64,000 bases of DNA from Crossiella equi (GTDB lineage Bacteria > Actinomycetota > Actinomycetes > Mycobacteriales > Pseudonocardiaceae), in NCBI RefSeq assembly GCF_017876755.1, contig NZ_JAGIOO010000001.1:3705786-3769785 (forward strand), written 5' to 3'. The stretch's first letter is position 1. Every line of letters starts with the position of its first letter. Positions 1-64,000 of the stretch are shown piece after piece. The translations under genes were made by a program, and so were the position numbers. The notes under the pieces are model-generated. The model saw only the letters and a program-made list of their open reading frames with translations, did not search any database and had not been told where the DNA came from.

Positions 1-1576
1 GCGGGTCGTCGGCCAGGTGCGCCACCGCCTCGGCCGCGGTCAGCTGCTCGGCCGCCTGCTCGAACCGGCCCAGGCCCAGGTAGGCCCTGGCCAGCTGGTT
101 GCGCATGCGGACCTCGACCGTGTGGTCGCCCAGCCGCTCCGCCGCGACGATGCCCAGCTGGTGCGTCTCGATCCAGTCCGCGTAGTGCTGGTGGCTGTAG
201 TACAGGGCGAACAGCGCCTCGCACAGCTGCCAGACCAGGTCGTGCCAGCCGTGCCGGGCCGCGGTGCGGCAGGCGCCCAGCAGGCTGGCCCGTTCGCGCT
301 CGGCCCAGGCCATCGCGGTGTCCGGGGTGAACTCCACCGGCCAGGCGGACAGGTCGTGCGTGGCGCAGCGCCAGCGGCCCCGGCCCATGATCTGGTGGTC
401 CGCGGCGGCGGCGCCCAGCAGGTACCAGCGCACCACCGCCTGCCGCACCCGCTCGACCTCGGCGACGGGCTCGGCCTCGGCCAGCCAGCGGCGCGCGTGC
501 AGCAGCACCAGGTCGTGCAGGCGGTAGCGGTCCTCGCCCAGCTCCTCGACCAGGTTCGCCTCGCACAGCGCGGTGAGCAGCTCAGCGGCCACGTCCTCGG
601 TGCTCTCGAAGGCGACCGCGACCGCGGGCAGGTCGAAGTCCAGCCCCGGCAGCAGGGCCAGCCGCCGGTACGCGCGGCGGACCGGCTCCGGCAGGTCGAG
701 GTAGGCGGCGTCGAACACGGGTTCCACCTTGCTGTCATCGGCCATGGACAGGCGGGCGAGCCGGAACCGCTCGTCCTCGAGCTCGGAGACCAGCCGGGCC
801 ACCGGCCAGCGCGGCCGCTGGACCAGCCGGGCCCCGGCGATGCGCAGCGCGAGCGGCAGCCCGGCGCACTGCCGCACCAGCTCGCGCAGGGCGGGCGACT
901 CGGCGCGCGCCCTGGACTCCGGCAGCATGTGCCCAACCAGCGCGGAGGCGTCCTCGCTGCTCAGCGGGGGCAGCTCGAGCAGCACCGCACCGTCCAGCAG
1001 CAGGCCGCTGAGCCGGTTGCGGCTGGTCACGATGACCCCGCTGCCCGGCGAGCCCGGCAACAGCGCGCGCACCTGCGCGGCGTGGTCGACATTGTCGAGC
1101 AGCAGCAGGACCGGCGCGGACGCCGTGCGGGTGCGGAACAGCGCCGCCCGTTCGGCCTGTTCGGCGGGGATGAAGGCGTCGTAGACGCCGAGCGCGCGCA
1201 GGAAGGCGGCCAGCACGTCGCTGACCTCGACCGTGCCGCGCTGCCGGTACCCGGCCAGGTCGGCGTAGAACAGCCCGCCGGGGAACTGCGCGCGGTGGCG
1301 GTGGGCCCAGTGCAGGCCGAGCGCGGTCTTGCCCACCCCGCCCAGGCCGCTGAGCACCACCACGCCCGGTCGGTCCGGGTGCCGGTCCGGGTGCAGCGCG
1401 GCCAGCTGGTCCAGCTGCGCGTGCCGGTTGACGAAGCCCTGCGGGCCGGGCGGCAGCTGTTGCGGGACCGCGGTCTCGGGCAGCGCAGCGGTGATCACGA
1501 CCCCACCCACGGTGTTCGCCTGCACGACGGTGCCCTGCACCAGTCCGGAGACGCGGTTGTCCGCCGACGAGCTCAC
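1..1576 (-). CDS. NB-ARC/TPR STAND-type regulator, 3' end outside window
   Basis: A STAND-class signalling ATPase, probably a regulator; its target is unknown. I translated the minus strand from a GTG at 1576 and the frame stays open to the window edge, so the C-terminus is missing. An N-terminal stretch (DNRVSGLVQGTVVQANTVGG, about residues 6-25) is of a kind often seen before NB-ARC domains in actinomycetes. The NB-ARC domain follows, with Walker A GLGGVGKT (Lys about 83), Walker B-like VLLLLDNVD, and GLPLALRI. TPR-like helices (NQLARAYLGLGRFEQA) begin near the truncated end. There is no N-terminal DNA-binding domain, unlike AfsR/SARP proteins, so it may act through a partner. The family call is firm; the function is not known. 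Confidence 0.8.
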   Translation of the reverse strand, partial: MSSSADNRVSGLVQGTVVQANTVGGVVITAALPETAVPQQLPPGPQGFVNRHAQLDQLAALHPDRHPDRPGVVVLSGLGGVGKTALGLHWAHRHRAQFPGGLFYADLAGYRQRGTVEVSDVLAAFLRALGVYDAFIPAEQAERAALFRTRTASAPVLLLLDNVDHAAQVRALLPGSPGSGVIVTSRNRLSGLLLDGAVLLELPPLSSEDASALVGHMLPESRARAESPALRELVRQCAGLPLALRIAGARLVQRPRWPVARLVSELEDERFRLARLSMADDSKVEPVFDAAYLDLPEPVRRAYRRLALLPGLDFDLPAVAVAFESTEDVAAELLTALCEANLVEELGEDRYRLHDLVLLHARRWLAEAEPVAEVERVRQAVVRWYLLGAAAADHQIMGRGRWRCATHDLSAWPVEFTPDTAMAWAERERASLLGACRTAARHGWHDLVWQLCEALFALYYSHQHYADWIETHQLGIVAAERLGDHTVEVRMRNQLARAYLGLGRFEQAAEQLTAAEAVAHLADDP

Positions 1577-1836
1577 GGGACTGCCCCAGGGCTGCTGGGT
1601 TCGGTGCACAAAGTACGGCAAAACGCCGCCGACGTGCGGCAATCCGCCCACACGGGTGAGGCCCGGGTGGAGCCCCGCATGGCGCGCCCCCTCCCGTCCG
1701 GACCGGCCTGCCCCCGGCCGGTGCCCTCCCATCATTCGGGTCCGGGCAGATCGTTGTTAGCCGTACCGCGCGGCATCACCCGATCGCCCGGCAGCCTGGT
1801 CCGTTTGCCCCCACCGGGCTGACGTACCTTTGGTAA

Positions 1837-2271
1837 GTGAGCACAGCCCGACCGGCCGACAGCCCCACCGAGTGGGTGCGGGCGCACATCGACCGCTACG
1901 TGGCCACCGCGGGCGCGGACGGGCACGACTGGCAGGGCACCACGACCCTGCTGCTCACCACCACCGGCAGGCGCACCGGGGTGCCCCGGCGGACCGCGCT
2001 GATCTACCAGCGGGACGGCGCGGACTACGTGGTGGTGGCCGCCCAGGGCGGGGCGCCCGCGCACCCCGCCTGGTACCTGAACCTGACCGCGCACCCCGAG
2101 GTGGCCGTGCAGGTGGGCGGCGAGAAGTTCACCGCCCGCGCCCGCACCGCCACCGCCGCCGAACGCGCCCGCCTGTGGCCGGTGATGACCGGTGCCTGGC
2201 CGGACTACGCGGAGTACCAGCGGCGGACCAGCCGGGAGATCCCGGTCGTCCTGCTGTCCCCGGCGGCCTAG
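1837..2271 (+). CDS. F420-dependent nitroreductase/oxidoreductase family protein
   Basis: A 144-residue single-domain protein of the deazaflavin (F420)-dependent nitroreductase family (Ddn-like, split beta-barrel). Members bind reduced F420 and reduce varied small molecules; the substrate here cannot be read. Family hallmarks are the core GRRTGVPRRTALIY (about 48-61) and the segment around PAWYLNLTAHPEV (about 81-93), which contribute to the cofactor site in characterised relatives. The length is typical. The GTG start lies 6 nt after TACCTT, a -10-like hexamer, and there is no convincing Shine-Dalgarno, so the mRNA is probably leaderless. It converges with the phosphotransferase at 3064, across the large palindrome. 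Confidence 0.85.
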   Translation: MSTARPADSPTEWVRAHIDRYVATAGADGHDWQGTTTLLLTTTGRRTGVPRRTALIYQRDGADYVVVAAQGGAPAHPAWYLNLTAHPEVAVQVGGEKFTARARTATAAERARLWPVMTGAWPDYAEYQRRTSREIPVVLLSPAA

Positions 2272-2395
2272 AGAGTTTTCACCGTGGGTGTTGAGCCCTC
2301 CGGACGGCGTTACCCCGGGCACGAACGGCTCGGACGGCCCTCCCTAGCCTGACGGTTCGCGCGGCCTGCCCCGGTAGCCCTCAGGGTTCATGCGG

Positions 2396-2518
2396 CCTGA
2401 CCAGAAACCCCACGACTCGTGCGACCAGACCAGGCAACCCCACGACTCGTACGGCCAGACCAGAAAACCCCACGACTCGTACGGCCAGACCAGGAAAACC
2501 ACGACTCGTGCGGCCTCA
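2396..2518. repeat. Left array of 30-bp repeats
   Basis: Four contiguous units of about 30 bp, each carrying CACGACTCGT, of which CACGA-C-TCGTG is an 11-bp palindrome, followed by a conserved RCCAGACCAG. Spacing is 30, 30 and 29 bp. There are no unique spacers, which excludes CRISPR. It is mirrored by the array at 2875-2998. Confidence 0.85.
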
Positions 2519-2524
2519 CTAGGC

Positions 2525-2642
2525 GTGTTGGCCGTGTGGGTACCTCGTGTTGGCACGGAGAGGACGGCCGGTTCCCCCAGGCCGAAGGCCGCAGGGGCGG
2601 CCTCCACGCAGGGCCAACACGAGGTACCCACACGGCCAACAC
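2525..2642. repeat. 118-bp hairpin module, left copy
   Basis: Begins with two GTGTTGGC words 22 bp apart (2525, 2547) and ends with two GCCAACAC words 22 bp apart (2613, 2635), so the ends can pair. GTACCTC and GAGGTAC next to the inner words extend the pairing. The 58-bp interior matches the reverse complement of the interior of module 2751-2868. Confidence 0.85.
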
Positions 2643-2750
2643 GCCCGGCCCGGGGGCGGAACGGCGAAGCCGTAAGCCCGGAGCAACCCATCAACACCCC
2701 GCGGCGTTACCCCGAGCTCACGGCTCCGCCGTCTCGCCCACCAGCCGGGC

Positions 2751-2868
2751 GTGTTGGCCGGTCCGGTACCTCGTGTTGGCCCTCCAGGGAGGGCCGCCCC
2801 TTCAGCCTTCGGCCTCGGGGAAAGGCCGTCCCCTCCGTGCCAACACGAGGTACCGGCCCGGCCAACAC
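2751..2868. repeat. 118-bp hairpin module, right inverted copy
   Basis: Same architecture and length as 2525-2642 in the opposite orientation: GTGTTGGC at 2751 and 2773, GCCAACAC at 2839 and 2861. Equal length and equal loop size point to duplication with inversion, or to gene conversion between the arms. Confidence 0.85.
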
Positions 2869-2874
2869 GCCTAG

Positions 2875-2998
2875 TCAGGCCGCACGAGCAGTGGGGTTGC
2901 CTGGTCAGGCCGCACGAGCAGTGGGGTTGCCTGGTCAGGCCACACGAGTCGTGAGGTTTTCTGGTCAGGCCGCACGAACCGTCCAGTGCACCCGGTAA
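2875..2998. repeat. Right array of 30-bp repeats, inverted
   Basis: Four 30-bp units in the opposite orientation to 2396-2518. The first two are identical (CTGGTCAGGCCGCACGAGCA type) and the last is the most diverged. Unit positions are symmetric with the left array about 2696.5-2697. Confidence 0.85.
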
Positions 2999-3063
2999 GG
3001 CCGTTCGAAAGCCAGCTGTCCGGGAGCGGCCGCTCGACAGGGAACACCCACAACGAAAACCCG

Positions 3064-4110
3064 CTAGCTGCCGGGACCGGTCAGCAGGCGGTGCACCGCC
3101 GCCTGGTGCGTCGGGTCCAGCAGGTCGAACCGGTCCACCAGCCCGGGCCCGCGCCGGTGCTCCAGCAGCACCTGACGGACCAGCGCGACCAGCGGCGGGA
3201 CCGTGGTGGCCAGCAGCACCGGCATGAGGTGCCGCTCCTGCCCGTCGGCGAGCAGGCCGTGCCGGTGCGCCAGGTCCAGGAACAGGGCCAGCGCACGGCG
3301 TCGCGCGGTCTCGCCCACGCGCACCCGGGCCGCGGTGTCGGCCAGCGCGGCCAGGTCCAGCAGGCGGTCGCCCGCGTGCAGCGCGCCGAAGTCCTCCACC
3401 GCCAGCACCTGCGGGTCGCGGCCGCCGGAGAGCTGGAACTGGCCGGTGCGCAGGCTGCCGTGCACCACCGCCGGTTGGTGCGGCGGCAGCGGGGTGGCCA
3501 GCAGCGGTACCGCCGCCAGCGCCCCGCGCAGCATGGCCGCGCAGGCCCGGGACCAGTCGTCGGCGCGGCTGTTCGCCAGGGGCAGCAGGTCGGCCGCCTC
3601 GGCCAGGGCCTGCCGCCAGCACGGCCGGGGGCAGGGCAGCGCGGCCAGGCCGGTGACCAGGTGCGGCGGCAGCCCGTCCAGCGTGGCACGCAGGGCGAGC
3701 CCGGTCCGGATCACCGCCGCGGTCTGCTCCGGGCCCGGGTGGAACGGCACCGCGGCGCGCACCACCGGGGTCAGCTCGCAGGCGAGGTCCTCCCGCCAGG
3801 CGACCGTGCCGCCGTCGGTGGTGGGCACCGGGTCGGGCACGGGCAGGCCCCGGCGCCGGCAGTGCGCGAGCACCTGCTGGCGCAACGGGAACAGGTCCGG
3901 GTGCACGCGCTCCTCCGGGCCGAGCCGGACGCGCAGCACGTGCGGGGCGGCCTTGGCGTGCACGAGCCAGGTGCCCTCGGTCTTGCGGCCCTGCCAGTCG
4001 GCCACGGGATGCAGCGGTGCGCGGGACCACTCGGGGCCCCAGCCGCGGTCGAGCACCGAACGGACCCAGTCCACGTCGATGCGGGTACGGGCAACGGTCT
4101 TCTGGGGCAC
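3064..4110 (-). CDS. Phosphotransferase family protein (APH/choline kinase fold)
   Basis: About 348 residues resembling aminoglycoside phosphotransferase-fold kinases, which phosphorylate small hydroxylated substrates. Visible elements are AVVHGSLRTGQFQL (catalytic-loop position, but HGSLRTGQ where active kinases usually have HGDLxxxN) and VLAVEDFGALHAGDRLLDLA (usual IDW/FExAxxGDPxxDLA). Both key acidic/amide positions look altered, so activity is uncertain. I chose GTG 4110 because GGAGG sits 5 nt upstream; ATG 4125 is an in-frame alternative with a worse ribosome site. It is divergent from the EccC-like gene. Nothing shows whether it gives antibiotic resistance. Confidence 0.7.
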   Translation of the reverse strand: MPQKTVARTRIDVDWVRSVLDRGWGPEWSRAPLHPVADWQGRKTEGTWLVHAKAAPHVLRVRLGPEERVHPDLFPLRQQVLAHCRRRGLPVPDPVPTTDGGTVAWREDLACELTPVVRAAVPFHPGPEQTAAVIRTGLALRATLDGLPPHLVTGLAALPCPRPCWRQALAEAADLLPLANSRADDWSRACAAMLRGALAAVPLLATPLPPHQPAVVHGSLRTGQFQLSGGRDPQVLAVEDFGALHAGDRLLDLAALADTAARVRVGETARRRALALFLDLAHRHGLLADGQERHLMPVLLATTVPPLVALVRQVLLEHRRGPGLVDRFDLLDPTHQAAVHRLLTGPGS

Positions 4111-4325
4111 ACTCGCCTCCGCCATGTGCGCTTGCGTGGAACGCGGCCCCCGAATGGCGGATACGGGGGATGCCGCACCAGTCTGACGGCCGGGACCGCG
4201 GTTGGCCATACGCGGGAAGACCGATGTCTTCTCCGCCGAACGGGCGTCGCCGACCGGCCCGGTGCGCCAGTATGGGCAGCAGCGGTGAGAGCGCTCCATT
4301 GTGGACTGGCTTGAGGGGGAACGAG

Positions 4326-6479
4326 TTGGACGAGGCGAACGCGGCAGCGGTGGCGCTGACCGGGCACGGGCTGGTCACCGGCCTCAGTGAACTGTCCAGA
4401 GCGGACGCGACACGGGCGCTGCTGCGCGACCTGGTCACCGGGTGCCCGCCGGAGCGGCTGAACCTGCTGCTGGTCGACCCGGCGGACGGCCCGCTCTTCG
4501 ACGGGTGCGAGGAGCTGCCCCAGCTGGCGCACCTGCTGCGCGGCGAGGCGGCCTTCGACCACACCTCCACCGCGCTGCACAACGAGAGCCAGCGCCGCAC
4601 CGCCCTGCTGCGGTCCGGCGGCTTCCGCACCCGGGCCGACTACCTGGCCGCGACCGGCGAGGACCCGGACGCCGAGCCGATGGCCGAGCTGGTGGTGGTG
4701 CTGAACAAGCTGAGCCGCCTGCACCGCGTGACGCCGTGGACCACCGACACCGTCCGGGACAACCTGGCGGGCTGGCGCGAGCGCGGCATCCGCCTGCTGG
4801 TGCTGGAGGACCGCGCGGCCGACCTGCCCGAGGGCCTGGCCGAGCACTTCGGCTTCGAGCTGGCCACCGGGGAGAGCGGGCACGAGCTGCGGGTCTCCGG
4901 CGCGGAACCCGTTGCGGTACCGGCGGTCGCGGTGCCGGAGCTGCCGAAGCCCGAGCCGGGCGCGGTACCGCGGTCGCTGCTGCTGCGGCCGTGGACCGAG
5001 CGGCCGCCGCTGGACGCGCTGCTCAACCTCACCGAGGACGAGGCGCGCGGCCTGCACGACCCGGCCGCGCACTGGATCAACCCGGTCATCGGCGTGGTGG
5101 AGCGACCCTTCGGCAACACCCGCACCCCGCACCACCTGTCGCTGGAGACCGGCGACGGGCACGCGCTGTTCGTGGGCGAGGCCTCCGCCGGGCTGGGCGA
5201 GCTGTTGCGCACCACCGCGTTGAGCCTGGCACTGGGCAGCACGCCCGAGGAGCTGGAGCTGCACGTGCTGGACTTCGTCGGTGACGGCCTCGCCGACCTG
5301 GCCGCGCTGCCGCACACGGTGTTCTCCGCGACGCCGGAGCAGGCCGGGCTGTTCTGGTACGCCGCGAGCGAGCTGGCCGGGCTGGTCCAGCGCCGGCAGC
5401 AGCAGGTGGTGCCGTTCGGCACCCGCGACGCGGCGGTGGTCATCGTGCACGGCTGGTACGGCCTGCGCGCCCACCCCGACCTGCTGAACACGGTCATCGA
5501 CCTGGTGCACCGGGGCCACACCGCGGGTGTGCACGTGGTGCTGGGCATCCACCGCTGGAGCGAGCTGGACCCGTCGCTGGCCGACGCGTTCGGCACCCGC
5601 CTGGAGCTGCGGCTGTCCGCACCGCACTTCTCCGCCATCGACCCGCAGCGCGCGGCGAAGCTGCCCGTGGGCAAGGGGCACGGCCTCACCTGGCAGAACG
5701 ACTCCTTCCTGGCCGCCAGCCCGGACTGCCAGGACCACCGCGACCCGGTGGCGGCGATCGCCGAGGCCTGGCGGGGGCCGAGGCAGCGCGTGCTGCGGCT
5801 GCTGCCGGAGCGGCTGGCGGTGGCCGAGGTGCCCGCCGGGGAGAAGCTGCCGCTGGGCATCGTGGAGCCGGACTGGCGGGGCTTCGGCCTCGGCGAGTCC
5901 CAGCACCTGCTGTGCCTGGGCGAGGAGGGGGCGGGCAAGACGAACCTGGTGAACGCGGTGGTCGACGGCATCAAGGCCGCCTACACCCCCGAGCAGGCGT
6001 TGATCGTCATCGTCGACCCGCGCCGCACCATGCTCGGCCGCCACGACGGCAAGCACCTGTTGGAGTACGTGGTCAGCCAGCAGCGCACCAAGGCCATGGT
6101 CGCCGAGGTGCGCGAGTCGCTGCTGAAGCGGCGCGGCGCGGCCGAGTGGCGCGGCCCGGAGCTGTTCCTGGTGCTGGACGACTTCGAGCGCTCCGCCCTG
6201 GACGGCTACGACGCGATCCTGGACCTGCTGCCGCACGCCCGGCAGATCGGCCTGCACGTGGTGATGGCGGGCATGTACCACGGCGGGGACCGGGTGGAGC
6301 TGGCCAAGCGGCTGCCGCTGGCGGACACGCTGGCGCTGCTGCTCAGCGGCGACCCGGAACAAACCGAGCCGGTCACCGGCCTGCGCCCGTACCGCGTGCC
6401 GCCCGGCCGGGCGCTGATGTCCCGGCACGGGCAGACCTGGCTGGTGCAGACCGGCCTCGCACCGGGGGATCCGGCATGA
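4326..6479 (+). CDS. EccC-like FtsK/SpoIIIE-family ATPase, soluble and N-truncated
   Basis: A 717-residue protein resembling the tandem ATPase part of EccC, the motor of actinobacterial type VII secretion. It has three successive FtsK/SpoIIIE-like domains. The first (about 1-190) starts at PPERLNLLLVDPADG and has no Walker A. The second (about 225-450) includes STPEELELHVLDFVGDG and also lacks a normal P-loop. The third has CLGEEGAGKTN with Lys about 538, and Walker B-like LFLVLDDFE. The N-terminal membrane helices of full EccC are absent. I chose TTG 4326 because GAGGGGG lies 6 nt upstream; the frame is open further upstream but without a good start. It sits 7 nt before the FUSC gene, so the two are probably co-transcribed. 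No EccB, EccD, EccE, MycP or ESX substrate is nearby. Confidence 0.75.
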   Translation: MDEANAAAVALTGHGLVTGLSELSRADATRALLRDLVTGCPPERLNLLLVDPADGPLFDGCEELPQLAHLLRGEAAFDHTSTALHNESQRRTALLRSGGFRTRADYLAATGEDPDAEPMAELVVVLNKLSRLHRVTPWTTDTVRDNLAGWRERGIRLLVLEDRAADLPEGLAEHFGFELATGESGHELRVSGAEPVAVPAVAVPELPKPEPGAVPRSLLLRPWTERPPLDALLNLTEDEARGLHDPAAHWINPVIGVVERPFGNTRTPHHLSLETGDGHALFVGEASAGLGELLRTTALSLALGSTPEELELHVLDFVGDGLADLAALPHTVFSATPEQAGLFWYAASELAGLVQRRQQQVVPFGTRDAAVVIVHGWYGLRAHPDLLNTVIDLVHRGHTAGVHVVLGIHRWSELDPSLADAFGTRLELRLSAPHFSAIDPQRAAKLPVGKGHGLTWQNDSFLAASPDCQDHRDPVAAIAEAWRGPRQRVLRLLPERLAVAEVPAGEKLPLGIVEPDWRGFGLGESQHLLCLGEEGAGKTNLVNAVVDGIKAAYTPEQALIVIVDPRRTMLGRHDGKHLLEYVVSQQRTKAMVAEVRESLLKRRGAAEWRGPELFLVLDDFERSALDGYDAILDLLPHARQIGLHVVMAGMYHGGDRVELAKRLPLADTLALLLSGDPEQTEPVTGLRPYRVPPGRALMSRHGQTWLVQTGLAPGDPA

Positions 6480-6486
6480 TCCGCTG

Positions 6487-8340
6487 GTGACCTCCCGCAC
6501 GCCCGCCCCCGCCCGCAAGGGGCCGTCCCCGTTCGTCTTCCCGGTGATCATGATCGTGGTCATCGGCGGTGTGGCCGGGCTCGGAGTGCTCGCCGGGCTC
6601 GGCAACGCCGCGATCCTGGGCGCCCTCAGCGCCATGTTCTGCCTGATCGCGGCGCTCGGGGGCGCGCTGTGGCCGGACCTGAAGCTGCTCGCGGTGTTCG
6701 CGCCGGCCGTGGTGGCCGTGGTGGCCGGGCCCCGACTGCTGGCCGAGGTGTCGGTACCGGCCGCGGTCGCGGTGGTCGTCGTGGTGGTGTTCGGGGTGTC
6801 GCTGCTGCCCGCGTTCGGGCCGCGGTACGTCACGGTGGCGCTCGGGCTCGGCATGGGCGCGCTGTTCGGCTACACCTTCCAGTTCACCGGTACCGCCGAG
6901 GTCTGGCAGGTGGTGGCCGCGCCCGCGCTGGGCGTGGCCGTGGTCATCGTGCTGCGCCTGCTGCTGGGCCTGAAGGATCCGGACAAGCCGACCCGCACGG
7001 CGGTGGCCGCGGTGCTCACCGACCGGAACCACGCGGTGCCGGACACCGCGGTCCGGGCCTGGCGCGGAGACCGGCAGCGGCGCTGGCTGGGCCAGGTGCT
7101 GGACGGCGCCTTCCGCTACCGCACCACGTCCTCCCTGCTGGCCGACCGGGCGGACGCGGTGGAGGAGCCCCTGGCCACCCGGCTGCGCGAGCTGGTCGAG
7201 GCGGCCAAGGCCGAGGCCACCGCGCTGGCGGGCGTGGTCGTGGACGGCGGGCAGGCCCCGGCTCGCAACCGCCCGGTCACCCCGGAGGATCTGCCGGGCA
7301 AGACCCGCCCGCTGATCGAGGTGCTGTGGGGCGGCCTGGACCGCGTGCGCGAGGCCCTGCCCGACCGCGACCGCACCCCGGTGCGGTCCTGGATCGGCGC
7401 GGAGTACCCGGGTGCCCGCCTGCGGGAGTCCCTGACCTGGCAGTCCGCCCAGTTCCGGCACGCCCTCCGGTGCGCCATCGGGGTCCTGGTGGCCCTGCTG
7501 GTCGCCCACGAACGGCCGGGCGACCCGCTGATGCCGTCGTTCCTGATGGCCACCTTCATGATCATGCAGCCGGACTGGCGGACCAGCGCCACCCGCGCGT
7601 GGCAGCGCTCGGCGGGCACCGTGCTGGGCGCGGTGGCGCTGGTGGTCGTGCTGTGGCTGCTGCCGCAGGGCGCCCTGCTGCCCATCGGGGTGGTGGCCAT
7701 GCTGGTCGGCTTCAGCTTCCAACAGACCTACCCGATCGTGTTCAACGGCTGCATGGCGCTGATGCTCGTCGGCATGAACGTGGGCACCCGCCACCTCGAC
7801 CCGACGGCCGTGCTGGTGGAGTACCTGCTGCTGATCCTGCTGGCGGTCGCGATCGGCCTGCTGTTCGGCTTCGCGGTGGTCCCGGGCGTCCGCACCCCGG
7901 GCCCCCTGGAACGCGTGCGCCGGGCCACCGAGGGCCTGCGCACGGCCCTGGCAGGCCTGTCCCGGCACCTGGCCGAGGGCGGCCTGCCGGACATGCGGGC
8001 GGCGGTGCGCAACCAGCGCCGCGCCGCGGCCCAGCTGCACACCCTGCTGGGCGCCCAGCTCAAGGGCCGGGACGACACGGAGGCCAACCGGGCGGCCCTG
8101 GCCCAGGCCGACGACGCCCTGCGCGGCCTGCGCAGCGGGGTGATCGGCCTGGTGGCCCACGGCGACGACCTGAGCACCGCCCGCGAGGCCCTGGACTGGC
8201 TGCTGGGCGCGCTGAGCGCACCGGACAAGCTCGCCGAACCGCCCGCGGGCCGGGACGAGGAGCAGCGCCTGCTGCTGGACAGCCTGGCCTCGGACGTGCT
8301 GGGCCTGCGGGAGGCGACGGCGAGCCTGGGCAAGGCCTGA
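6487..8340 (+). CDS. FUSC-family integral membrane protein
   Basis: 617 residues with two hydrophobic blocks of several helices (about 18-165 and 320-465), separated by a soluble loop and followed by a charged C-terminal domain of about 150 residues. This matches the fusaric-acid-resistance (FUSC/aromatic acid exporter) architecture. The second block carries FRHALRCAIGVLVALLVA and a region around FLMATFMIMQPDWRTSATRAW, typical of FUSC modules. Family members export organic acids or are uncharacterised; the substrate is unknown. The GTG start follows the ATPase stop by 7 nt, so the upstream ATPase-like protein is a likely partner. It converges with the RNHCP gene. Confidence 0.75.
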   Translation: MTSRTPAPARKGPSPFVFPVIMIVVIGGVAGLGVLAGLGNAAILGALSAMFCLIAALGGALWPDLKLLAVFAPAVVAVVAGPRLLAEVSVPAAVAVVVVVVFGVSLLPAFGPRYVTVALGLGMGALFGYTFQFTGTAEVWQVVAAPALGVAVVIVLRLLLGLKDPDKPTRTAVAAVLTDRNHAVPDTAVRAWRGDRQRRWLGQVLDGAFRYRTTSSLLADRADAVEEPLATRLRELVEAAKAEATALAGVVVDGGQAPARNRPVTPEDLPGKTRPLIEVLWGGLDRVREALPDRDRTPVRSWIGAEYPGARLRESLTWQSAQFRHALRCAIGVLVALLVAHERPGDPLMPSFLMATFMIMQPDWRTSATRAWQRSAGTVLGAVALVVVLWLLPQGALLPIGVVAMLVGFSFQQTYPIVFNGCMALMLVGMNVGTRHLDPTAVLVEYLLLILLAVAIGLLFGFAVVPGVRTPGPLERVRRATEGLRTALAGLSRHLAEGGLPDMRAAVRNQRRAAAQLHTLLGAQLKGRDDTEANRAALAQADDALRGLRSGVIGLVAHGDDLSTAREALDWLLGALSAPDKLAEPPAGRDEEQRLLLDSLASDVLGLREATASLGKA

Positions 8341-8385
8341 GCCCGGGGGCGGGGTCCGCCAGCACCCCCGCCACACCCCGCCTGA

Positions 8386-8730
8386 TCAGCCCGGGATGGG
8401 CCGCCCGAAGTACGTGAGGATGGTCTCCCTGCTGTCCCGCGCCGAGGTCTTGTTCCGCCGCTGGTGCCCGCACCGCACGCACCGCTGCACCACGAAGTAG
8501 GCGTCCTTCTGGATCCCCGCGGCCACCGGCGCCATCAGCGCGCCGCAGGTCGCGGCCCGGTCGCCCGGGTTGACGTCCACGTGGCGCGAGTACAGGCAGT
8601 GCGGGCAGTGGTTGGTGTAGCCGTTGCCGCGGACGGTCTTGGCGCAGTGACCACAGGTGAAGTCCTCGACGCGGCGGGTGAACTTCCGGGCACCCTGGCC
8701 GGATTCGGACGCGTCGTTCAAATTAGGCAT
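8386..8730 (-). CDS. RNHCP domain protein
   Basis: A 114-residue protein with the RNHCP signature: NGYTNHCPHCLYSRHVDVNP with two flanking CxxC pairs (CGHC near residue 26, CVRCGHQ near 88), so probably a small zinc-binding protein. RNHCP proteins are widespread in bacteria and have no established function. The ATG start (8730) lies inside the iron-box-like sequence 8723-8741 and only 15 bp from the divergent permease start, so an iron regulator bound there would probably block this gene as well. No Shine-Dalgarno is visible, consistent with a very short leader. Confidence 0.85.
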   Translation of the reverse strand: MPNLNDASESGQGARKFTRRVEDFTCGHCAKTVRGNGYTNHCPHCLYSRHVDVNPGDRAATCGALMAPVAAGIQKDAYFVVQRCVRCGHQRRNKTSARDSRETILTYFGRPIPG

Positions 8731-8741
8731 GGCTATCCTCA
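8723..8741. promoter_or_regulatory. IdeR/DmdR-type iron box
   Basis: TTAGGCATGGCTATCCTCA matches the actinobacterial iron-box consensus (TTAGGTTAGGCTAACCTAA) at 14 of 19 positions, including the TTAGG and GGCTA blocks. It covers the RNHCP start codon and ends 5 nt before the permease GTG. Binding of the Fe(II) repressor is inferred. Confidence 0.7.
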
Positions 8742-8745
8742 CCGG

Positions 8746-9792
8746 GTGACCACGGTCGAAGAGCGGCAGCGAGGGGCGACGGCGACGTCGTCCCGTGCTC
8801 GGTTGTCGCGCCCACTCGGTCTGCTCCTCGCCGTCGCGGTGCTGGGGGCTGTCTGTCTGCTCTCCATCATCGTCGGCAGCGTCGACCTCGGTGTCGGCGA
8901 GGTGCTGACCGCGTTGTTCCAGCCCGGCGGCGGCGAGTCGGAGGCCATCATCCGCGGCCTGCGCGTGCCCCGCACCGGGTTCGGGCTCGCCATCGGCGCG
9001 GCCCTGGGCCTGGCCGGGGCGCTCATGCAGGGGGTCACCCGCAACGCGCTCGCCGATCCCGGCATCCTCGGCGTCACCTCCGGCGCCGCCTTCGGGGTCA
9101 CGCTGTCCGTGCTGCTCGGCGGGGTCGCCTCCTTCTACGGCTACGTGTGGTTCGCCTTCGCCGGGGCCCTGGTGGCCACCGTCGTGGTGTTCACCCTCGG
9201 CAGCCTCGGCCGCGACGGGGCCCGGCCCGCCAAGCTCGCCCTGGCCGGGGCCGCGGTGTCGGCCATGCTCAACTCGGCGGTGTCGGCGGTGCTGCTCCTG
9301 GACGCGGCCACCCTCGACCGCTACCGGTTCTGGGCGGTCGGCGCGATCAGCGGCCAGGACCCCCGGGTGCTCTACCAGCTGCTGCCGTTCCTGGTCCTGG
9401 GCGCGGTGCTCGCGCTCGCGGTCAGCCCGGCCCTGAACAGCCTCGCGCTCGGTGAGGACGTGGCGCGTGCGCTCGGCCGCAACGTGCGGCTGATCCGGGT
9501 CGTCTCGGTCATCGCCATCACGCTGCTCGCCGGGGCGGCCACCGCCGCGTGCGGGCCGATGGTCTTCCTCGGGCTCGTCGTACCGCACATGGTCCGGCAG
9601 CTCACCGGCCCCGACCACCGGTGGGTGCTCGTCTACTCCATGGTCGTGGCGCCGGTCCTGCTGCTGGGCGCGGACATCCTCGGCCGGGTGCTGGCCCGCC
9701 CGGAGGAGCTGCACGTCGGCATCATCGTCGCCTTCCTCGGTGCCCCCTTCTTCATCGCGCTGGTCCGTCGCCAGCGCCTCCCGGAGCTGTGA
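8746..9792 (+). CDS. FecCD-family iron-siderophore ABC permease, first subunit
   Basis: 348 residues, with about nine or ten predicted helices, of the BtuC/FecCD permease family, which forms the membrane channel for ferric-siderophore import. Family-typical segments are LRVPRTGFGLAIGAALGLAG, GVTRNALADPGILGVTSGA and GPMVFLGLVVPHMVRQLTG. I chose GTG 8746 because it leaves a normal N-terminus; the longer open frame upstream runs through the RNHCP gene. It lies directly behind the iron box and has no clear Shine-Dalgarno. It is the first gene of an operon with a second permease (9796) and a binding lipoprotein (10821). Confidence 0.9.
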   Translation: MTTVEERQRGATATSSRARLSRPLGLLLAVAVLGAVCLLSIIVGSVDLGVGEVLTALFQPGGGESEAIIRGLRVPRTGFGLAIGAALGLAGALMQGVTRNALADPGILGVTSGAAFGVTLSVLLGGVASFYGYVWFAFAGALVATVVVFTLGSLGRDGARPAKLALAGAAVSAMLNSAVSAVLLLDAATLDRYRFWAVGAISGQDPRVLYQLLPFLVLGAVLALAVSPALNSLALGEDVARALGRNVRLIRVVSVIAITLLAGAATAACGPMVFLGLVVPHMVRQLTGPDHRWVLVYSMVVAPVLLLGADILGRVLARPEELHVGIIVAFLGAPFFIALVRRQRLPEL

Positions 9793-9795
9793 GTC

Positions 9796-10809
9796 GTGAC
9801 CGACACCCCCGTCAAGCTCGGCAACCGCGCACGCGTGTCGGTGACCACCTCCGTGCTGGCCGCCCTCGTGCTGCTCATGTTCTGCGTGAGCCTCGCGGTC
9901 GGCGAGTTCCAGCTCGGCCTCGGTGAGGTCGTCGCCGCGCTCGGCGGCATCGGCGACTACTCGACGCTGCTGGTGGTGCAGGAGCTGCGCCTGCCGCGCG
10001 CGCTGACCGGCCTGCTGGTGGGCCTGGCCTTCGGTGTCGCGGGCTCGCTGCTCCAGTCGCTGACCCGCAACCCGCTGGCCAGCCCGGACCTCATCGGCAT
10101 CACCGGCGGCGCGAACGTCGCGGTGGTGCTGGGCATCGCCTTCGGCCTGGGCAGCGGGCTCGGCGTGCCGCTGGTGGCGCTGATCGGCTCGCTCGGCTCG
10201 GCCTTCCTGGTGTACTCGCTGGCCTGGCAGCGCGGCACCACCGGCTACCGGATCGTGCTGGTCGGCATCGGCGTGCAGGCGCTGTGCACCGGCGCGGTGA
10301 GCTACCTGCTGCTGCGCATCGGCGTCTACGACGCGCAGGGTGCGATGGCCTGGCTCACCGGCACGCTCAACGCCCGCGACTTCGGCCACGTGGCGTGGAT
10401 CGGGATCGCGGTGGCGGTGCTGCTGCCGGCCGTGCTGCTGATGCGGCGCTGGCTGGACGCGCTGCAGTTCAACGACGACACCGCCACCGGCCTCGGGGTG
10501 CCGGTGCAGCGGGCCCGCCTCTGGGTGGGCGTGCTCGCCGTCGGGTTCGCCGCGGTGGCCACCGCCGCCGCCGGGCCCGTCGTGTTCGTCGCGCTGGTCT
10601 CCCCGCAGCTCGCGCTGCGGCTGTGCCGGAGCGCGACCCCGCCGGTGCTGGCCTCCGGGCTCGCCGGCGCCCTGCTGTTGCTCACGAGCGACCTCGTGGC
10701 CCGGACCCTGCTGCCGACCGAGCTCCCGGTCGGCGTGGTCACCGGGGTGCTCGGGGCGCCGTTCCTGTTGTGGTTGCTGGCAAGGGCGAACCGCGCCAAC
10801 GCCGGTTGA
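9796..10809 (+). CDS. FecCD-family iron-siderophore ABC permease, second subunit
   Basis: 337 residues, paralogous to the preceding gene, and expected to form the heterodimeric channel with it. Typical segments are QELRLPRALTGLLVGLAFGV, SLTRNPLASPDLIGITGGAN and a C-terminal TLLPTELPVGVVTGVLGAPF. The GTG start follows the first permease by 3 nt, so translation is probably coupled. The next gene, the binding lipoprotein, starts 11 nt after its stop. No ATPase gene follows, so the energising subunit must come from elsewhere. Confidence 0.9.
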   Translation: MTDTPVKLGNRARVSVTTSVLAALVLLMFCVSLAVGEFQLGLGEVVAALGGIGDYSTLLVVQELRLPRALTGLLVGLAFGVAGSLLQSLTRNPLASPDLIGITGGANVAVVLGIAFGLGSGLGVPLVALIGSLGSAFLVYSLAWQRGTTGYRIVLVGIGVQALCTGAVSYLLLRIGVYDAQGAMAWLTGTLNARDFGHVAWIGIAVAVLLPAVLLMRRWLDALQFNDDTATGLGVPVQRARLWVGVLAVGFAAVATAAAGPVVFVALVSPQLALRLCRSATPPVLASGLAGALLLLTSDLVARTLLPTELPVGVVTGVLGAPFLLWLLARANRANAG

Positions 10810-10820
10810 AAGGAAAGATC

Positions 10821-11810
10821 ATGTTCGCAAGCACCGCGCTCACGCGCCGCCGTCTCCTCCGTGCGGGCGCGGCCCTGGCCACCGCCTCGCTGCTCGCCGC
10901 CTGCGGTGCCGGTGGCGCGTCCGGCGGTGGCTCGTGGGAGTTCACCGACGACCGGGGCGAGAAGATCAGCCTGCCCGCCAAGCCGACCCGGATCGTCGCC
11001 CAGTCCGCCGCCGCGGGCACGCTGTGGGACTTCGGGGTCAAGGTCACCGGTGTGTTCGGCCCGCAGAAGCTGGCCGACGGGCGCCCGGACCCGCAGATCG
11101 GCGGCGTCGACCTGAACTCCACGCAGTCGGTCGGCCAGGTCTACGGCGAGTTCAACCTCGAGAAGTTCGCCTCGCTGCGGCCCGAGCTGACCATCACCAC
11201 GATGTTCGACGACACGCTCTGGTACGTGCCGGACACCGCCAAGGACAAGGTCAAGCCGATCGCGGGCATCAAGGTCGGGCAGAAGACCGTGCCGGAGGTG
11301 CTGACCAGGTTCGCGGCGCTGGCCGAGGCGCTCGGCGCGGACCTGAGGAGCCCGGCGCTCACGCAGGCCAAGGCCGACTTCGAGAAGGCCGAGGCGGCGC
11401 TGCGGGACGCGGCCAAGGCCAAGCCGGGCCTGAAGGTGCTGGTGGTCTCCGCGACCAAGGACGCGCTCTACATCGTGCGCCCGCAGGAGTCGATCGACCT
11501 GAAGTACTTCCGCACCCTGGGCCTGGACGTGGTCGAGCCCACGCAGGGCAAGGACTACTTCCAGCAGGTGAGCTGGGAGCAGGTCAAGGAGTTCCCGGCC
11601 GACCTGGTGCTGGTGGACAACCGCGAGGCGCAGGCCCTGACGCCCGCGCAGATGGCCGAGGTGGCCACCTGGAAGCTGCACCCGGCCGTGCAGGCCGACC
11701 AGGTGGGCCCGTGGGCGGCCGCCGCGCCGAACAGCTACCAGGCCTACACCAAGGTCATGAACGACCTCGCCGACCTGGTGCGGCGCTCGCGCACCGACGT
11801 GGTGAACTGA
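10821..11810 (+). CDS. Iron-siderophore ABC transporter substrate-binding lipoprotein
   Basis: 329 residues of the FecB/FhuD periplasmic-binding family, expected to be anchored outside the membrane and to hand ferric siderophore to the two permeases. The N-terminus has TRRRLLRAG (possible Tat signal) followed by a lipobox LLAAC with lipidated Cys about 28. The mature protein begins WEFTDDRGEKISLPAKPTRIV, the usual start of this family, and continues with WDFGVKVTGVFGP. ATG 10821 is preceded by AAAGGAAAG at good spacing. A strong hairpin 15 nt after the stop ends the operon. Confidence 0.9.
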   Translation: MFASTALTRRRLLRAGAALATASLLAACGAGGASGGGSWEFTDDRGEKISLPAKPTRIVAQSAAAGTLWDFGVKVTGVFGPQKLADGRPDPQIGGVDLNSTQSVGQVYGEFNLEKFASLRPELTITTMFDDTLWYVPDTAKDKVKPIAGIKVGQKTVPEVLTRFAALAEALGADLRSPALTQAKADFEKAEAALRDAAKAKPGLKVLVVSATKDALYIVRPQESIDLKYFRTLGLDVVEPTQGKDYFQQVSWEQVKEFPADLVLVDNREAQALTPAQMAEVATWKLHPAVQADQVGPWAAAAPNSYQAYTKVMNDLADLVRRSRTDVVN

Positions 11811-11825
11811 CCTGGCACCAACGGG

Positions 11826-11856
11826 AACGGGGCTGTCCACTGTGGACAGCCCCGTT
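11826..11856. terminator. Shared hairpin terminator, siderophore operon / lipase
   Basis: Perfect inverted repeat AACGGGGCTGTCCAC / GTGGACAGCCCCGTT between two convergent genes, with almost no loop. Its core is one of the five GTCCACWGTGGAC palindromes. It could serve both directions; no T-run follows. Confidence 0.75.
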
Positions 11857-11863
11857 CGTCGTC

Positions 11864-13075
11864 TCAGCAGGAGGACCCGGCGGGCACCCCGGCGAAGCGG
11901 GACTTGAACCAGTCCACCGTCATCGGCACGCCCGCGACGTTGCCGAGGATGTGCTCGGTGAGCGGGATGGTGCGCCACTCCACGGTCGCCCCGCGCGCGC
12001 AGTAGTCGCCGAGCAGGGGCTTGGCGATGCGGTGCGGGATGATGTTGTCGAAGGAGCCGTGGAAGAGCAGCACCGGCGCGGTGGGCTTGCGGCTGCCCGG
12101 CACGTCCGCGGCCAGGCGGGCCTGCCAGCGCGGGTCCTTGATCGGGTCGGGTACCGCGGCCAGGTCCTGGAGCCTCTTGAACGCGCCGGTGACGATCAGC
12201 GTGCCCACGACGCACTCGGTGCGCTGCTTGGCGATCAGCTTGCGCCCGGCCTCGTTGATGAACTCCTCGGGCAGGTCCTGGTAGGCGGCGATGTGCCCGG
12301 AGATCGCGCTGACCATCAGCGCGGAGAACGGCCCGCCGTCGATCACCGGGAACAGCTCGCGCAGGTCGCGCGGCACACCCCCGGCGGAGACGCCCACCAC
12401 GGGGAGCTCCGGCGCGTAGGAGGGCGCCAGCTCCCCGGCGAACGCGGCGGCCTGGCCGCCCTGTGAGTAGCCGTAGATGCCGACCGGGCTGTCCGCGAGC
12501 TCGGTGCCGGGCGTCTTCTTCGCCGCCCGCGCGGCGTCCAGCATCGCGTACCCGGCGACCGGGCCGACCGCGTAGGTGTGCGGACCGGCCACCCCCAGGC
12601 CCTGGTAGTCGGTGATGACCAGGCCGAACCCGGCGAGCAGGAACTGGCCGATGAGCGCGACCTCGTTCTCCGTGCCGGTGCGCATCTTGTACGAGGGCGC
12701 GCAGGTCTCGTGCAGGCCGTGCGAGCCGACCGCGTAGCTCACCAGCGGCCGGGGCTTGCCGGTGGCCGGGGTTTGCGGCAGCAGCACGGTGCCGGAGACC
12801 GCGATCGGCTCGCCGGTGGCCGAGGTGGAGCGGTAGAGGATCTGCCAGGCCGCGACCGGCACCTCCAGACCGAGCACGGTGACCTTGACCTGACGGGACC
12901 GCAGCAGGTCACCGGCCTTGCCGGGCAGCGGCGAGGGCGGAGCGTAGAAGGGGTCCGCCGAGGGCAGGGGAACACCGGCGGGCGCGGCGGGGGCGGCCTG
13001 GGCGGTGGCGGGCAGGGCGGCCAGCACGAGCACGGTCAGCAGACCGGCGCCGAGTGACCGAAGGCGGGAAGACAC
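11864..13075 (-). CDS. Secreted lipase (LIP family, alpha/beta hydrolase)
   Basis: 403 residues with a Sec signal (LLTVLVLAALPATAQAAPA, cleavage near residue 28) and the secretory lipase fold. The nucleophile elbow is GYSQGG (Ser about 204), HGSFDNIIP gives the acid and TEHILG the histidine near the C-terminus. Cys125, a mid-protein Cys, and the C-terminal SSC may form disulfides. It probably hydrolyses esters or lipids outside the cell. GTG 13075 has AAGGAGG upstream at ideal spacing. It is divergent from a TetR gene with a palindrome between them, so local control is likely. Confidence 0.85.
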   Translation of the reverse strand: MSSRLRSLGAGLLTVLVLAALPATAQAAPAAPAGVPLPSADPFYAPPSPLPGKAGDLLRSRQVKVTVLGLEVPVAAWQILYRSTSATGEPIAVSGTVLLPQTPATGKPRPLVSYAVGSHGLHETCAPSYKMRTGTENEVALIGQFLLAGFGLVITDYQGLGVAGPHTYAVGPVAGYAMLDAARAAKKTPGTELADSPVGIYGYSQGGQAAAFAGELAPSYAPELPVVGVSAGGVPRDLRELFPVIDGGPFSALMVSAISGHIAAYQDLPEEFINEAGRKLIAKQRTECVVGTLIVTGAFKRLQDLAAVPDPIKDPRWQARLAADVPGSRKPTAPVLLFHGSFDNIIPHRIAKPLLGDYCARGATVEWRTIPLTEHILGNVAGVPMTVDWFKSRFAGVPAGSSC

Positions 13076-13148
13076 GAGCGACCTCCTTGGGGCGCGCTCT
13101 GGTAATCGAGGTTTTCACACGTTAGGCCGTCCGGACCAGATGTGGCAA

Positions 13149-13160
13149 TGGTCATGACCA
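13149..13160. promoter_or_regulatory. Candidate TetR operator
   Basis: TGGTCATGACCA, a perfect 12-bp palindrome in the 126-bp gap between the divergent lipase and TetR genes. Position and symmetry fit an autoregulatory operator; binding is inferred. Confidence 0.5.
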
Positions 13161-13201
13161 CTTGACCTTCGTGGACCCCCCGAACGACCTACGCTGGAGG
13201 T

Positions 13202-13846
13202 ATGGGCCACGAGACGGGGACGGCCGCGCGGATCTACCGCGGCATGCGTCCCGAACAGCGCAAGGCCGACCGCAGGGCGCGGCTGGTCGAGGCGGCGCTG
13301 GAGCTGTTCACCACCGCCGGCTACCACGGCACGCGCATCGAGCAGCTGTGCACGCACGCCGGGGTCTCCACGCGGAACTTCTACGAGGAGTTCCCGAACA
13401 AGGAGGCCCTGCTGCTCAGCCTGCACAACGACATCAACGCGATCGCGCTCAACCACGTGGTGAACGGCCTGCGCTCGCTGCCGGACTCGGCCACCCCGGC
13501 CGAGCGAATCGGCACGCTGCTGGACGTGTTCATGGCCGACATCACCGCCGACCCCCGGCGCCCCCGGGTGGCCTACGTGGAGGCGGTCGCGGTCAGCCCG
13601 GCCATGGAGCGGCAGCACCAGCGCTGGGTGGGCGAGTGGGCCACGCTGATCGAGGGCGAGGCGGCACGCGCGGCCAAGCGCGGGCAGGCCCCGGAGCGGG
13701 ACTACCACCTGATCGCGACGGCGCTGGTCGGGGCGGTCACCGGGCTGCTGCGCGAGTGGCAGGCCGCGGCCAAGCCGATGCCCGCCGAACAGGTCACCGC
13801 GACCATGCGGCACATCATGGTCGCGGCCATCACGCACCCGGGCTGA
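13202..13846 (+). CDS. TetR/AcrR-family regulator
   Basis: 214 residues. The N-terminal HTH is typical: RARLVEAALELFTTAGYHGT then IEQLCTHAGVSTRNFYEEFPNKEALL (about 28-75). The C-terminal all-helical ligand domain does not identify an inducer. ATG 13202 lies 6 nt after TACGCT, a -10-like hexamer, and GGAGG is too close to act as a ribosome site, so translation may be leaderless. It is divergent from the lipase gene, which is its most likely target together with itself. Confidence 0.9.
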   Translation: MGHETGTAARIYRGMRPEQRKADRRARLVEAALELFTTAGYHGTRIEQLCTHAGVSTRNFYEEFPNKEALLLSLHNDINAIALNHVVNGLRSLPDSATPAERIGTLLDVFMADITADPRRPRVAYVEAVAVSPAMERQHQRWVGEWATLIEGEAARAAKRGQAPERDYHLIATALVGAVTGLLREWQAAAKPMPAEQVTATMRHIMVAAITHPG

Positions 13847-13851
13847 GCCGG

Positions 13852-14307
13852 TCAGACGCTGAAGTCCAGGCGGTACTTCACGCTGTCGTTGTCGGGGAAT
13901 ACGATCGTGCCTTCCCCCTCGGCGCCCTTGAACCGGCCGGTACCGCCCACGACGACCTGCTTGTGCACGTTGTCGCTGCCGAGCGTGCGCTTGACCAGCG
14001 CGGTGGTGTGCAGCTCGGCGTCGTCCTTGAACCGGTAGACGTGCAGGCACTGCGCCTCGACCACCGGCGGCAGGGCCAGCTCGACGCCGACCACGGTGCA
14101 GCTGATGGTCAGCCCGCCCGCCTCGGTGCCGTCGGTGTTGGCCAGCTCGGAGCGCACGGCGTAGCTCGCGCCGGGCACCGGCAGGTCGGCCAGGGTGATC
14201 AGCTTCCGCTTGGCGGTGAACTCCAGCACGGTGGCCGGGGCCGCGGCGGCCGACGGGACGACGGTGGTGGCGGCGAGCAAGGCGGCGAGGGCAACGGTTC
14301 GGCGCAT
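13852..14307 (-). CDS. Secreted AOC-barrel-like small protein
   Basis: 151 residues with a signal peptide (RRTVALAALLAATTVVPSAA). The mature part has features of the allene-oxide-cyclase/dirigent-like barrel seen in many secreted actinobacterial proteins: VLEFTAKRKLITLADLPVPG near the N-terminus and VVGGTGRFKGAEGEGTIVF near the end. The fold suggests binding of a small hydrophobic molecule; no reaction can be assigned. It ends 5 bp from the converging TetR gene and starts 11 bp downstream of the DUF998 gene stop, so those two may be co-transcribed. Confidence 0.7.
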   Translation of the reverse strand: MRRTVALAALLAATTVVPSAAAAPATVLEFTAKRKLITLADLPVPGASYAVRSELANTDGTEAGGLTISCTVVGVELALPPVVEAQCLHVYRFKDDAELHTTALVKRTLGSDNVHKQVVVGGTGRFKGAEGEGTIVFPDNDSVKYRLDFSV

Positions 14308-14318
14308 GCCCCCGCACG

Positions 14319-15044
14319 CTAGCCGTCCACAGTGGACCCCACCACGGGTTCGCCCCGGACGGGTAAGGGTTCGCGCGGTGGTGACGGCGCCGGTCGCGCG
14401 GAGTGACGGAGCACGCGCCAGGTGAGCACCACCAGCAGGACCACGTGGGCGGCGAGCAACAGCCGTTCGGCGGCACCGCTGTAACCGCGTTCGCCGAGCA
14501 GCCACAGCGGCCGGTCCACCGGGACGAAGGTGGCCAGGAACGCCCCGACCCCGGTGAGCCCGGCCCAGGCCAGCACGCGCAGCGGGGTGCTCAGCCGTCC
14601 CCACCGCGGGTCGCCGCGGAACCGGGTGGCCAGCAGCAGCCCGGCCACCGGCAGGGCGAGGAACCCCAGGGCCGCCGAGTACCGGTGCACGGCGCCGTAG
14701 AGGGTGATGGGCTCGTGCACCGGCTCCATCGGGAAGACCGCCGCGAGCAGCAGCCCGGCCGCCCACACCACGAGCAGCCAGGCCGCGCTCCGGCACCCGG
14801 GCGCGGCTGCCCCGACCAGCGCCCCGGCCAGGGCGAGCGACCCGGAGGCGGCGGCCAGCAGGCACACCCCGACCAGCCGCGCGCCCTGCTCGGTGAAGAT
14901 GAGCTCGCTGAAGGTGGACCGGATCGGGTTGAGCTGCCCGAGGTGCCCGAGGTCGACGAACAGCGCGAGGCCGGTCGCGCAGGAGAGCAGGGTCAGAGCG
15001 GTCACGGCCAGGGCCCGGGTGAGCAGGCGCAGCGTGGGATCCAT
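14319..15044 (-). CDS. DUF998 membrane protein
   Basis: 241 residues with about six hydrophobic segments and the DUF998 pattern: ALFVDLGHLGQLNPIRSTFSELIF at the first loop, FPMEPVHEPITLYGAVHRYSA in the middle, and GERGYSGAAERLLLAAHV near the end. DUF998 proteins are polytopic membrane proteins of unknown role. The last codons lie in a GTCCACAGTGGAC palindrome. It is divergent from the histidine kinase gene (151-bp gap). Confidence 0.8.
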   Translation of the reverse strand: MDPTLRLLTRALAVTALTLLSCATGLALFVDLGHLGQLNPIRSTFSELIFTEQGARLVGVCLLAAASGSLALAGALVGAAAPGCRSAAWLLVVWAAGLLLAAVFPMEPVHEPITLYGAVHRYSAALGFLALPVAGLLLATRFRGDPRWGRLSTPLRVLAWAGLTGVGAFLATFVPVDRPLWLLGERGYSGAAERLLLAAHVVLLVVLTWRVLRHSARPAPSPPREPLPVRGEPVVGSTVDG

Positions 15045-15195
15045 GCGGAGAACCCTGCCGAGGCCGCGCTGGCACGTCGTCACTCCTGGGAACCGGCTCC
15101 GGCCTCCCCCCTGCGTTCTAGCCCCAGGGGTGGAGCTGGGAAGCCACCCCGCCGGTTGACGAGCTCCGGGGCCCTGGGGCTCTAGCGTCGACCCC

Positions 15196-16443
15196 ATGAG
15201 GGAACAGCTGCTGGCGGTGTGGGGCCTGCTGGTCCGCGACCGGGACGCCGACTGGGGCCCGCCGGTGCCACTGCTGCCCGGGCCGAGGGCGGTGCGGCTG
15301 GCCGTGGCCCTGGTCAGCACGGTCCCGCTGACCTGGATGCTCGCGCTGACCTGGGGCGAGGCGGTCAACCCGATGGCCGGTGGCCTGCTCGTGCTGGCGC
15401 ACCTGCTGCCCTGGGTGCTGTCCCACCGCCGCCCGCTCACCGCGTGGCGCCTGGTCCTCGCGGTGCTGGTCCTGTTGGCGGTGCTGCCCCTGGTGGTGGA
15501 CCTGCCGCGCGTGCTGCCCGGTGCGCCCCCGGTGGAACGGCCGTGGTCGGTCGGGGCACTGGCCCTGGTCCCGCCGCTGTTCGCGGCCGCCGCGCGGGCC
15601 CCGCGCGACCGCCGGGTGCCGCTGACCGCGTGCACGGTGGCCGCGGTGGCGCTGGCCTCGGCCCTGCCCGCGGCCGGGCTGCCGGACTCGCCCATCCCGG
15701 TGTTCCTGGCGGCAGCGGTCCTGGTCCTGGCGTTCTCCCGGGCCCGGGAGCGCAGCACGGCCAGCGAGCTCGCCTGGGTGAGCACCGCGATGGCGGCCGA
15801 GCAGGCCAAGACCGCGGTGCTGGCCGAGCGGTCCCGGATCGCGCGCGAGCTGCACGACGTGATCGCGCACCACCTGTCGATGATCGCGGTACGCACGGAC
15901 TCCGCGCCCTACCGGCTGTCCATTTCGGACGCGGCGGTGCGGACCGAGCTGGCCGAGCTGGGCGCGGCGGCCCGCCAGGCGCTGCACGAGACCCGCGGCC
16001 TGCTGGGCGTGCTGCGCGAGGAGTCCACCGCCCCCGAGCGCGCACCCCAGCCCACCCTGGCCGACCTGCCCGCCCTGGTCGCGGAGAGCACCGCCGCGGG
16101 CGCCCGGGTGAGCCTGCTGGTGGAGGGCACTCCGGGCCCGCTGGGCGCGGCGGCGCAGCTCGCCGTCTACCGGGTGGTCCAGGAGGCGCTGAGCAACGCG
16201 CGCCGCCACTCCCCCGGCGCCCCGGTCCAGGTGTGGCTGCGCCACCTCGGGGACGTGCTGCACCTGGTGGTGGAGAACGACCCGGGCACCGCGCCCCCGG
16301 CGGGCTCGGGCCCGGGCAACGGCCTGACCGGCATGCGCGAGCGGGTCACCGTGGTGGGCGGCACGTTCACCGCCCAGGCGCGGCAGGATGGCGGCTACGC
16401 GGTCCGGGCGACGATCCCGGTGCGGGGTGAGGGGGCGACGTGA
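15196..16443 (+). CDS. Sensor histidine kinase (HisKA_3 / NarX-LytS type)
   Basis: 415 residues. Several N-terminal membrane helices (about 30-180) are followed by a dimerisation helix with RIARELHDVIAHHLSMIAVR, phospho-acceptor His about 220, and an HATPase_c domain with VVQEALSNARRHS (N-box) and GNGLTGMRERV (G-box). It partners the response regulator, whose GTG start overlaps this stop by 4 nt. The signal is unknown. ATG 15196 lies 7 nt after TAGCGT, so the mRNA may be leaderless. Confidence 0.9.
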   Translation: MREQLLAVWGLLVRDRDADWGPPVPLLPGPRAVRLAVALVSTVPLTWMLALTWGEAVNPMAGGLLVLAHLLPWVLSHRRPLTAWRLVLAVLVLLAVLPLVVDLPRVLPGAPPVERPWSVGALALVPPLFAAAARAPRDRRVPLTACTVAAVALASALPAAGLPDSPIPVFLAAAVLVLAFSRARERSTASELAWVSTAMAAEQAKTAVLAERSRIARELHDVIAHHLSMIAVRTDSAPYRLSISDAAVRTELAELGAAARQALHETRGLLGVLREESTAPERAPQPTLADLPALVAESTAAGARVSLLVEGTPGPLGAAAQLAVYRVVQEALSNARRHSPGAPVQVWLRHLGDVLHLVVENDPGTAPPAGSGPGNGLTGMRERVTVVGGTFTAQARQDGGYAVRATIPVRGEGAT

Positions 16444-17114
16444 TCCGGGTGTTCGTGGTGGACGACCAGGCCATGGTCCGGGAGAGCTTCGCGGCCCTGC
16501 TCGCCGCCCAGGACGGCATGTCGGTGGTGGGCACGGCGGGGGACGGCCGGGAGGCCCTGACCGCGATCCGGGCGCTGGACCCGCCGCCGGACGTGGTGCT
16601 GATGGACATCCGCATGCCGGTCCTGGACGGCCTGGAGACCACGCGCCTGCTGCTCGCCGACGAGTCCACAGTGGACAGAACGCGGGTGCTGGTGCTGACG
16701 ACCTTCGACCTGGACGACTACGTGTTCGAGGCGCTGCGCGCGGGCGCCAGCGGTTTCCTGCTCAAGGACGCCCCGGCCGCCGAACTGGTCAACGCGATCC
16801 GCGTGGTCGCCAGGGGCGAGGCCCTGCTGGCCCCCGCGGTGACCCGGACGCTGATCGCCGAGTTCGTGCGCAGCCGCCCCGCTCCTCGGGCCCGCCCGGA
16901 CCGCCTGGCCGCCCTGACCAACCGGGAGACCGAGGTGCTCACCCTGGTCGCGCGCGGCCTGTCCAACCCGGAGATCGCGGTGGAGCTGGTGCTCTCCGAG
17001 CAGACGGTCAAGACGCACATCAACCGCATCCTGGCGAAGCTGGCGGTGCGGGACCGGGCCCAGGCGATCGTGCTGGCCTACGAGACCGGTCTGGTCCGCA
17101 CCGGCCAGGCCTGA
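16440..17114 (+). CDS. NarL/FixJ-family response regulator
   Basis: 224 residues. Receiver domain about 1-120 with acidic pocket DD (8-9), phospho-acceptor Asp56 in VLMDIRMP, and Lys in FLLKDAP. C-terminal LuxR HTH: LTNRETEVLTLVARGLSNPE then EQTVKTHINRILAKLAVRDR. It starts at GTG 16440 with a GTGA overlap with the kinase, so the two form an operon and a two-component pair. Targets are unknown. A GTCCACAGTGGAC palindrome lies inside its coding sequence (16664-16676). It converges with the DAHP synthase gene over only 12 bp. Confidence 0.92.
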   Translation: MIRVFVVDDQAMVRESFAALLAAQDGMSVVGTAGDGREALTAIRALDPPPDVVLMDIRMPVLDGLETTRLLLADESTVDRTRVLVLTTFDLDDYVFEALRAGASGFLLKDAPAAELVNAIRVVARGEALLAPAVTRTLIAEFVRSRPAPRARPDRLAALTNRETEVLTLVARGLSNPEIAVELVLSEQTVKTHINRILAKLAVRDRAQAIVLAYETGLVRTGQA

Positions 17115-17126
17115 GCCGGACCTGAG

Positions 17127-18299
17127 TCAGCGCCAGGCCGCGGCCAGCGTCACCGCCTGCTGCTGGTTCAGCCTCGGGTCGCACAGCGAGGTGTAGTTGC
17201 GGGACAGGTCGTCCGGCTCCACGCCCGCGCCCAGGCACTCGGTCACCGGGAACGGCGTGGCCTCCAGGTGCAGGCCGCCGGGCTGGCCGCCGTGGTCGCG
17301 CACGATCTGCTGGAACTGGGTGACCTCGGCCAGCAGGTCGGCCAGCAGGCGGGTCTTCACACCGCCCTGGGCGCTGACCGTGTTGCCGTGCATGGGATCG
17401 GTCAGCCAGATCACCGGGTGCCCGGCCGCGCGCACCGCGGCCACCAGGGGCGCCAGCTGCTGGATGTGACGGGCGCCGAAGCGGGCGATGAGCGTGAGCC
17501 GACCAGGCACGCGGTGCGGGTCCAGCACCTCGCACAGCTTCAGCAGGTCGGAGCGGTCGGTGGTCGGACCGGCCTTGCACGCCACCGGGTTGGCCACCGA
17601 GGCCAGCAGGCGCACGTGCGCGCCGTCCGGCTGGCGGGTGCGGTCGCCGATCCACGGCCAGTGCGTGGAGGCCAGGAAGGTCTCGTCGGTGTCGGTGCGG
17701 CGCAGCAGCGGCAGCTCGTAGTCCAGCACCAGCGCCTCGTGCGAGGTCCACACCGGCTGGCCGAACGGGCGACGGCCCGCGCGCAGGGCCGTCATCGCGG
17801 TGCTGGCCGCGTCGTAGCAGGCCAGCAGCCGGTCGGCGTCCGCGCGGCGGGCGGCGGGCTCGGCGTCGGGCAGGTTGACCAGGTGGCCCCGGAAGGAGGG
17901 CAGGTCCACATCGCCGCAGCGCTCGTTCGGCTTGGAGCGGGGCTTGGCGAACTGGCCCGCGAAGCGGCCGACCCGGGCGACCGGCAGGCCGCTGCCCCCG
18001 CCCACGACCCCGGCCAGGGCGTCCAGCATGGCCACCTTGCCCGCGATGTGCTCGGGCGTGCACTCCGCCGGGTCCTCGGCGCAGTCCCCGGCCTGCACGA
18101 CCTGGGCGCTGCCGCCCGCGACCTCGGCCAGCCAGCGCCGCAGGCCGTCGACCTCGGCCCAGTGCACCAGGCCCGGCCGGGCGGCCAGCTCGGCCCGGTT
18201 GGCAGCGGCCAGGGTCGGGTCGGCCCAGCTGGGCTGCTGCCGTGCGGGCAGCAGCTGCCAGTAGGCGAGCTCCTCCGCCGCGAGCGTCTGCGCGTACAC
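17127..18299 (-). CDS. Class II 3-deoxy-7-phosphoheptulonate (DAHP) synthase
   Basis: 390 residues of the plant/actinobacterial class II DAHP synthases, which condense phosphoenolpyruvate and erythrose-4-phosphate to open the shikimate pathway. Recognisable blocks are QAGDCAEDP, VGRFAGQFAKPRS, LPSFRGHLVN, STHWPWIGDRTRQPDG and WLTDPMHGNT. It is shorter than the housekeeping enzyme (about 460 aa), as is usual for copies in secondary-metabolite loci. GTG 18299 has GGAG upstream. It lies 15 nt downstream of the isochorismate synthase in the same direction, so the pair should raise chorismate and isochorismate supply together under iron control. Confidence 0.9.
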   Translation of the reverse strand: MYAQTLAAEELAYWQLLPARQQPSWADPTLAAANRAELAARPGLVHWAEVDGLRRWLAEVAGGSAQVVQAGDCAEDPAECTPEHIAGKVAMLDALAGVVGGGSGLPVARVGRFAGQFAKPRSKPNERCGDVDLPSFRGHLVNLPDAEPAARRADADRLLACYDAASTAMTALRAGRRPFGQPVWTSHEALVLDYELPLLRRTDTDETFLASTHWPWIGDRTRQPDGAHVRLLASVANPVACKAGPTTDRSDLLKLCEVLDPHRVPGRLTLIARFGARHIQQLAPLVAAVRAAGHPVIWLTDPMHGNTVSAQGGVKTRLLADLLAEVTQFQQIVRDHGGQPGGLHLEATPFPVTECLGAGVEPDDLSRNYTSLCDPRLNQQQAVTLAAAWR

Positions 18300-18314
18300 C
18301 CGTGCTCCTCCTGC

Positions 18315-19490
18315 TCAGGCGATCTGCTCGACGCCCATGGCCAGCAACAAGGTGCGGAACTTAGCGGCTGTCTCGGCCAGCTCCGCCTCCGGGCTGGAGT
18401 CGGCCACGATGCCCGCGCCCGCGAACAACCGCAACGAGTGATCATCGGCCTCAGCACAGCGGATGGTGACCACCCACTCGCCGTCACCGGCCGCGTCGCA
18501 CCAGCCCACCATGCCCGTGTAGAAGCCCCGGTCGAACGGTTCCAGCTCCCCGATGGTGGCACGGGCCGCCCGCACGGGCGTGCCGCACACCGCGGGTGTG
18601 GGGTGCAGGGCGGCGGCCAGCTCCAGCGCGGAGGCGCGCTCGTCGGCCAGCTCGCCGGTCACCCGGGTGGACAGGTGCCACATGGTCGCGGTGCGCACCA
18701 GCGAGGGCTCGGCCGGAACGTCCAGGGTGCGGCAGTACGGCCGCAGCGCGGCGGCCACCGCCTCCACCACCACGGCGTGCTCGTGCCGGTCCTTGGGCGA
18801 GACCAGCAGGGCGGCGGCGCGGCGCTGGTCCTCCTCCGGGTCCGTGCTGCGCGCGGCCGACCCGGCCAGCGGGTTGGACACCACGCTCGTCCCGCGGCGG
18901 GACAGCAGCAGCTCCGGGCTGGCCCCGACCAGGGTCCGGCCGGGCAGGTCGGCGGCAAAGGTGTACCCGGACGGGTCGCGCCGGGCCAGGTTGTTCAGCA
19001 GCCGACCGAGGTCGACCGTGGTCGGCGCGGTCAGCTCCAGGGAGCGGGCCAGCACGACCTTGTCCAGCTCGCCCGAGCGCAGCGGGTCCAGCGCGGCGCG
19101 CACCGAGCGCACGTACTCCGCGGGTTCGGGCACCGGGCGGATCTCCCACTCCGGCACGTTCATGCCCAGCTCGGGCAGCGCGTGCTCGGCGGTGAGCGGG
19201 GCGGCCCGCCGCACGGTCTCGGGCACCACGAGCGCGGCGGGGGCGTTGTGGTCGAAGGGCACCGCGCCGACCACGACCGAACCGGGGCGGCGCTCGGCCA
19301 GCAGTGCGGCCACGCGCGCGGGCAGGGCGCCCAGCTCGCCGGGACCGGCCGCACTGGGCACGGTGTCCGCCACGCCCTCGGCCAGCTGCGTGCCGCGGGG
19401 GGAGGAGAAGAAGAAGGACGAACCGGCGCGGTAGCCGGAGAGCAGCTCGACTGGGCTCACGGGGGCGGAGACCTCGTGCTGCGTGGGCAT
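18315..19490 (-). CDS. Isochorismate synthase (DhbC/EntC type)
   Basis: 391 residues of the chorismate-binding family; converts chorismate to isochorismate, the precursor of 2,3-dihydroxybenzoate, salicylate or menaquinone. Diagnostic parts are [12 protein letters not shown] (catalytic Lys region), [10 protein letters not shown] and the C-terminal [22 protein letters not shown] 19490 has GAGGAA upstream; the iron box at 19518-19536 is just before it, which favours a siderophore role over menaquinone. The downstream DAHP synthase is probably in the same operon. DhbA, DhbB, DhbE and NRPS genes are not in this window. Confidence 0.9.
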
Positions 19491-19517
19491 GCTTCCTCGC
19501 TTCTTCCACAAACCCGA

Positions 19518-19536
19518 TAAGGGAAGGCTAACCTTC
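19518..19536. promoter_or_regulatory. IdeR/DmdR-type iron box
   Basis: TAAGGGAAGGCTAACCTTC matches the iron-box consensus at 13 of 19 positions, including an uninterrupted GGCTAACCT. It lies 28 bp upstream of the isochorismate synthase start. An overlapping partial half-site (GTTAGTAAAACCTA) follows at 19537-19550. Confidence 0.7.
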
Positions 19537-19708
19537 GTTAGTAAAACCTAGCTTGCCGCACCGGTCCAACGACCCACCGTTCGAGTGACACTGGTCACGG
19601 GGCGTGTTCACCTGCGCGGACGTTCGGCGGCCCGCCGATTAAGTGCCGTACCCCTACCTAGTCAGTCCCGGATTGTGCTGCGCCATTCGGCCCAGGACTC
19701 TGCGATTC

Positions 19709-20644
19709 ATGCGCCTGAGCCCGTTCCCGCTGCCCGCCCCCCGCATCGGCGAGGCCGAGGCAGCCGTCCCGGAGAGCTTCCCGGCCGCCCTGACCGAGGC
19801 CATCGAACGCAGCGGACTCAGCCTGGACTCCATCCAGCGGCGGCTGCGGCAGCGGGGCGTGCGGGTGAGCCTGTCCACACTGAGCTACTGGCGGCGCGGC
19901 CGCAGCCAGCCCGAGCGCCGCGAGTCCCTGGTCGCGGTGGGCGTGCTGGAGGAGGTGCTCGGCCTGCCCCGGCACACGCTGCTGTCCCTGCTGGGCCCGC
20001 GCCGCCCGCGCGGCCGCTGGCTCTCCCGCAGCCTGCCGGTGCGCCCGCTGGACACGCTGTGGGAGGAGGCGGCCCCGCTGTCCGGGCTGCTGGAGTCGCT
20101 CGGCGCGCCCACCGAGGACCAGGTCACCTACCTGAGCCTGCACGAGCTGCACGCGGTGGACGAGCAGGGCCGGGACCGGGCCAGCGTGATCCGCGCGGTG
20201 GTGCGGGCCGAGGTGGACGGCGTGGACCGGTGCGCGGTGACCTACCGGGGCGAGCGCACCCCGCCCGCGATCTCGGCCCGCCGCTCCTGCCGCCTGGGCC
20301 GCGTGCGCACCTGCGCCGGGCAGCTCGCGGTGGCCGAGCTGATCATGGACCGGGTGCTGCGCGCGGGGGAGACCGCGGTGCTGGAGTACGAGGTGGTCTG
20401 GCCGGTCGGGCAGTCCTCGGCACACCGGCTGCACCGTTTCCGGCGCCCGGTGCGCGAGTACGTGGCACAGGTGGAGTTCCACCGCGACGCGGTGCCCAGC
20501 CGCTGTTTCCAGACCTACCGGCACGGCCTGCGCGCCACCGAGATGGGCCGCCGGGACCTGTGGATCGGCGCGTTCCGCACCGCGCACATGGTGGCCCTGG
20601 ACGTGCCCGCCGGCATTGTCGGCCTGCGCTGGGAGTGGAACTAG
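19709..20644 (+). CDS. Helix-turn-helix protein of unknown function
   Basis: 311 residues. The N-terminal part (about 30-85), with LDSIQRRLRQRGVRVSLSTL and YWRRGRSQPE, reads as an XRE-like HTH that contacts DNA. The remaining 220 residues match no domain I recognise; they are rich in charged beta-type segments and contain two Cys (RRSCRLGRVRTC). I chose ATG 19709 (MRLSPFPLP), though the frame is open to 19643 and the start is uncertain. It is convergent with the subtilase gene and shares a strong terminator with it. Probably a regulator. Confidence 0.6.
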   Translation: MRLSPFPLPAPRIGEAEAAVPESFPAALTEAIERSGLSLDSIQRRLRQRGVRVSLSTLSYWRRGRSQPERRESLVAVGVLEEVLGLPRHTLLSLLGPRRPRGRWLSRSLPVRPLDTLWEEAAPLSGLLESLGAPTEDQVTYLSLHELHAVDEQGRDRASVIRAVVRAEVDGVDRCAVTYRGERTPPAISARRSCRLGRVRTCAGQLAVAELIMDRVLRAGETAVLEYEVVWPVGQSSAHRLHRFRRPVREYVAQVEFHRDAVPSRCFQTYRHGLRATEMGRRDLWIGAFRTAHMVALDVPAGIVGLRWEWN

Positions 20645-20648
20645 GAAA

Positions 20649-20672
20649 GGGGGCCCCCTTCCGAGGGCCCCC
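20649..20672. terminator. Bidirectional hairpin terminator
   Basis: GGGGGCCC / GGGCCCCC stem with an 8-nt loop in the 33-bp gap between the convergent HTH and subtilase genes. Preceded by GGAAA and followed by GTTCC. Confidence 0.8.
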
Positions 20673-20677
20673 GTTCC

Positions 20678-21829
<1,152 letters not shown>

Positions 21830-22016
21830 GTGCCGAACCTTCCGATCGCAGGGAATCGTTGGTCGATGCGTGTTCGAGGCTAGGACCGATCACAGCCTTC
21901 ACAGCCGTTTCAGTTTCGTTCGGACGGACAACGGTGAAAACCCTTCGTCCGGAGGGCAGCAGCACCGGCCCGGACCGGCGAAGATGTGCATTGGTTCACA
22001 CACCTGGGGAGCACGC

Positions 22017-24875
22017 ATGGCGCAGGAGAACGGACTCCGCACCAGCTCGCCGGTGCTCGTCGGCCGTCACCGCGAGCTGGGCATCCTGGCCGAGGCGGTG
22101 GCGCGGCCACCCGCACTGGCACTGCTGGAGGGCGAGGCCGGGATCGGCAAGACCCGCCTGGTCCGGGAGCTGCTCGGCCGCACCGGCACCCCGGCACTGC
22201 TCGGGCACTGCCAGCCGCTGCGCGAGCCGTTCCCGTACGGGCCGGTGCTGGAGGCGCTCGGCGCGCTCGGGCCCCGGCTGACCGGCGGGCTGAACCCGGT
22301 GACCGGGGTGCTGCGGCCGCTGCTGCCGGAGATCGCCGCGAAGCTGCCGCCCCAGCCCGAGCCCCTGGGCGACCCGGCGGGTGAGCGGCACCGGCTGTTC
22401 CGGGCGGTGCGCGAGCTGCTGGTGGCCGCCGGACCGGTGCTGCTGGTGGTGGAGGACCTGCACTGGGCCGACGACGGCACCCGTGAGGTGCTGCGCTTCC
22501 TGCTCGACTCGCCGCCGCCGGAGACCTCGGTGGTGCTCACCTACCGCCGCGAGGACCTGGGCGGGGCGCTGCTGGGCAGCGCGTTCCGGCCCGCGCACGG
22601 GGTCAGCGCGGCCGTGCTGCGGCTGAGCCCCCTGGACGTCGCGGGCGTGCGCGAGCTGGCCAACGCAATCCTTGGCACCGCGCCCGCCGCCGGGTTCGCC
22701 GCCCGGCTGCACGAGCGCACCGCGGGCATCCCGTTCGTGGTGGAGGAGGCCCTGCACGCCCTGCACGACACCGAGGGCGGGCTGCGCACCGCCACCGCGC
22801 GCAGGCTGCTGGACCATCTGCGGGTGCCGGTGCTGCTGCGCGAGGCGACCACCGAGCGCCTGGCCGCGCTGGACCCGTTGTCGGCCAAGGTGGTCCGCAC
22901 GGCCGCGGTGCTGGGCGTGCCCGCCGAGGAGGACCTGCTCGCCGCGGTCGTCGGTGCCTCGCCGGAGGAGGTCGCCACCGCCCTGGTGCAAGCGTTGGCG
23001 GCCACCGTGCTGCACGAGCTGCCCGGCCGCCGCTACGGCTTCCGGCACTCCCTGGCCCGCGAGGCCGTCTACGACACCATCACCGGCCCGGAGCGCAGGC
23101 AGCTGCACGCGCGCGCCGCCGCCGAGCTGGCCGGGGCCGAGCCCACCCCGTGGATGCAGCTGGCCCGGCACAGCAGGGAGTCCGGGCAGCGCGCGGACTG
23201 GCTGCGGCACACCGAGGCCGCCGCCGACCAGGCGGGCGCGGTCGGCGAGGCGGGTCTGGCCACCGAGCTGTACCGGCAGCTGGTCGAGGCGCCCGAGCTG
23301 ACCACACCGGACGTGGACCGCATCGCGGGCAAGCTCGGCGCGGCCGCGGTGCTCGGGGTCGAACAGCTGGACGACTCCGCGGTGCTGCGCCGCGTGCTGG
23401 CCGATCCCCGCCTGTCCCCCGCCGCGCGCGGCACCGCCCGGCTGAACCTGGGCTTCCTGCTGGTGCGCGAGACCGGCGGGCTGGCCGAGGGGCACCGGGA
23501 CATCGAGGCGGCCATCGAGGAGCTGGGCGCGCGCTCGGCCCTGGGCGCCAAGGCGATGTCGGTGCTGGCGCAGCCGTTCCGGGGCACCGTGCCGCTGGCG
23601 GACAACCTGCGCTGGATGGCCCGCGTGCAGGAGGCCATCGACAGCGACATCGACCCGGACCTGCGGCTGAACCTGCTGGCCAACCAGCTCGGCTCGCGCG
23701 TGCACATCGGCGACGGCACGGTCGGCCCGGACCTGGCGCGGCTGCCCCGGCAGGCCGCCAGCCCGCTCGGGCGGCAGCACCTGACCAGGGCCTTCTGCAA
23801 CCTCGGGGACGCCTACGCCACCACCGGGCACTACCGGCAGGCCCGCGAGTGGCTGGCCCCCGGCCTGCGCATGGCGGGCGAGCTCGGCATGCCGTTCATC
23901 GTCAGCGTCGCGCGCGCCACCCAGGCCCGGCTGGACTTCTCCACCGGCACCTGGACCGGGCTGGCGCAGCGGTGCGCGCGGATGCTGGAGGACTACCGCG
24001 ACCTGCGCCCGGTGGCCACCGAGATCTCCCTGGTGCTGGGCCAGCTGGCGGTGGCGCGCGGGGAGTGGCCGGAGGCCGAGCGGCACCTGGGCGCGACCGG
24101 CCTGGACACCCCGGACGACGCGTTCACCCCGGTGGTCATGGTGGCCTCGGCCGCGTACACGCAGATGCTGCTCTCCCGCGAGGAGGACGAGAGCGCGCTC
24201 GCGCACGCCGAGCTGGGGCTGTCCATCGTGCGGCGCAAGGAGATCTGGCTGTGGGCGGCCGAGCTGCTGCCGCTGGCCGTGCGGGCGTACCTGCGCACCG
24301 GGCGGCTGCCCGCCGCGGTCGAGCTGCTGGCCACCTTCACCGAGCGGACCCGCGACCGGGACGCCCCGCTGGCCTCCGCCGCCGCCCTGGCCGGGGAGGG
24401 CCTGCTGCTGGGCGCCCAGGGCAGGCTGACCGCGGGCGCGCGGGCGCTGTGCGCGGCGGCCGCCGCCTACGCCGCGCTGCCCAACCCGTACCTGGCCGCG
24501 CAGGCCCGGCAGGAGGCCGCACGGCTGCGGCTGGAGGCGGGGCGGCCCGCCGAACCCGAGCTGGCCGAGGCCGCCTCGGCCTTCGACGGGCTGGGCGCCA
24601 CCCGGGACGCGGCCGCGTGCAGGCACCTGCTGCGCGAACGCGGCCTGCCCGCGCCCGCACCGGCCGCATCCGCCCGGCGCGGCAGGCGTGGCTACGGCGC
24701 CGAGCTGTCCCCGCGCGAGCGCGAGGTGGCCCGGCTGCTCGGGCGCGGGCGGACCAACCGGGAGATCGCCGAGGTCCTCTTCCTGTCACCGCGCACGGTC
24801 GAGCAGCACGTGGCGAAGGTGCTACGCAAGCTCGGGGTCAGCTCCAGGAGTGACCTGGTCGATCTCACGCGGTAG
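22017..24875 (+). CDS. LAL-type LuxR-family regulator (AAA ATPase plus LuxR HTH)
   Basis: 952 residues, the usual size of large ATP-binding LuxR regulators. The N-terminal ATPase has Walker A GEAGIGKT (Lys45) and Walker B-like LLVVEDLHWADD. A long helical TPR-like middle section follows, and a C-terminal LuxR HTH: LSPREREVARLLGRGRTNRE then SPRTVEQHVAKVLRKLGVSS. LAL proteins often activate secondary-metabolite or sugar-utilisation genes; the target here is not evident. ATG 22017 has GGGGAG 5 nt upstream, which is why I prefer it to the longer open frame. It is divergent from the subtilase gene. Confidence 0.88.
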   Translation: MAQENGLRTSSPVLVGRHRELGILAEAVARPPALALLEGEAGIGKTRLVRELLGRTGTPALLGHCQPLREPFPYGPVLEALGALGPRLTGGLNPVTGVLRPLLPEIAAKLPPQPEPLGDPAGERHRLFRAVRELLVAAGPVLLVVEDLHWADDGTREVLRFLLDSPPPETSVVLTYRREDLGGALLGSAFRPAHGVSAAVLRLSPLDVAGVRELANAILGTAPAAGFAARLHERTAGIPFVVEEALHALHDTEGGLRTATARRLLDHLRVPVLLREATTERLAALDPLSAKVVRTAAVLGVPAEEDLLAAVVGASPEEVATALVQALAATVLHELPGRRYGFRHSLAREAVYDTITGPERRQLHARAAAELAGAEPTPWMQLARHSRESGQRADWLRHTEAAADQAGAVGEAGLATELYRQLVEAPELTTPDVDRIAGKLGAAAVLGVEQLDDSAVLRRVLADPRLSPAARGTARLNLGFLLVRETGGLAEGHRDIEAAIEELGARSALGAKAMSVLAQPFRGTVPLADNLRWMARVQEAIDSDIDPDLRLNLLANQLGSRVHIGDGTVGPDLARLPRQAASPLGRQHLTRAFCNLGDAYATTGHYRQAREWLAPGLRMAGELGMPFIVSVARATQARLDFSTGTWTGLAQRCARMLEDYRDLRPVATEISLVLGQLAVARGEWPEAERHLGATGLDTPDDAFTPVVMVASAAYTQMLLSREEDESALAHAELGLSIVRRKEIWLWAAELLPLAVRAYLRTGRLPAAVELLATFTERTRDRDAPLASAAALAGEGLLLGAQGRLTAGARALCAAAAAYAALPNPYLAAQARQEAARLRLEAGRPAEPELAEAASAFDGLGATRDAAACRHLLRERGLPAPAPAASARRGRRGYGAELSPREREVARLLGRGRTNREIAEVLFLSPRTVEQHVAKVLRKLGVSSRSDLVDLTR

Positions 24876-25244
24876 CCCGATCGGGCAGCCACAAGTGCGC
24901 TCGTTCGGGCGTGCTCGGCGTACCGACCGCTCAGCAAGGTTCTTACCAACGCCCTGATCAGGGAGAATCCTCAACCGCGGTCAGCACCCGCCTGGCCACT
25001 CTGAGCTGCGACGAAGCCCACAGGCCAACTTTCGTCACCGAGAGTGACAGCTCAGAGTCATTGTTACGTGATTCAGGTGAGACGTCGCAGCTTCATTTGA
25101 GCTTTTGCCAACACACTGGCGAGGGTTGCGACACATTGGCCAGACTGGCTATGGGGCGGCAGGTCGATCACCACCGGGGCCCGGTGACCGACCAACTCGG
25201 GGTGCCCGTCAGCCCGATTGCCGCAGCGCGCACCGGGAGGAAGG
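24876..25244. other. 369-bp intergenic region, probable promoter
   Basis: No convincing gene; noticeably less GC-rich than its surroundings. It holds a small inverted repeat GTCAC-CGAGA-GTGAC (about 25035-25049). TTGCGA, an 18-bp gap and TATGGG form a weak sigma-70-like promoter candidate for the downstream XRE-NB-ARC gene. Confidence 0.4.
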
Positions 25245-27044
25245 ATGTCCGCTGTTCAAAATTCAACACCGGATGAGGTTCGTTTAACGTCTGGGGACTT
25301 CGGGGGAATGCTCCTCAGGCACCGGCGAGCCAACGGCCTGACCCAGGAAGACCTGGCGATGTGCTCCGGGTTGAGCGTTCGCACCATCAGTGATCTTGAG
25401 AGGGGGCGGGCTCGGGGGCCGCAACAGCGCACCGTGGGAGCACTGGCGGTGACGTTGCGCCTGGCCGGCGACGAACTGAGGGAGTTCGAGCGGGCCGCAC
25501 GGGCTGGACGATTCAGGCTGAGCCGGAATGGGGACCGGCCTGCCGTGCTGCAAGCACACGGGACCGCTGGGGCGTCCCGGGTGGGCTTCGGCAACTTGGA
25601 ACTGCCGAAACTCGCCGAAGAGCTCACCGGCCGCGGCGCCGATCTGGACTGGCTGCGGGCCATGGCGAGGGCGTCCCGCGCGTCCGCGCCGCGCACCGTG
25701 GTGCTGACCGGCCCGACCGGCGTCGGCACCACCGCACTGGCCATCACCTTGGCCAGGCAGCTGACCCGGGACTTCCCCGGTGGTCAGTTCTTCGTCAACC
25801 TCCGGGCCAACAGCGACCGCCCGTTGCACCCGGGGGCTGCCATGGGAATGCTGCTCGGCGCCCTGGGGGTGCCCCGGGATGGCATCCCGACCGAGCTGGA
25901 GGCGCGGGCGAGGCTCTACCGCTCGCTGCTGCACGGACGACGCGCGTTGATCGTGCTGGACAACGCGGTCTCCGAGGCACAGGTGCAGCCACTGCTGCCG
26001 GTCAGCTCCACCTGCCTGGTGATGATCACCAGCAGGCAGCCGCTGACCGGGCTGACCGCGGTGCAGCGCCTCCAGGTCGAACCGCTGGCCGAACACGAGG
26101 CGATGGCCGTGCTGGGCCGTGCCGTCGGTCCGCACCGGGCGACCGCCCAGCAGGAGCAGCTGCGCCACCTCGCCCGCCTGTGCGGGAGGCTGCCCCTGGC
26201 ACTGCGACTGGTCGGCGGCATGCTGGCCGGTCACCCCCAGCTGCCCGCCGTCGAGCTGAGCAAGCACCTGCTCGAGGCGGGACGCCGGATCGCACCGACC
26301 GTGCGAGGGAGCGTGCCCGTGCACGCCGCCCTCGCCGTGGCCTACCGGTTGCTGCGCCCGGCCGCCCAGCTGGCCCTGCGCCGCCTGGCCCTCTCCCCTG
26401 AGGCCAGGTACTGCGCGGAGGTGGTCAGCGTGCTCACCGAGGTGACCTCGACCGAGGGCACCGCGATCCTCAACGAGCTGGCCGTCAGCGGCCTGCTCAA
26501 CCCGGTCGCCGACCGGGACCAGTACACCTGCCACGAGGTGGTCCGGGCCTTCGCCGAGGACCGGCTGCGCGAGGAGAGCGACCCCATCGCCCGCTTCGCC
26601 GCGGAGAACCGCCTGCTGGACTGGCTGATCCACACCGCGATCAGCATCAGCAGCGTCTACGAGCAGCCGAAACCCGGTGCCCTGGGCCGTTTCGCGGCCC
26701 GGGACCACCGGCTCGGCGTCGACCTGGCCGGGGTGGAGGAGTTCGACCGCCTCCGCGCCACCTCCGCGGTGGACATCACCACCGTCCCCCAGGAGGGCCG
26801 GGCCCTGCACCTGCTGCGGCAGGCGCTGGTACTGGCACGACGGCTCGGCGACAAGCGCAAGGAGGGGTACGTGCTGCTCTACCTGGGCACGGCCAACGAA
26901 CGCCTCCAGCGCCACCAGGAAGGCGTCGACCACTACCTGCGGTCGGCCGCGGTGTTCCGGGAGATCGGCAGCCGCACCGGCGAGGCGGCGGCACTGGGCA
27001 ACATCGCCCACGCGGCGACCCCGGCCCAGCGGATCACCATGTAG
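25245..27044 (+). CDS. XRE-HTH / NB-ARC / TPR regulator with altered Walker A
   Basis: 599 residues. N-terminal XRE HTH (about 18-80: LLRHRRANGLTQEDLAMCSG, SVRTISDLERGR), then an NB-ARC module, then short TPR-like repeats (EGYVLLYLGTANERLQRHQE). The protein ends soon after the TPR start, so it is short for the family. The P-loop reads GPTGVGTT: the invariant Lys is Thr at about 162, although Walker B (ALIVLDNA) and GRLPLALRLVGG are kept. ATP binding may be lost, leaving a DNA-binding scaffold. ATG 25245 is preceded by GGGAGGAAGG, a strong ribosome site. It is followed by a terminator and the 22-bp array. Confidence 0.82.
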   Translation: MSAVQNSTPDEVRLTSGDFGGMLLRHRRANGLTQEDLAMCSGLSVRTISDLERGRARGPQQRTVGALAVTLRLAGDELREFERAARAGRFRLSRNGDRPAVLQAHGTAGASRVGFGNLELPKLAEELTGRGADLDWLRAMARASRASAPRTVVLTGPTGVGTTALAITLARQLTRDFPGGQFFVNLRANSDRPLHPGAAMGMLLGALGVPRDGIPTELEARARLYRSLLHGRRALIVLDNAVSEAQVQPLLPVSSTCLVMITSRQPLTGLTAVQRLQVEPLAEHEAMAVLGRAVGPHRATAQQEQLRHLARLCGRLPLALRLVGGMLAGHPQLPAVELSKHLLEAGRRIAPTVRGSVPVHAALAVAYRLLRPAAQLALRRLALSPEARYCAEVVSVLTEVTSTEGTAILNELAVSGLLNPVADRDQYTCHEVVRAFAEDRLREESDPIARFAAENRLLDWLIHTAISISSVYEQPKPGALGRFAARDHRLGVDLAGVEEFDRLRATSAVDITTVPQEGRALHLLRQALVLARRLGDKRKEGYVLLYLGTANERLQRHQEGVDHYLRSAAVFREIGSRTGEAAALGNIAHAATPAQRITM

Positions 27045-27055
27045 GACAGACGAAC

Positions 27056-27089
27056 GGGAACCGGGGCGGCTTCAGCCACCCCGGTTCCC
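27056..27089. terminator. Hairpin terminator of the XRE-NB-ARC gene
   Basis: Perfect 11-bp stem GGGAACCGGGG / CCCCGGTTCCC with a 12-nt loop that can itself pair, 12 nt after the stop codon. Confidence 0.8.
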
Positions 27090-27104
27090 ACCCTGCCCCG
27101 CTCG

Positions 27105-27298
27105 GCCAACACGAGGTACGCCGACGGCCAACACGAGGTACGCCGACGGCCAACACGGGGTACGAAACCGGCCAACACGAGGTACGAGGACGGCCAACAC
27201 GAGGTACGAGACGGGCCAACACGCCGACGGAGGGCAAACCCCGGGCGTGTTGGCCGCTCCTGCACGCCGTGTTGGCCGGGCGCGTACCTCGTGTTGGC
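27105..27298. repeat. Phased 22-bp repeat array, direct then inverted
   Basis: Six GCCAACAC words start at 27105, 27127, 27149, 27171, 27193 and 27215, exactly 22 bp apart; the first five continue as GAGGTAC or GGGGTAC. Three mirror copies (GTGTTGGC) end at 27254, 27276 and 27298, again 22 bp apart. The word and period are those of the modules at 2525-2868. The two halves can fold into a long hairpin. The array lies between convergent genes; open frames across it are artefacts. Confidence 0.88.
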
Positions 27299-27393
27299 CG
27301 TTCCGGTCGGGTGTCTTGGTTGGTGCGGTTGGGATTCGGGAGGCGGGCGTGGTGTGGCGCCGGAGGCGACACCCCCGCCAACACCTGGCCGTT

Positions 27394-27489
27394 GTGTTTT
27401 TCGCGTGACCTTGCCGCGGCCTCGACACGCCGAAGCTTGCTTCGCGCGTGACGAGGCCGCGGCGAGGTCACTCCCCCAGCGAAAAACAC
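27394..27489. repeat. Long imperfect inverted repeat
   Basis: Two arms of about 45 bp (GTGTTTTTCGC...TGACCT..GCCGCGGCCTCG and its complement) with a tiny loop near 27438. The outer ends are an A/T run facing both ways, as in a bidirectional terminator. It lies 22 bp downstream of the methyltransferase stop and close to the 22-bp array. It may be a terminator or a MITE-like remnant. Confidence 0.75.
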
Positions 27490-27511
27490 CCGCGCGCGGA
27501 GCGCGCCAATG

Positions 27512-28348
27512 TCACAGCACCTTCGGTCGGGCGGTGAAGACCCTGGCCGAGCCAAGGCCCGTGGTGCCGTGCAGCTCCAGACCCTGGGCACGGGCCGCGG
27601 TCGCGATCTCGGCCCACGAGTTGTCCGGCGCGAAGGTGCCGTCCTGCTGGCTCCAGCGGTGGTAGGCCCGCGACAGCCTGTTCCCGTCGGTGGTGAGCGT
27701 GCTGACCGCGATCTGGCCGTCCTCGCGCACCACGCGCCGGAGCTCGCCGAAGACCGCGGGCTTGTCGTGGAAGCAGTGGAGGCCGAACATCGAGACCGCC
27801 CCCGCCACTCCTCCGTCCACAATGGGCAGTGCGCAGGCGTCCGCGCGGATGACCAGGTGCTTGCGCAGGCCCAGCTGTTCGATCTTGGTCGCCAGCTGGC
27901 GCAGCAGGTGCCAGGACAGGTCGGCGAAGATCCACGGGCCGCGGGAGCGGTAGCCCGGGGCGGCGCGCAGCAGCGGGCCGTTGCCCGCCGGGATCTCCAG
28001 GACCGGACCGTCCGGCAGGCCCGCGATGCGCGCGCCCATCTCCCGGTAGTAGCGGTCCACGTCCAGGCCCAGCAGCCAGGAGTCCAGCTTCTGCCGGGTG
28101 GGGCTGCCCATCAGCCAGCCGTAGAGCTTCGCGTTCCAGCCCTCGTACGGTTTGTCACCGGCAGAAACCGGACCGGAAGAATTGGCGACGAGGTCGAGAA
28201 CACCATCGACAAATGGCGCCACATGTGGACAGGAATCGCAGTCGAGTCCGCGCGAGGCGATACGCAGAGAGGGCACTGAACAGGCCGGACACCGCAGCAG
28301 CGGAACCAGCTCGGCCAACGCGCCCCGATCAATGGACACAGCCGTCAT
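27512..28348 (-). CDS. SAM-dependent methyltransferase with N-terminal Zn-ribbon-like segment
   Basis: 278 residues. The N-terminus carries LLRCPACSVPSL and LDCDSCPH, a four-Cys pattern like the zinc knuckle of RlmA-type rRNA guanine methyltransferases. The Rossmann core has motif I VLEIPAGNGPLLRA, IFADLSWHLLRQ, and a later VSMFGLHCFHD. It may methylate rRNA or a small metabolite; the neighbours (oxoamine synthase, acyltransferase) make a biosynthetic role plausible. ATG 28348 has GGGAAGG upstream. It is divergent from the flavin-binding gene. Confidence 0.8.
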   Translation of the reverse strand: MTAVSIDRGALAELVPLLRCPACSVPSLRIASRGLDCDSCPHVAPFVDGVLDLVANSSGPVSAGDKPYEGWNAKLYGWLMGSPTRQKLDSWLLGLDVDRYYREMGARIAGLPDGPVLEIPAGNGPLLRAAPGYRSRGPWIFADLSWHLLRQLATKIEQLGLRKHLVIRADACALPIVDGGVAGAVSMFGLHCFHDKPAVFGELRRVVREDGQIAVSTLTTDGNRLSRAYHRWSQQDGTFAPDNSWAEIATAARAQGLELHGTTGLGSARVFTARPKVL

Positions 28349-28467
28349 GACAACCTTCCCGAGTGGAGTGCGCGAACTGCCGGAATCTGGCGTGGCGCCG
28401 GTGGACCCAGTAGCATTCAAGCGAAATCTGCGGCGTTTATCAACGGGTACGCACTTGAGGAGGAACC

Positions 28468-28983
28468 GTGGGTCAAGAATTCGTGGAAGCCACGGACCGG
28501 GCAATCTCGATTCTTCGGAACAACCGGTACGTCGTGCTGGCCACGACCGACGCGCAGGGCCCGTGGGCAGCCGCGCTGGCCCACGCCCCGGCCGCCCCGA
28601 ACCACCTCTACTTCGCCTCGCAGAACGACTCCCGGCACGCCCGGGCGCTCACCGCCGACCCCCGGGTGGCCGGGGTGGTCTACAACTCCACGGTGGTCTC
28701 CGACGACGCCGACGGCATCCAGCTCAGCGGCCACTGCGAGGCCGTGCACGACGATGACCAGCTACTTCTCTTCCTGAAGCGCTCCAGCGACATCCTCGCC
28801 GACCCGCTGGAGGAGGAGTTCGCCTTCTTCCGGCAGGCCGAGGGCCTGACCCTGTACAAGATCACCGTCGACCAGGTCTGGGTGCTCGACCAGAAGCGGT
28901 ACCTCGAGGAGGCGGTGGACGCCCGCGAGGAGGTCGACGTCAGCAGGCTGTTCGCCGAGGTGGAGGCCGGATATGCCGACTGA
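28468..28983 (+). CDS. Pyridoxamine 5'-phosphate oxidase-like flavin split-barrel protein
   Basis: 171 residues, one split-barrel domain of the PNPOx-like superfamily, which binds FMN or F420. Typical strands are NRYVVLATTDAQGPWAAALA and HLYFASQNDSRHARAL. The reaction is unknown. GTG 28468 has GAGGAGGAA upstream. Its last 11 nt overlap the start of the acyltransferase gene, so the two are translationally coupled and probably act in one pathway. Confidence 0.82.
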   Translation: MGQEFVEATDRAISILRNNRYVVLATTDAQGPWAAALAHAPAAPNHLYFASQNDSRHARALTADPRVAGVVYNSTVVSDDADGIQLSGHCEAVHDDDQLLLFLKRSSDILADPLEEEFAFFRQAEGLTLYKITVDQVWVLDQKRYLEEAVDAREEVDVSRLFAEVEAGYAD

Positions 28984-30025
28984 CCGGGGCGGCGTCACGG
29001 TCCGCACGTCGAAGAAAATCGACGTCGATCCGGCGGAATGGGCCGCGCTGACCTACCCGGAACACCCGCGTTCGGCCGCCTACCTGGACCTGCTCACCCG
29101 CATGGACATCGATGGGGAGCTGCGCTTCTTCACCGCCGAACGCGACGGAAAGCTCATCGCCGCCGCCTACGGCTCCTCCCTGCGCTTCCCGCTGTGGAAG
29201 AGCATCAGTATTCCTTTGTTTCTGGCAGGATCACCGCCGGCGAATCTGGGCTGCGGTTTCCTGTGGGCGGACAAATCCGAGGTTGACAACACACTCCCCC
29301 AACTGACCGAGGCGATGGCGGCCGAGGCGAAATCCCTGGGCGCGAAAGTCCTGCTCATGCGTGACTTCTGGGCACCGGGCCCGGACGCCGCCTTCGCCCC
29401 GCGCTTCCGCGCCCTCGGCTACCGGCGGGTGGCGCAGTTCCCGGACGCGGTGCTGGACGTGCCGTGGTCCGACGTCGACGGCTGGCTGGCCTCCCTGCCC
29501 AGCGCCGCCCGCAAGACCGCCAAGCGCGACGCCCGCCGGGTCGAGACAGCGGGCTTCCGGTTCGAGGTGCACCGCGGCCGCCCGTCCCCCGAGCTGGCGA
29601 AGGCCATGGAACGCCTGTGGCTCAACCTCTTCCACAAGTACCGGGACCCGGACCAGCTCCTGCTGCCCGCCGAGTACTTCCAGGAGGTCCCGGCCCTGCC
29701 CGAGGGCGTGCTGCTGCTGACCTGGCACGGCGAGGACCTGGTGTGCTTCGACATGTTGGAGGAGCGCGGCACCCTGCTGGAGTCGACCTACAGCGGCGCG
29801 GACCACGAACGCATCGGCAGCACCCCGGTGCACCGCTTCATGGGCCACCGGATCATCGAGCACGCGATCACCCACGGCTTCACCCAGATCGACTTCGGCC
29901 TGTCCAACGAGGAGGCCAAGGTCAAGATGGGCTGCACCCTGCGCACCGCGTGGGGCTACAGCCTGCCCCTGACCCGCACGGCGCGGCTGCTGCGCCTGGA
30001 CCGCGTGGTCTTCCCGGACCAGTGA
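28973..30025 (+). CDS. GNAT-fold N-acyltransferase (BioF2-like, Acetyltransf_6 type)
   Basis: 350 residues, resembling the double-GNAT proteins grouped as BioF2-like or peptidogalycan-type acyltransferases. Supporting segments are SAARKTAKRDARRVETAGFR (about 177-196), a mid-protein LWLNLFHKYRDPDQ, and a C-terminal IDFGLSNEEAKVKMGCTLRT. Such proteins transfer acyl or aminoacyl groups to amines; the substrate is not visible. It starts at ATG 28973 inside the preceding gene. It converges with the oxoamine synthase and shares a strong terminator with it. Confidence 0.72.
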   Translation: MPTDRGGVTVRTSKKIDVDPAEWAALTYPEHPRSAAYLDLLTRMDIDGELRFFTAERDGKLIAAAYGSSLRFPLWKSISIPLFLAGSPPANLGCGFLWADKSEVDNTLPQLTEAMAAEAKSLGAKVLLMRDFWAPGPDAAFAPRFRALGYRRVAQFPDAVLDVPWSDVDGWLASLPSAARKTAKRDARRVETAGFRFEVHRGRPSPELAKAMERLWLNLFHKYRDPDQLLLPAEYFQEVPALPEGVLLLTWHGEDLVCFDMLEERGTLLESTYSGADHERIGSTPVHRFMGHRIIEHAITHGFTQIDFGLSNEEAKVKMGCTLRTAWGYSLPLTRTARLLRLDRVVFPDQ

Positions 30026-30037
30026 GCGCGCACGGAG

Positions 30038-30066
30038 AAGGGCGGTGCCGGACCGGCACCGCCCTT
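30038..30066. terminator. Bidirectional hairpin terminator
   Basis: Perfect 14-bp stem AAGGGCGGTGCCGG / CCGGCACCGCCCTT with a 1-nt nominal loop between the convergent acyltransferase and oxoamine synthase genes. Confidence 0.85.
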
Positions 30067-30080
30067 CCCGTTGTCACCGC

Positions 30081-31310
30081 TCAGAAGTCGTACTTCGCCT
30101 TGAGCTCGGCCAGTGTCGACAGGAACGACTCCAGCTGCTCGTCGGTGTGGTCGTTGTTGATGATCAGCCGCAGCACGGCCTGGTTGCGCTTGACCGCGGG
30201 GAACATGAACAGCGGGATGAGGAAGCCCTTCTCGACGAAGGCCTCGCGCACCAGCTCCGCGGTCTCGTCCCGGCCGACCAGCACCGAGGTGATGTAGCTC
30301 GGGGTGTCGAACGGCGGGGCGCCGATCTCGGTCAGCCGCGCCCGGAACCTCGCCACCCGCGCCAGGTAGTTGTCCACGATGGACGGATCGGTGTCCAGCT
30401 TGCGGATCAGGTGGCCCACCGTGGCCGCGGTCGGCGGCTGCATGGCCGCGGTGAACATCGAGGTGCCGGACAGGATCTCGAAGGCGTTGACGGCCTCGGC
30501 CGGACCGGCGATCGCGCCGCCCTCGATGCCGACGGCCTTGGAGAAGGACATCATGATGAACGTGGCCCGGCGCATCGCCTCGAACTCGGCCGCGAACGGG
30601 CGGTTGTCCGTGCCGTAGAGCATGAAGCCGTTGGCGTCGTCGACGAAGCTCAGCGCGCCGTACCGCTCGCAGATGTCGATCAGCTCGCCCATCGGCGCCA
30701 CGCTGCCGTCCGCGGAGTACACGCTCTCGAAGACCACCACGCACTTGGTCGCGTTCACACGCTTGAGGACCTTCTCCAGGTCCTCGGGCGAGTTGTGGCG
30801 GAAGGTGTGCAGCGTCTTGCCGTGCCGCAGGTGCTCGGCGGCCTTGAGCAGGCTCCAGTGCGCGTGGCGGTCCATCACCACGACCGCGTCGGAGTTGTCG
30901 CACGACCAGCCGTCGCCGAGGTCGAGGTACTTCGTCATCGCGTTCAGGAAACCGAAGTTCGCCAGCAGGCCGGTGGCGAAGGAAATCGCACGTTCCTTGC
31001 CGGTAACCCGGCAGATTTCCTGTTCCATTTCCAGGTGCGCCCGGCCGATTCCCTGGGTCATTCGGGAACCACCGGTGGTCAACCCGTAGGAGTGCACCGC
31101 GGAAATGAAGTAGTCACGCACCTCGGGCCGCTGGTGCATGTTGAGGAAATTGATGCTGGCGAAGTTCACCAGCTCGCGCCCGTTCTGGACGATGGTCGGC
31201 CCGACCACACCGTCCACCACCGGCGGGTCCACCTTCGCGTTGACGGTTTCCGCGGTGCTCAGGAACTGCGCGAAAGGCCACTGTGCGGTCGGCGCGAGGG
31301 CTGTTGTCAT
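30081..31310 (-). CDS. PLP-dependent alpha-oxoamine synthase family enzyme
   Basis: 409 residues of the fold-type I family that includes 2-amino-3-ketobutyrate CoA ligase, 5-aminolevulinate synthase and CqsA. These condense an amino acid with an acyl thioester, with loss of CO2, to give an alpha-amino ketone. Hallmarks are HSYGLTTGGSRMTQGIGRAH, SFATGLLANFG, FVDDANGFMLYG (Asp contacting the PLP ring) and IMMSFSKAVGIEGG (Schiff-base Lys about 256). The length is normal for a stand-alone enzyme, without ACP or other domains. The substrate cannot be assigned. ATG 31310 has GGAG about 9 nt upstream. Neighbouring genes suggest a pathway for a modified amino ketone. Confidence 0.85.
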   Translation of the reverse strand: MTTALAPTAQWPFAQFLSTAETVNAKVDPPVVDGVVGPTIVQNGRELVNFASINFLNMHQRPEVRDYFISAVHSYGLTTGGSRMTQGIGRAHLEMEQEICRVTGKERAISFATGLLANFGFLNAMTKYLDLGDGWSCDNSDAVVVMDRHAHWSLLKAAEHLRHGKTLHTFRHNSPEDLEKVLKRVNATKCVVVFESVYSADGSVAPMGELIDICERYGALSFVDDANGFMLYGTDNRPFAAEFEAMRRATFIMMSFSKAVGIEGGAIAGPAEAVNAFEILSGTSMFTAAMQPPTAATVGHLIRKLDTDPSIVDNYLARVARFRARLTEIGAPPFDTPSYITSVLVGRDETAELVREAFVEKGFLIPLFMFPAVKRNQAVLRLIINNDHTDEQLESFLSTLAELKAKYDF

Positions 31311-31518
31311 GAGTGTCCACTCCAATGAGCCGGAACCGTGCTGACTCTGTTGTGGACGAGTAAACCCATACGACTGACCGAGGACCACGAAGAAGTGCGC
31401 ATGACCGATTTCCACGTTAATCCTGCCGGTTTTTTCTTCCGGCCGCACATACCCGGTGGCCACCGGGTGCATACAGGGTTATTGGCAGATCAGCGGCCGC
31501 CGGGTACGTTGCGCGCTC

Positions 31519-32583
31519 ATGAGGTGGACTGCCCCGATCGGGCTCTGTGCCGCGGCCGCGCTGGCCCTCGTCGTACCCGTGCCCGCGACGGCCGCGCCCG
31601 AGATCAAGACGGCTGACTTGACCTGGCAGCTCACCCCGACCGACAGCACCGCGCGCTTCCGCGGCCTGGCCGCGGTGGACCGCGACACCGCCTGGCTGGG
31701 CGGCAGCGGCGGCACCGTCCTGCGCACCACCAACGGCGGCCGCAGCTGGTCCAACGTCAGCCCGCCCGGTGTGGCCGAGCTCCAGTTCCGCGATATCGAG
31801 GCCTTCGACGCCCGCACCGCGGTGGCCCTGTCCATCGGCGAGGGCGAGGCCTCCCGCATCTACCGCACCGGCGACGGCGGCAAGACCTGGACCGAGGCCT
31901 TCCGCAACACCGACCCCAGGGCCTTCTACGACTGCGTGGCCTTCTTCGACCGCAGGCACGGCCTGGCCATGAGCGACCCGGTGGACGGCAAGGTCCGCGT
32001 GCTGGCCACCGACGACGGCGGCCGGAGCTGGAGCGTGCTGCCCAGCTCGGGCATGCCGGACGCGCTGCCGGGCGAGGCCGGGTTCGCCGCCAGCGGCCAG
32101 TGCCTGGTCACCGCTGGCGGCCGGGACGCCTGGATCGCCACCGGTGGCGGCGCGAAGTCCCGCGTCTTCCACAGCACCGACCGGGGCCGCACCTGGACGG
32201 TCAGCGAGACCCCGCTGCCGAGCAAGCCGAGCGCGGGGGTGTTCGCGCTGGCCTTCCGCGACCGGCACACCGGCATCGCCATCGGCGGCGACTTCGAGCA
32301 GCCGGAACTGGGCGACGCGCTGGCCCGCACTCGCGACGGCGGCCGGTCCTGGAGCACCCCGGGCCAGTCGCCGAAGGGCTACCGCTCCGGCACGACCTGG
32401 CTGCCGCACACCGGCGGCGGGGTGCTCGCGGTCGGGCCGACCGGCAGCGACCTGAGCCTGGACGGCGGCCGCAGCTGGCACGCCTTCGACTCGGGCAGCT
32501 TCGACACCGTGACCTGCACCCGGGACCTGTCCTGCTGGGCGGCCGGGGAGAAGGGCCGGGTCGCGCGCCTGCGCCTGGGCTGA
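31519..32583 (+). CDS. Secreted BNR-repeat (Ycf48-like) beta-propeller protein
   Basis: 354 residues with a signal peptide (WTAPIGLCAAAALALVVPVP, cut near PATAAPE). The mature protein is a beta-propeller with at least five Asp-box/BNR motifs of the type TTDGGRSW (TNGGRSW, GDGGKTW, DDGGRSW, TDRGRTW, RDGGRSW, LDGGRSW). Such propellers occur in exported photosystem-assembly-like factors and sialidase-related proteins; no catalytic set is visible. Two C-terminal Cys pairs may be disulfides. ATG 31519 lies 8 nt after TACGTT. It is divergent from the oxoamine synthase. Confidence 0.82.
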   Translation: MRWTAPIGLCAAAALALVVPVPATAAPEIKTADLTWQLTPTDSTARFRGLAAVDRDTAWLGGSGGTVLRTTNGGRSWSNVSPPGVAELQFRDIEAFDARTAVALSIGEGEASRIYRTGDGGKTWTEAFRNTDPRAFYDCVAFFDRRHGLAMSDPVDGKVRVLATDDGGRSWSVLPSSGMPDALPGEAGFAASGQCLVTAGGRDAWIATGGGAKSRVFHSTDRGRTWTVSETPLPSKPSAGVFALAFRDRHTGIAIGGDFEQPELGDALARTRDGGRSWSTPGQSPKGYRSGTTWLPHTGGGVLAVGPTGSDLSLDGGRSWHAFDSGSFDTVTCTRDLSCWAAGEKGRVARLRLG

Positions 32584-32701
32584 CCCGCCGTCACCGCACC
32601 ACCGGGTGAGGCCGTTGTCACAGACGGCGACTTCGCAGGTGAACACACGTGCCAGACGTGCGGACGGAGAATCGCCGCCGCAGGTCTGGCATGGTGAGGA
32701 C

Positions 32702-33934
32702 GTGGCCACAGAGGATCCCGGCGCCTGCCCCGCCCTGCACGGCGCGGAGTTCGACGCCAACCCGTACCCGGCCTACGACTGGCTTCGCCGCAACGCCCCG
32801 GTGCACCGCGTCGACCTGCCCGGCGGCGCGTGGGCCTGGCTGGTGACCAGGCACTCCGACGCGGTCGCCGCCCTGGTACACCCGAAGTTGCACAAGAGCC
32901 CGGCCAAGGCCAACGTGGTCTGGCAGCGCTCCGGCATGGGCCTGCCCTTCGACCACCGGCCCACCCTGGCCCGGCACATGATCAACGCCGACCCGCCGGA
33001 ACACGCCCGGCTGCGGCAGGCGGTGAGCGCCCTGTTCAGCGCACAGCGCATGGAACGGCTGCGCGAGCGCGGCCGCCGCATCACCGAGACGCTCATCCGC
33101 GAGTTCGCCACCACCGGCAAGGCCGACCTGATCGCCGACCTGGCCTACCCGCTGCCGGTGACGATCATGGGCGACCTGTTCGGCATGTCGCAGTCCGACC
33201 GCGCCGACTTCCACCGCTGGGCAGCGGTGATCGACTCCGCCGAGGTGGCCGCGATCGACGAGGTCTGGGGCGTCACCGACGCGCTGGAGCGCTACCTGCT
33301 CGACCTCATCGCCAGCAAGCGCGAGCAACCGGGCGACGACCTGGTCAGCGCGCTGGTCGGACTGCAGGACCGCAAGGTGCTCAGCGCCGACGAGGTCAGC
33401 TCGATGGTGTTCCTGCTGCTGGTGGCGGGCCACGAGACCACGGTCTCGCTGATCGGCAACGGCCTGCACACGTTGCTGCTGCACCCCAAGTACGCCGAGC
33501 TGGCCCGCACCGACTCCAGCACGCTCGGCGTGATCATGGACGAGGTGCTGCGCTACGCGGGCCCGGTGCGCAACGCCACCTGGCGCTTCGCCGTGGAGCC
33601 GGTGACCATCGGCGGCCAGCTGGTGCAGCCGGGCGACCCGGTGCTGATCTCGCTGCTGTCGGCCAACCACGACCCGGAGGCCTTCGACTCGCCCGAGGAG
33701 TTCGACCCGTACCGCCGCGACAACCACCACCTGGCCTTCGGGCACGGGCCGCACGTGTGCGTGGGCCAGGCCATGTCCCGGGTGCTGGCCGAGGTGGCGG
33801 TGGGCACGGTGCTGCGGCACTTCCCCGACCTGCGCCTGGCGGTGCCCGCCGCCGAGCTGCGCTGGTGGCCGAGCGCGATCATGCGCGGCCTGTTCGAGCT
33901 GCCGGTGGAGTTCGCCCCCCGCACCCGGCCATGA
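32702..33934 (+). CDS. Cytochrome P450
   Basis: 410 residues, a soluble bacterial class I P450. I-helix LLVAGHETTVSLIGNG (acid-alcohol pair ET), K-helix ExxR as EVLRYAG, meander region, and heme-binding loop FGHGPHVCVGQAMSR (Cys about 353). It needs a ferredoxin and a reductase, which are not adjacent. The sequence resembles CYP105/107-type secondary-metabolism P450s; the substrate is unknown. GTG 32702 is chosen because the open frame upstream overlaps the low-complexity gap; GGTGAGG lies before it. It may tailor the product of the nearby oxoamine synthase group. Confidence 0.92.
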   Translation: MATEDPGACPALHGAEFDANPYPAYDWLRRNAPVHRVDLPGGAWAWLVTRHSDAVAALVHPKLHKSPAKANVVWQRSGMGLPFDHRPTLARHMINADPPEHARLRQAVSALFSAQRMERLRERGRRITETLIREFATTGKADLIADLAYPLPVTIMGDLFGMSQSDRADFHRWAAVIDSAEVAAIDEVWGVTDALERYLLDLIASKREQPGDDLVSALVGLQDRKVLSADEVSSMVFLLLVAGHETTVSLIGNGLHTLLLHPKYAELARTDSSTLGVIMDEVLRYAGPVRNATWRFAVEPVTIGGQLVQPGDPVLISLLSANHDPEAFDSPEEFDPYRRDNHHLAFGHGPHVCVGQAMSRVLAEVAVGTVLRHFPDLRLAVPAAELRWWPSAIMRGLFELPVEFAPRTRP

Positions 33935-33938
33935 AGAA

Positions 33939-33975
33939 GGCCCACTCACCACCTGGGGGTCGTGGTGAGTGGGCC
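33939..33975. terminator. Bidirectional hairpin terminator
   Basis: Perfect 14-bp stem GGCCCACTCACCAC / GTGGTGAGTGGGCC with a 9-nt loop, between the convergent P450 and ohr genes. Confidence 0.85.
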
Positions 33976-33992
33976 TGGCGAGGTCCGGCTGC

Positions 33993-34412
33993 TCAGATGA
34001 CCGAGACCTGCACGTCGATGTTGCCACGGGTGGCGTTGGAGTAGGGGCAGACCTGGTGCGCGGTGGCCACGAGGTCCTCCGCCACGGCCCTTTCGACCCC
34101 GGCCACGGAGACGCCGAGCTCGACGGAGAGCTGGAAGCCGCCCTGGCCGTTGGAGCCGATGCCGACCTTGGCGTTGACCGTGGAGCCCTCGATCTTGATC
34201 TTCTTGGTGCTGGCCACGTGCTGCACGGCGCTGTTGAAGCAGGCGGCGTAGCCCGCGGCGAACAGCTGCTCCGGGTTGGTGTGCGCGCCGCCGGGGCCGC
34301 CCATCTCCTTCGGAATGGACAGGGTCTCGTCGATGACGCCGTCGGAGGAGACGACCTCGCCCCCGCGGCCCGCACCGGTCGCGGTCGCCTCAGCGGTGTA
34401 CAGAGCGCTCAT
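33993..34412 (-). CDS. ohr: Organic hydroperoxide resistance protein Ohr
   Basis: 139 residues of the OsmC/Ohr family: a thiol peroxidase that reduces organic hydroperoxides with its two reactive Cys, in AACFNSAV and VCPYSNATRGN. The Ohr-specific N-terminal YTAEATATGAGRGG and TNPEQLFAAGYAACF are present, and the length is typical. Its ATG overlaps the TGA of the MarR-type gene by 1 nt, so the two form an operon controlled at the operators 34912-34944. Confidence 0.93.
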   Translation of the reverse strand: MSALYTAEATATGAGRGGEVVSSDGVIDETLSIPKEMGGPGGAHTNPEQLFAAGYAACFNSAVQHVASTKKIKIEGSTVNAKVGIGSNGQGGFQLSVELGVSVAGVERAVAEDLVATAHQVCPYSNATRGNIDVQVSVI

Positions 34413-34873
34413 CACTGGTCTTCTTTCTCTCGTGCTGCCGTCATGGAGTCGTTCAGCCGCCGCAGCCGCCGGTGCAGCTCGGCCAGCTCGTCGTGGGGCA
34501 GGCCCAGCCCGCAGCTCAGGCCGTGCTGGATGGCCTCGGCCCGCTCTCGCAGGGCACTGCCGCGCCCGGTGGGCGCCACCAGCACGCTGCGCTCGTCCTC
34601 GGCGCTGCGCCGCCGCTCGACGAACCCGGCCGACTCCATCCGCTTGAGCAGCGGGGAGAGCGTGCCGGAGTCGAGCTCCAGCGCGGTGCCCAGCGCCTTG
34701 ACCGACACCGGCCCGCGTTCCCACAGCACCATCAGCACCAGGTACTGCGGGTAGGTCAGGCCCACTTCGTCGAGCATCGGCCGGTACAGCGCGGTGACCG
34801 CCCGCGAGGCCGAGTAGAGGGCGAAGCACAGCTGGCTGTCCAACCGCAGGTCAGGCCCTTGCCGCTCCGTCAT
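34412..34873 (-). CDS. ohrR: OhrR, peroxide-sensing MarR-family repressor
   Basis: 153 residues. Winged-helix MarR domain with VSVKALGTALELDSGTLSPL and LLKRMESAGFVERRRSAEDE. The redox-sensing Cys of OhrR proteins is present in QLCFALYSASR near the N-terminus. On oxidation by organic hydroperoxides it should leave DNA and release ohr. I chose ATG 34873 (MTERQ) with GAGGTGAGTGGG before it; an upstream in-frame ATG at 34903 is possible. Confidence 0.9.
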   Translation of the reverse strand: MTERQGPDLRLDSQLCFALYSASRAVTALYRPMLDEVGLTYPQYLVLMVLWERGPVSVKALGTALELDSGTLSPLLKRMESAGFVERRRSAEDERSVLVAPTGRGSALRERAEAIQHGLSCGLGLPHDELAELHRRLRRLNDSMTAAREKEDQ

Positions 34874-34911
34874 CCCACTCACCTCGCTCCGTTCTGGTGG
34901 CAACAGTAGTA

Positions 34912-34944
34912 CACAACTGAGTTGTGCGCAACTAGATTGTGCAC
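34912..34944. promoter_or_regulatory. Tandem OhrR operators
   Basis: CACAAC-TGA-GTTGTG (34912-34926) followed directly by GTGCGCAA-CTAGA-TTGTGCAC (34924-34944): two near-perfect palindromes with the ACAAC/GTTGT core of OhrR-type sites, just upstream of ohrR. Confidence 0.7.
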
Positions 34945-34946
34945 AA

Positions 34947-35387
34947 TTAAAGTCGCCACAGGTCCTCCACGTACCTGACCAGCAGCTTCGCGAACACCTC
35001 GCGATCCTGCCCGGACCAGTCCCGGGTGATCCGCTCGAACACCACCCGCTGGTGCCGCCGGAACCGCGCCAGGTGCTCCCGCCCCAGCTCGGTCAACCGG
35101 AGGCACACGCGCCTGCCGTCCTCCTGGGCCGCGACCCGCTCGAGGGTGCCCGCCTTGATCGCCTCCGACACCATGCGGCTGGCCACCGAGGGGTCCACGT
35201 CCAGCCGGTCCGCCACCCCGCCGACCGTGAGCCGCCCGTCCCCGGCGTCCTCCACCAGGGTCAGCACGAAGATCCGGGTGTTGTCCCGCCTGCTCAACGG
35301 GTCCTCGACGTGGTCCCGCAGGGCCGGCCGCCGCAGCCGCGAGAAGGCCGGTCCGACCTGGTCCAGCCAGGTGCTCTCCTCCGCCAT
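34947..35387 (-). CDS. MarR-family regulator
   Basis: 146 residues with a winged-helix domain: LTVGGVADRLDVDPSVASRM and ERVAAQEDGRRVCLRLTELG. It lacks the N-terminal Cys of OhrR. ATG 35387 (MAEESTWLDQ) gives a standard N-terminus, but no strong ribosome site is seen. It is divergent from the FAD monooxygenase with palindromes in the gap, so it probably represses that gene in response to an aromatic compound or drug-like substrate. Confidence 0.85.
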   Translation of the reverse strand: MAEESTWLDQVGPAFSRLRRPALRDHVEDPLSRRDNTRIFVLTLVEDAGDGRLTVGGVADRLDVDPSVASRMVSEAIKAGTLERVAAQEDGRRVCLRLTELGREHLARFRRHQRVVFERITRDWSGQDREVFAKLLVRYVEDLWRL

Positions 35388-35433
35388 CCGGACATCGTAA
35401 TCCGGTTGCTGCCTGCCGACCCGCACTTGTATG

Positions 35434-35461
35434 TTGCCACGCAATTACATGCATACATGCA
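35434..35461. promoter_or_regulatory. Candidate MarR operators
   Basis: TTGC-CAC-GCAA (35434-35444) and TGCAT-AC-ATGCA (35450-35461), both exact inverted repeats in the gap between the divergent MarR and monooxygenase genes. They would overlap an alternative upstream monooxygenase start, which supports the TTG start at 35479. Confidence 0.55.
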
Positions 35462-35478
35462 CACAACTGGAGGTTCCC

Positions 35479-36891
35479 TTGCACACCGACGTCCTCGTTG
35501 TCGGCGCCGGTCCGGTCGGGCTGCTGCTCGCCGCCGAGCTGCGCCTGGGCGGGCTGTCCGTCCACCTTGTCGACCGGCTCGACGAGCCCAGCACGTTCTC
35601 CAAGGCCTTCGGCATCGGCGGCCGCACGCTGGACTGGTTCGACCAGCGCGGCATCTCAGACCGCGTGCCCGCCGACGCGCACCGCTGGCCCGGCGGTCAC
35701 TTCGCGGGCCTGCCCACCTGGCTCAGCTACGAACGGCTGCCCACCGCGCACCGCTACGCCATCCGGATCTCGCAGCAGGACACCGAGCGGCTGCTGGCCG
35801 AGCACGCCCTGGCCCTCGGGGTGCCCGTGCGCCGGGGCCGGGAGCTGACCGCGCTGTCCCAGGACGCCGACGGGGTCCGGGCCGAGGTCGGCGGCCAGGT
35901 GGTCACCGCGCGGTACCTGGTGGGCTGCGACGGCGGCCGCAGCACGGTCCGCAAGCTCGCGGGCATCGGCTTCCCCGGCTCCACCGACGAGGGCGGCACC
36001 CTGCTCGGCGACGTGGTGCTGACCGAACAGCCGCCCGGCATCGGGCTGCTGCGCACGCCGACCGGCGTGGTGTTCCTGGCCCCGCTGGGCGAGGGCCTGC
36101 ACCGGGTCTGCCCGGCCCGCATCGGCGAGGCCTACTCCGAGGAGCCGCTGACCCTGGAGGAGCTGCGGGCGAGCCTGCGCGCGGTGCTGGGCACCGACCT
36201 GGGCGCGCACTCCCCGCGCTGGCTGTCCCGGATGCGCACGAACTCCCGCGTGGCCGAGCGCTACCGCAGCGGGCGGGTGCTGCTCGCGGGCGACGCGGCG
36301 CACGTGCACTCCCCCACCGGCGGCCAGGGCCTGAACCTGGGCTTCGGGGACGCGGTGAACCTGGGCTGGAAGCTGGCCGCGGTGCTCTCGGGTGCGGCCG
36401 CGCCGGAGCTGCTGGACACCTACCAGGCCGAACGGCGCCCGGTGGCCGAGCGCGTGCTGTTCAACACCCGCGCGCAGCTGGCGCTGAACAAGCCGGGCGA
36501 GCAGGTGGACGCGCTGCGCGAGGTGCTGGACTCGCTGCTGGACATCCCGGAGGTCAACGACCGGCTGGCCGCGATGACCACCAGCACGGCGCTGTCCTAC
36601 GACCTGCCCGGCGCGCACCCGCTGACCGGCACGTTCCTGCCGGACCTGCCGCTGGTCGTGGCCGGGCAGCCCACGCGGCTGGCCGAGCTGCTGCGGACCG
36701 GCAGGGGTGTGCTGCTGTGCCTGGACGGGCGGTCCCGCACGCTGCCCGGGGTACCGACGGTGGTGGCGGACACGGCGACGCCGCCAGCCCCCGCGTTGCT
36801 CGTCCGGCCGGACGGGCACGTGGCGTGGGCTGACGGCGCCGGGGACTCCCTGGCCGCGGCGAGCTGGGTCAGTCGTCCTGTCCCCGGGTGA
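35479..36891 (+). CDS. FAD-dependent aromatic monooxygenase (PHBH fold)
   Basis: 470 residues of the class A flavoprotein hydroxylases, which use NAD(P)H and O2 to hydroxylate aromatic or polyketide substrates, and in some members inactivate rifamycin or tetracycline. Motifs are VLVVGAGPVGLLLAAEL (dinucleotide-binding GxGxxG, residues 9-14), the central DG motif VGCDGGRSTVRKLAG, and GDAAHVHSPTGGQGLNLGFG (GD motif, about 275). A thioredoxin-like C-terminal domain completes it. TTG 35479 has GGAGG 5 nt upstream. It is divergent from a MarR gene. The 3' end overlaps the desaturase gene by 23 nt on the other strand. Confidence 0.9.
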   Translation: MHTDVLVVGAGPVGLLLAAELRLGGLSVHLVDRLDEPSTFSKAFGIGGRTLDWFDQRGISDRVPADAHRWPGGHFAGLPTWLSYERLPTAHRYAIRISQQDTERLLAEHALALGVPVRRGRELTALSQDADGVRAEVGGQVVTARYLVGCDGGRSTVRKLAGIGFPGSTDEGGTLLGDVVLTEQPPGIGLLRTPTGVVFLAPLGEGLHRVCPARIGEAYSEEPLTLEELRASLRAVLGTDLGAHSPRWLSRMRTNSRVAERYRSGRVLLAGDAAHVHSPTGGQGLNLGFGDAVNLGWKLAAVLSGAAAPELLDTYQAERRPVAERVLFNTRAQLALNKPGEQVDALREVLDSLLDIPEVNDRLAAMTTSTALSYDLPGAHPLTGTFLPDLPLVVAGQPTRLAELLRTGRGVLLCLDGRSRTLPGVPTVVADTATPPAPALLVRPDGHVAWADGAGDSLAAASWVSRPVPG

Positions 36892-37819
36892 TGCGGGCCA
36901 GGCGGCGCGGGGTGGGCCAGCGGACCTGGCTCGCCCAGCCGAGCTTCTCGAAGATCCAGATCAGCCGGGCGGAGATGTCGACCTGACCGCGCAGCACGCC
37001 GTGGCGGGCGCAGGTCGGGTCGGCGTGGTGCAGGTTGTGCCAGGACTCGCCGAAGCTGAGGATGGCCAGCGGCCAGAAGTTGGCGGCCTTGTCCTTGGAC
37101 TTGAACGGGCGGTCGCCGATCATGTGGCAGATCGAGTTCACCGACCAGGTCACGTGGTGCAGGAAGCTGATCCGCACCAGCCCGGCCCAGAACAGCGCGG
37201 TGAGCCCGCCCCACCAGGACCAGGTGATCAGGCCGCCGAGGACGCCCGGCAGGATGAAGCTGGCCGTGGTGATCGGCACCAGCAGGCGGTCGACCGCGCG
37301 GATGTCCGCATCCGCCAACAGGTCCGGCGCGAACCGGGCCAGGTTGGTCTTCTCCCGCTCGAACATCCAGCCCATGTGCGCGTGCCAGAAGCCCTTGGCC
37401 AGCGCCCACGGCGAGCTGCCGTACAGCCACGGCGAGTGCGGGTCGCCCTCCTTGTCGGAGAAGGCGTGGTGCCGCCGGTGGTCGGCCACCCAATCGGTCG
37501 GGGAGCCCTGCACGGCAAGCGTGCCGGCCACGGCCAGCGCGATCCGCAGTGGACGGTTGGCCCGGAACGACCCGTGCGTGAACAGCCGGTGGTAGCCGAC
37601 GGTGACCCCGAGCCCGCTGACCAGGTAGAAGCCCGCGGCCAGGCCGATGTCGGTCCAGGACAGCCCCCAGCCCCAGGCCAGCGGCACGGCGGCGATCAGG
37701 GCCAGGAACGGGAGGATCACGAACACCTTGACGCCGATGTAGGAGGCGGTGGAGCGCTCGCCGTCCAGGATCGGCTTGGGCCCCTCCGGGCGCGTGGGAG
37801 TCTCGAGCACAGCTGTCAC
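36869..37819 (-). CDS. Acyl-CoA/fatty-acid desaturase
   Basis: 316 residues, an integral membrane di-iron desaturase (delta-9 type) that puts a double bond into long acyl chains. The three histidine boxes are GYHRLFTH (His77-His82), HRRHH (114-118) and HNLHH (about 257-261), separated by four hydrophobic stretches. It needs an electron donor, not seen nearby. The start is GTG 37819. The palindrome at 37914-37929 lies about 95 bp upstream. It is divergent from the Gfo/Idh/MocA gene. Confidence 0.92.
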   Translation of the reverse strand: MTAVLETPTRPEGPKPILDGERSTASYIGVKVFVILPFLALIAAVPLAWGWGLSWTDIGLAAGFYLVSGLGVTVGYHRLFTHGSFRANRPLRIALAVAGTLAVQGSPTDWVADHRRHHAFSDKEGDPHSPWLYGSSPWALAKGFWHAHMGWMFEREKTNLARFAPDLLADADIRAVDRLLVPITTASFILPGVLGGLITWSWWGGLTALFWAGLVRISFLHHVTWSVNSICHMIGDRPFKSKDKAANFWPLAILSFGESWHNLHHADPTCARHGVLRGQVDISARLIWIFEKLGWASQVRWPTPRRLARITRGQDD

Positions 37820-37913
37820 GGGGGAAGACCTCGCTACTCGGCGGACCTCTGCCGCCGTTCCCCTGTGACGCTAGGTGCGCGGCACGGACCGTAGCCAGCT
37901 CCGGGGGCAAAGA

Positions 37914-37929
37914 GGGGAGTTAACTCCCC
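37914..37929. promoter_or_regulatory. Perfect 16-bp palindrome, candidate operator
   Basis: GGGGAGTTAACTCCCC in the gap between the divergent desaturase and dehydrogenase genes. Perfect symmetry around TTAA in very GC-rich DNA suggests a regulator site, possibly for membrane-lipid control of the desaturase. Confidence 0.5.
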
Positions 37930-37988
37930 CAAGAACGCTCCCAGGCTCCCCCACGGCGGGCTCACCGGAGTCGACCTAGGGTGGGATC

Positions 37989-39044
37989 ATGACCTTGCGA
38001 GCGGCTCTTGTCGGTTACGGGCTCGGCGGTTCGGCCTTCCACGCGCCTTTCCTCGCCAGCACCCCGGGGCTTCGCCTGGCGGCCGTGGTGACCGGCAACC
38101 CGGAGCGGCAGGAGGCGGTGCGCGCGCGGTACCCGGACACCGAGCTGGTGCCGAGCCTGGAACACCTGCTGGCCCGGGCCGGGGACTTCGACCTGGCGGT
38201 GATCACCACCCCGAACCGGCACCACTACGAGAACGCCTCCTCGGCCCTGCGCCACGGCCTGCCGGTCGTGGTGGACAAGCCCTTCTCCGCCTCGGCCGAG
38301 GACGCCCGTGCGCTGGCCGACCTGGCCGCGGCCCGGGGCCTGCTGGCCGCGCCGTTCCACAACCGCCGCTTCGACGGCGACTTCCGCACCGTCCGCCGCC
38401 TGCTGGGCGAGGGGCGGATGGGCCGTCCGACCCGCTTCGAGTCCCGGTTCGAGCGTTGGCGCCCGGACCCCACCACCAGCTGGAAGGCCTGGAAGGAGAG
38501 CCGCGACCCGGCCGACGCGGGCGGCATCACCCACGACCTGGGCAGCCACCTCATCGACCAGGCGGTGGCCTTGTTCGGCCGTCCGCTGCGGGTCTACGCC
38601 GAGATCGCGGTCCGCCGGGACAAGGCCGTCGTGGACGACGACGCCTTCATCGCCCTGACCCACCACGAGGGCGTGACCTCCCACCTGTGGATGAGCGCCC
38701 TGGCCGCCGACCTGGGCCCGCGCTTCCGCGTCCTGGGCGACGCCGGGTCCTACGTCAAGCACGGCATGGACCCCCAGGAAGCGCTGCTCAAGGAGGGCGC
38801 CACCCCGGGCGGCGAGGGCTGGGGCGAGGAACCGGAATCGGCCTGGGGCCGGCTCGGCGCGGTCGGCGACACCAGCCCGGTGCGCACCGAGCCGGGCGCG
38901 TACCAGGACTACTACGCGGGCATCGTGCGCACGCTCACCGAGGGCGCCCCGCCCCCGGTGAGCGCCCTGGACGGCGTGACCACGGCCGAGCTCGTCGAGG
39001 CGGCCTACCAGTCCAGCCGCACCGGCCAGGTGGTCGAGGTCTAG
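37989..39044 (+). CDS. Gfo/Idh/MocA-family NAD(P)-dependent oxidoreductase
   Basis: 351 residues. N-terminal Rossmann domain with VGYGLGGSAFHAPF (residues 8-21), and the family motif VVVDKPFSASAEDA containing EKP-like DKP (Lys about 99). The C-terminal domain has GGITHDLGSHLIDQAVALFG with the conserved Asp and His. It probably oxidises or reduces a sugar or polyol; the substrate is unknown. ATG 37989 lies 6 nt after TAGGGT, so it is likely leaderless. The stop TAG is shared as CTAG with the convergent exonuclease gene. Confidence 0.88.
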   Translation: MTLRAALVGYGLGGSAFHAPFLASTPGLRLAAVVTGNPERQEAVRARYPDTELVPSLEHLLARAGDFDLAVITTPNRHHYENASSALRHGLPVVVDKPFSASAEDARALADLAAARGLLAAPFHNRRFDGDFRTVRRLLGEGRMGRPTRFESRFERWRPDPTTSWKAWKESRDPADAGGITHDLGSHLIDQAVALFGRPLRVYAEIAVRRDKAVVDDDAFIALTHHEGVTSHLWMSALAADLGPRFRVLGDAGSYVKHGMDPQEALLKEGATPGGEGWGEEPESAWGRLGAVGDTSPVRTEPGAYQDYYAGIVRTLTEGAPPPVSALDGVTTAELVEAAYQSSRTGQVVEV

Positions 39045-40249
39045 CCGAGGGCGGCGAGCAGGGCGGCGAAGGACTCCTCCCCCACGATCGGCACCCCCTG
39101 GTCGCGGGCCTTCTTCGCCTTGCCCGACAAGGAGTCCGGGTCGGCCGCGACCAGCAGCCGGGTCCTCCGGCTCACCCCGGCGCCGACCACCAGCCCACGC
39201 GCCCGTGCCCGCTCCTCCCACACCCCCCGGGGCTCGGTCAGCTGCCCGGTGAACACCACGCCGTGCCCGGGCTCCAGCCGGAACCGCAACCCGGGGCTGG
39301 CAACGCGGGCCCGCTCGAACGAGGCCGCCACGTCGTCCCCGCCGAGCCCGAGCAGCCCCGCTACCAGGGCCAGGTCGGTGACCTCCGCGTCCGTGACGAG
39401 CCCGTCGGCCCAGGCGGCCACGGCCAGCGCGTCCAGGTACCCCCGGTGCAGGGCCAGCACCTCGGGCAGGCCGAGCCCGAGCCCGCGCGCGGTGTGCACC
39501 AGCTCCTCCTGCTCCCCCGCCGACAGGTACCGGTCCAGCAGGGCGTGGTCCAGCACGTCCAGGTAGTCGTCGGCCCGGACCGGCTGCGCCACCCGGGGCA
39601 GCAGGCCGACCAGGTTGGCCAGGAAGTGCCGCTCGGTGGGCGCGTCCCCACCTCGCCGGACCTCCCCGACCGCGGTGACCGGCAACGCGGGCCAGGACCA
39701 GGCGGCGGCCTCCCGGATGGCCCCCGACCAGGGCTCGGGCGTCCCGCACAGCCGGAGGTAGTGGCTCATCAGCCCGGCCGCGGCCCGGGCGTCGGCCAAC
39801 GCGGAGTGCGCCTGCCCCCGCACCACGCCCGCCGTCCGGCAACACGCCTCCAGCGACCGCGACACCGAGCCCAGGAACTCGTCGGCCAGCCGCATCGTGC
39901 ACAGCGCGGGCATCCCGCCGAAGGGCACCGCGACCCCGAGCCGGGCGTACTCCGCCTCCAGGAACCGCGCGTCGAAGGACACGTTGTGTGCCACCAGCAC
40001 CCGCCCGGCCAACCGCGAGACCAGCTCCCCGGCCACGTCCCGGAACACGGGTGCACGCCGCACCTCCGCGGCCCGGATCCCGTGCACCTGCTGCGGTCCC
40101 AGGTCCCGGTCGGGGTTGACCAGCGTGCACCACTCGTCGACAGGGTCGCCGCGCTCGTCCAGCCGCACCACCGCGACCTCGACCACCCGGTGGTGGTAGC
40201 CGGGGTGGAGCCCGGTCGTCTCGACGTCGACCACCGCGTAGCCGCTCAC
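39041..40249 (-). CDS. DEDDh 3'-5' exonuclease with C-terminal BRCT domain
   Basis: 402 residues. The DnaQ-like exonuclease domain (about 3-170) has DVETTG (Asp8, Glu10), AHNVSFDARFLE and HSALADARAA, giving the DEDDh set. A helical middle section follows, then a BRCT domain (about 310-400: GVVFTGQLTEPRGVWEERAR to SLSGKAKKARDQGVPIVGEE). Such proteins are proofreading- or repair-type nucleases outside the polymerase core. GTG 40249 has GGGGGG 4 nt upstream. The gene ends in a CTAG shared with the dehydrogenase. Confidence 0.88.
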   Translation of the reverse strand: MSGYAVVDVETTGLHPGYHHRVVEVAVVRLDERGDPVDEWCTLVNPDRDLGPQQVHGIRAAEVRRAPVFRDVAGELVSRLAGRVLVAHNVSFDARFLEAEYARLGVAVPFGGMPALCTMRLADEFLGSVSRSLEACCRTAGVVRGQAHSALADARAAAGLMSHYLRLCGTPEPWSGAIREAAAWSWPALPVTAVGEVRRGGDAPTERHFLANLVGLLPRVAQPVRADDYLDVLDHALLDRYLSAGEQEELVHTARGLGLGLPEVLALHRGYLDALAVAAWADGLVTDAEVTDLALVAGLLGLGGDDVAASFERARVASPGLRFRLEPGHGVVFTGQLTEPRGVWEERARARGLVVGAGVSRRTRLLVAADPDSLSGKAKKARDQGVPIVGEESFAALLAALG

Positions 40250-40322
40250 GCATCCCCCCTCGCCGCACCGGCGCGGTGCCAGTGCTCTCCGCCGGTGCTG
40301 TCGGGCGGAGCGAGGGCCGGTG

Positions 40323-41699
40323 TTATCCGGCCCGTCGGGCATCACCTGACCGGCGCAGCAGCTTCTCCAGCGCGGTCACGGACTGCCGCACCTGTGCCGC
40401 GGGCACCCGGCTGTAGGCCAGCACCAGCCCGGCCCGCCCGGGTTCGCTGTGCCAGTACGGTTCGAGCCCCTCCAGCGCGATGCCCTCCCGTTCGCCCGCC
40501 GCGACGAGCTCCCGTTCCAGCGCAAGGCCTTCCGGCAGCTCCAGCAGCGCGTGCAGACCGGCCGAGATGCCGGTGAGGCCGCCGCCCAGGGGGAGATCGG
40601 CCAGGGTGGAGACGAGGTGTTCCCGGCGGCGGCGGTAGGCGGTGCGGGTGCGGCGGATGTGGGCGTCGAAGCGGCCGCTGGTGATGAGCTCGGCCATGGC
40701 GAGCTGGTCCAGGGCCGGGACGTTCTGGGTGATCATCGTGTCCAGGACCGGGTCCACGAGTTTCGCCGGGAGGGCCAGCCAGCCCATGCGCATGCCCGGG
40801 GCCAGGAGCTTGGAGGTGGTGCCGCCGTAGACGACCCTGGTCGGGTCCAGCTCGTGCAGGGCGCCCACCGGCTGGCGGTCGTAGCGGTACTCGCCGTCGT
40901 AGTCGTCCTCGACCACGTAGCCGTCCACCTCGCGTGCCCAGTCCACGATCTGCTTGCGGCGCAACGGGCTCAGCGTGTGGCCCAGCGGGTACTGGTGCGC
41001 CGGGGTGACCAGGGTCGCGCGGGCCGCCAGCGCCCCGACCTCGATGCCCTCCTCGTCCACCGGCACCGGGTGGATGGCCAGGCCCGTCCTGCGCACCACG
41101 TCCCGGTGGCGGTACAGGCACGGGTCCTCCATGTTCAGCCCCGTGATGCCCAGCTCGGCGAAGACCCCGCACAGCAGGCGCAGCCCCGGGGAGAAGCCGC
41201 TCACGACGACGATCCGCTCCGGCGGGCACACCACCTTGCGCGCCCGGGCCAGGTAGCCCGACAGGGCCGCGCGCAGCTCCGGGCGGCCGCGCTGGTCGCC
41301 GTAGCGGAAGGCGTCGGCGGGCACGCCGCGCAGGACCGTGCGCAGCGCCGCCAGCCAGGCCGGGCCCGGGAACAGGGAGGTGTCCGGTTCGCCCGGACGG
41401 AAGTCCCAGCGCGGGCCTCGTGGCGGCACCGCGTGCTCGGCGGGCGGGTCGTGCGCCGGGGCCGCCGCCACCACGGTGGCCGCGCCCTGGCGGCTGTGGA
41501 ACCAGCCCTCCGCGCTCAGCTGCGCGTACGCCTCCACCACGGTGCCCCGCGCCACGCCCAGCCGGACCGCCAGGCCCCGGGTGGACGGCAACGGGTCGCC
41601 CGGGCGCAGGCGGCCGTCGCGGATGGCCGCGCGCAGGGCGCGTTCGATGGCGGTGTGCCGGGCCAGGCCCGGTTCCAGGTCCAGGTGCAGCTCGGCCAC
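40323..41699 (-). CDS. MocR/PdxR-type regulator (GntR HTH fused to aminotransferase)
   Basis: 458 residues. GntR winged helix (about 10-78: PLPSTRGLAVRLGVARGTVV) joined to a fold-type I aminotransferase-like domain with VEDDYDGEYRYDR (PLP-contacting Asp) and YGGTTSKLLAPGMRMGW (Schiff-base Lys, about residue 300). MocR proteins sense PLP or amino compounds and activate or repress divergent genes. GTG 41699 lies inside the left half of the inverted repeat 41698-41746, so autoregulation is likely. The targets should be the AhpD-like and PEP-mutase-like genes on the other side. Confidence 0.9.
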   Translation of the reverse strand: MAELHLDLEPGLARHTAIERALRAAIRDGRLRPGDPLPSTRGLAVRLGVARGTVVEAYAQLSAEGWFHSRQGAATVVAAAPAHDPPAEHAVPPRGPRWDFRPGEPDTSLFPGPAWLAALRTVLRGVPADAFRYGDQRGRPELRAALSGYLARARKVVCPPERIVVVSGFSPGLRLLCGVFAELGITGLNMEDPCLYRHRDVVRRTGLAIHPVPVDEEGIEVGALAARATLVTPAHQYPLGHTLSPLRRKQIVDWAREVDGYVVEDDYDGEYRYDRQPVGALHELDPTRVVYGGTTSKLLAPGMRMGWLALPAKLVDPVLDTMITQNVPALDQLAMAELITSGRFDAHIRRTRTAYRRRREHLVSTLADLPLGGGLTGISAGLHALLELPEGLALERELVAAGEREGIALEGLEPYWHSEPGRAGLVLAYSRVPAAQVRQSVTALEKLLRRSGDARRAG

Positions 41700-41746
41700 T
41701 GGTACAGAATACTTGCCCCGAACTGGACCAGGTTTCCTGTACCAGT
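41698..41746. promoter_or_regulatory. MocR operator with a 10-bp perfect inverted repeat
   Basis: ACTGGTACAG (41698-41707) and CTGTACCAGT (41737-41746) are exact complements 29 bp apart, with a third related CTGGACCAG in between (about 41723). MocR family sites usually have two or three half-sites of this kind in the divergent promoter. Confidence 0.7.
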
Positions 41747-41765
41747 TCTGCCTAGGGTTGGTCCC

Positions 41766-42227
41766 GTGAGCACCAACCGACCCTCCTTCGCGAAGATCTG
41801 GCCCGCCGGGTTCAAGGCCATGCAGGCGTTCAGCGCCGCGGTCGCCGACTCCGGGCTGGACAAGACCGTCAGCGAACTCATCAAGATCCGCGCCTCGCAG
41901 CTCAACGGCTGCGCGTTCTGCCTGGACATGCACGTCCGGGACGCCGCCGCCCTCGGCGAGACCCCGCAGCGGCTGGCCCTGGTCGCCGCCTGGCGCGAGG
42001 CCAAGGACGTCTTCACCGAGGCCGAACGCGCCGCGCTGGCCCTCACCGAGGCCGTCACCAACGTCAACCACGGCCCGGTGCCGGACGAGGTCTACGAACA
42101 GGCCGTGCGGGCCCTGGGCGAGGAGACCGTCACCAAGGCGGTCTACGCCATCGTGGCCATCAACGCCTGGAACCGGCTCAACGTGGTCCAGCCCCTCCCG
42201 TTCGAGGTGGAGCACCCGCATGCGTGA
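41766..42227 (+). CDS. AhpD-like carboxymuconolactone decarboxylase family protein
   Basis: 153 residues with the alkylhydroperoxidase motif SQLNGCAFCLDMHVRDA: redox pair Cys49/Cys52 and His56. Such proteins are thiol peroxidases or gamma-carboxymuconolactone decarboxylases; the CxxC points to the first. GTG 41766 lies 7 nt after TAGGGT, so it is likely leaderless. Its end overlaps the next gene by 8 nt. It is the first gene of a two-gene operon opposite a MocR regulator. Confidence 0.87.
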   Translation: MSTNRPSFAKIWPAGFKAMQAFSAAVADSGLDKTVSELIKIRASQLNGCAFCLDMHVRDAAALGETPQRLALVAAWREAKDVFTEAERAALALTEAVTNVNHGPVPDEVYEQAVRALGEETVTKAVYAIVAINAWNRLNVVQPLPFEVEHPHA

Positions 42228-42975
42228 GCTGGCCGCCCAGGCCGCGCGGCTGCGGGCGCTCATGGTGCCCGGCGCCCCGCTGGTGCTGCCCAACGCCTGG
42301 GACGCCGCCACCGCGAACCTGGTGGCCGGGCTGGGTTTCCCGGTCGTGGCCACCTCCAGCCACGCGGTCGCCGCCGCGGCGGGTTTCCCCGACGACAACT
42401 CGATGCCCGCCGACGTCGCCTTCGCCGCGGTGGCCACCATCGCGGGCGCCACCGCGCTGCCGGTCACCGCCGACCTGGAGGCCGGATACGGGCTGGACAC
42501 CGAGGAGCTCGTGGCCCGCCTGCACGGCGCGGGCGCGGTGGGCTGCAACCTGGAGGACACCGACCACGCCCTCGGCGGACTGGTGCCGGTGGCCGAGCAG
42601 GCGGCGTGGCTGGCCTCGGTGAAGGCCGCGGGCGACGTCGTGCTCAACGCGCGGGTCGACACCTTCATCAGCCGGTCGGTGGCGCCCGAAGACCGCCTGC
42701 CACAAGCGATCGAGCGCGGCCGGGCCTACCTCGCCGCGGGTGCGGACTGCGTCTACCCCATCGGGCTCACCGACCCCGAGGGCATCCGCGAGTTCACCTC
42801 GGCCGTGGGCGGACCGGTGAACGTGCACTTCCACTTCGGCGGCCCGTCGGTCGCGGAGCTGGCCTCCTTCGGCGTCGCGCGGATCTCGTTGGGCGCCGGG
42901 CTGTTCAAGGTGGCACAGCAGGCCGTGGCCGACGCGGTGGCGACACTCGGTGACAACACGTCCACTGTGGACTGA
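42220..42975 (+). CDS. Isocitrate lyase/PEP mutase family protein
   Basis: 251 residues of the (beta/alpha)8 PEP mutase/isocitrate lyase superfamily. It has VLPNAWDAATANLVAGLGFP, the Mg-site region TADLEAGYG, GCNLEDTDH and VDTFI. Members cleave C-C bonds of 2-hydroxy acids or make C-P bonds; the usual KKCGH/PNKMH-type catalytic loop is replaced here by SSHAVAAAAGFPDDN, so the precise reaction is open. It overlaps the AhpD-like gene and is probably MocR-controlled. The coding end lies in a GTCCACTGTGGAC palindrome. Confidence 0.8.
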   Translation: MRELAAQAARLRALMVPGAPLVLPNAWDAATANLVAGLGFPVVATSSHAVAAAAGFPDDNSMPADVAFAAVATIAGATALPVTADLEAGYGLDTEELVARLHGAGAVGCNLEDTDHALGGLVPVAEQAAWLASVKAAGDVVLNARVDTFISRSVAPEDRLPQAIERGRAYLAAGADCVYPIGLTDPEGIREFTSAVGGPVNVHFHFGGPSVAELASFGVARISLGAGLFKVAQQAVADAVATLGDNTSTVD

Positions 42976-43048
42976 TTAACCAGCACGATCCGGTGGTCCC
43001 GCTGGGGAAGCGGCGTTTCGCGCGGCCAGGCGCGGGACCATCGGAGCC

Positions 43049-43429
43049 ATGCCCCTCCCCACCTTCCTGCCCCTGCTCGCCGTCGTCGGCCTGCTCACGC
43101 CCACCCCGCCGCCGGAGAGCAGCCTCACGCTCAGCATCGGCCCGTACGAGGGCGCGGCGGCCGAGCGCACGGTCTCGCTGACCTGCGACCCCGACGAGGG
43201 CACGCACCCCACGCCCGCGCTCGCCTGCCAGGACCTGGTCAAGGCCGGTGGCGACATCACCAAGGTCGGCGACCCGCACACCGCCTGCACCGACCACCTC
43301 GAGGACCCGAAGATCGGCATCGCCCGGGGCCGGTGGCAGGGCCGCGTCGTCGACCAGCAGGTCGTCTTCGGCAATCCCTGCGAGTTCGCCACCCGCTCCG
43401 GGTACGTGTTCAAGGTGCACGGAAAGTGA
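43049..43429 (+). CDS. SSI-family subtilisin inhibitor-like protein
   Basis: 126 residues with an N-terminal hydrophobic segment (FLPLLAVVGLLTP) and the Streptomyces subtilisin inhibitor pattern: VSLTCDPDEGTHPTPALACQ then DLVKAGGDI, a second Cys pair (TACTDHL, NPCEF) and a C-terminal YVFKV. Secreted SSI proteins trap subtilases with an exposed loop between the second Cys pair. A related inhibitor gene follows 89 nt downstream in the same direction. Confidence 0.85.
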   Translation: MPLPTFLPLLAVVGLLTPTPPPESSLTLSIGPYEGAAAERTVSLTCDPDEGTHPTPALACQDLVKAGGDITKVGDPHTACTDHLEDPKIGIARGRWQGRVVDQQVVFGNPCEFATRSGYVFKVHGK

Positions 43430-43518
43430 CGAACCACGACCGGGTGTCACGCGATCCGGCGGACCCCATCGCGCAGGTCTCGGAACGGACACGGCGCTGC
43501 GGTACACCGGTTCGCACT

Positions 43519-43959
43519 ATGCGCATCTCACGATTCCTCGCAGGCTCGGCGCTCACCGGCGCCGCGCTCCTGGCACTGACCACTCCCGCCGCGACCGCCG
43601 CACCGGCGACCGGGCTGGACGTCACGGCACTGACCCTCTCGGTCGGCTACGGCGAGACCGACTCGCTGCACCCGGGCGAGATCGCGGTGCTCAGCTGCAA
43701 CCCGGCGCTCGGCACGCACCCGAGCCCGGTTCGCGCCTGCCGCTCCCTCAACCGCGTGGGCGGCGACATCGCCAAGCTCGCGCCGAAGGACGGCTACGTC
43801 TGCACGCTCGACTACAGCCCGCGCACGGTGACCGCCAAGGGCACCTACCGCGGCAAGGAGCTGAGCTGGCAGCAGCACTTCCCCAACACCTGCACGATGA
43901 TCGCCGAGACCGGCGACCTCTACACCTTCGCCAGCGGCAACGCACGGCCGCTGTCGTAA
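43519..43959 (+). CDS. SSI-family subtilisin inhibitor-like protein, second copy
   Basis: 146 residues with a clear signal peptide (FLAGSALTGAALLALTTPAA) and the same fold pattern: VLSCNPALGTHPSPVRACRS, LNRVGGDIAKL, YVCTLDY and NTCTM. The reactive-loop region (about PKDGYVCTLDYSP) differs from the upstream copy, so the two may inhibit different proteases. ATG 43519 lies 89 nt after the first inhibitor. A strong hairpin follows the gene. Confidence 0.83.
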   Translation: MRISRFLAGSALTGAALLALTTPAATAAPATGLDVTALTLSVGYGETDSLHPGEIAVLSCNPALGTHPSPVRACRSLNRVGGDIAKLAPKDGYVCTLDYSPRTVTAKGTYRGKELSWQQHFPNTCTMIAETGDLYTFASGNARPLS

Positions 43960-43985
43960 GGACAACCGGACCAACACGCGCGCGG

Positions 43986-44018
43986 GCGGCTCACCTGTAC
44001 TGCGAGCAGGTGAGCCGC
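43986..44018. terminator. Hairpin terminator of the SSI pair
   Basis: GCGGCTCACCTG / CAGGTGAGCCGC, a 12-bp perfect stem with a 9-nt loop. Two more hairpins built on a repeated CGGCCCCTGCTGCCGG follow (about 44030-44070). Confidence 0.75.
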
Positions 44019-44184
44019 TCGCACCTGTGTCCGGCCCCTGCTGCCGGACACCTCCGTCGGCCCCTGCTGCCGGCGGAAGTTGGTCGGGGCGCCCCGATCG
44101 CCCCGCAGTGCCAACACAATCATCCCGTGCTGAACCGCTTGTAAGAGCGATCTGAGAAAAAGCTGTGAAGCCTGCACCGGATCG

Positions 44185-46497
44185 TTATCCGGACAAGCCC
44201 CACGGCGGCGCGGGTGTGTTCGGGGACACGGGCGCCAGGGACAGATCCGGGCGCTTCCCGGCCCGGTGCACCAGCACCTCTTCGCCTCGCGCCAGCTCCA
44301 CCGCGATCGCCCCGGCACCGGCCTCCCGCCAGCGCACCGGACGCCCGGACCGCGCGCGCACCGCCAGAGGCCCCTCGAGGCCGTGCCGCAGCACCAGCGG
44401 CGCCCCGGCCTCACTGCGCACCCGCACCCACTCGGTGCGACCGCCGGAGCGCCGCGCGGACACCAGGAACGCGCCCTCGGTGCGGAACTCGTGCAGCACC
44501 GCCTCCCGCCAGCTCGCGGGCAGCGCCGGGAACACCCGCACCACCCCTCCCCAGCTCTGGCAGAGCATGTCGTGCAGCGACTGGGCGGCCGACAGCGGCG
44601 TCTCGATGACCGGGCCGGACTCCTGGTACATCGTGTTCGGCTGCACGAACCGCCGCAGCAGCTCACCGAGGTAGGACGCGGCCTGGTCGCCCCGGCCCAT
44701 CTGCGCCGAGATCGAGGCCGCGCCGGTGAAGCTGTAGCCCTGCAGAGCGCCCTCGAAGCTGATCCAGTGCGCGAGCGAGGTCTCGATGAGCGCCCGGTGC
44801 TCCGGCTGCTCCCAGGTGACCTCGTAGAGCGGGTAGACCTGGAGCAGGTGCGAGTAGTGCCGGTGCGACTTCGCGAAGGGCACGCCCGCGCCGATCATGT
44901 AGCCGTTGGCGTCGACGGGGTAGTCGACGAGCTCGTCCAGCACCTCCTGCCAGCGCGGGGCCAGCTCGTCGTCGATGCGCAGCGTGCGGGCGGCGGCCAG
45001 CAGCGTGCGGCAGCCCCAGCGCAGCAGCGCCAGGTCGTAGGTGCAGTCCGGGGCGGTCACGCCGTACTCGGGCGAGAAGGTGAACGGCAGGTGCAGGCGC
45101 CCGTCCGCGCCCGGGGTGAGGAAGTGCAGGTAGTACCGCACCGCGCCGCGCAGCAGCGGGAACAGCACCTCGCGCAGCAGCCGGGTGTCCATGGTGTGCC
45201 GGTAGGACAGCCACACGTTGTGCAGCGCCCACACCAGGTTGCCGACCTCGGGCACCGGCTCCGCGCGACCCGGGACGCCCACCCCGTAGCCCGCCGTGCC
45301 GGTGCCGGAACCGTTGCGCAGGAACATGTCCGTGGTGCGCGGGATGGCGTAGGAGCCCTCCCGGTAAGCCGCCTCGACCTGGGCACGCAGCTGGTCGCGG
45401 TGGCGGTCCAGGGTGCGGGTGACCGCGTCCAGCTCGAGGTGGTTGCTGCCGTGGACGAGCCAGTACTCCAGTTGCACGTTCAGGTTCCACCACGTCGCGG
45501 GCCACGGGGTCGGCTCCAGCCAGGGGCCGGTGGTGGCCATCACCGGGGCGTCCCCGCGAGCGGCGGAGGCGATCTTGTAAAGCTGGATCCAGTAGAAGCT
45601 CTGCAACCGCGCGTCCGGCACGGACAGCAGGTGGTGCCGGTAGTAGGCCCGCCACCAGCGGCGGTGGTCGGCGGCCAGGCCGTCGAGCTCCCGCGCCGCG
45701 GCCTGGTGCACGGTGCGCAGCGCCCGCGCGCGGGGCGGGCTGCCCGGGTGCGCCCAGTCCACCGTGGCGTAGAGCGTGCGCCGCCGTCCCCGGACCACCT
45801 GCCGCCACGCGGTGACGTGCCCTCCGCCCGCGAGCAGCGGCTGGGCCACCAGCTCGGCCCCCGCGTGCGACTCCCGCCGGGGCTCGGGGTTGGGCAGGTA
45901 GCCGGGCGGCGCCGGCTTGCCGAACCGCGGTTCGGTGCGCGGGCTGGTCGCGGTGGCCGGGGTGAAGCTCCACGCGGCACCGGACTCGCCGTCGCTCGGA
46001 ACCAGCTCGACGGCCAGCACTGGCCGTCCACTGTGGACGATCGCGCGCAGGGCGAGGGAGCCCCGCGTGGTGGTGATGGTGCCGCGCAGCTCCGCGGCCG
46101 CCAGGTCCAGCCGCCAGTCCACACCGGTGACCGTGCCCGCCGGGGTGAGGGTGAGGTGCCCGACGGGCAGGCGGGCCAGGCCGAAGAGCGCGCCGAACTC
46201 CGGCCGGTGGTCCTGCACCTGGCTGTGCCCCAGCACGAAGCGGATGCCGCCGCCGGGATCGGCGTAGACGCCCGCGCCGAGGAAGCCGTTGCCGAGGAAG
46301 GGGCCCTCGAACCAGGTCCGGGGCAGCCGGGACCAGACCAGGTCGCTGCCCCGGAGGAACTCCGCCCACTGGCGGTCCTCCAGCTCGGCCAACCAGCCGT
46401 ACCCGGCGGGGGCCGAGTGCGCGGGCAGCGGCACGGCGGAGGCGGCCATCCCGGCCAGCGCGCCGCCGAGCAGTCCTCGACGGGAGAGCTCGGTCAT
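44185..46497 (-). CDS. Secreted glycoside hydrolase, GH95-like
   Basis: 770 residues with a Tat-type signal (LSRRGLLGGALAGMAASAVP). An N-terminal beta-sandwich (about 40-250: FEGPFLGNGFLGAGVYADPG) precedes an (alpha/alpha)6-barrel with WWNLNVQLEYWLVHGSNHLE, FSPEYGVTAPDCTYDLALLR and HRHYSHLLQVYPLYEV, then a C-terminal beta domain. This order is that of GH95 (alpha-fucosidase/galactosidase) and related GH65 enzymes, so it probably removes sugars from plant or host glycans. ATG 46497 has GAGAGGTGG upstream. It contains a GTCCACTGTGGAC palindrome (46026-46038). Confidence 0.78.
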   Translation of the reverse strand: MTELSRRGLLGGALAGMAASAVPLPAHSAPAGYGWLAELEDRQWAEFLRGSDLVWSRLPRTWFEGPFLGNGFLGAGVYADPGGGIRFVLGHSQVQDHRPEFGALFGLARLPVGHLTLTPAGTVTGVDWRLDLAAAELRGTITTTRGSLALRAIVHSGRPVLAVELVPSDGESGAAWSFTPATATSPRTEPRFGKPAPPGYLPNPEPRRESHAGAELVAQPLLAGGGHVTAWRQVVRGRRRTLYATVDWAHPGSPPRARALRTVHQAAARELDGLAADHRRWWRAYYRHHLLSVPDARLQSFYWIQLYKIASAARGDAPVMATTGPWLEPTPWPATWWNLNVQLEYWLVHGSNHLELDAVTRTLDRHRDQLRAQVEAAYREGSYAIPRTTDMFLRNGSGTGTAGYGVGVPGRAEPVPEVGNLVWALHNVWLSYRHTMDTRLLREVLFPLLRGAVRYYLHFLTPGADGRLHLPFTFSPEYGVTAPDCTYDLALLRWGCRTLLAAARTLRIDDELAPRWQEVLDELVDYPVDANGYMIGAGVPFAKSHRHYSHLLQVYPLYEVTWEQPEHRALIETSLAHWISFEGALQGYSFTGAASISAQMGRGDQAASYLGELLRRFVQPNTMYQESGPVIETPLSAAQSLHDMLCQSWGGVVRVFPALPASWREAVLHEFRTEGAFLVSARRSGGRTEWVRVRSEAGAPLVLRHGLEGPLAVRARSGRPVRWREAGAGAIAVELARGEEVLVHRAGKRPDLSLAPVSPNTPAPPWGLSG

Positions 46498-46675
46498 GGC
46501 CACCTCTCTCAAGTCATCCGAGGGGTCAGCGGAAGATCTTGGGCCCTTCCCCCGACCACCCACACGCTAACCGAGCAGAACACCGACCTTTGGTCAATTT
46601 CCCGACTGTTTTCTGTGAATGGGTCCCGCCGATCGGACCCTGCCTGCGCGGTCTGGGACCTCCCTAGCGTCGGAG

Positions 46676-46700
46676 GCCTCATGCCCCCTGCACATGAGGC
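46676..46700 (+). promoter_or_regulatory. Leader stem-loop before the S1 protease gene
   Basis: GCCTCATG / CATGAGGC, a perfect 8-bp stem with a 9-nt loop, about 5 nt after a TAGCGT -10-like hexamer (46665-46670) and 1 nt before the GGAAGGAA ribosome site. It would sit at the very 5' end of the mRNA, so it may protect the transcript or control translation. Confidence 0.55.
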
Positions 46701-46716
46701 GGAAGGAACTACCTCC

Positions 46717-47586
46717 ATGAAGCTCACCCGCTTGCTCGCACTCGGCGCGGCCACGGCGGCCCTGGCGGTCATCCCCGTCGGCGGCGCCACCGCCAGCCCC
46801 ACCCACGAGGTGTCGGCGCAGCAGACGGCGGACTACTGGACGCCGGAGCGGATCAAGGACGCGATCAACAACCCGATGCCCATGCCCGGCCCGGACATGA
46901 GCAGCACCGGCGGCCTGTCCGCGGCGGCGCCGCAGGCCACGATCCAGCCGGTGGCCGGTCCGTACACCTCGGCCACGATGCGCAACCAGGGCCGTCTGCT
47001 GTTCACCACCGGTGGCCGCAACTCCAGCTGCTCGGCCACCTCCGTGGTCGCGGCGAACAAGAACCTGGTGTGGACCGCGGCGCACTGCCTGCAGTACGGC
47101 GGCAACACCTCGGCGAACGTGACCTTCCTGCCCGCGTTCCTGAACAACGCCCGCCCGTACGGCACCTGGCCCGCGGCGAAGCTGCACATCCCGGCCCGCT
47201 GGACCTCCAGCCAGCAGCGGGACTTCGCCTACGACTACGCGGCCTTCACCGTGACGCCGCAGGCGGGCAAGAGCCTGGCCGACACCGTGGGCACGAAGAG
47301 CATCGTGTTCAACGACAAGCGCGCCCAGGCCTCGACCCTGTACGGCTACCCGGCGGAGTCCCCGTACACCGGCCAGCAGAGCTACAGCTGCGGCGGCCAG
47401 GCCCGCGTGCAGACCTACGACGCGGTGCTGGCGTGCAACGGCATCGGTGGCCAGAGCGGTGGCGCGTGGCTGAACGCCAACGACCAGATCTGGGCGGTCA
47501 ACAGCCGTTCGGACCGCCGCACCACCACGTGGGGCACCCTGTTCGACAGCAACGCCCAGACCTTCTACCAGCAGGTCCAGGCCTGA
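46717..47586 (+). CDS. Secreted S1-family serine endopeptidase (glutamyl endopeptidase-like)
   Basis: 289 residues: signal peptide (about 1-26), propeptide, and a trypsin-fold domain with His123 in WTAAHC, Asp173 in DYAAF and Ser247 in GGQSGGAW. The Cys pairs around His (SSC..HC) and Ser (SCGG..LAC) fit disulfides. The sequence is closest in type to V8/glutamyl-endopeptidase-like actinobacterial proteases; specificity is inferred. ATG 46717 has GGAAGGAA upstream. It is divergent from the GH95-like gene and followed by a very strong terminator. Confidence 0.88.
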
Positions 47587-47596
47587 TCCGACGAGG

Positions 47597-47648
47597 ACGG
47601 GCCGGGCGGCGCACCCCGGTCTCGGGTGTGCCGCCCGGCCCGTGTTTT
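47597..47648 (+). terminator. Strong Rho-independent terminator
   Basis: About 20-bp stem ACGGGCCGGGCGGCGCACCC / GGGTGTGCCGCCCGGCCCGT with a 7-nt loop and a following GTTTT, 10 nt after the S1 protease stop. Confidence 0.88.
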
Positions 47649-47764
47649 CCCCCACCCGGCAGCGCCGCCTCGCCCCCCGGACGACGCGACTGCCTCCACC
47701 CTCCCGTCTTGTGCGAAGGGTCAATACCTCGTTTCAGGGGGTAATCGACCTAGGGTTTATTCAC

Positions 47765-48124
47765 GTGAGCACAGGACGGTGGCCGGAGCGGGTCTACGGC
47801 GTCGGCGAGGAGCCGGACCCGCGCTTCACCCTCGCCAACGAGCGCACGTTCCTCGCCTGGATCCGCACCTCGCTGGGCCTGATGGCCGCCGGGGTCGCGG
47901 TGGAGGCCCTCGGCCACCCCGGCGGCGGCACGCTCCGCTCCTTCCTCGCGGTGGCGCTGCTGGCCACCGGGGTGCTGGTCGCCGGGTCCGCGTTCTTCCG
48001 CTGGGCCAGCGCGGAACGGGCCATGCGGCGGAAGGAGCCGCTGCCCGGGTCGCTGCTGCTGCCCGTGCTCGGCGCGGTGCTGGTGCTGACCGGGCTCACC
48101 GCCGTGCTGCTGGTGCTGCTGTGA
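47765..48124 (+). CDS. DUF202 membrane protein (YidH-like), first of pair
   Basis: 119 residues. The DUF202 signature [20 protein letters not shown] opens the domain and is followed by three membrane helices (about 37-118). Function is unknown; such proteins often occur in pairs. GTG 47765 lies 8 nt after TAGGGT and has no Shine-Dalgarno, so the mRNA is probably leaderless. It overlaps the next gene by 4 nt (GTGA). Confidence 0.85.
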
Positions 48125-48432
48125 GCGATCCCGGACTCCAGCCCGAGCGCACCGTGCTGGCCTGGCGGCGCACGCTGCTGGCCTTCCTCGGCGCGGGCCT
48201 GGTGCTGGTGCGGCTGGCCGCGCACCGGAGCGTGCTGCTGGCCGCCGTGATCGTGCTCGTGGTGGCCCCGGTGGCCGGGCTGGTCAGCTGGGACCTGCGC
48301 CGCCGCTACCGGCTCGCGTACGCCGACCTGGCCGGACGCTCCCGGCAGTGGACCGGGCGACTGCCCCTGCTGACCAGTCTTTTCGCCGTCCTCCTCGGCT
48401 CTGGCGCATTGGGTTACGTACTGCTCGGCTAG
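48121..48432 (+). CDS. DUF202 membrane protein, second of pair
   Basis: 103 residues with a shorter form of the same motif ([20 protein letters not shown]) and three helices. It starts at GTG 48121 overlapping the first DUF202 gene, and the two are likely to form a membrane complex. Its stop TAG lies in the CTAG shared with the glycosyltransferase gene on the other strand. Confidence 0.85.
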
Positions 48433-49520
48433 ACCAGCTTCGCCAGCTGCGGCACCAGTTCAGCCGGGCTCGGCATCGCGTGCAGCTCGACCCGCACCTC
48501 CGCCGCCACCGCCGCGAGCCGCTCGTCGCGCAGCACCCGGTGCAGGTGCTCGGCGGTCACGCCGCCGTCCTCGGCGGTCAGCGCCGCGCCCCGGGCCACC
48601 AGCTGGTCGGTGTTGAAGAACTGGTCCGCGCCCTGCGGCCACAGCAGCTGCGGCACGCCCGCCGCCAGCGCGGCCAGCGTGCTGCCCGAACCGGCGTGGT
48701 GCACCACCGCGCTGCTCGTGGCCAGCAGCGCGGACAGCGGCAGGTAGCCCACCGACCGCACATTGGCGGGCAGCTCGCCCAGGCCCTCGGGCGCACCGGC
48801 CAGCACCAGCTCCACGTCCAGCTCCGCCGCCGCGGCCAGGATCGCCCGCCACGGGGCCAGGCCGAGGAAGTCGGCGAACACGGTGCCCAGGGTGGCCACG
48901 ACCCTCGGGTGCTCCGGCGGGGTGAGCAGCCAGTCCGGCAGCACCGCGCCGCCCTGGTACGGCACGGCGCGGACGGGTACGCCGACCAGGCCGCCGTTCA
49001 GGCTGGGCGGGGCCAGGTCGACGGTCAGGGCCGGTGCCGCGACCGGGAGCTGCCGCGCGCGGGCGGCCACGATCAGCTCGTAGAAGTCCAGCGCCGGGTG
49101 GAAGCCGAGGCCGTGCACGACCAGGGGCACCCCCAGGGCGGCGGCCACCGCGGGACCGGTCGCGTCGCACTGCTCGTGCACCACCAGGTCCGGCCGGAAG
49201 GAGCGGGCGAAGGCGAGGGTGCGCTCGACCATCAGGTCGGCGCCGGTGGCGAACATCGAGGCGCCCAGGTGCACGTTCCCGGGGTGCCTGCCCGGCTGCG
49301 GGGTGTGCGGCGTGGCCGCCGCCGCACGGTCGATCTCGGCCGCCCAGTCCGCGCCCGGGGCCGCCTCCAGGACCGGCAGCCCGGCGGCCGCGGCGGCACG
49401 GGCGCCACCCGAGGAGGTGGCCACCACCACCTCGTGCCCGGCGGCGCGCAGCGCCCAGAGCGTGGAGACCATCGGGAAGAGGTGGCCGAGTCCGGGCGAG
49501 GAGGTGCACAGGATCCGCAT
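48429..49520 (-). CDS. GT-B glycosyltransferase (EryCIII/YjiC-like), copy 1
   Basis: 363 residues of the family-1 glycosyltransferases that move a sugar from an NDP-sugar to a natural-product aglycone. N-terminal acceptor domain MRILCTSSPGLGHLFPM, then a C-terminal donor domain with SSAVVHHAGSGSTLAALAAG and QLLWPQGADQFFNTDQL, the usual NDP-sugar site. It is 40% or more similar by eye to the next gene and probably arose by duplication. A palindrome (49531-49546) lies 11 bp upstream. No aglycone-forming genes are near, so self-resistance by glycosylation is possible. Confidence 0.88.
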   Translation of the reverse strand: MRILCTSSPGLGHLFPMVSTLWALRAAGHEVVVATSSGGARAAAAAGLPVLEAAPGADWAAEIDRAAAATPHTPQPGRHPGNVHLGASMFATGADLMVERTLAFARSFRPDLVVHEQCDATGPAVAAALGVPLVVHGLGFHPALDFYELIVAARARQLPVAAPALTVDLAPPSLNGGLVGVPVRAVPYQGGAVLPDWLLTPPEHPRVVATLGTVFADFLGLAPWRAILAAAAELDVELVLAGAPEGLGELPANVRSVGYLPLSALLATSSAVVHHAGSGSTLAALAAGVPQLLWPQGADQFFNTDQLVARGAALTAEDGGVTAEHLHRVLRDERLAAVAAEVRVELHAMPSPAELVPQLAKLV

Positions 49521-49530
49521 GGTCCCGTTT

Positions 49531-49546
49531 TACTCAAGTTTGAGTA
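49531..49546. promoter_or_regulatory. Palindromic candidate operator before glycosyltransferase copy 1
   Basis: TACTCAA-GT-TTGAGTA, a perfect inverted repeat 11 bp upstream of the ATG, AT-rich in contrast to its surroundings; a related TATTCAAGGTTGAG follows. The regulator is unknown. Confidence 0.55.
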
Positions 49547-49594
49547 AGTATTCAAGGTTGAGGGGTGGGCGGCGGCCACCCACCCCTCAGTCGG

Positions 49595-50731
49595 TCAGCC
49601 CACCAGCGCCTCGAGCTCGGGCACCCGCGCGGCCGGGCTCGGCATCGCACGCATCTCCGCCTGGACCTCCCGCGCGGCGGTGCGCAGCGCCTCGTCGTGG
49701 ACCAGGCGGTAGACCTGCTCCTCGGTCACCCCCTCGCCGACCGCGCTCAGGCCGCAGCCACGCTTGGCGACGCGCTCGGCGTTGAAGAACTGGTCCGCGC
49801 CCTGCGGCACGATCAGCTGCGTGACCCCCGCGTCCGCCGCGGTCAGCGTGCTGCCCGAACCGCCGTGGTGGATGATCGCGGTGCTCACCGGCAGCAGCGC
49901 GGACAGCGGCAGGTAGTCGACCACCCGCACGTTCTCGGGCAGCTCACCCAGCTCGGACAGGTCCTGCGCGTTGGTGGCCAGCACCAGCTCCGCGTCCGCC
50001 TTCTTGGTCGCGGCCAGGATCGCCCGCCACGGGTCCACGCCGGCGAACTGGCCCACCGCGGTGCCCATGGTGATCACCAGGCGCGGCTTGCCGGTCGGCT
50101 CCAGCAGCCACTGCGGCAGCACCCCGCCACCGTTGAACGGCACGTAGCGGGTGGGCAGGCCGCCGAGCTCGCCCTCCAGGCTCGACGGGGCCACGTCCAG
50201 GGCCTGCGCCCTCGGCGCCAGCCCGTCGATGCCCAGGCGCTCGAAGGCCGGTGCCAGGTGCGGCATCATCGCGGTGAAGAGCTCGTCACCCGCGGTGAGG
50301 CCGAAGCCGTGCTGCACGCACGGGATGCCCAGCTTGGCCGCGATCATCGGGCCGGTGGCGTCGGTGAGCTCGTAGACCACCAGGTCGGCCCCCCAGGCCT
50401 CCGCCTCGCGGAGGGCCACGTCGGCCATGCGGTCGGCGATCCCGGCGAACATCTGCCCGGCGACCCCCAGCTCCTGCTCCTGGTTCTGTCCCTGCCGCGA
50501 CCCCGGCGGCCGGTTGCCGAAGTGCTCGGCGACCAGCTTCTGGATCTCCTGCTCCCAGTCCACGCCCGGGGTGGCGTCGACGACGTGCAGGCCCGCGTTG
50601 GCCGCGGCCTCGGCGGCGGTGCCCGCGGTGGCGACGCGGACCTCGTGCCCGGCGGCGCGCAGCGCCCACATCGTGGAGATCATCGGAAAGAGGTGGCCCA
50701 GCCCCATCGAGCTGGTGAAGAAGACGCGCAT
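49595..50731 (-). CDS. GT-B glycosyltransferase (EryCIII/YjiC-like), copy 2
   Basis: 378 residues, same architecture as the preceding gene: MRVFFTSSMGLGHLFPMIST, then STAIIHHGGSGSTLTAADAG and QLIVPQGADQFFNAERV. An insert (about 70-90, HFGNRPPGSRQGQNQEQE) is absent from copy 1. ATG 50731 has GGGAGG upstream. It is followed at 74 bp by copy 1, with its own promoter region between, so the two may be regulated separately. Acceptor and donor sugars are unknown. Confidence 0.88.
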   Translation of the reverse strand: MRVFFTSSMGLGHLFPMISTMWALRAAGHEVRVATAGTAAEAAANAGLHVVDATPGVDWEQEIQKLVAEHFGNRPPGSRQGQNQEQELGVAGQMFAGIADRMADVALREAEAWGADLVVYELTDATGPMIAAKLGIPCVQHGFGLTAGDELFTAMMPHLAPAFERLGIDGLAPRAQALDVAPSSLEGELGGLPTRYVPFNGGGVLPQWLLEPTGKPRLVITMGTAVGQFAGVDPWRAILAATKKADAELVLATNAQDLSELGELPENVRVVDYLPLSALLPVSTAIIHHGGSGSTLTAADAGVTQLIVPQGADQFFNAERVAKRGCGLSAVGEGVTEEQVYRLVHDEALRTAAREVQAEMRAMPSPAARVPELEALVG

Positions 50732-51182
50732 GAGTTGCCTCCCAGTGGCAGATCACCCTCTGGGACCCATTAAGTCGGAAGCTAAGAATCTTGTCGAGTG
50801 AGATAAATCTGACGCGACGGTACGAACCGCACGTGACCACGAGGTACACACGGTCGTGTGATTGCAGAATGCCCGAAGAGGCGAAGTTGATCTAGAAAGA
50901 AGGGGCGGCCCGCTCAACCGGCCTGGGGGTCACCGGGAGCGAGCCGCCTCCATCAGTCTACGCAGACGGACAAGTGGCCCACGAGCCGGGCTCAGATACT
51001 TTTTGTTGGCCTCTCCGCCCCAGGTGCAGACGTTCGAGTGACGGCCGAGGCAAGCGAGTGATTTCAGGGCCTGCCCCTGCATGACGCGCGGTATCCGGCC
51101 GATGACTCCACCATGCCCACGCCCTGCGCGCCGCACCAGGTCAAACCGCTGTTCGCGCCGTTGCGCCAGCGGATCCAGGGCC
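50732..51182. other. 451-bp region without a convincing gene
   Basis: Holds the ribosome site and presumed promoter of glycosyltransferase copy 2, a small inverted repeat CACAC-GGTC-GTGTG (50847-50860), and the upstream region of the small gene at 51183. A minus-strand frame (50930-51280) runs through it but has no recognisable domain, and I do not call it. Confidence 0.4.
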
Positions 51183-51422
51183 ATGGGTGAACCACGCTGG
51201 TGGGTGGAATGCGATGACCCCTTCGGCCGGGGGCGGTCGGTGACCCTCCTGGCCGAACTCGACTCAGTGTTACTCATCACACCCCCGGGGGAGACCGCCG
51301 TACTGTCCGCCGCGCAGACCCGAGCGCTGCACGCGGCCCTGGACGACGCGCTGGAGGAGTCATCCCCTGCGAGACGAGGAGACGACGCGAATGGACGACG
51401 TGCTGCGCCAGGCAGTGCTTGA
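51183..51422 (+). CDS. Small protein of unknown function upstream of the repeat protein
   Basis: 79 residues: MGEPRWWVECDDPFGRGRSV, then LLAELDSVLLITPPGETAVL and a predicted helix QTRALHAALDDALEES. No known domain is recognised. The C-terminal 32 nt overlap the start of the next gene, which suggests coupled translation and a shared role. The longer frame from 51081 is possible but its extra residues look like non-coding composition. The ribosome site is weak. Confidence 0.55.
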   Translation: MGEPRWWVECDDPFGRGRSVTLLAELDSVLLITPPGETAVLSAAQTRALHAALDDALEESSPARRGDDANGRRAAPGSA

Positions 51423-53028
51423 CCGGCTGGCCCTGCTTGACCAGATGGCCGAGGAGGGCGACGCCACCTCGCTCCTGCCGATGGCGCGCACCGAGCTCCA
51501 GCGTCTCGCCGAGGGCTGGCGCCTGCTGCTCACCGTGCACCAGCAGGACGAGGACGGCCGCTGCCGCGCCTGCCCGAGCGGCCTGCTGGGCCGGGGCCGC
51601 CGCTGGCCGTGCCAGATGTGGCTGACCGCGCACCGGCACCTGATCAACGACGGCCAGGGCCACCGGGAGCGCCGGATCGCCAAGCGCAACCCGTTCTCCC
51701 GCAAGGCGGCCAACGCCGCGGCGGCCCAGACCGCGCCGGTGCCGACCACCCCGCAGGGCAACCGGATCCCGCCGGACGTGCTGAGCGTCCTGACCGAGCA
51801 GGCCAACCAGCCGCCGATCCCGCCGGGGCTGCTGGCCACGCTGCCGCTGGACAGCCCGGAGCGGAAGGCCGCGCTGGAGCGGCAGGCCGCGCGCGAGACG
51901 CTGGCCCAGGTCCGGAACGGGACGGTGCCGCCCGCCGTGGCACCGGTCCCGGCGCCCACCCCCGCCTCCACCGCCGAGCAGCTCATCGCGGCCTCGCAGG
52001 CGGCGGCCGAGGCGGCGCTGGCCCAGCAGGCCGGTGCGCTGCTGCCGCAGGTCGTCGACGCCACCCCGGAGCCCCCCGCGCCCCCGGCCTGCTCGATCAC
52101 CGCGGACGGGCTGATCGCCCGCGCCAACGGCACCATCCCGCCGGGCACCGTGGCCCCGCTGTCCGTGGAGGCCTCGATCCCGCCGGGCGCGCTCACCCCG
52201 GGCGCGGTGGCCGACGCGCACCCCGGCACCGGCCCGCAGCCCGTGGTGGGCACCGGACCGCAGCCCATCGTGGGCACCGGGCCCCAGCCCGTGGTGGCGG
52301 CCCCGTCCCCGGGCACCGGGCCCCAGCCCGTTGTCGACGCCTCCCGGTTCAGCGCCGAGCCCGCACCGACCGCCGAGCCCGCGCCGACCACCGAGCCCGC
52401 ACCGACCGCCGAGCCCGCCCGGCCCGGCACCGGACCGCTGCCCGTCGTGGACGGCGCCGACCAGGGCACCGGCCCGCGGCCGGTCATCGCCCTGCCCCGA
52501 CCCGGCACCGGACCACTGCCGGTGGTCGACGCCCAGGGCGGGCCCGTCCCGGACGGCCCGGCGATCCACCTCACCCCGGAGGCCACCGGGATCCTCGACG
52601 CGCTCGGCGTGCTCGACACGCTCGGCACCATCGGCACGATCGGCACCACCGCCCCGGGCGCGGCACCGGCCAAGGCCACCGGCGTGCTCGGGCTGGTCGG
52701 CGTCAACGGCACCCTGCCGCCCGGCGTGGTGCTGCCGGTGCAGTCCGTGGCGCCGCCGGTGATCGGCGCGGTGACCGTGGTCCCCGCCGAGACCTCGGTG
52801 GAGGCGGCCAAGCCGCCGACGCCGCTGGAGGTGCCCGCCGAGGTCACCACCGAGATCCCCAGGTTCCGGCTGACGCTGCCCAGCGAGCTGGACCCGAAGC
52901 TGCTGGAACAGCTCGGTGACGCGCTGGACCCGGCCAAGCCCGCCGAGCACTCCGAGGCCGGGATCCACCGGGCCGCGGTGGTGGAGCGGGAGCCGACGCT
53001 GCCGCGGATCCGGCAGCGGCCGGTGTAA
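51391..53028 (+). CDS. Repeat-rich protein with conserved N-terminal domain
   Basis: 545 residues, no function known. The N-terminal 90 residues form a compact helical domain (VLDRLALLDQMAEEGDATSL) with CRAC and a third Cys (RWPCQMW), possibly metal-binding. The rest is Pro/Ala/Val-rich low-complexity sequence, including about six GTGP[QLR]P[VI]V repeats between residues 277 and 385 and APTAEP/APTTEP repeats. The C-terminus is again ordered-looking (FRLTLPSELDPKLLEQLGDA). No signal or membrane helix, so it is probably a cytoplasmic scaffold. It overlaps the small gene 51183-51422. Confidence 0.75.
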   Translation: MDDVLRQAVLDRLALLDQMAEEGDATSLLPMARTELQRLAEGWRLLLTVHQQDEDGRCRACPSGLLGRGRRWPCQMWLTAHRHLINDGQGHRERRIAKRNPFSRKAANAAAAQTAPVPTTPQGNRIPPDVLSVLTEQANQPPIPPGLLATLPLDSPERKAALERQAARETLAQVRNGTVPPAVAPVPAPTPASTAEQLIAASQAAAEAALAQQAGALLPQVVDATPEPPAPPACSITADGLIARANGTIPPGTVAPLSVEASIPPGALTPGAVADAHPGTGPQPVVGTGPQPIVGTGPQPVVAAPSPGTGPQPVVDASRFSAEPAPTAEPAPTTEPAPTAEPARPGTGPLPVVDGADQGTGPRPVIALPRPGTGPLPVVDAQGGPVPDGPAIHLTPEATGILDALGVLDTLGTIGTIGTTAPGAAPAKATGVLGLVGVNGTLPPGVVLPVQSVAPPVIGAVTVVPAETSVEAAKPPTPLEVPAEVTTEIPRFRLTLPSELDPKLLEQLGDALDPAKPAEHSEAGIHRAAVVEREPTLPRIRQRPV

Positions 53029-53125
53029 CCGGTCACTTCGGACAGGGGCACGGGGCCCAACCGGCCACGCGGAAGCGGCCCATGCGGCAGTATGGCGCCG
53101 TACCCCGTGGCACCTGGAGGAACGC

Positions 53126-54220
53126 GTGCACGACGGCACCGGCCGGATCGTGGTGCAGAACCTGACGAAGCAGTTCGGGAACATCACCGCGGTGCAGGAC
53201 CTCAGCTTCATCGTCGAACCCGGTACGGTCACCGGCTTCCTCGGGCCCAACGGCTCGGGCAAGACCACCACCCTGCGCATGGTGCTGGGGCTGGTCCGGC
53301 CGACCGCCGGGCACGCGGTGGTCAACGGTGTGCCGTACGAGCGCCTCGGCTCGCCCGGGCGGGTCGTCGGTGCGGTCCTGGAGGCGCAGAGCTTCCACCC
53401 GAGCCGGTCGGCCCGCAACCACCTCCGCGTCTACGCCTCCGCGCTGGAGGTGCCGGACGAGCGAGTGGACCAGGTGCTCGGGCTGGTCGGCCTGGCCGCG
53501 GCCGCCGACCGGCGCGCGGGCAGCTTCTCCCTGGGCATGCGGCAGCGCCTGGCCCTGGCCACCGCGCTGCTCGGCGACCCGCAGGTGCTGGTGCTGGACG
53601 AGCCCGCCAACGGCCTGGACCCCGAGGGCATCGCGTGGCTGCGCCAGTTCCTGCAATCCTTCGCGCGCAGCGGCCGCACCGTGCTGGTCTCCAGCCACCT
53701 GCTGGCCGAGGTCGAGCAGACCGTCGACCAGGTGGTGATCATCAGCCGCGGCCGCACCGTCTACCACGGTGGCCTGGACGCGCTGCGGCAGTCGCAGCAG
53801 AGCCGCGTGCTGGTGCGCCCGAGCGACCCGCACAAGCTGGTCGAGGCGCTGCACGCGGGCGGGCTGGGCGGGGTGGAGGCCACCCCGGACGGCAGGCTCG
53901 CGATCACCGGCGCGCACACCGCGCAGGTCGCCGACCTGGCCCTGGCCGCGGGCGTGGCCATCTACGAGATGCACGAGGAGCAGGTCGACCTGGAGCGCCT
54001 GTTCTTCCAGCTCACCAGCGCGCAGTACACCGGGCAGGCGCCGGGGCAGTACCCGCCGCCGCCGCCCGGTGGCGGCTGGGGCCCGCCCTCCGGCGGGGTG
54101 CCCACGCCGACCTCCTACGAGCAGGCGTACCAGCAGCAGCAGGCCTACCAGCCGCCGCCCGGTTACCAGCAGCAGCAACAGCCCGGCCAGCAGGGCAACC
54201 AGTACGGAGGTAACGCCTGA
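53126..54220 (+). CDS. ABC transporter ATP-binding protein with Q/P-rich tail
   Basis: 364 residues. Standard ABC ATPase (about 8-230) with Walker A GPNGSGKTT, signature FSLGMRQRLALA and Walker B VLVLDEPANGLD, followed by the C-terminal domain common to ABC-2 partners. Unusually, residues about 303-364 form a low-complexity tail rich in Gln, Pro, Gly and Tyr (YPPPPPGGGWGPP, QAYQQQQAYQPPPGYQ). GTG 53126 has GGAGG 5 nt upstream. The permease gene starts at its stop codon, so the two form one ABC-2-type exporter; the substrate is unknown. Confidence 0.9.
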   Translation: MHDGTGRIVVQNLTKQFGNITAVQDLSFIVEPGTVTGFLGPNGSGKTTTLRMVLGLVRPTAGHAVVNGVPYERLGSPGRVVGAVLEAQSFHPSRSARNHLRVYASALEVPDERVDQVLGLVGLAAAADRRAGSFSLGMRQRLALATALLGDPQVLVLDEPANGLDPEGIAWLRQFLQSFARSGRTVLVSSHLLAEVEQTVDQVVIISRGRTVYHGGLDALRQSQQSRVLVRPSDPHKLVEALHAGGLGGVEATPDGRLAITGAHTAQVADLALAAGVAIYEMHEEQVDLERLFFQLTSAQYTGQAPGQYPPPPPGGGWGPPSGGVPTPTSYEQAYQQQQAYQPPPGYQQQQQPGQQGNQYGGNA

Positions 54221-55053
54221 TGGGCGCCCTGATCAGGAGCGAGTTCCGCAAGGTGCTCACCACGAACGTGTGGTGGGCGCTGCTGATCCCGGCCGCGATC
54301 GTGACCATGCTGACCGTGCTGGGCGGCGGGCTGCTGGGCTTCATCTTCGACAGCCTGGTCGCCCAGTTCGAGGAGTTCAGCGACGTCAGCCTGCCGGTGG
54401 CGCTGATCGCCTTCGCCAGCGGCCTCAACATCGGCACCATCTTCGCCGCGATCTTCGGCGGCCTGTCGATGGCCGGTGAGTTCCAGCACCGCACCATCAC
54501 CACCACCTACCTGACCGCGCCCAACCGCACCGCCACGCTGCTGGCCAAGATGGCCGTCTACGGCGTCTTCGGCCTGGGCTACGGCCTGGTGAACGTGGTC
54601 TTCGGCACGGTGGGCGCGCTGGTCGGCCAAGGCGTGGACAAGTTCCCCGACGTCGGCGAGTGGCTGGCGGTCTCCGGCCTCGGCCTGCTGGTCACGGTGC
54701 TGTGGACGCTGCTCGGCGTCGGCCTGGGCGCGCTGGTGCGCAGCCAGATCGGCGTGGTGCTGATCGTGCCGCTGTCCAGCTTCGTGGAGTTCCTGCTCGG
54801 TGCGGTCCTCTCCACGCAGAACGCCGAGGAGGTCACGGCCTTCTTCCCGAACTCCTCGGCCAGCAACGCGCTGTCCGGGCTGGCGGGCCAGTTCTTCCTG
54901 GACGACCTGAACCCGGGGCTGCGCTCGCTGCTCAACACCAGCCAGCTCATCGCGGGCCCGGCCTGGTGGCTGACGCTGCTGGTGTTCGTGGCCTACGCCG
55001 CGCTGATCGTCTTCCTGGGCCGCCTGGCCTCGCAGCGCCGCGACGTCGCCTAG
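54220..55053 (+). CDS. ABC-2-type transporter permease
   Basis: 277 residues with six predicted helices: MGALIRSEFRKVLTTNVWWA opens the first, and MAGEFQHRTITTTYLTAPNR is the cytoplasmic loop typical of ABC-2 permeases that contacts the ATPase. It starts 1 nt inside the stop of the ATPase gene (TGATG). The pair probably exports a lipid, peptide or antibiotic. The gene ends 26 nt before the inverted-repeat element 55080-55240. Confidence 0.88.
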   Translation: MGALIRSEFRKVLTTNVWWALLIPAAIVTMLTVLGGGLLGFIFDSLVAQFEEFSDVSLPVALIAFASGLNIGTIFAAIFGGLSMAGEFQHRTITTTYLTAPNRTATLLAKMAVYGVFGLGYGLVNVVFGTVGALVGQGVDKFPDVGEWLAVSGLGLLVTVLWTLLGVGLGALVRSQIGVVLIVPLSSFVEFLLGAVLSTQNAEEVTAFFPNSSASNALSGLAGQFFLDDLNPGLRSLLNTSQLIAGPAWWLTLLVFVAYAALIVFLGRLASQRRDVA

Positions 55054-55079
55054 GACGAGTCCTGTCGGGCCCCCGGGCC

Positions 55080-55240
55080 AGGCCGTGTCCGGTGGATCTC
55101 GCACACGCTTTTCGGATCCACGTCGTCCCTGGCCGCGTTGCCGGGGCAACCACATACGCCCGGTATGCGGCTGCCCCGGCGCCTTGCCAGGAACGACGTG
55201 GACCGCGAAACCCGCGCGCAAGATCCACCGGACACGGCCT
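55080..55240. repeat. 161-bp palindromic element with 20-bp perfect terminal repeats
   Basis: Ends in AGGCCGTGTCCGGTGGATCT and its exact complement; the interior arms pair imperfectly up to a small loop at about 55160. The right end runs directly into the TAGCGT of the next gene's promoter. No obvious target-site duplication and no coding potential. It resembles a MITE or a mobile hairpin. Confidence 0.82.
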
Positions 55241-55251
55241 AGCGTGGACGG

Positions 55252-58200
55252 GTGCCCGAACTCCCCACCACCACTCCGGTCCCGGCTGGGCGCGGCTGGG
55301 TCCGCAAGCTCTCCGGGGCGTGCTGGACGCACCGCCGCACCGTGCTCACCGCCCTGGCCGCCTCGGTGGTCGGGGTGGGCTTGCAGGCCGTTGCCCCGCT
55401 GCTGCTCGCCCGCGCGGTGGACGACGCCGTCGCGGGCAGCACGGCCTGGCTCGGCTGGCTGGTCGGCGGGCTGAGCGGGCTGGCGCTGCTGGCCTTCGGC
55501 ACCGCGTACGTGCGCCGCTACCTCGGCGGCCGCCTCGCGCTGGACGTGCAGCACGACCTGCGCCGGGCGGTGTTCGCCTCGGTGCAGCGGCTGGACGGCG
55601 GCAACCAGGACGGCCTGCGCACCGGGCAGGTGGTGTCCCGGGCCATCACCGACCTGCAGCTGGTGCACTCGCTGCTGTCCATGGTCCCGCTCGCGGTCGG
55701 CCAGGTGGTGTTCGCGGCGATCGCGCTCGCCGCCATGCTGTGGCTGTCCCCGCTGCTCACCCTGGTCGCGCTGCTCGTGGTGCCCGCGGTGTTCGTCACC
55801 GTGCTGCGCAGCCGGGGCGTGCTGTTCCCGGCCACCTGGTCGGCGCAGCAGCGCGCGGCCGACGTGGCCCAGCACGTCGAGGAGACCGTCACCGGCGTGC
55901 GCGTGGTCAAGGGCTTCGGCCAGGAGCAGCGCGAGACCGGGCGCCTGGAGCGGGCCGCGGTGCGGCTGTTCGGCGAACGCCTGCGCGCGGCCCGGCTCAC
56001 CGCCAAGCCGAACGCCACGCTGGCCGCGCTGCCCGCGCTGGGCCAGGTCGGCGTGCTCGGGCTCGGCGGGGTGCTCGCGCTCAACGGGCAGGTCAGCCTG
56101 GGCACCTTCCTCGCCTTCGCCACCTACGTGTCCAACCTGGTCGGCCCGGCGCGCATGCTGTCCAGTCTGCTCATCACCAGCCAGCTCGCGCGGGCCAGCG
56201 TGGAGCGGGTGTACGACCTGATCGACTCCCAGCCCGAGGTGCGCGACTCCCCGGACGCGGTGGACGTGCCGGACGGCCCGCTCGCGGTGGACCTGGACGG
56301 CGTCTCCTTCGGCTACTCGCGCAGCGAGCCGGTGCTGGCCGGGGTGAGCCTGTCCGTGGCGCCTGGCGAGACGCTCGCGCTGGTGGGCACCGCGGGCTCG
56401 GGCAAGTCCACGGTCTCGCTGCTGCTGCCCCGCTTCTACGACGTACACGAGGGCGCGGTGCGCCTGGGCGGGCAGGACGTGCGGGGGCTGCGGCTCAGCT
56501 CGCTGCGCGGTGCGATCGGCGTGGTGTTCGAGGAGGCGTTCCTGTTCTCCGACTCGGTGCGCGCCAACATCGCCTACGGCCGCCCGGACGCCACCGACGC
56601 CGAGGTGGAGGCCGCGGCCAAGGCGGCGGAGGCGCACGAGTTCATCGAGGCCCTGCCGGAGGGCTACGGCACCGTGGTCGGCGAGCGCGGGCTCACCCTC
56701 TCCGGCGGGCAGCGGCAGCGCGTGGCACTGGCCCGGGCGCTGCTGTCCGACCCCAGGGTGCTGGTGCTCGACGACGCCACCTCCGCGGTCGACCCGGCCA
56801 CCGAGGCCGCCATCCACGCCACCCTGCACTCGGTCACGCAGGGCCGCACCACGCTGCTCATCGCGCACCGCCGCTCCACGCTCGCGCTGGCCGACCGCAT
56901 CGCGGTGCTGGACGGCGGGCGGCTCGTCGACGTCGGCACGCACGAGGAGCTCACCGGGCGGTGCGCGCTGTTCCGGGCGCTGCTGGCCGGTCCGGGCGAG
57001 ACCCTGGAGGAGACCGGCCGCCCGGCGGAGCTGGTGCCCGGCCCGGACGGCGTGACCCCGGAGCTGTGGCCCGAGCCGGTCGCGGAGGAGCCGGGCACGC
57101 ACAGCGCGGCCATCCGCGCGGCGGCGGGCACCGGGCGCATCGCCGGTGGCCGCGGCAGCCGGGGCAGCGGCGCGGCGCTGGGCGCGATGGAGGCCACCCC
57201 CGAGCTGCTGGCGCAGGTCGAGGCGCTGCCGCCGGTGCGGGACGAGCCCGAGCTGCCCGGGGTGGACGCGCGGGCGCCCGATCCCGGGTTCCGGCTGTGG
57301 CGCCTGCTCGCGCCGGTGCGCCCGCTGCTGCTGCTCGCCGTGCTGTGCGTGGCGGTGGACGCGGCGGCCTCGGTCGCGCTGCCCTCGCTGTTCCGGCACG
57401 GCATCGACGCGGGTGTGGGCGCGGCCTCGGCCAGCGCGCTGGTGTGGTCGACGCTGCTCGGCGTGGCCGTGGTGGCCGTGGGCTGGTTCGCGGTGACCCG
57501 GCAGACGCTGGTCACCGCACGGGCCGGGGAGAGCGTGCTGTACCTGCTGCGGGTGCGCAGCTTCAGCCACCTGCAACGGCTGGGCCTGGACTACTACGAG
57601 CGCGAGATGGCCGGGCGGATCATGACCCGGATGACCACGGACGTCGACGCGCTGTCCACGTTCCTGCAGACCAGCCTGGCCACCGCGGTGGTGAGCGTGC
57701 TGACCGTGGGCGGCATCGCGGCCGCGCTGGTGGTCACCGACCCCGCGCTGGCCCTGGTGGCGCTGGCCGCGCTGCCGGTGCTGCTGGTGGCCACGCTGGT
57801 GTTCCGGCACCTGTCCTCCCGGGCCTACGCCGAGGCGCGCGAGCGGGTGTCGGCGGTGAACGCGGACCTGCAGGAGAACGTCTCCGGCCTGCGCGTCTCC
57901 CAGGCCTTCACCCGCGAGGAGCGCTCCGCCGAGGTCTTCGCCGAGCGCTCGGACGCCTACCGCCGCTCGCGGCTGCGGGCGCAGCGCTACATCGCCACCT
58001 ACTTCCCGTTCGTCACCCTGCTCTCCGACCTGGCCCAGGCGGCCGTGCTCGGCGTGGGCGCCTACCGGGTGGCCACCGGCTCGCTGACCGCGGGTGTGCT
58101 GCTGGCGTTCCTGCTCTACCTCGGGTTGTTCTTCTCCCCCATCCAGTCGCTGTCCAACGTCTTCGACGGCTACCAGCAGGCCAAGGTCGGCCTGCGGCGC

Positions 58201-59010
58201 ATCGGCGACCTGCTGCGCACGCCCAGCTCGGTTCCCCCGGCCACCCACCCCCGGCCGGTGCCGGGGCGGCTGCGCGGCGAGGTCGAGCTGCGCGGGGTGG
58301 GCTTCGCCTACCCGGGCACCGGGCAACCGGCGCTGGCCGAGGTCTCGCTGAGCTTCCGCGCGGGCGAGACGGTGGCCTTGGTCGGCGCGACCGGGGCGGG
58401 CAAGTCCACGCTGGTCAAGCTGCTGGCCCGGTTCTACGACGCGACCGAGGGCGCGGTGCTGGTGGACGGCGTGGACGTGCGCGCCTACGACCTGCACGGC
58501 TACCGGTCCCGGCTGGGCGTGGTGCCGCAGGAGGCCCACCTGTTCACCGGGGACGTGGCCGCCAACATCGCCTACGGCAGGCCGGAGGCGACCCCGGCGG
58601 AGATCGAGGCGGCGGCCCGCTCGGTCGGCGCGCTGCCCGTGGTGGCCAGCCTGAGCGGGGGCTTCCGGCACCCGGTCGGCGAACGCGGCCAGGGGCTCTC
58701 GGCCGGGCAGCGGCAGCTGGTCGCGCTGGCCCGGGCGCGGCTGGTCGACCCGGACCTGCTGCTGCTGGACGAGGCCACCGCCGCGCTGGACCCGGCCACC
58801 GAGGCCGCGGTGCTGGCCGCGGGCGACCGGCTGGCCGGGGAGCGCACGACCTTCGTGGTGGCGCACCGGCTGGCCACCGCCGCGCGGGCGGACCGGATCG
58901 TGGTGCTGGCGCACGGGCGGGTCGCGGAACAGGGCACGCACGCGGAACTGCTCGCGCTCGACGGGGTGTACGCGCGGCTGTGGCGGGCGGGCTCGATGGA
59001 CGCGGCGTAG
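55252..59010 (+). CDS. Fused double ABC exporter (TMD-NBD-TMD-NBD)
   Basis: 1252 residues: two half-exporters of the MsbA/LmrA type in one chain. NBD1 (about 355-590) has GTAGSGKST and LSGGQRQRVALA but VLVLDDATSAVD, with Asp where the catalytic Glu should be. NBD2 (about 1005-1240) has GATGAGKST, LSAGQRQLVALA and the normal LLLLDEATAALD. This is the asymmetric pattern of heterodimeric exporters, with one degenerate ATP site. Probable drug or lipid exporter. GTG 55252 lies 6 nt after TAGCGT, so the mRNA is probably leaderless. Confidence 0.9.
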   Translation: MPELPTTTPVPAGRGWVRKLSGACWTHRRTVLTALAASVVGVGLQAVAPLLLARAVDDAVAGSTAWLGWLVGGLSGLALLAFGTAYVRRYLGGRLALDVQHDLRRAVFASVQRLDGGNQDGLRTGQVVSRAITDLQLVHSLLSMVPLAVGQVVFAAIALAAMLWLSPLLTLVALLVVPAVFVTVLRSRGVLFPATWSAQQRAADVAQHVEETVTGVRVVKGFGQEQRETGRLERAAVRLFGERLRAARLTAKPNATLAALPALGQVGVLGLGGVLALNGQVSLGTFLAFATYVSNLVGPARMLSSLLITSQLARASVERVYDLIDSQPEVRDSPDAVDVPDGPLAVDLDGVSFGYSRSEPVLAGVSLSVAPGETLALVGTAGSGKSTVSLLLPRFYDVHEGAVRLGGQDVRGLRLSSLRGAIGVVFEEAFLFSDSVRANIAYGRPDATDAEVEAAAKAAEAHEFIEALPEGYGTVVGERGLTLSGGQRQRVALARALLSDPRVLVLDDATSAVDPATEAAIHATLHSVTQGRTTLLIAHRRSTLALADRIAVLDGGRLVDVGTHEELTGRCALFRALLAGPGETLEETGRPAELVPGPDGVTPELWPEPVAEEPGTHSAAIRAAAGTGRIAGGRGSRGSGAALGAMEATPELLAQVEALPPVRDEPELPGVDARAPDPGFRLWRLLAPVRPLLLLAVLCVAVDAAASVALPSLFRHGIDAGVGAASASALVWSTLLGVAVVAVGWFAVTRQTLVTARAGESVLYLLRVRSFSHLQRLGLDYYEREMAGRIMTRMTTDVDALSTFLQTSLATAVVSVLTVGGIAAALVVTDPALALVALAALPVLLVATLVFRHLSSRAYAEARERVSAVNADLQENVSGLRVSQAFTREERSAEVFAERSDAYRRSRLRAQRYIATYFPFVTLLSDLAQAAVLGVGAYRVATGSLTAGVLLAFLLYLGLFFSPIQSLSNVFDGYQQAKVGLRRIGDLLRTPSSVPPATHPRPVPGRLRGEVELRGVGFAYPGTGQPALAEVSLSFRAGETVALVGATGAGKSTLVKLLARFYDATEGAVLVDGVDVRAYDLHGYRSRLGVVPQEAHLFTGDVAANIAYGRPEATPAEIEAAARSVGALPVVASLSGGFRHPVGERGQGLSAGQRQLVALARARLVDPDLLLLDEATAALDPATEAAVLAAGDRLAGERTTFVVAHRLATAARADRIVVLAHGRVAEQGTHAELLALDGVYARLWRAGSMDAA

Positions 59011-59048
59011 GGCGGCCGGGTGCGCGCGGCTGCTGCCGCTGGCCGTTC

Positions 59049-59064
59049 CTGAACGGCCGTTCAG
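59049..59064. promoter_or_regulatory. 16-bp perfect palindrome downstream of the exporter
   Basis: CTGAACGGCCGTTCAG, between the ABC exporter and kgd. The TGAACG/CGTTCA arms look like TetR-family operators, but it could equally act as a terminator stem. No TetR gene is adjacent. Confidence 0.4.
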
Positions 59065-59243
59065 CGCAGACCGCACCAGTCTTGAGCTGGGCTTAAGGTG
59101 CCGATTTCACTCTGGACCGATCCAGTGCTCGATTCTGTGACCTAGCCCTCCGCGCCCGCACCCGGCCCTGTACCACGGCGGCCCGCGGTAGGACTAGCCT
59201 GAAACCGCAGTGTGTCTTACCCCGAGCAGATGGATCGAGGCGA

Positions 59244-62200
59244 GTGTCGGCCGTGTCCAGCAGCAGCCCTGCGTCACAGTTCGGCCCCAATGAGTGGCTA
59301 GTCGAGGAAATGTACGAGCAGTTCCTCGCAGACCCCACCTCCGTAGACCCGGCGTGGCACGACTTCTTCGCCGACTACAAGCCGACGCAGAAGTCCGCCG
59401 ACACCGGCGCGACCGCGGCGCAGTCGGCCGCCGCCACCCCCACAAACAACACCGCGGCGACCGCCACCGCGACGGCGCCCCCCGCGGCCGCCGCCCCGGC
59501 CCCGGCCGCTCCCAAGGCGCCGGAGAGCAACGGGTCCGCGCCCAAGGCCGCCGCGAAGCCGACCCCGTCGGCAGCCGCCGCCGCGAAGCCGGTGCAGGCC
59601 CCCACGGGCCCCGGTGAGCGCAAGCAGCTGCGTGGCGCGGCCGCCGCGATCGCCAAGAACATGGAGCAGTCGCTGACCGTGCCGACGGCCACGTCGGTGC
59701 GCGCGGTCCCGGCCAAGCTCCTCGCGGACAACCGCATCGTGATCAACAACCACCTCAAGCGCACCCGGGGTGGCAAGGTCTCGTTCACGCACCTGATCGG
59801 CTACGCGATCGTTCGGGCGCTCGAGGCCTACCCGAACATGAACCGCTTCTTCGCCGAGGTCGACGGCAAGCCCACCCTGGGCACGCCCGAGCACGTGAAC
59901 CTCGGCCTGGCCATCGACCTGCCCGGCAAGGACGGCTCCCGCAACCTCGTGGTGGCCTCCATCAAGGGCTGCGAGTCGATGTCCTTCCTGCAGTTCTGGC
60001 AGGCCTACGAGGACCTGATCCGCAAGGCCCGCGGCGGCAAGCTGGGCAACGACGACTTCACCGGCACCACGATCTCGCTCACCAACCCGGGCACGATCGG
60101 CACCAACCACTCGGTGCCGCGCCTGACCGCGGGCCAGGGCGCGATCATCGGCGTCGGCGCGATGGAGTACCCGGCGGAGTTCCAGGGCGCCAGCGAGAAG
60201 GCCCTGGTCAAGATGGGCATCAGCAAGATCATCACGCTGACGTCCACCTACGACCACCGCATCATCCAGGGTGCGGAGTCGGGCGAGTTCCTGCGCCGCA
60301 TCCACCAGCTGCTGCTGGGCGAGGACGGCTTCTACGACAGCATCTTCGCCTCGCTGCGCATCCCGTACGAGCCGATCCGCTGGGTGGCCGACATCCCGGA
60401 CGGCGCCGTCGACAAGACCGCGCGCGTGCTCGAGCTGATCGATGCCTTCCGCTCGCGCGGCCACCTGATGGCCGACACCGACCCGCTGAACTACCGCCAG
60501 CGCCGCCACCCGGACCTGGACGTGCTCTCGCACGGCCTGACCCTGTGGGACCTGGACCGGGAGTTCGCGGTCGGCGGGTTCGCGGGCAAGGAGCGCATGA
60601 AGCTGCGCGACGTGCTCGGCGTGCTGCGCGACTCCTACTGCCGCACCGTCGGCATCGAGTACACCCACATCATGGGCCCGGCCGAGCGCAAGTGGCTCCA
60701 GGAGCGCATCGAGGTCCCGCACTCCAAGCCGGACCAGGCCGAGCAGATCTACATCCTCAGCAAGCTGAACGCGGCCGAGGCCTTCGAGACCTTCCTGCAG
60801 ACCAAGTACGTGGGTCAGAAGCGCTTCTCGCTGGAGGGCGGCGAGACCGTCATCCCGCTGCTGGACGCCGTGCTCGACAAGGCCGCCGAGTTCAACCTCG
60901 ACGAGGTTGTCATCGGCATGCCGCACCGCGGCCGCCTGAACGTGCTGGCCAACATCGTGGGCAAGCCGATCTCGCAGATCTTCCGCGAGTTCGAGGGCAA
61001 CCTCGACCCGGGCCAGGCCCACGGCTCCGGCGACGTGAAGTACCACCTCGGCGCCGAGGGCAAGTACTTCCGCATGTTCGGCGACGGCGAGGTCGGGGTC
61101 TCCCTGACCTGCAACCCGTCCCACCTGGAGGCGGTCGACCCGGTGCTCGAGGGCATCGTGCGCGCCAAGCAGGACATCCTGGACAAGGGCGAGGGCGGCT
61201 TCACCGTCGTCCCGGTCATGCTCCACGGCGACGCGGCGTTCGCGGGCCAGGGCGTGGTGGCCGAGACCCTGAACCTGGCGCTGCTGCGCGGCTACCGCAC
61301 CGGCGGCACCGTGCACGTGGTGGTCAACAACCAGGTCGGCTTCACCACGGCGCCGGAGTCCTCGCGCTCCAGCCAGTACTGCACCGACGTGGCGAAGATG
61401 ATCGAGGCGCCGGTCTTCCACGTCAACGGCGACGACCCCGAGGCCTGCGTCTGGGTGGCCAAGCTGGCCATGGAGTACCGCCGGGCGTTCGGCAAGGACG
61501 TCGTCATCGACATGATCTGCTACCGCCGCCGCGGTCACAACGAGGGCGACGACCCGTCGATGACCCAGCCGGCCATGTACGACCTGATCGACACCAAGCG
61601 CTCGGTCCGCAAGACCTACACCGAGGCCCTGATCGGTCGCGGCGACATCTCCGTGGACGAGGCCGAGAGCGCGCTGAAGGACTTCAGCGCCCAGCTCGAG
61701 CACGTGTTCAACGAGGTGCGCGAGCTGGAGAAGCACCCGGCCGTGATCAGCCCGTCGGTGGAGGCCGAGCAGGTCATCCCGACCAAGCTGAAGACCGCGA
61801 TCTCCCTGGAGATGCTCACCCACATCGCCGACTCGCACGTCAACCTGCCGGAGGGCTTCAGCCCGCACCCGCGGGTCAAGCCGGTGCTGGAGCGCCGGGC
61901 GAAGATGGCGCGCGAGGGTGGCATCGACTGGGCCTTCGCCGAGCTGCTGGCCTTCGGCTCCACGGTGATGGACGGCCGCCGGGTGCGCCTGTCCGGCCAG
62001 GACTCGCGCCGCGGCACGTTCGTGCAGCGGCACGCGGTGCTGATCGACCGCAAGACCGGCAAGGAGTACACCCCGCTCCAGAACCTGTCCGACGACCAGG
62101 CCAAGTTCCTGGTCTACGACTCGGCGCTGTCGGAGTTCGCCGCGCTCGGCTTCGAGTACGGCTACTCGGTGGCCAACCCGGACGCGCTGGTGCTCTGGGA

Positions 62201-62951
62201 GGCGCAGTTCGGCGACTTCGTCAACGGCGCCCAGTCGATCATCGACGAGTTCATCTCCTCCGGCGAGGCCAAGTGGGGCCAGCGCTCCGACGTCGTGCTG
62301 CTGCTGCCGCACGGCCACGAGGGCCAGGGCCCGGACCACACCTCCGGCCGCATCGAGCGCTTCCTCCAGCTGTGCGCCGAGGGCTCGATGACCGTCGCGG
62401 TGCCGTCCACCCCGGCCAGCTACTTCCACCTGCTGCGCCGCCACGTGCTCGACGGCATCAACCGCCCGCTGGTGGTCTTCACCCCGAAGTCCATGCTGCG
62501 CCTCAAGGCCGCGACCAGCCCGGTCGAGGACTTCACCGAGAGCAAGTTCCACTCGGTGCTGGCCGACCCGGTGGTGGCCGACCCGAACAAGGTCGACCGC
62601 GTGCTGCTGTGCAGCGGCAAGATCAGCTACGAGCTGAACGCCGAGCGCCAGAAGCGCGGGGCGAACAACGTGGCGATCGTGCGCATCGAGCAGCTGTACC
62701 CGGTGCCGCACAAGAAGCTGGCCCTGGTGCTCGACAAGTACCCGAACGCCAAGGACATCCGCTGGGTGCAGGAGGAGCCGGCCAACCAGGGTGCGTGGCC
62801 GTTCCTCGGCCTGAACCTGCCGGAGCTGCTGCCGGAGCGGCTGTCGGGCCTCAAGCGGGTCTCCCGCCGGGCCATGGCCGCCCCGTCGGCCGGTTCCAGC
62901 AAGGTGCACGAGGTCGAGCAGGCGGCGCTGATCGCCCAGGCCTTCGACTGA
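59244..62951 (+). CDS. kgd: Multifunctional 2-oxoglutarate metabolism enzyme Kgd
   Basis: 1235 residues. Acts as 2-oxoglutarate decarboxylase, oxoglutarate dehydrogenase E1/E2 component and 2-hydroxy-3-oxoadipate synthase at the 2-oxoglutarate step of the TCA cycle. The N-terminal segment [20 protein letters not shown] is followed by an Ala/Pro-rich linker (about 50-115), an E2-like acyltransferase domain with [16 protein letters not shown] (catalytic His), and the ThDP-dependent E1 part with [13 protein letters not shown] and [20 protein letters not shown] 59244 has GAGG upstream. A terminator and DUF6104 follow. This organisation is characteristic of actinobacteria. Confidence 0.97.
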
Positions 62952-62966
62952 TCTGTTGAGAGTGTC

Positions 62967-63007
62967 CCGAGCCGCCAGGTCCACCACGGGCCTGGCGGTT
63001 CGGCTTT
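62967..63007 (+). terminator. Terminator after kgd
   Basis: CCGAGCCGCCAGG / CCTGGCGGTTCGG stem with an 11-nt loop followed by CTTTG, 16 nt after the kgd stop and upstream of the DUF6104 start; it may attenuate rather than stop read-through. Confidence 0.8.
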
Positions 63008-63024
63008 GTCCCGCGGAGGAACCC

Positions 63025-63210
63025 GTGTACTTCACCGACCGAGGCATCGAGGAGCTGGAGAACCGGCGCGGCGAGGACGAGGTCACGCTGGGCTGGGTGG
63101 CCGACCGCCTGCGCGCGTTCGTCGACCTGAACCCGGACTTCGAGACCCCGATCGAGCGCCTGGCCACCTTCCTGGCCCGCGACGACGAGGACGACGAGCT
63201 GGAGGACTAG
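63025..63210 (+). CDS. DUF6104 family small protein
   Basis: 61 residues, MYFTDRGIEELENRRGEDEV then RAFVDLNPDFETPIERLATF, ending in an acidic tail. It matches the short DUF6104 proteins found next to kgd in many actinobacteria; no function is known. GTG 63025 has GGAGG 5 nt upstream. Its stop is shared as CTAG with the WYL gene on the other strand. Confidence 0.85.
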   Translation: MYFTDRGIEELENRRGEDEVTLGWVADRLRAFVDLNPDFETPIERLATFLARDDEDDELED

Positions 63211-64000
63211 GTCAGCCGGGCCCGGGCCGCCGCGAGGTCGGCCCGGGTCGGCTCGTCCGCCTCGGTGATCGTCATCGGGGCGCCGACCGCGGCCAGCATC
63301 GCCAGGTCGCGCACCACATCGCGCGGGGAGTCCGCGCCCAGCCGCACCTCGCAGCCGCCCGCCACCTCGGTGACGCGGGTGGGCAGCAGGTGCAGCACCC
63401 GGGCCAGCACCTCGGTCGGGGCCGCCCCGATCCGCACCACCGCCGTGTGCCGGTACGGCGCGGAGGCCAGCACGCGGTTGAGGTAGGCGGCGGAGTCCTG
63501 TTCCGGCAGCTCCCGGGGTGGGACGCGGCGGCCGGTGGGCACCGGGGCGGTGATCCGGTCCACCCGGAAGGTGCGCCAGTCCGCGCGGTCCGGGTCGTAG
63601 GCCAGCAGGTACCAGAGCCGGTAGCCGGTGACCAGGCGGTGCGGTTCGACCCGCCGCTCCCCCGGGCTGCCGTCGCGCCGCCGGTAGCCGAAGCGCACGA
63701 CCTCCCCGTCGCGCACGGCCGCGCCCAGCACCGCCAGCACGCCCGGGTCCACCCGGGCACCTTCGGCCGGGCGCACCGGGTCGGTGGCCTGGGCCAGGGC
63801 GGCCACCCGGTGCCGCAGCCGCGAGGGCAGGATCTGGGTCAGCTTCGCCAGCGCCCGCACCGAGGTCTCCGCGACGCCGTCGACCCCGCTGCCCGCGGCC
63901 GTGAGCAGGCCGGTGGCGACCGCGACGGCCTCCTCCTCGTCCAGGGCCAGGGGCGGCAGGTTCCGGCCGGAGACGAGCCGGTAGCCGCCCGCGGTACCGG
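63207..64000 (-). CDS. WYL-domain transcriptional regulator, 5' end outside window
   Basis: The C-terminal 264 residues of a WYL regulator; the N-terminal winged-helix domain lies beyond the window edge. The frame is open to position 64000. The WYL domain begins at about EVVRFGYRRRDGSPGERRVE with PHRLVTGYRLWYLLAYDPDR, and a WCX-type C-terminus ends in RADLAAARARLT. WYL domains bind nucleic acids or small nucleotides and control defence, DNA-repair or antibiotic genes. Convergent with DUF6104, so it is not obviously linked to kgd. Confidence 0.9.
   Translation of the reverse strand, partial: GTAGGYRLVSGRNLPPLALDEEEAVAVATGLLTAAGSGVDGVAETSVRALAKLTQILPSRLRHRVAALAQATDPVRPAEGARVDPGVLAVLGAAVRDGEVVRFGYRRRDGSPGERRVEPHRLVTGYRLWYLLAYDPDRADWRTFRVDRITAPVPTGRRVPPRELPEQDSAAYLNRVLASAPYRHTAVVRIGAAPTEVLARVLHLLPTRVTEVAGGCEVRLGADSPRDVVRDLAMLAAVGAPMTITEADEPTRADLAAARARLT

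Follow-up and report, generated by a model that had tools for sequence, protein, structure and literature searches.

A CTAG-bounded palindromic element at gene ends in Crossiella equi, probably an IS5-type miniature transposable element

The window, by which we mean the whole 64,000-nucleotide stretch of Crossiella equi DNA analyzed here, contains two convergent genes separated by a large palindromic structure (Table 1). Genes were called with a codon-usage gene finder trained on the window and are not taken from annotation. The gene finder calls no gene in 2272–3063, where open frames such as 2390–2998 are present mechanically, and the region lies between convergent genes; both points agree with the original proposal. 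Alignment of 2346–3008 to its own reverse complement gives a score of 342, compared to a maximum of 52 for 100 mononucleotide shuffles, which bears out the nested palindrome of about 660 bp that had been recognized there. The inverted pairs 2499–2576/2817–2894, 2594–2687/2706–2799 and 2412–2500/2894–2982 are centered at 2696.5–2697, in agreement with the predicted symmetry about 2696.5 to within 1 bp, and tandem repeat analysis (TRF) recovers the 30-bp arrays expected on both sides. The two hairpin modules also exist, and words spaced 22 bp apart are seen in both of them, but with the new borders each module is 124 bp long and not 118 bp. The borders of the structure itself had been drawn too narrowly. 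An alignment of 22 copies with their flanks reveals sharp ends at 2268 and 3067, and the palindrome at 2346–3008 is the inner portion of an 800-bp unit whose CTAG-bounded inverted ends had been missed. As the flanking genes stop exactly at 2271 and 3064, the element fills the entire gap. The claim that the whole intergenic gap is one mirror-symmetric structure therefore holds in that gap and element coincide, but not for the outer inverted ends, which are centered at approximately 2667.5, about one 30-bp unit off the inner symmetry.

Table 1 Features of the element, its flanking genes and a separate array of 22-bp words. Positions are those of the window.
Feature	Position	Strand	Remarks
Flanking gene, F420H(2)-dependent quinone reductase	1837–2271	+	PF04075, 3.7e-47; stop in left CTAG
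Whole element	2268–3067	+	One of 26 copies; order CTAG, inverted end, 30-bp array, two hairpin modules with linker, 30-bp array, inverted end, CTAG; 22-copy alignment, 26 copies bounded
Left boundary CTAG	2268–2271	+	TAG is the stop codon of the + strand gene
Left terminal inverted repeat	2272–2292	+	About 21 bp, imperfect; consensus AGAGTTTTCGCCGTGGGTGTT
Left array	2391–2515	+	30-bp units, 4.2 copies (TRF)
Internal CTAG, left border of hairpin block	2519–2522		Equivalent site in copy L145 holds an IS
Hairpin module 1	2522–2645		124 bp; stem with paired 22-bp words; predicted RNA MFE –105 / –108 kcal/mol on the two strands (folded 2518–2649)
Central linker	2646–2747		Has its own inverted repeats; like solo repeats at gene 3′ ends elsewhere
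Hairpin module 2	2748–2871		124 bp; stem with paired 22-bp words; predicted RNA MFE –102 / –106 kcal/mol on the two strands (folded 2744–2875)
Right array	2869–2977	+	30-bp units, 3.6 copies (TRF); inverted relative to left array
Internal CTAG, right border of hairpin block	2871–2874		Equivalent site in copy L137 holds an IS
Right terminal inverted repeat	3043–3063	–	Consensus read inward AGGGTTTTCGCTGTGGGTGTT
Right boundary CTAG	3064–3067	–	Minus-strand TAG is the stop codon of the – strand gene
Flanking convergent gene	3064–4125	–	No Pfam match at 0.001; stop in right CTAG
Separate two-armed array of 22-bp words	27103–27299		Six forward and three reverse words; between convergent genes; not a copy of the element; one of many

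A search of the 9.44-Mb C. equi genome with 2346–3008 returns 125 matching pieces, and 26 dispersed copies with unrelated flanks could be bounded. The copies were gathered by similarity to the one in the window, so that very diverged copies may be absent from the 26. Scanning the genome for the terminal inverted repeat with at most three mismatches gives 47 places, all of them at the 26 copies; both ends are recovered in 21 copies and one end in the other five. Twenty copies are 535–854 bp long, two are short (276 and 282 bp) and two carry an insertion sequence (IS; 1645 and 1731 bp), while no right end was placed for copies L143 and L148. The original prediction proposed that symmetric copies elsewhere between convergent genes would support a functional family, and such copies do exist: the flanking genes are convergent at 17 of the 26. 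The two short copies, L133 and L136 (positions 2849740–2850015 and 4290602–4290883 of the C. equi genome, G000), have no hairpin block and share the same internal junction in opposite orientations, which looks like a deletion derivative that was itself copied.

The element is absent in all 12 comparisons of three insertion sites with four congeneric genomes (G001–G004). In ten of these the genes are directly adjacent and in two they are separated by arrays of 22-bp words. At the locus in the window none of the four congeners has the element, and the same convergent genes end in TGA stops 1–4 bp apart. The L137 site likewise lacks the element in all four. At the L131 site, G003 and G004 have the two genes side by side, and G001 and G002 have arrays of 22-bp-type words in the gap. 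Nine of 16 listed insertion sites were searched in the congeners; both flanks were usable for two, which together with the window locus make up the comparison, and the other seven had one usable flank or changed neighbors. The four congeners gave no hit to the terminal repeat, and 99 other genomes gave only four isolated hits with three mismatches, the level of a reversed-pattern control. There was no match in the plasmid and phage collections (blastn, E 1e-5), and no Rfam model matched at its gathering score anywhere in the window. No publication on this element was recognized by title or abstract start among the matches listed. Long palindromes are prone to misassembly, but the 26 copies in different contexts and the absence of the element at three orthologous sites in four congeners make an assembly artefact or a collapsed repeat extremely unlikely. 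The inverted ends, the dispersed copies and the orthologous absence point to a mobile element, a possibility that did not enter the earlier reading of the locus, and the mobile nature of the element is well supported.

CTAG is present at both placed ends in 14 of the 26 copies and at one or both ends in 25, the remainder being near variants or an unplaced end. The boundary coincides exactly with a stop codon on the left in 17 copies and on the right in 13; at least one boundary does so in 24 and both in 6. The word at these stop-codon boundaries is CTAG, with TTAG in three of them. CTAG is itself scarce in this genome. The window has 27 where 155 are expected, none of them inside called genes, and a 464-kb sample (the window plus 20 stretches of G000; 89% coding) has 114 where 1156 are expected, a roughly tenfold depletion. 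The 114 are mostly intergenic or at stops: 10 lie inside genes, 33 coincide with stop codons and 5 with convergent stops that overlap. Compared to this baseline (33/114 at stops), which covers the window as well as stretches containing three other copies and is therefore slightly enriched for CTAGs of the element, the occupancy of stop codons by the copies is higher than expected (p 2e-11).

Since CTAG is depleted and rare within genes, an element that targets CTAG meets gene ends, which is a safe way to insert, and CTAG targeting largely explains the gene-end setting. The setting of CTAG stop codons itself is well supported. As stop-site occupancy exceeds the share of CTAGs found at stops, it is likely that insertions elsewhere were purged or that there is an additional preference. 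Duplication of CTAG on insertion, if it occurs, would let both flanking genes keep their stops. Because the target sequence is constant, such a duplication is not fully separable from a CTAG that forms part of the element end, and the boundary CTAGs could belong to the element instead. A CTAG stop without the element is found at two orthologous gene ends, namely that of the right-hand gene of L136 in three congeners and that of the left-hand gene of L147 in G004. The congeners use TGA at the window locus, which thus gives no support for a pre-existing CTAG there.

The two IS-carrying copies, L145 and L137, hold an identical 931-bp IS, inserted in each case at one of the internal CTAGs flanking the hairpin block. 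This IS is of the IS5 type, has DUF4096 and DDE_Tnp_1 domains and occurs in 11 full copies with 100% identity, all of them flanked by CTAG. Seven of the nine IS copies that lie outside the element touch a gene stop and three touch two (p 0.003 against the CTAG baseline). Among 29 relatives in other genomes, 20 have no clear ends and seven of the nine that could be placed have CTAG at both ends, including L295, in which the right edge is one base out, and L297, which has a short span of 737 bp. Of the other two placed relatives, L294 has a left edge that coincides with the end of its contig, and in L300 the left side reads TTAG and the right end is implausible. IS5 is described, in the part of the work drawn on here, as duplicating YTAR, most often CTAG (PMC5493358). 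Because the ends of the element differ from those of the 931-bp IS, the IS is a parallel and not a proven partner. The element itself, having no called gene, is without a DDE transposase of the IS4/5 type; the separate inserted IS has one. The scan for an autonomous element with the same ends matched nothing in the C. equi genome other than the 26 copies, and we therefore infer the mobilizer. Other DUF4096 genes were considered as autonomous partners and rejected, as the inverted repeats near three further loci are unlike the ends of the element.

The copies have a pronounced polarity with respect to replication. The dnaA gene is located at 4.84 Mb; 12 of 13 copies to the left of it are on the + strand and all 13 to the right are on the – strand. 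Relative to the fork, 25 of the 26 copies follow the rule (p 8e-7), with one of the two short copies as the exception, so that the polarity is 24/24 without these and 1/2 among them. The replication polarity of the element is well supported. GC skew was rejected as evidence for the replichores as single 20-kb stretches vary in sign, and dnaA and gene strand were used as the basis instead: in 20 evenly spaced stretches, 61% of the coding bases are on the – strand to the left of dnaA and 71% on the + strand to the right. The terminus was assumed to be near the contig ends, which is consistent with the orientation switch at dnaA. Seven solo repeats of the linker type all lean with the replichore as well, but those inspected lie near gene 3′ ends and their direction may be explained by that of the genes. 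According to parts of a review (PMC5371812), replication-oriented insertion is found for Tn7 TnsE, IS200/IS605 and several beta clamp-binding IS families.

Polarity could also arise after insertion, if transposition placed the element and later selection, acting on asymmetric termination or replication conflict, set its orientation. One of the two copies that lack the interior breaks the rule, and the 10 of 11 IS copies with the same polarity, although significant against one half (p 0.012), give just p 0.07 against the baseline of 66% co-directional coding bases. The orientation rule is, however, the same in tandem and convergent contexts, and the IS copies, which are identical and presumably recent, lean the same way. 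In addition, the two IS within the element are at mirror-image targets, and they are oriented according to the replichore, irrespective of the target sequence. We therefore regard later selection as a possible but somewhat unlikely source of the polarity. A REP/BIME-like or IS200/IS605-derived element that is moved as single-stranded DNA by a Y1 transposase would also explain the polarity, and the element is indeed palindromic, extragenic and fork-polar. Against this, Y1_Tnp (PF01797) has no match in the genome, compared to matches in 5 of 14 control genomes, and inverted ends with CTAG on both sides fit a DDE element. Mobilization by an IS200/IS605 or RAYT enzyme was rejected on the absence of Y1_Tnp from the genome, and Y1-dependent origin in general is highly improbable.

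In the interior of the element, each module is predicted to fold into a hairpin with a stem of more than 30 bp and an MFE of –102 to –108 kcal/mol. Among 24 copies, the four stem arms have mean pairwise identities of 1.000, 0.966, 0.973 and 0.991, the loops of modules 1 and 2 have values of 0.958 and 0.857, and the linker has 0.947. For the arrays the identity is 0.871 and 0.884, for the outer parts 0.882 and 0.801, and for the terminal repeats 0.877 and 0.800. That the stems are 97–100% identical, compared to 80–88% for the terminal repeats, suggests a retained function. Changes in the stems are few (one double, four broken and two single-sided), and selection on structure as such is therefore not demonstrated. 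Covariation was set aside as evidence for RNA structure, there being too few stem changes in copies that were picked by exact words and are thus biased towards intact stems.

Two further explanations bear on this pattern of conservation. Recurrent gene conversion among palindromic copies might keep the hairpins alike in the absence of any function. Exchange between modules is indicated by copy L127, in which an arm of module 1 is of the module 2 type, and the module 1 loop and the linker nearly match the arms in identity. Conversion alone does not readily explain why the arms are more alike than the module 2 loop, the arrays and the ends, and as the sole cause it is conceivable, though we would not expect it. 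Alternatively, the structure may be a resident functional element, such as a nucleoid-protein site or a replication-polar site, held in place and orientation by selection and not by transposition. The hyperconservation of the stems relative to the ends would agree with this, as would the loss of strict polarity in the short copies without a hairpin block and the occurrence of the 22-bp words in three congeners, with a strict 22-bp period here. The sharp inverted-repeat ends, the exact CTAG stops, the orthologous sites without the element and the restriction of the terminal repeats to one of five congeneric genomes make a resident element improbable. The original prediction had attributed the conserved layout to selection or recent gene conversion. 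For the layout as a whole, copying of one unit is the better account; for the hairpin modules the proposal is still plausible, with stems far more conserved than ends.

The 22-bp stem word GGCCAACACGNNGTACNNNNNN also forms separate arrays across the genome. There are 135 adjacent word pairs in C. equi, 94, 32, 4 and 0 in the four congeners, and none in 55 genomes from outside the genus. In a 400-kb sample, the spacing of words within 120 bp of each other is solely 22, 44 or 66 bp. A gene 3′ end lies within 2–121 bp of 23 of 24 such arrays (a 5′ end is nearer in two), and the same is seen in the congeners, with 10 of 10 arrays within 78 bp of a 3′ end in G003 and 8 of 10 within 64 bp in G002. 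Repeats similar to the linker and to the 30-bp units also lie close to the 3′ ends of other genes, which gives the element the appearance of a transposable assembly of sequences typical of gene ends. A search of 2200–3150 for U-tailed terminators had no hit, and no sigma-70-like promoters were found. From its position and predicted fold, the most likely function of the interior would be bidirectional transcript termination or insulation of 3′ ends.

Several additional repeats of these types were noted. Beside the array at 27103–27299, an inverted repeat seen by eye at 27395–27495 consists of GTGACCTTGCCGCGGCCTCG ... CGAGGCCGCGGCGAGGTCAC, with TTTTTCGC / GCGAAAAA outside it, and lies just before the gene at 27512–28222. 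GC-rich hairpins like the central linker are found near gene 3′ ends at G000 positions 763826 (L276), 1776038 (L277), 4338215 (L279), 9002400 (L282), 9039874 (L280) and 9108736 (L281), several of them beside units of the GTGCGGCCGCACGAG type. In the congeners, the 22-bp units (L086, L095, L272 and L315 in G002; L233 in G001) tend to match exactly close to the inner end of an arm and to become degenerate towards the outside. Their spacer letters differ from those in G000, which suggests concerted evolution.

Taken together, the palindrome is probably one copy of a non-autonomous, IS5-type miniature transposable element (MITE). What is observed consists of 26 copies with the same inverted ends, the boundary CTAGs, the stop codons, the absence from orthologous sites and the orientation. 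We envisage that an IS5-type DDE transposase, now absent or diverged, moved the element into CTAG. Insertion would have produced a second CTAG, leaving a TAG stop to each of two convergent genes that had shared a single CTAG, and coupling to a passing fork would set the orientation. The payload of gene-3′-end repeats would form two very stable hairpins, at which transcripts arriving from either side would be terminated or blocked. Such a barrier could make an intergenic insertion harmless or even useful, and the hairpins would be kept while the mobile ends decay.

A bolder extension of the MITE reading is a mobile terminator cassette, which would use stop codons as safe landing sites, take its orientation from the fork and place a ready-made hairpin barrier, effective in both directions, between genes that used to overlap or abut; the host would retain the hairpins by selection while the ends rot, and the 22-bp words, which occur in most of the genus, would be a carried signal. 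We put this forward tentatively and consider it rather unlikely. A transposon-like element would here avoid harm through a tetranucleotide that is kept mostly outside genes and at stops. Insertions that have DDE-type ends are oriented with replication, and the cargo is intact while the mobile parts decay. A single genome offers 26 natural replicates of this, together with 11 copies of an independent IS.

The element shares features with several known systems. Like intrinsic terminators, it has GC-rich hairpins at gene ends, in both directions. It differs from them in having no U tract and in its stems of more than 30 bp within a composite array, and its terminator activity is a prediction. REP/BIME sequences, as portrayed in part of the source (PMC1525189), are also palindromic and extragenic, often lie between convergent genes and are targets of IS. 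REPs are given there as 21–65 bases long, compared to the 800-bp unit described here, which has transposon-like ends and CTAG boundaries in a genome without a Y1 gene. With Tn7 TnsE, IS200/IS605 and beta clamp-binding IS, in so far as they are covered in the review excerpts (PMC5371812), the element has in common that orientation follows the direction of replication; the polar element in C. equi is, however, non-coding and has DDE-type ends, and the genome has no Y1 gene. The CTAG/YTAR target is the same as that of E. coli IS5 (PMC5493358), but the CTAGs are here mostly stop codons, often of convergent genes, whereas the portion of the IS5 paper used here treats insertion at regulatory sites. 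The closest likeness is to the MITEs of IS5-type IS, with which the element shares terminal inverted repeats, CTAG boundaries, the absence of a called gene, many dispersed copies and absence from orthologous sites. At up to 854 bp it is large for a MITE, and its larger, strongly palindromic interior resembles gene-3′-end repeats. It is further set apart from IS5-type MITEs in that no partner IS with the same ends was found, its orientation is nearly fixed and its boundary CTAGs are stop codons.
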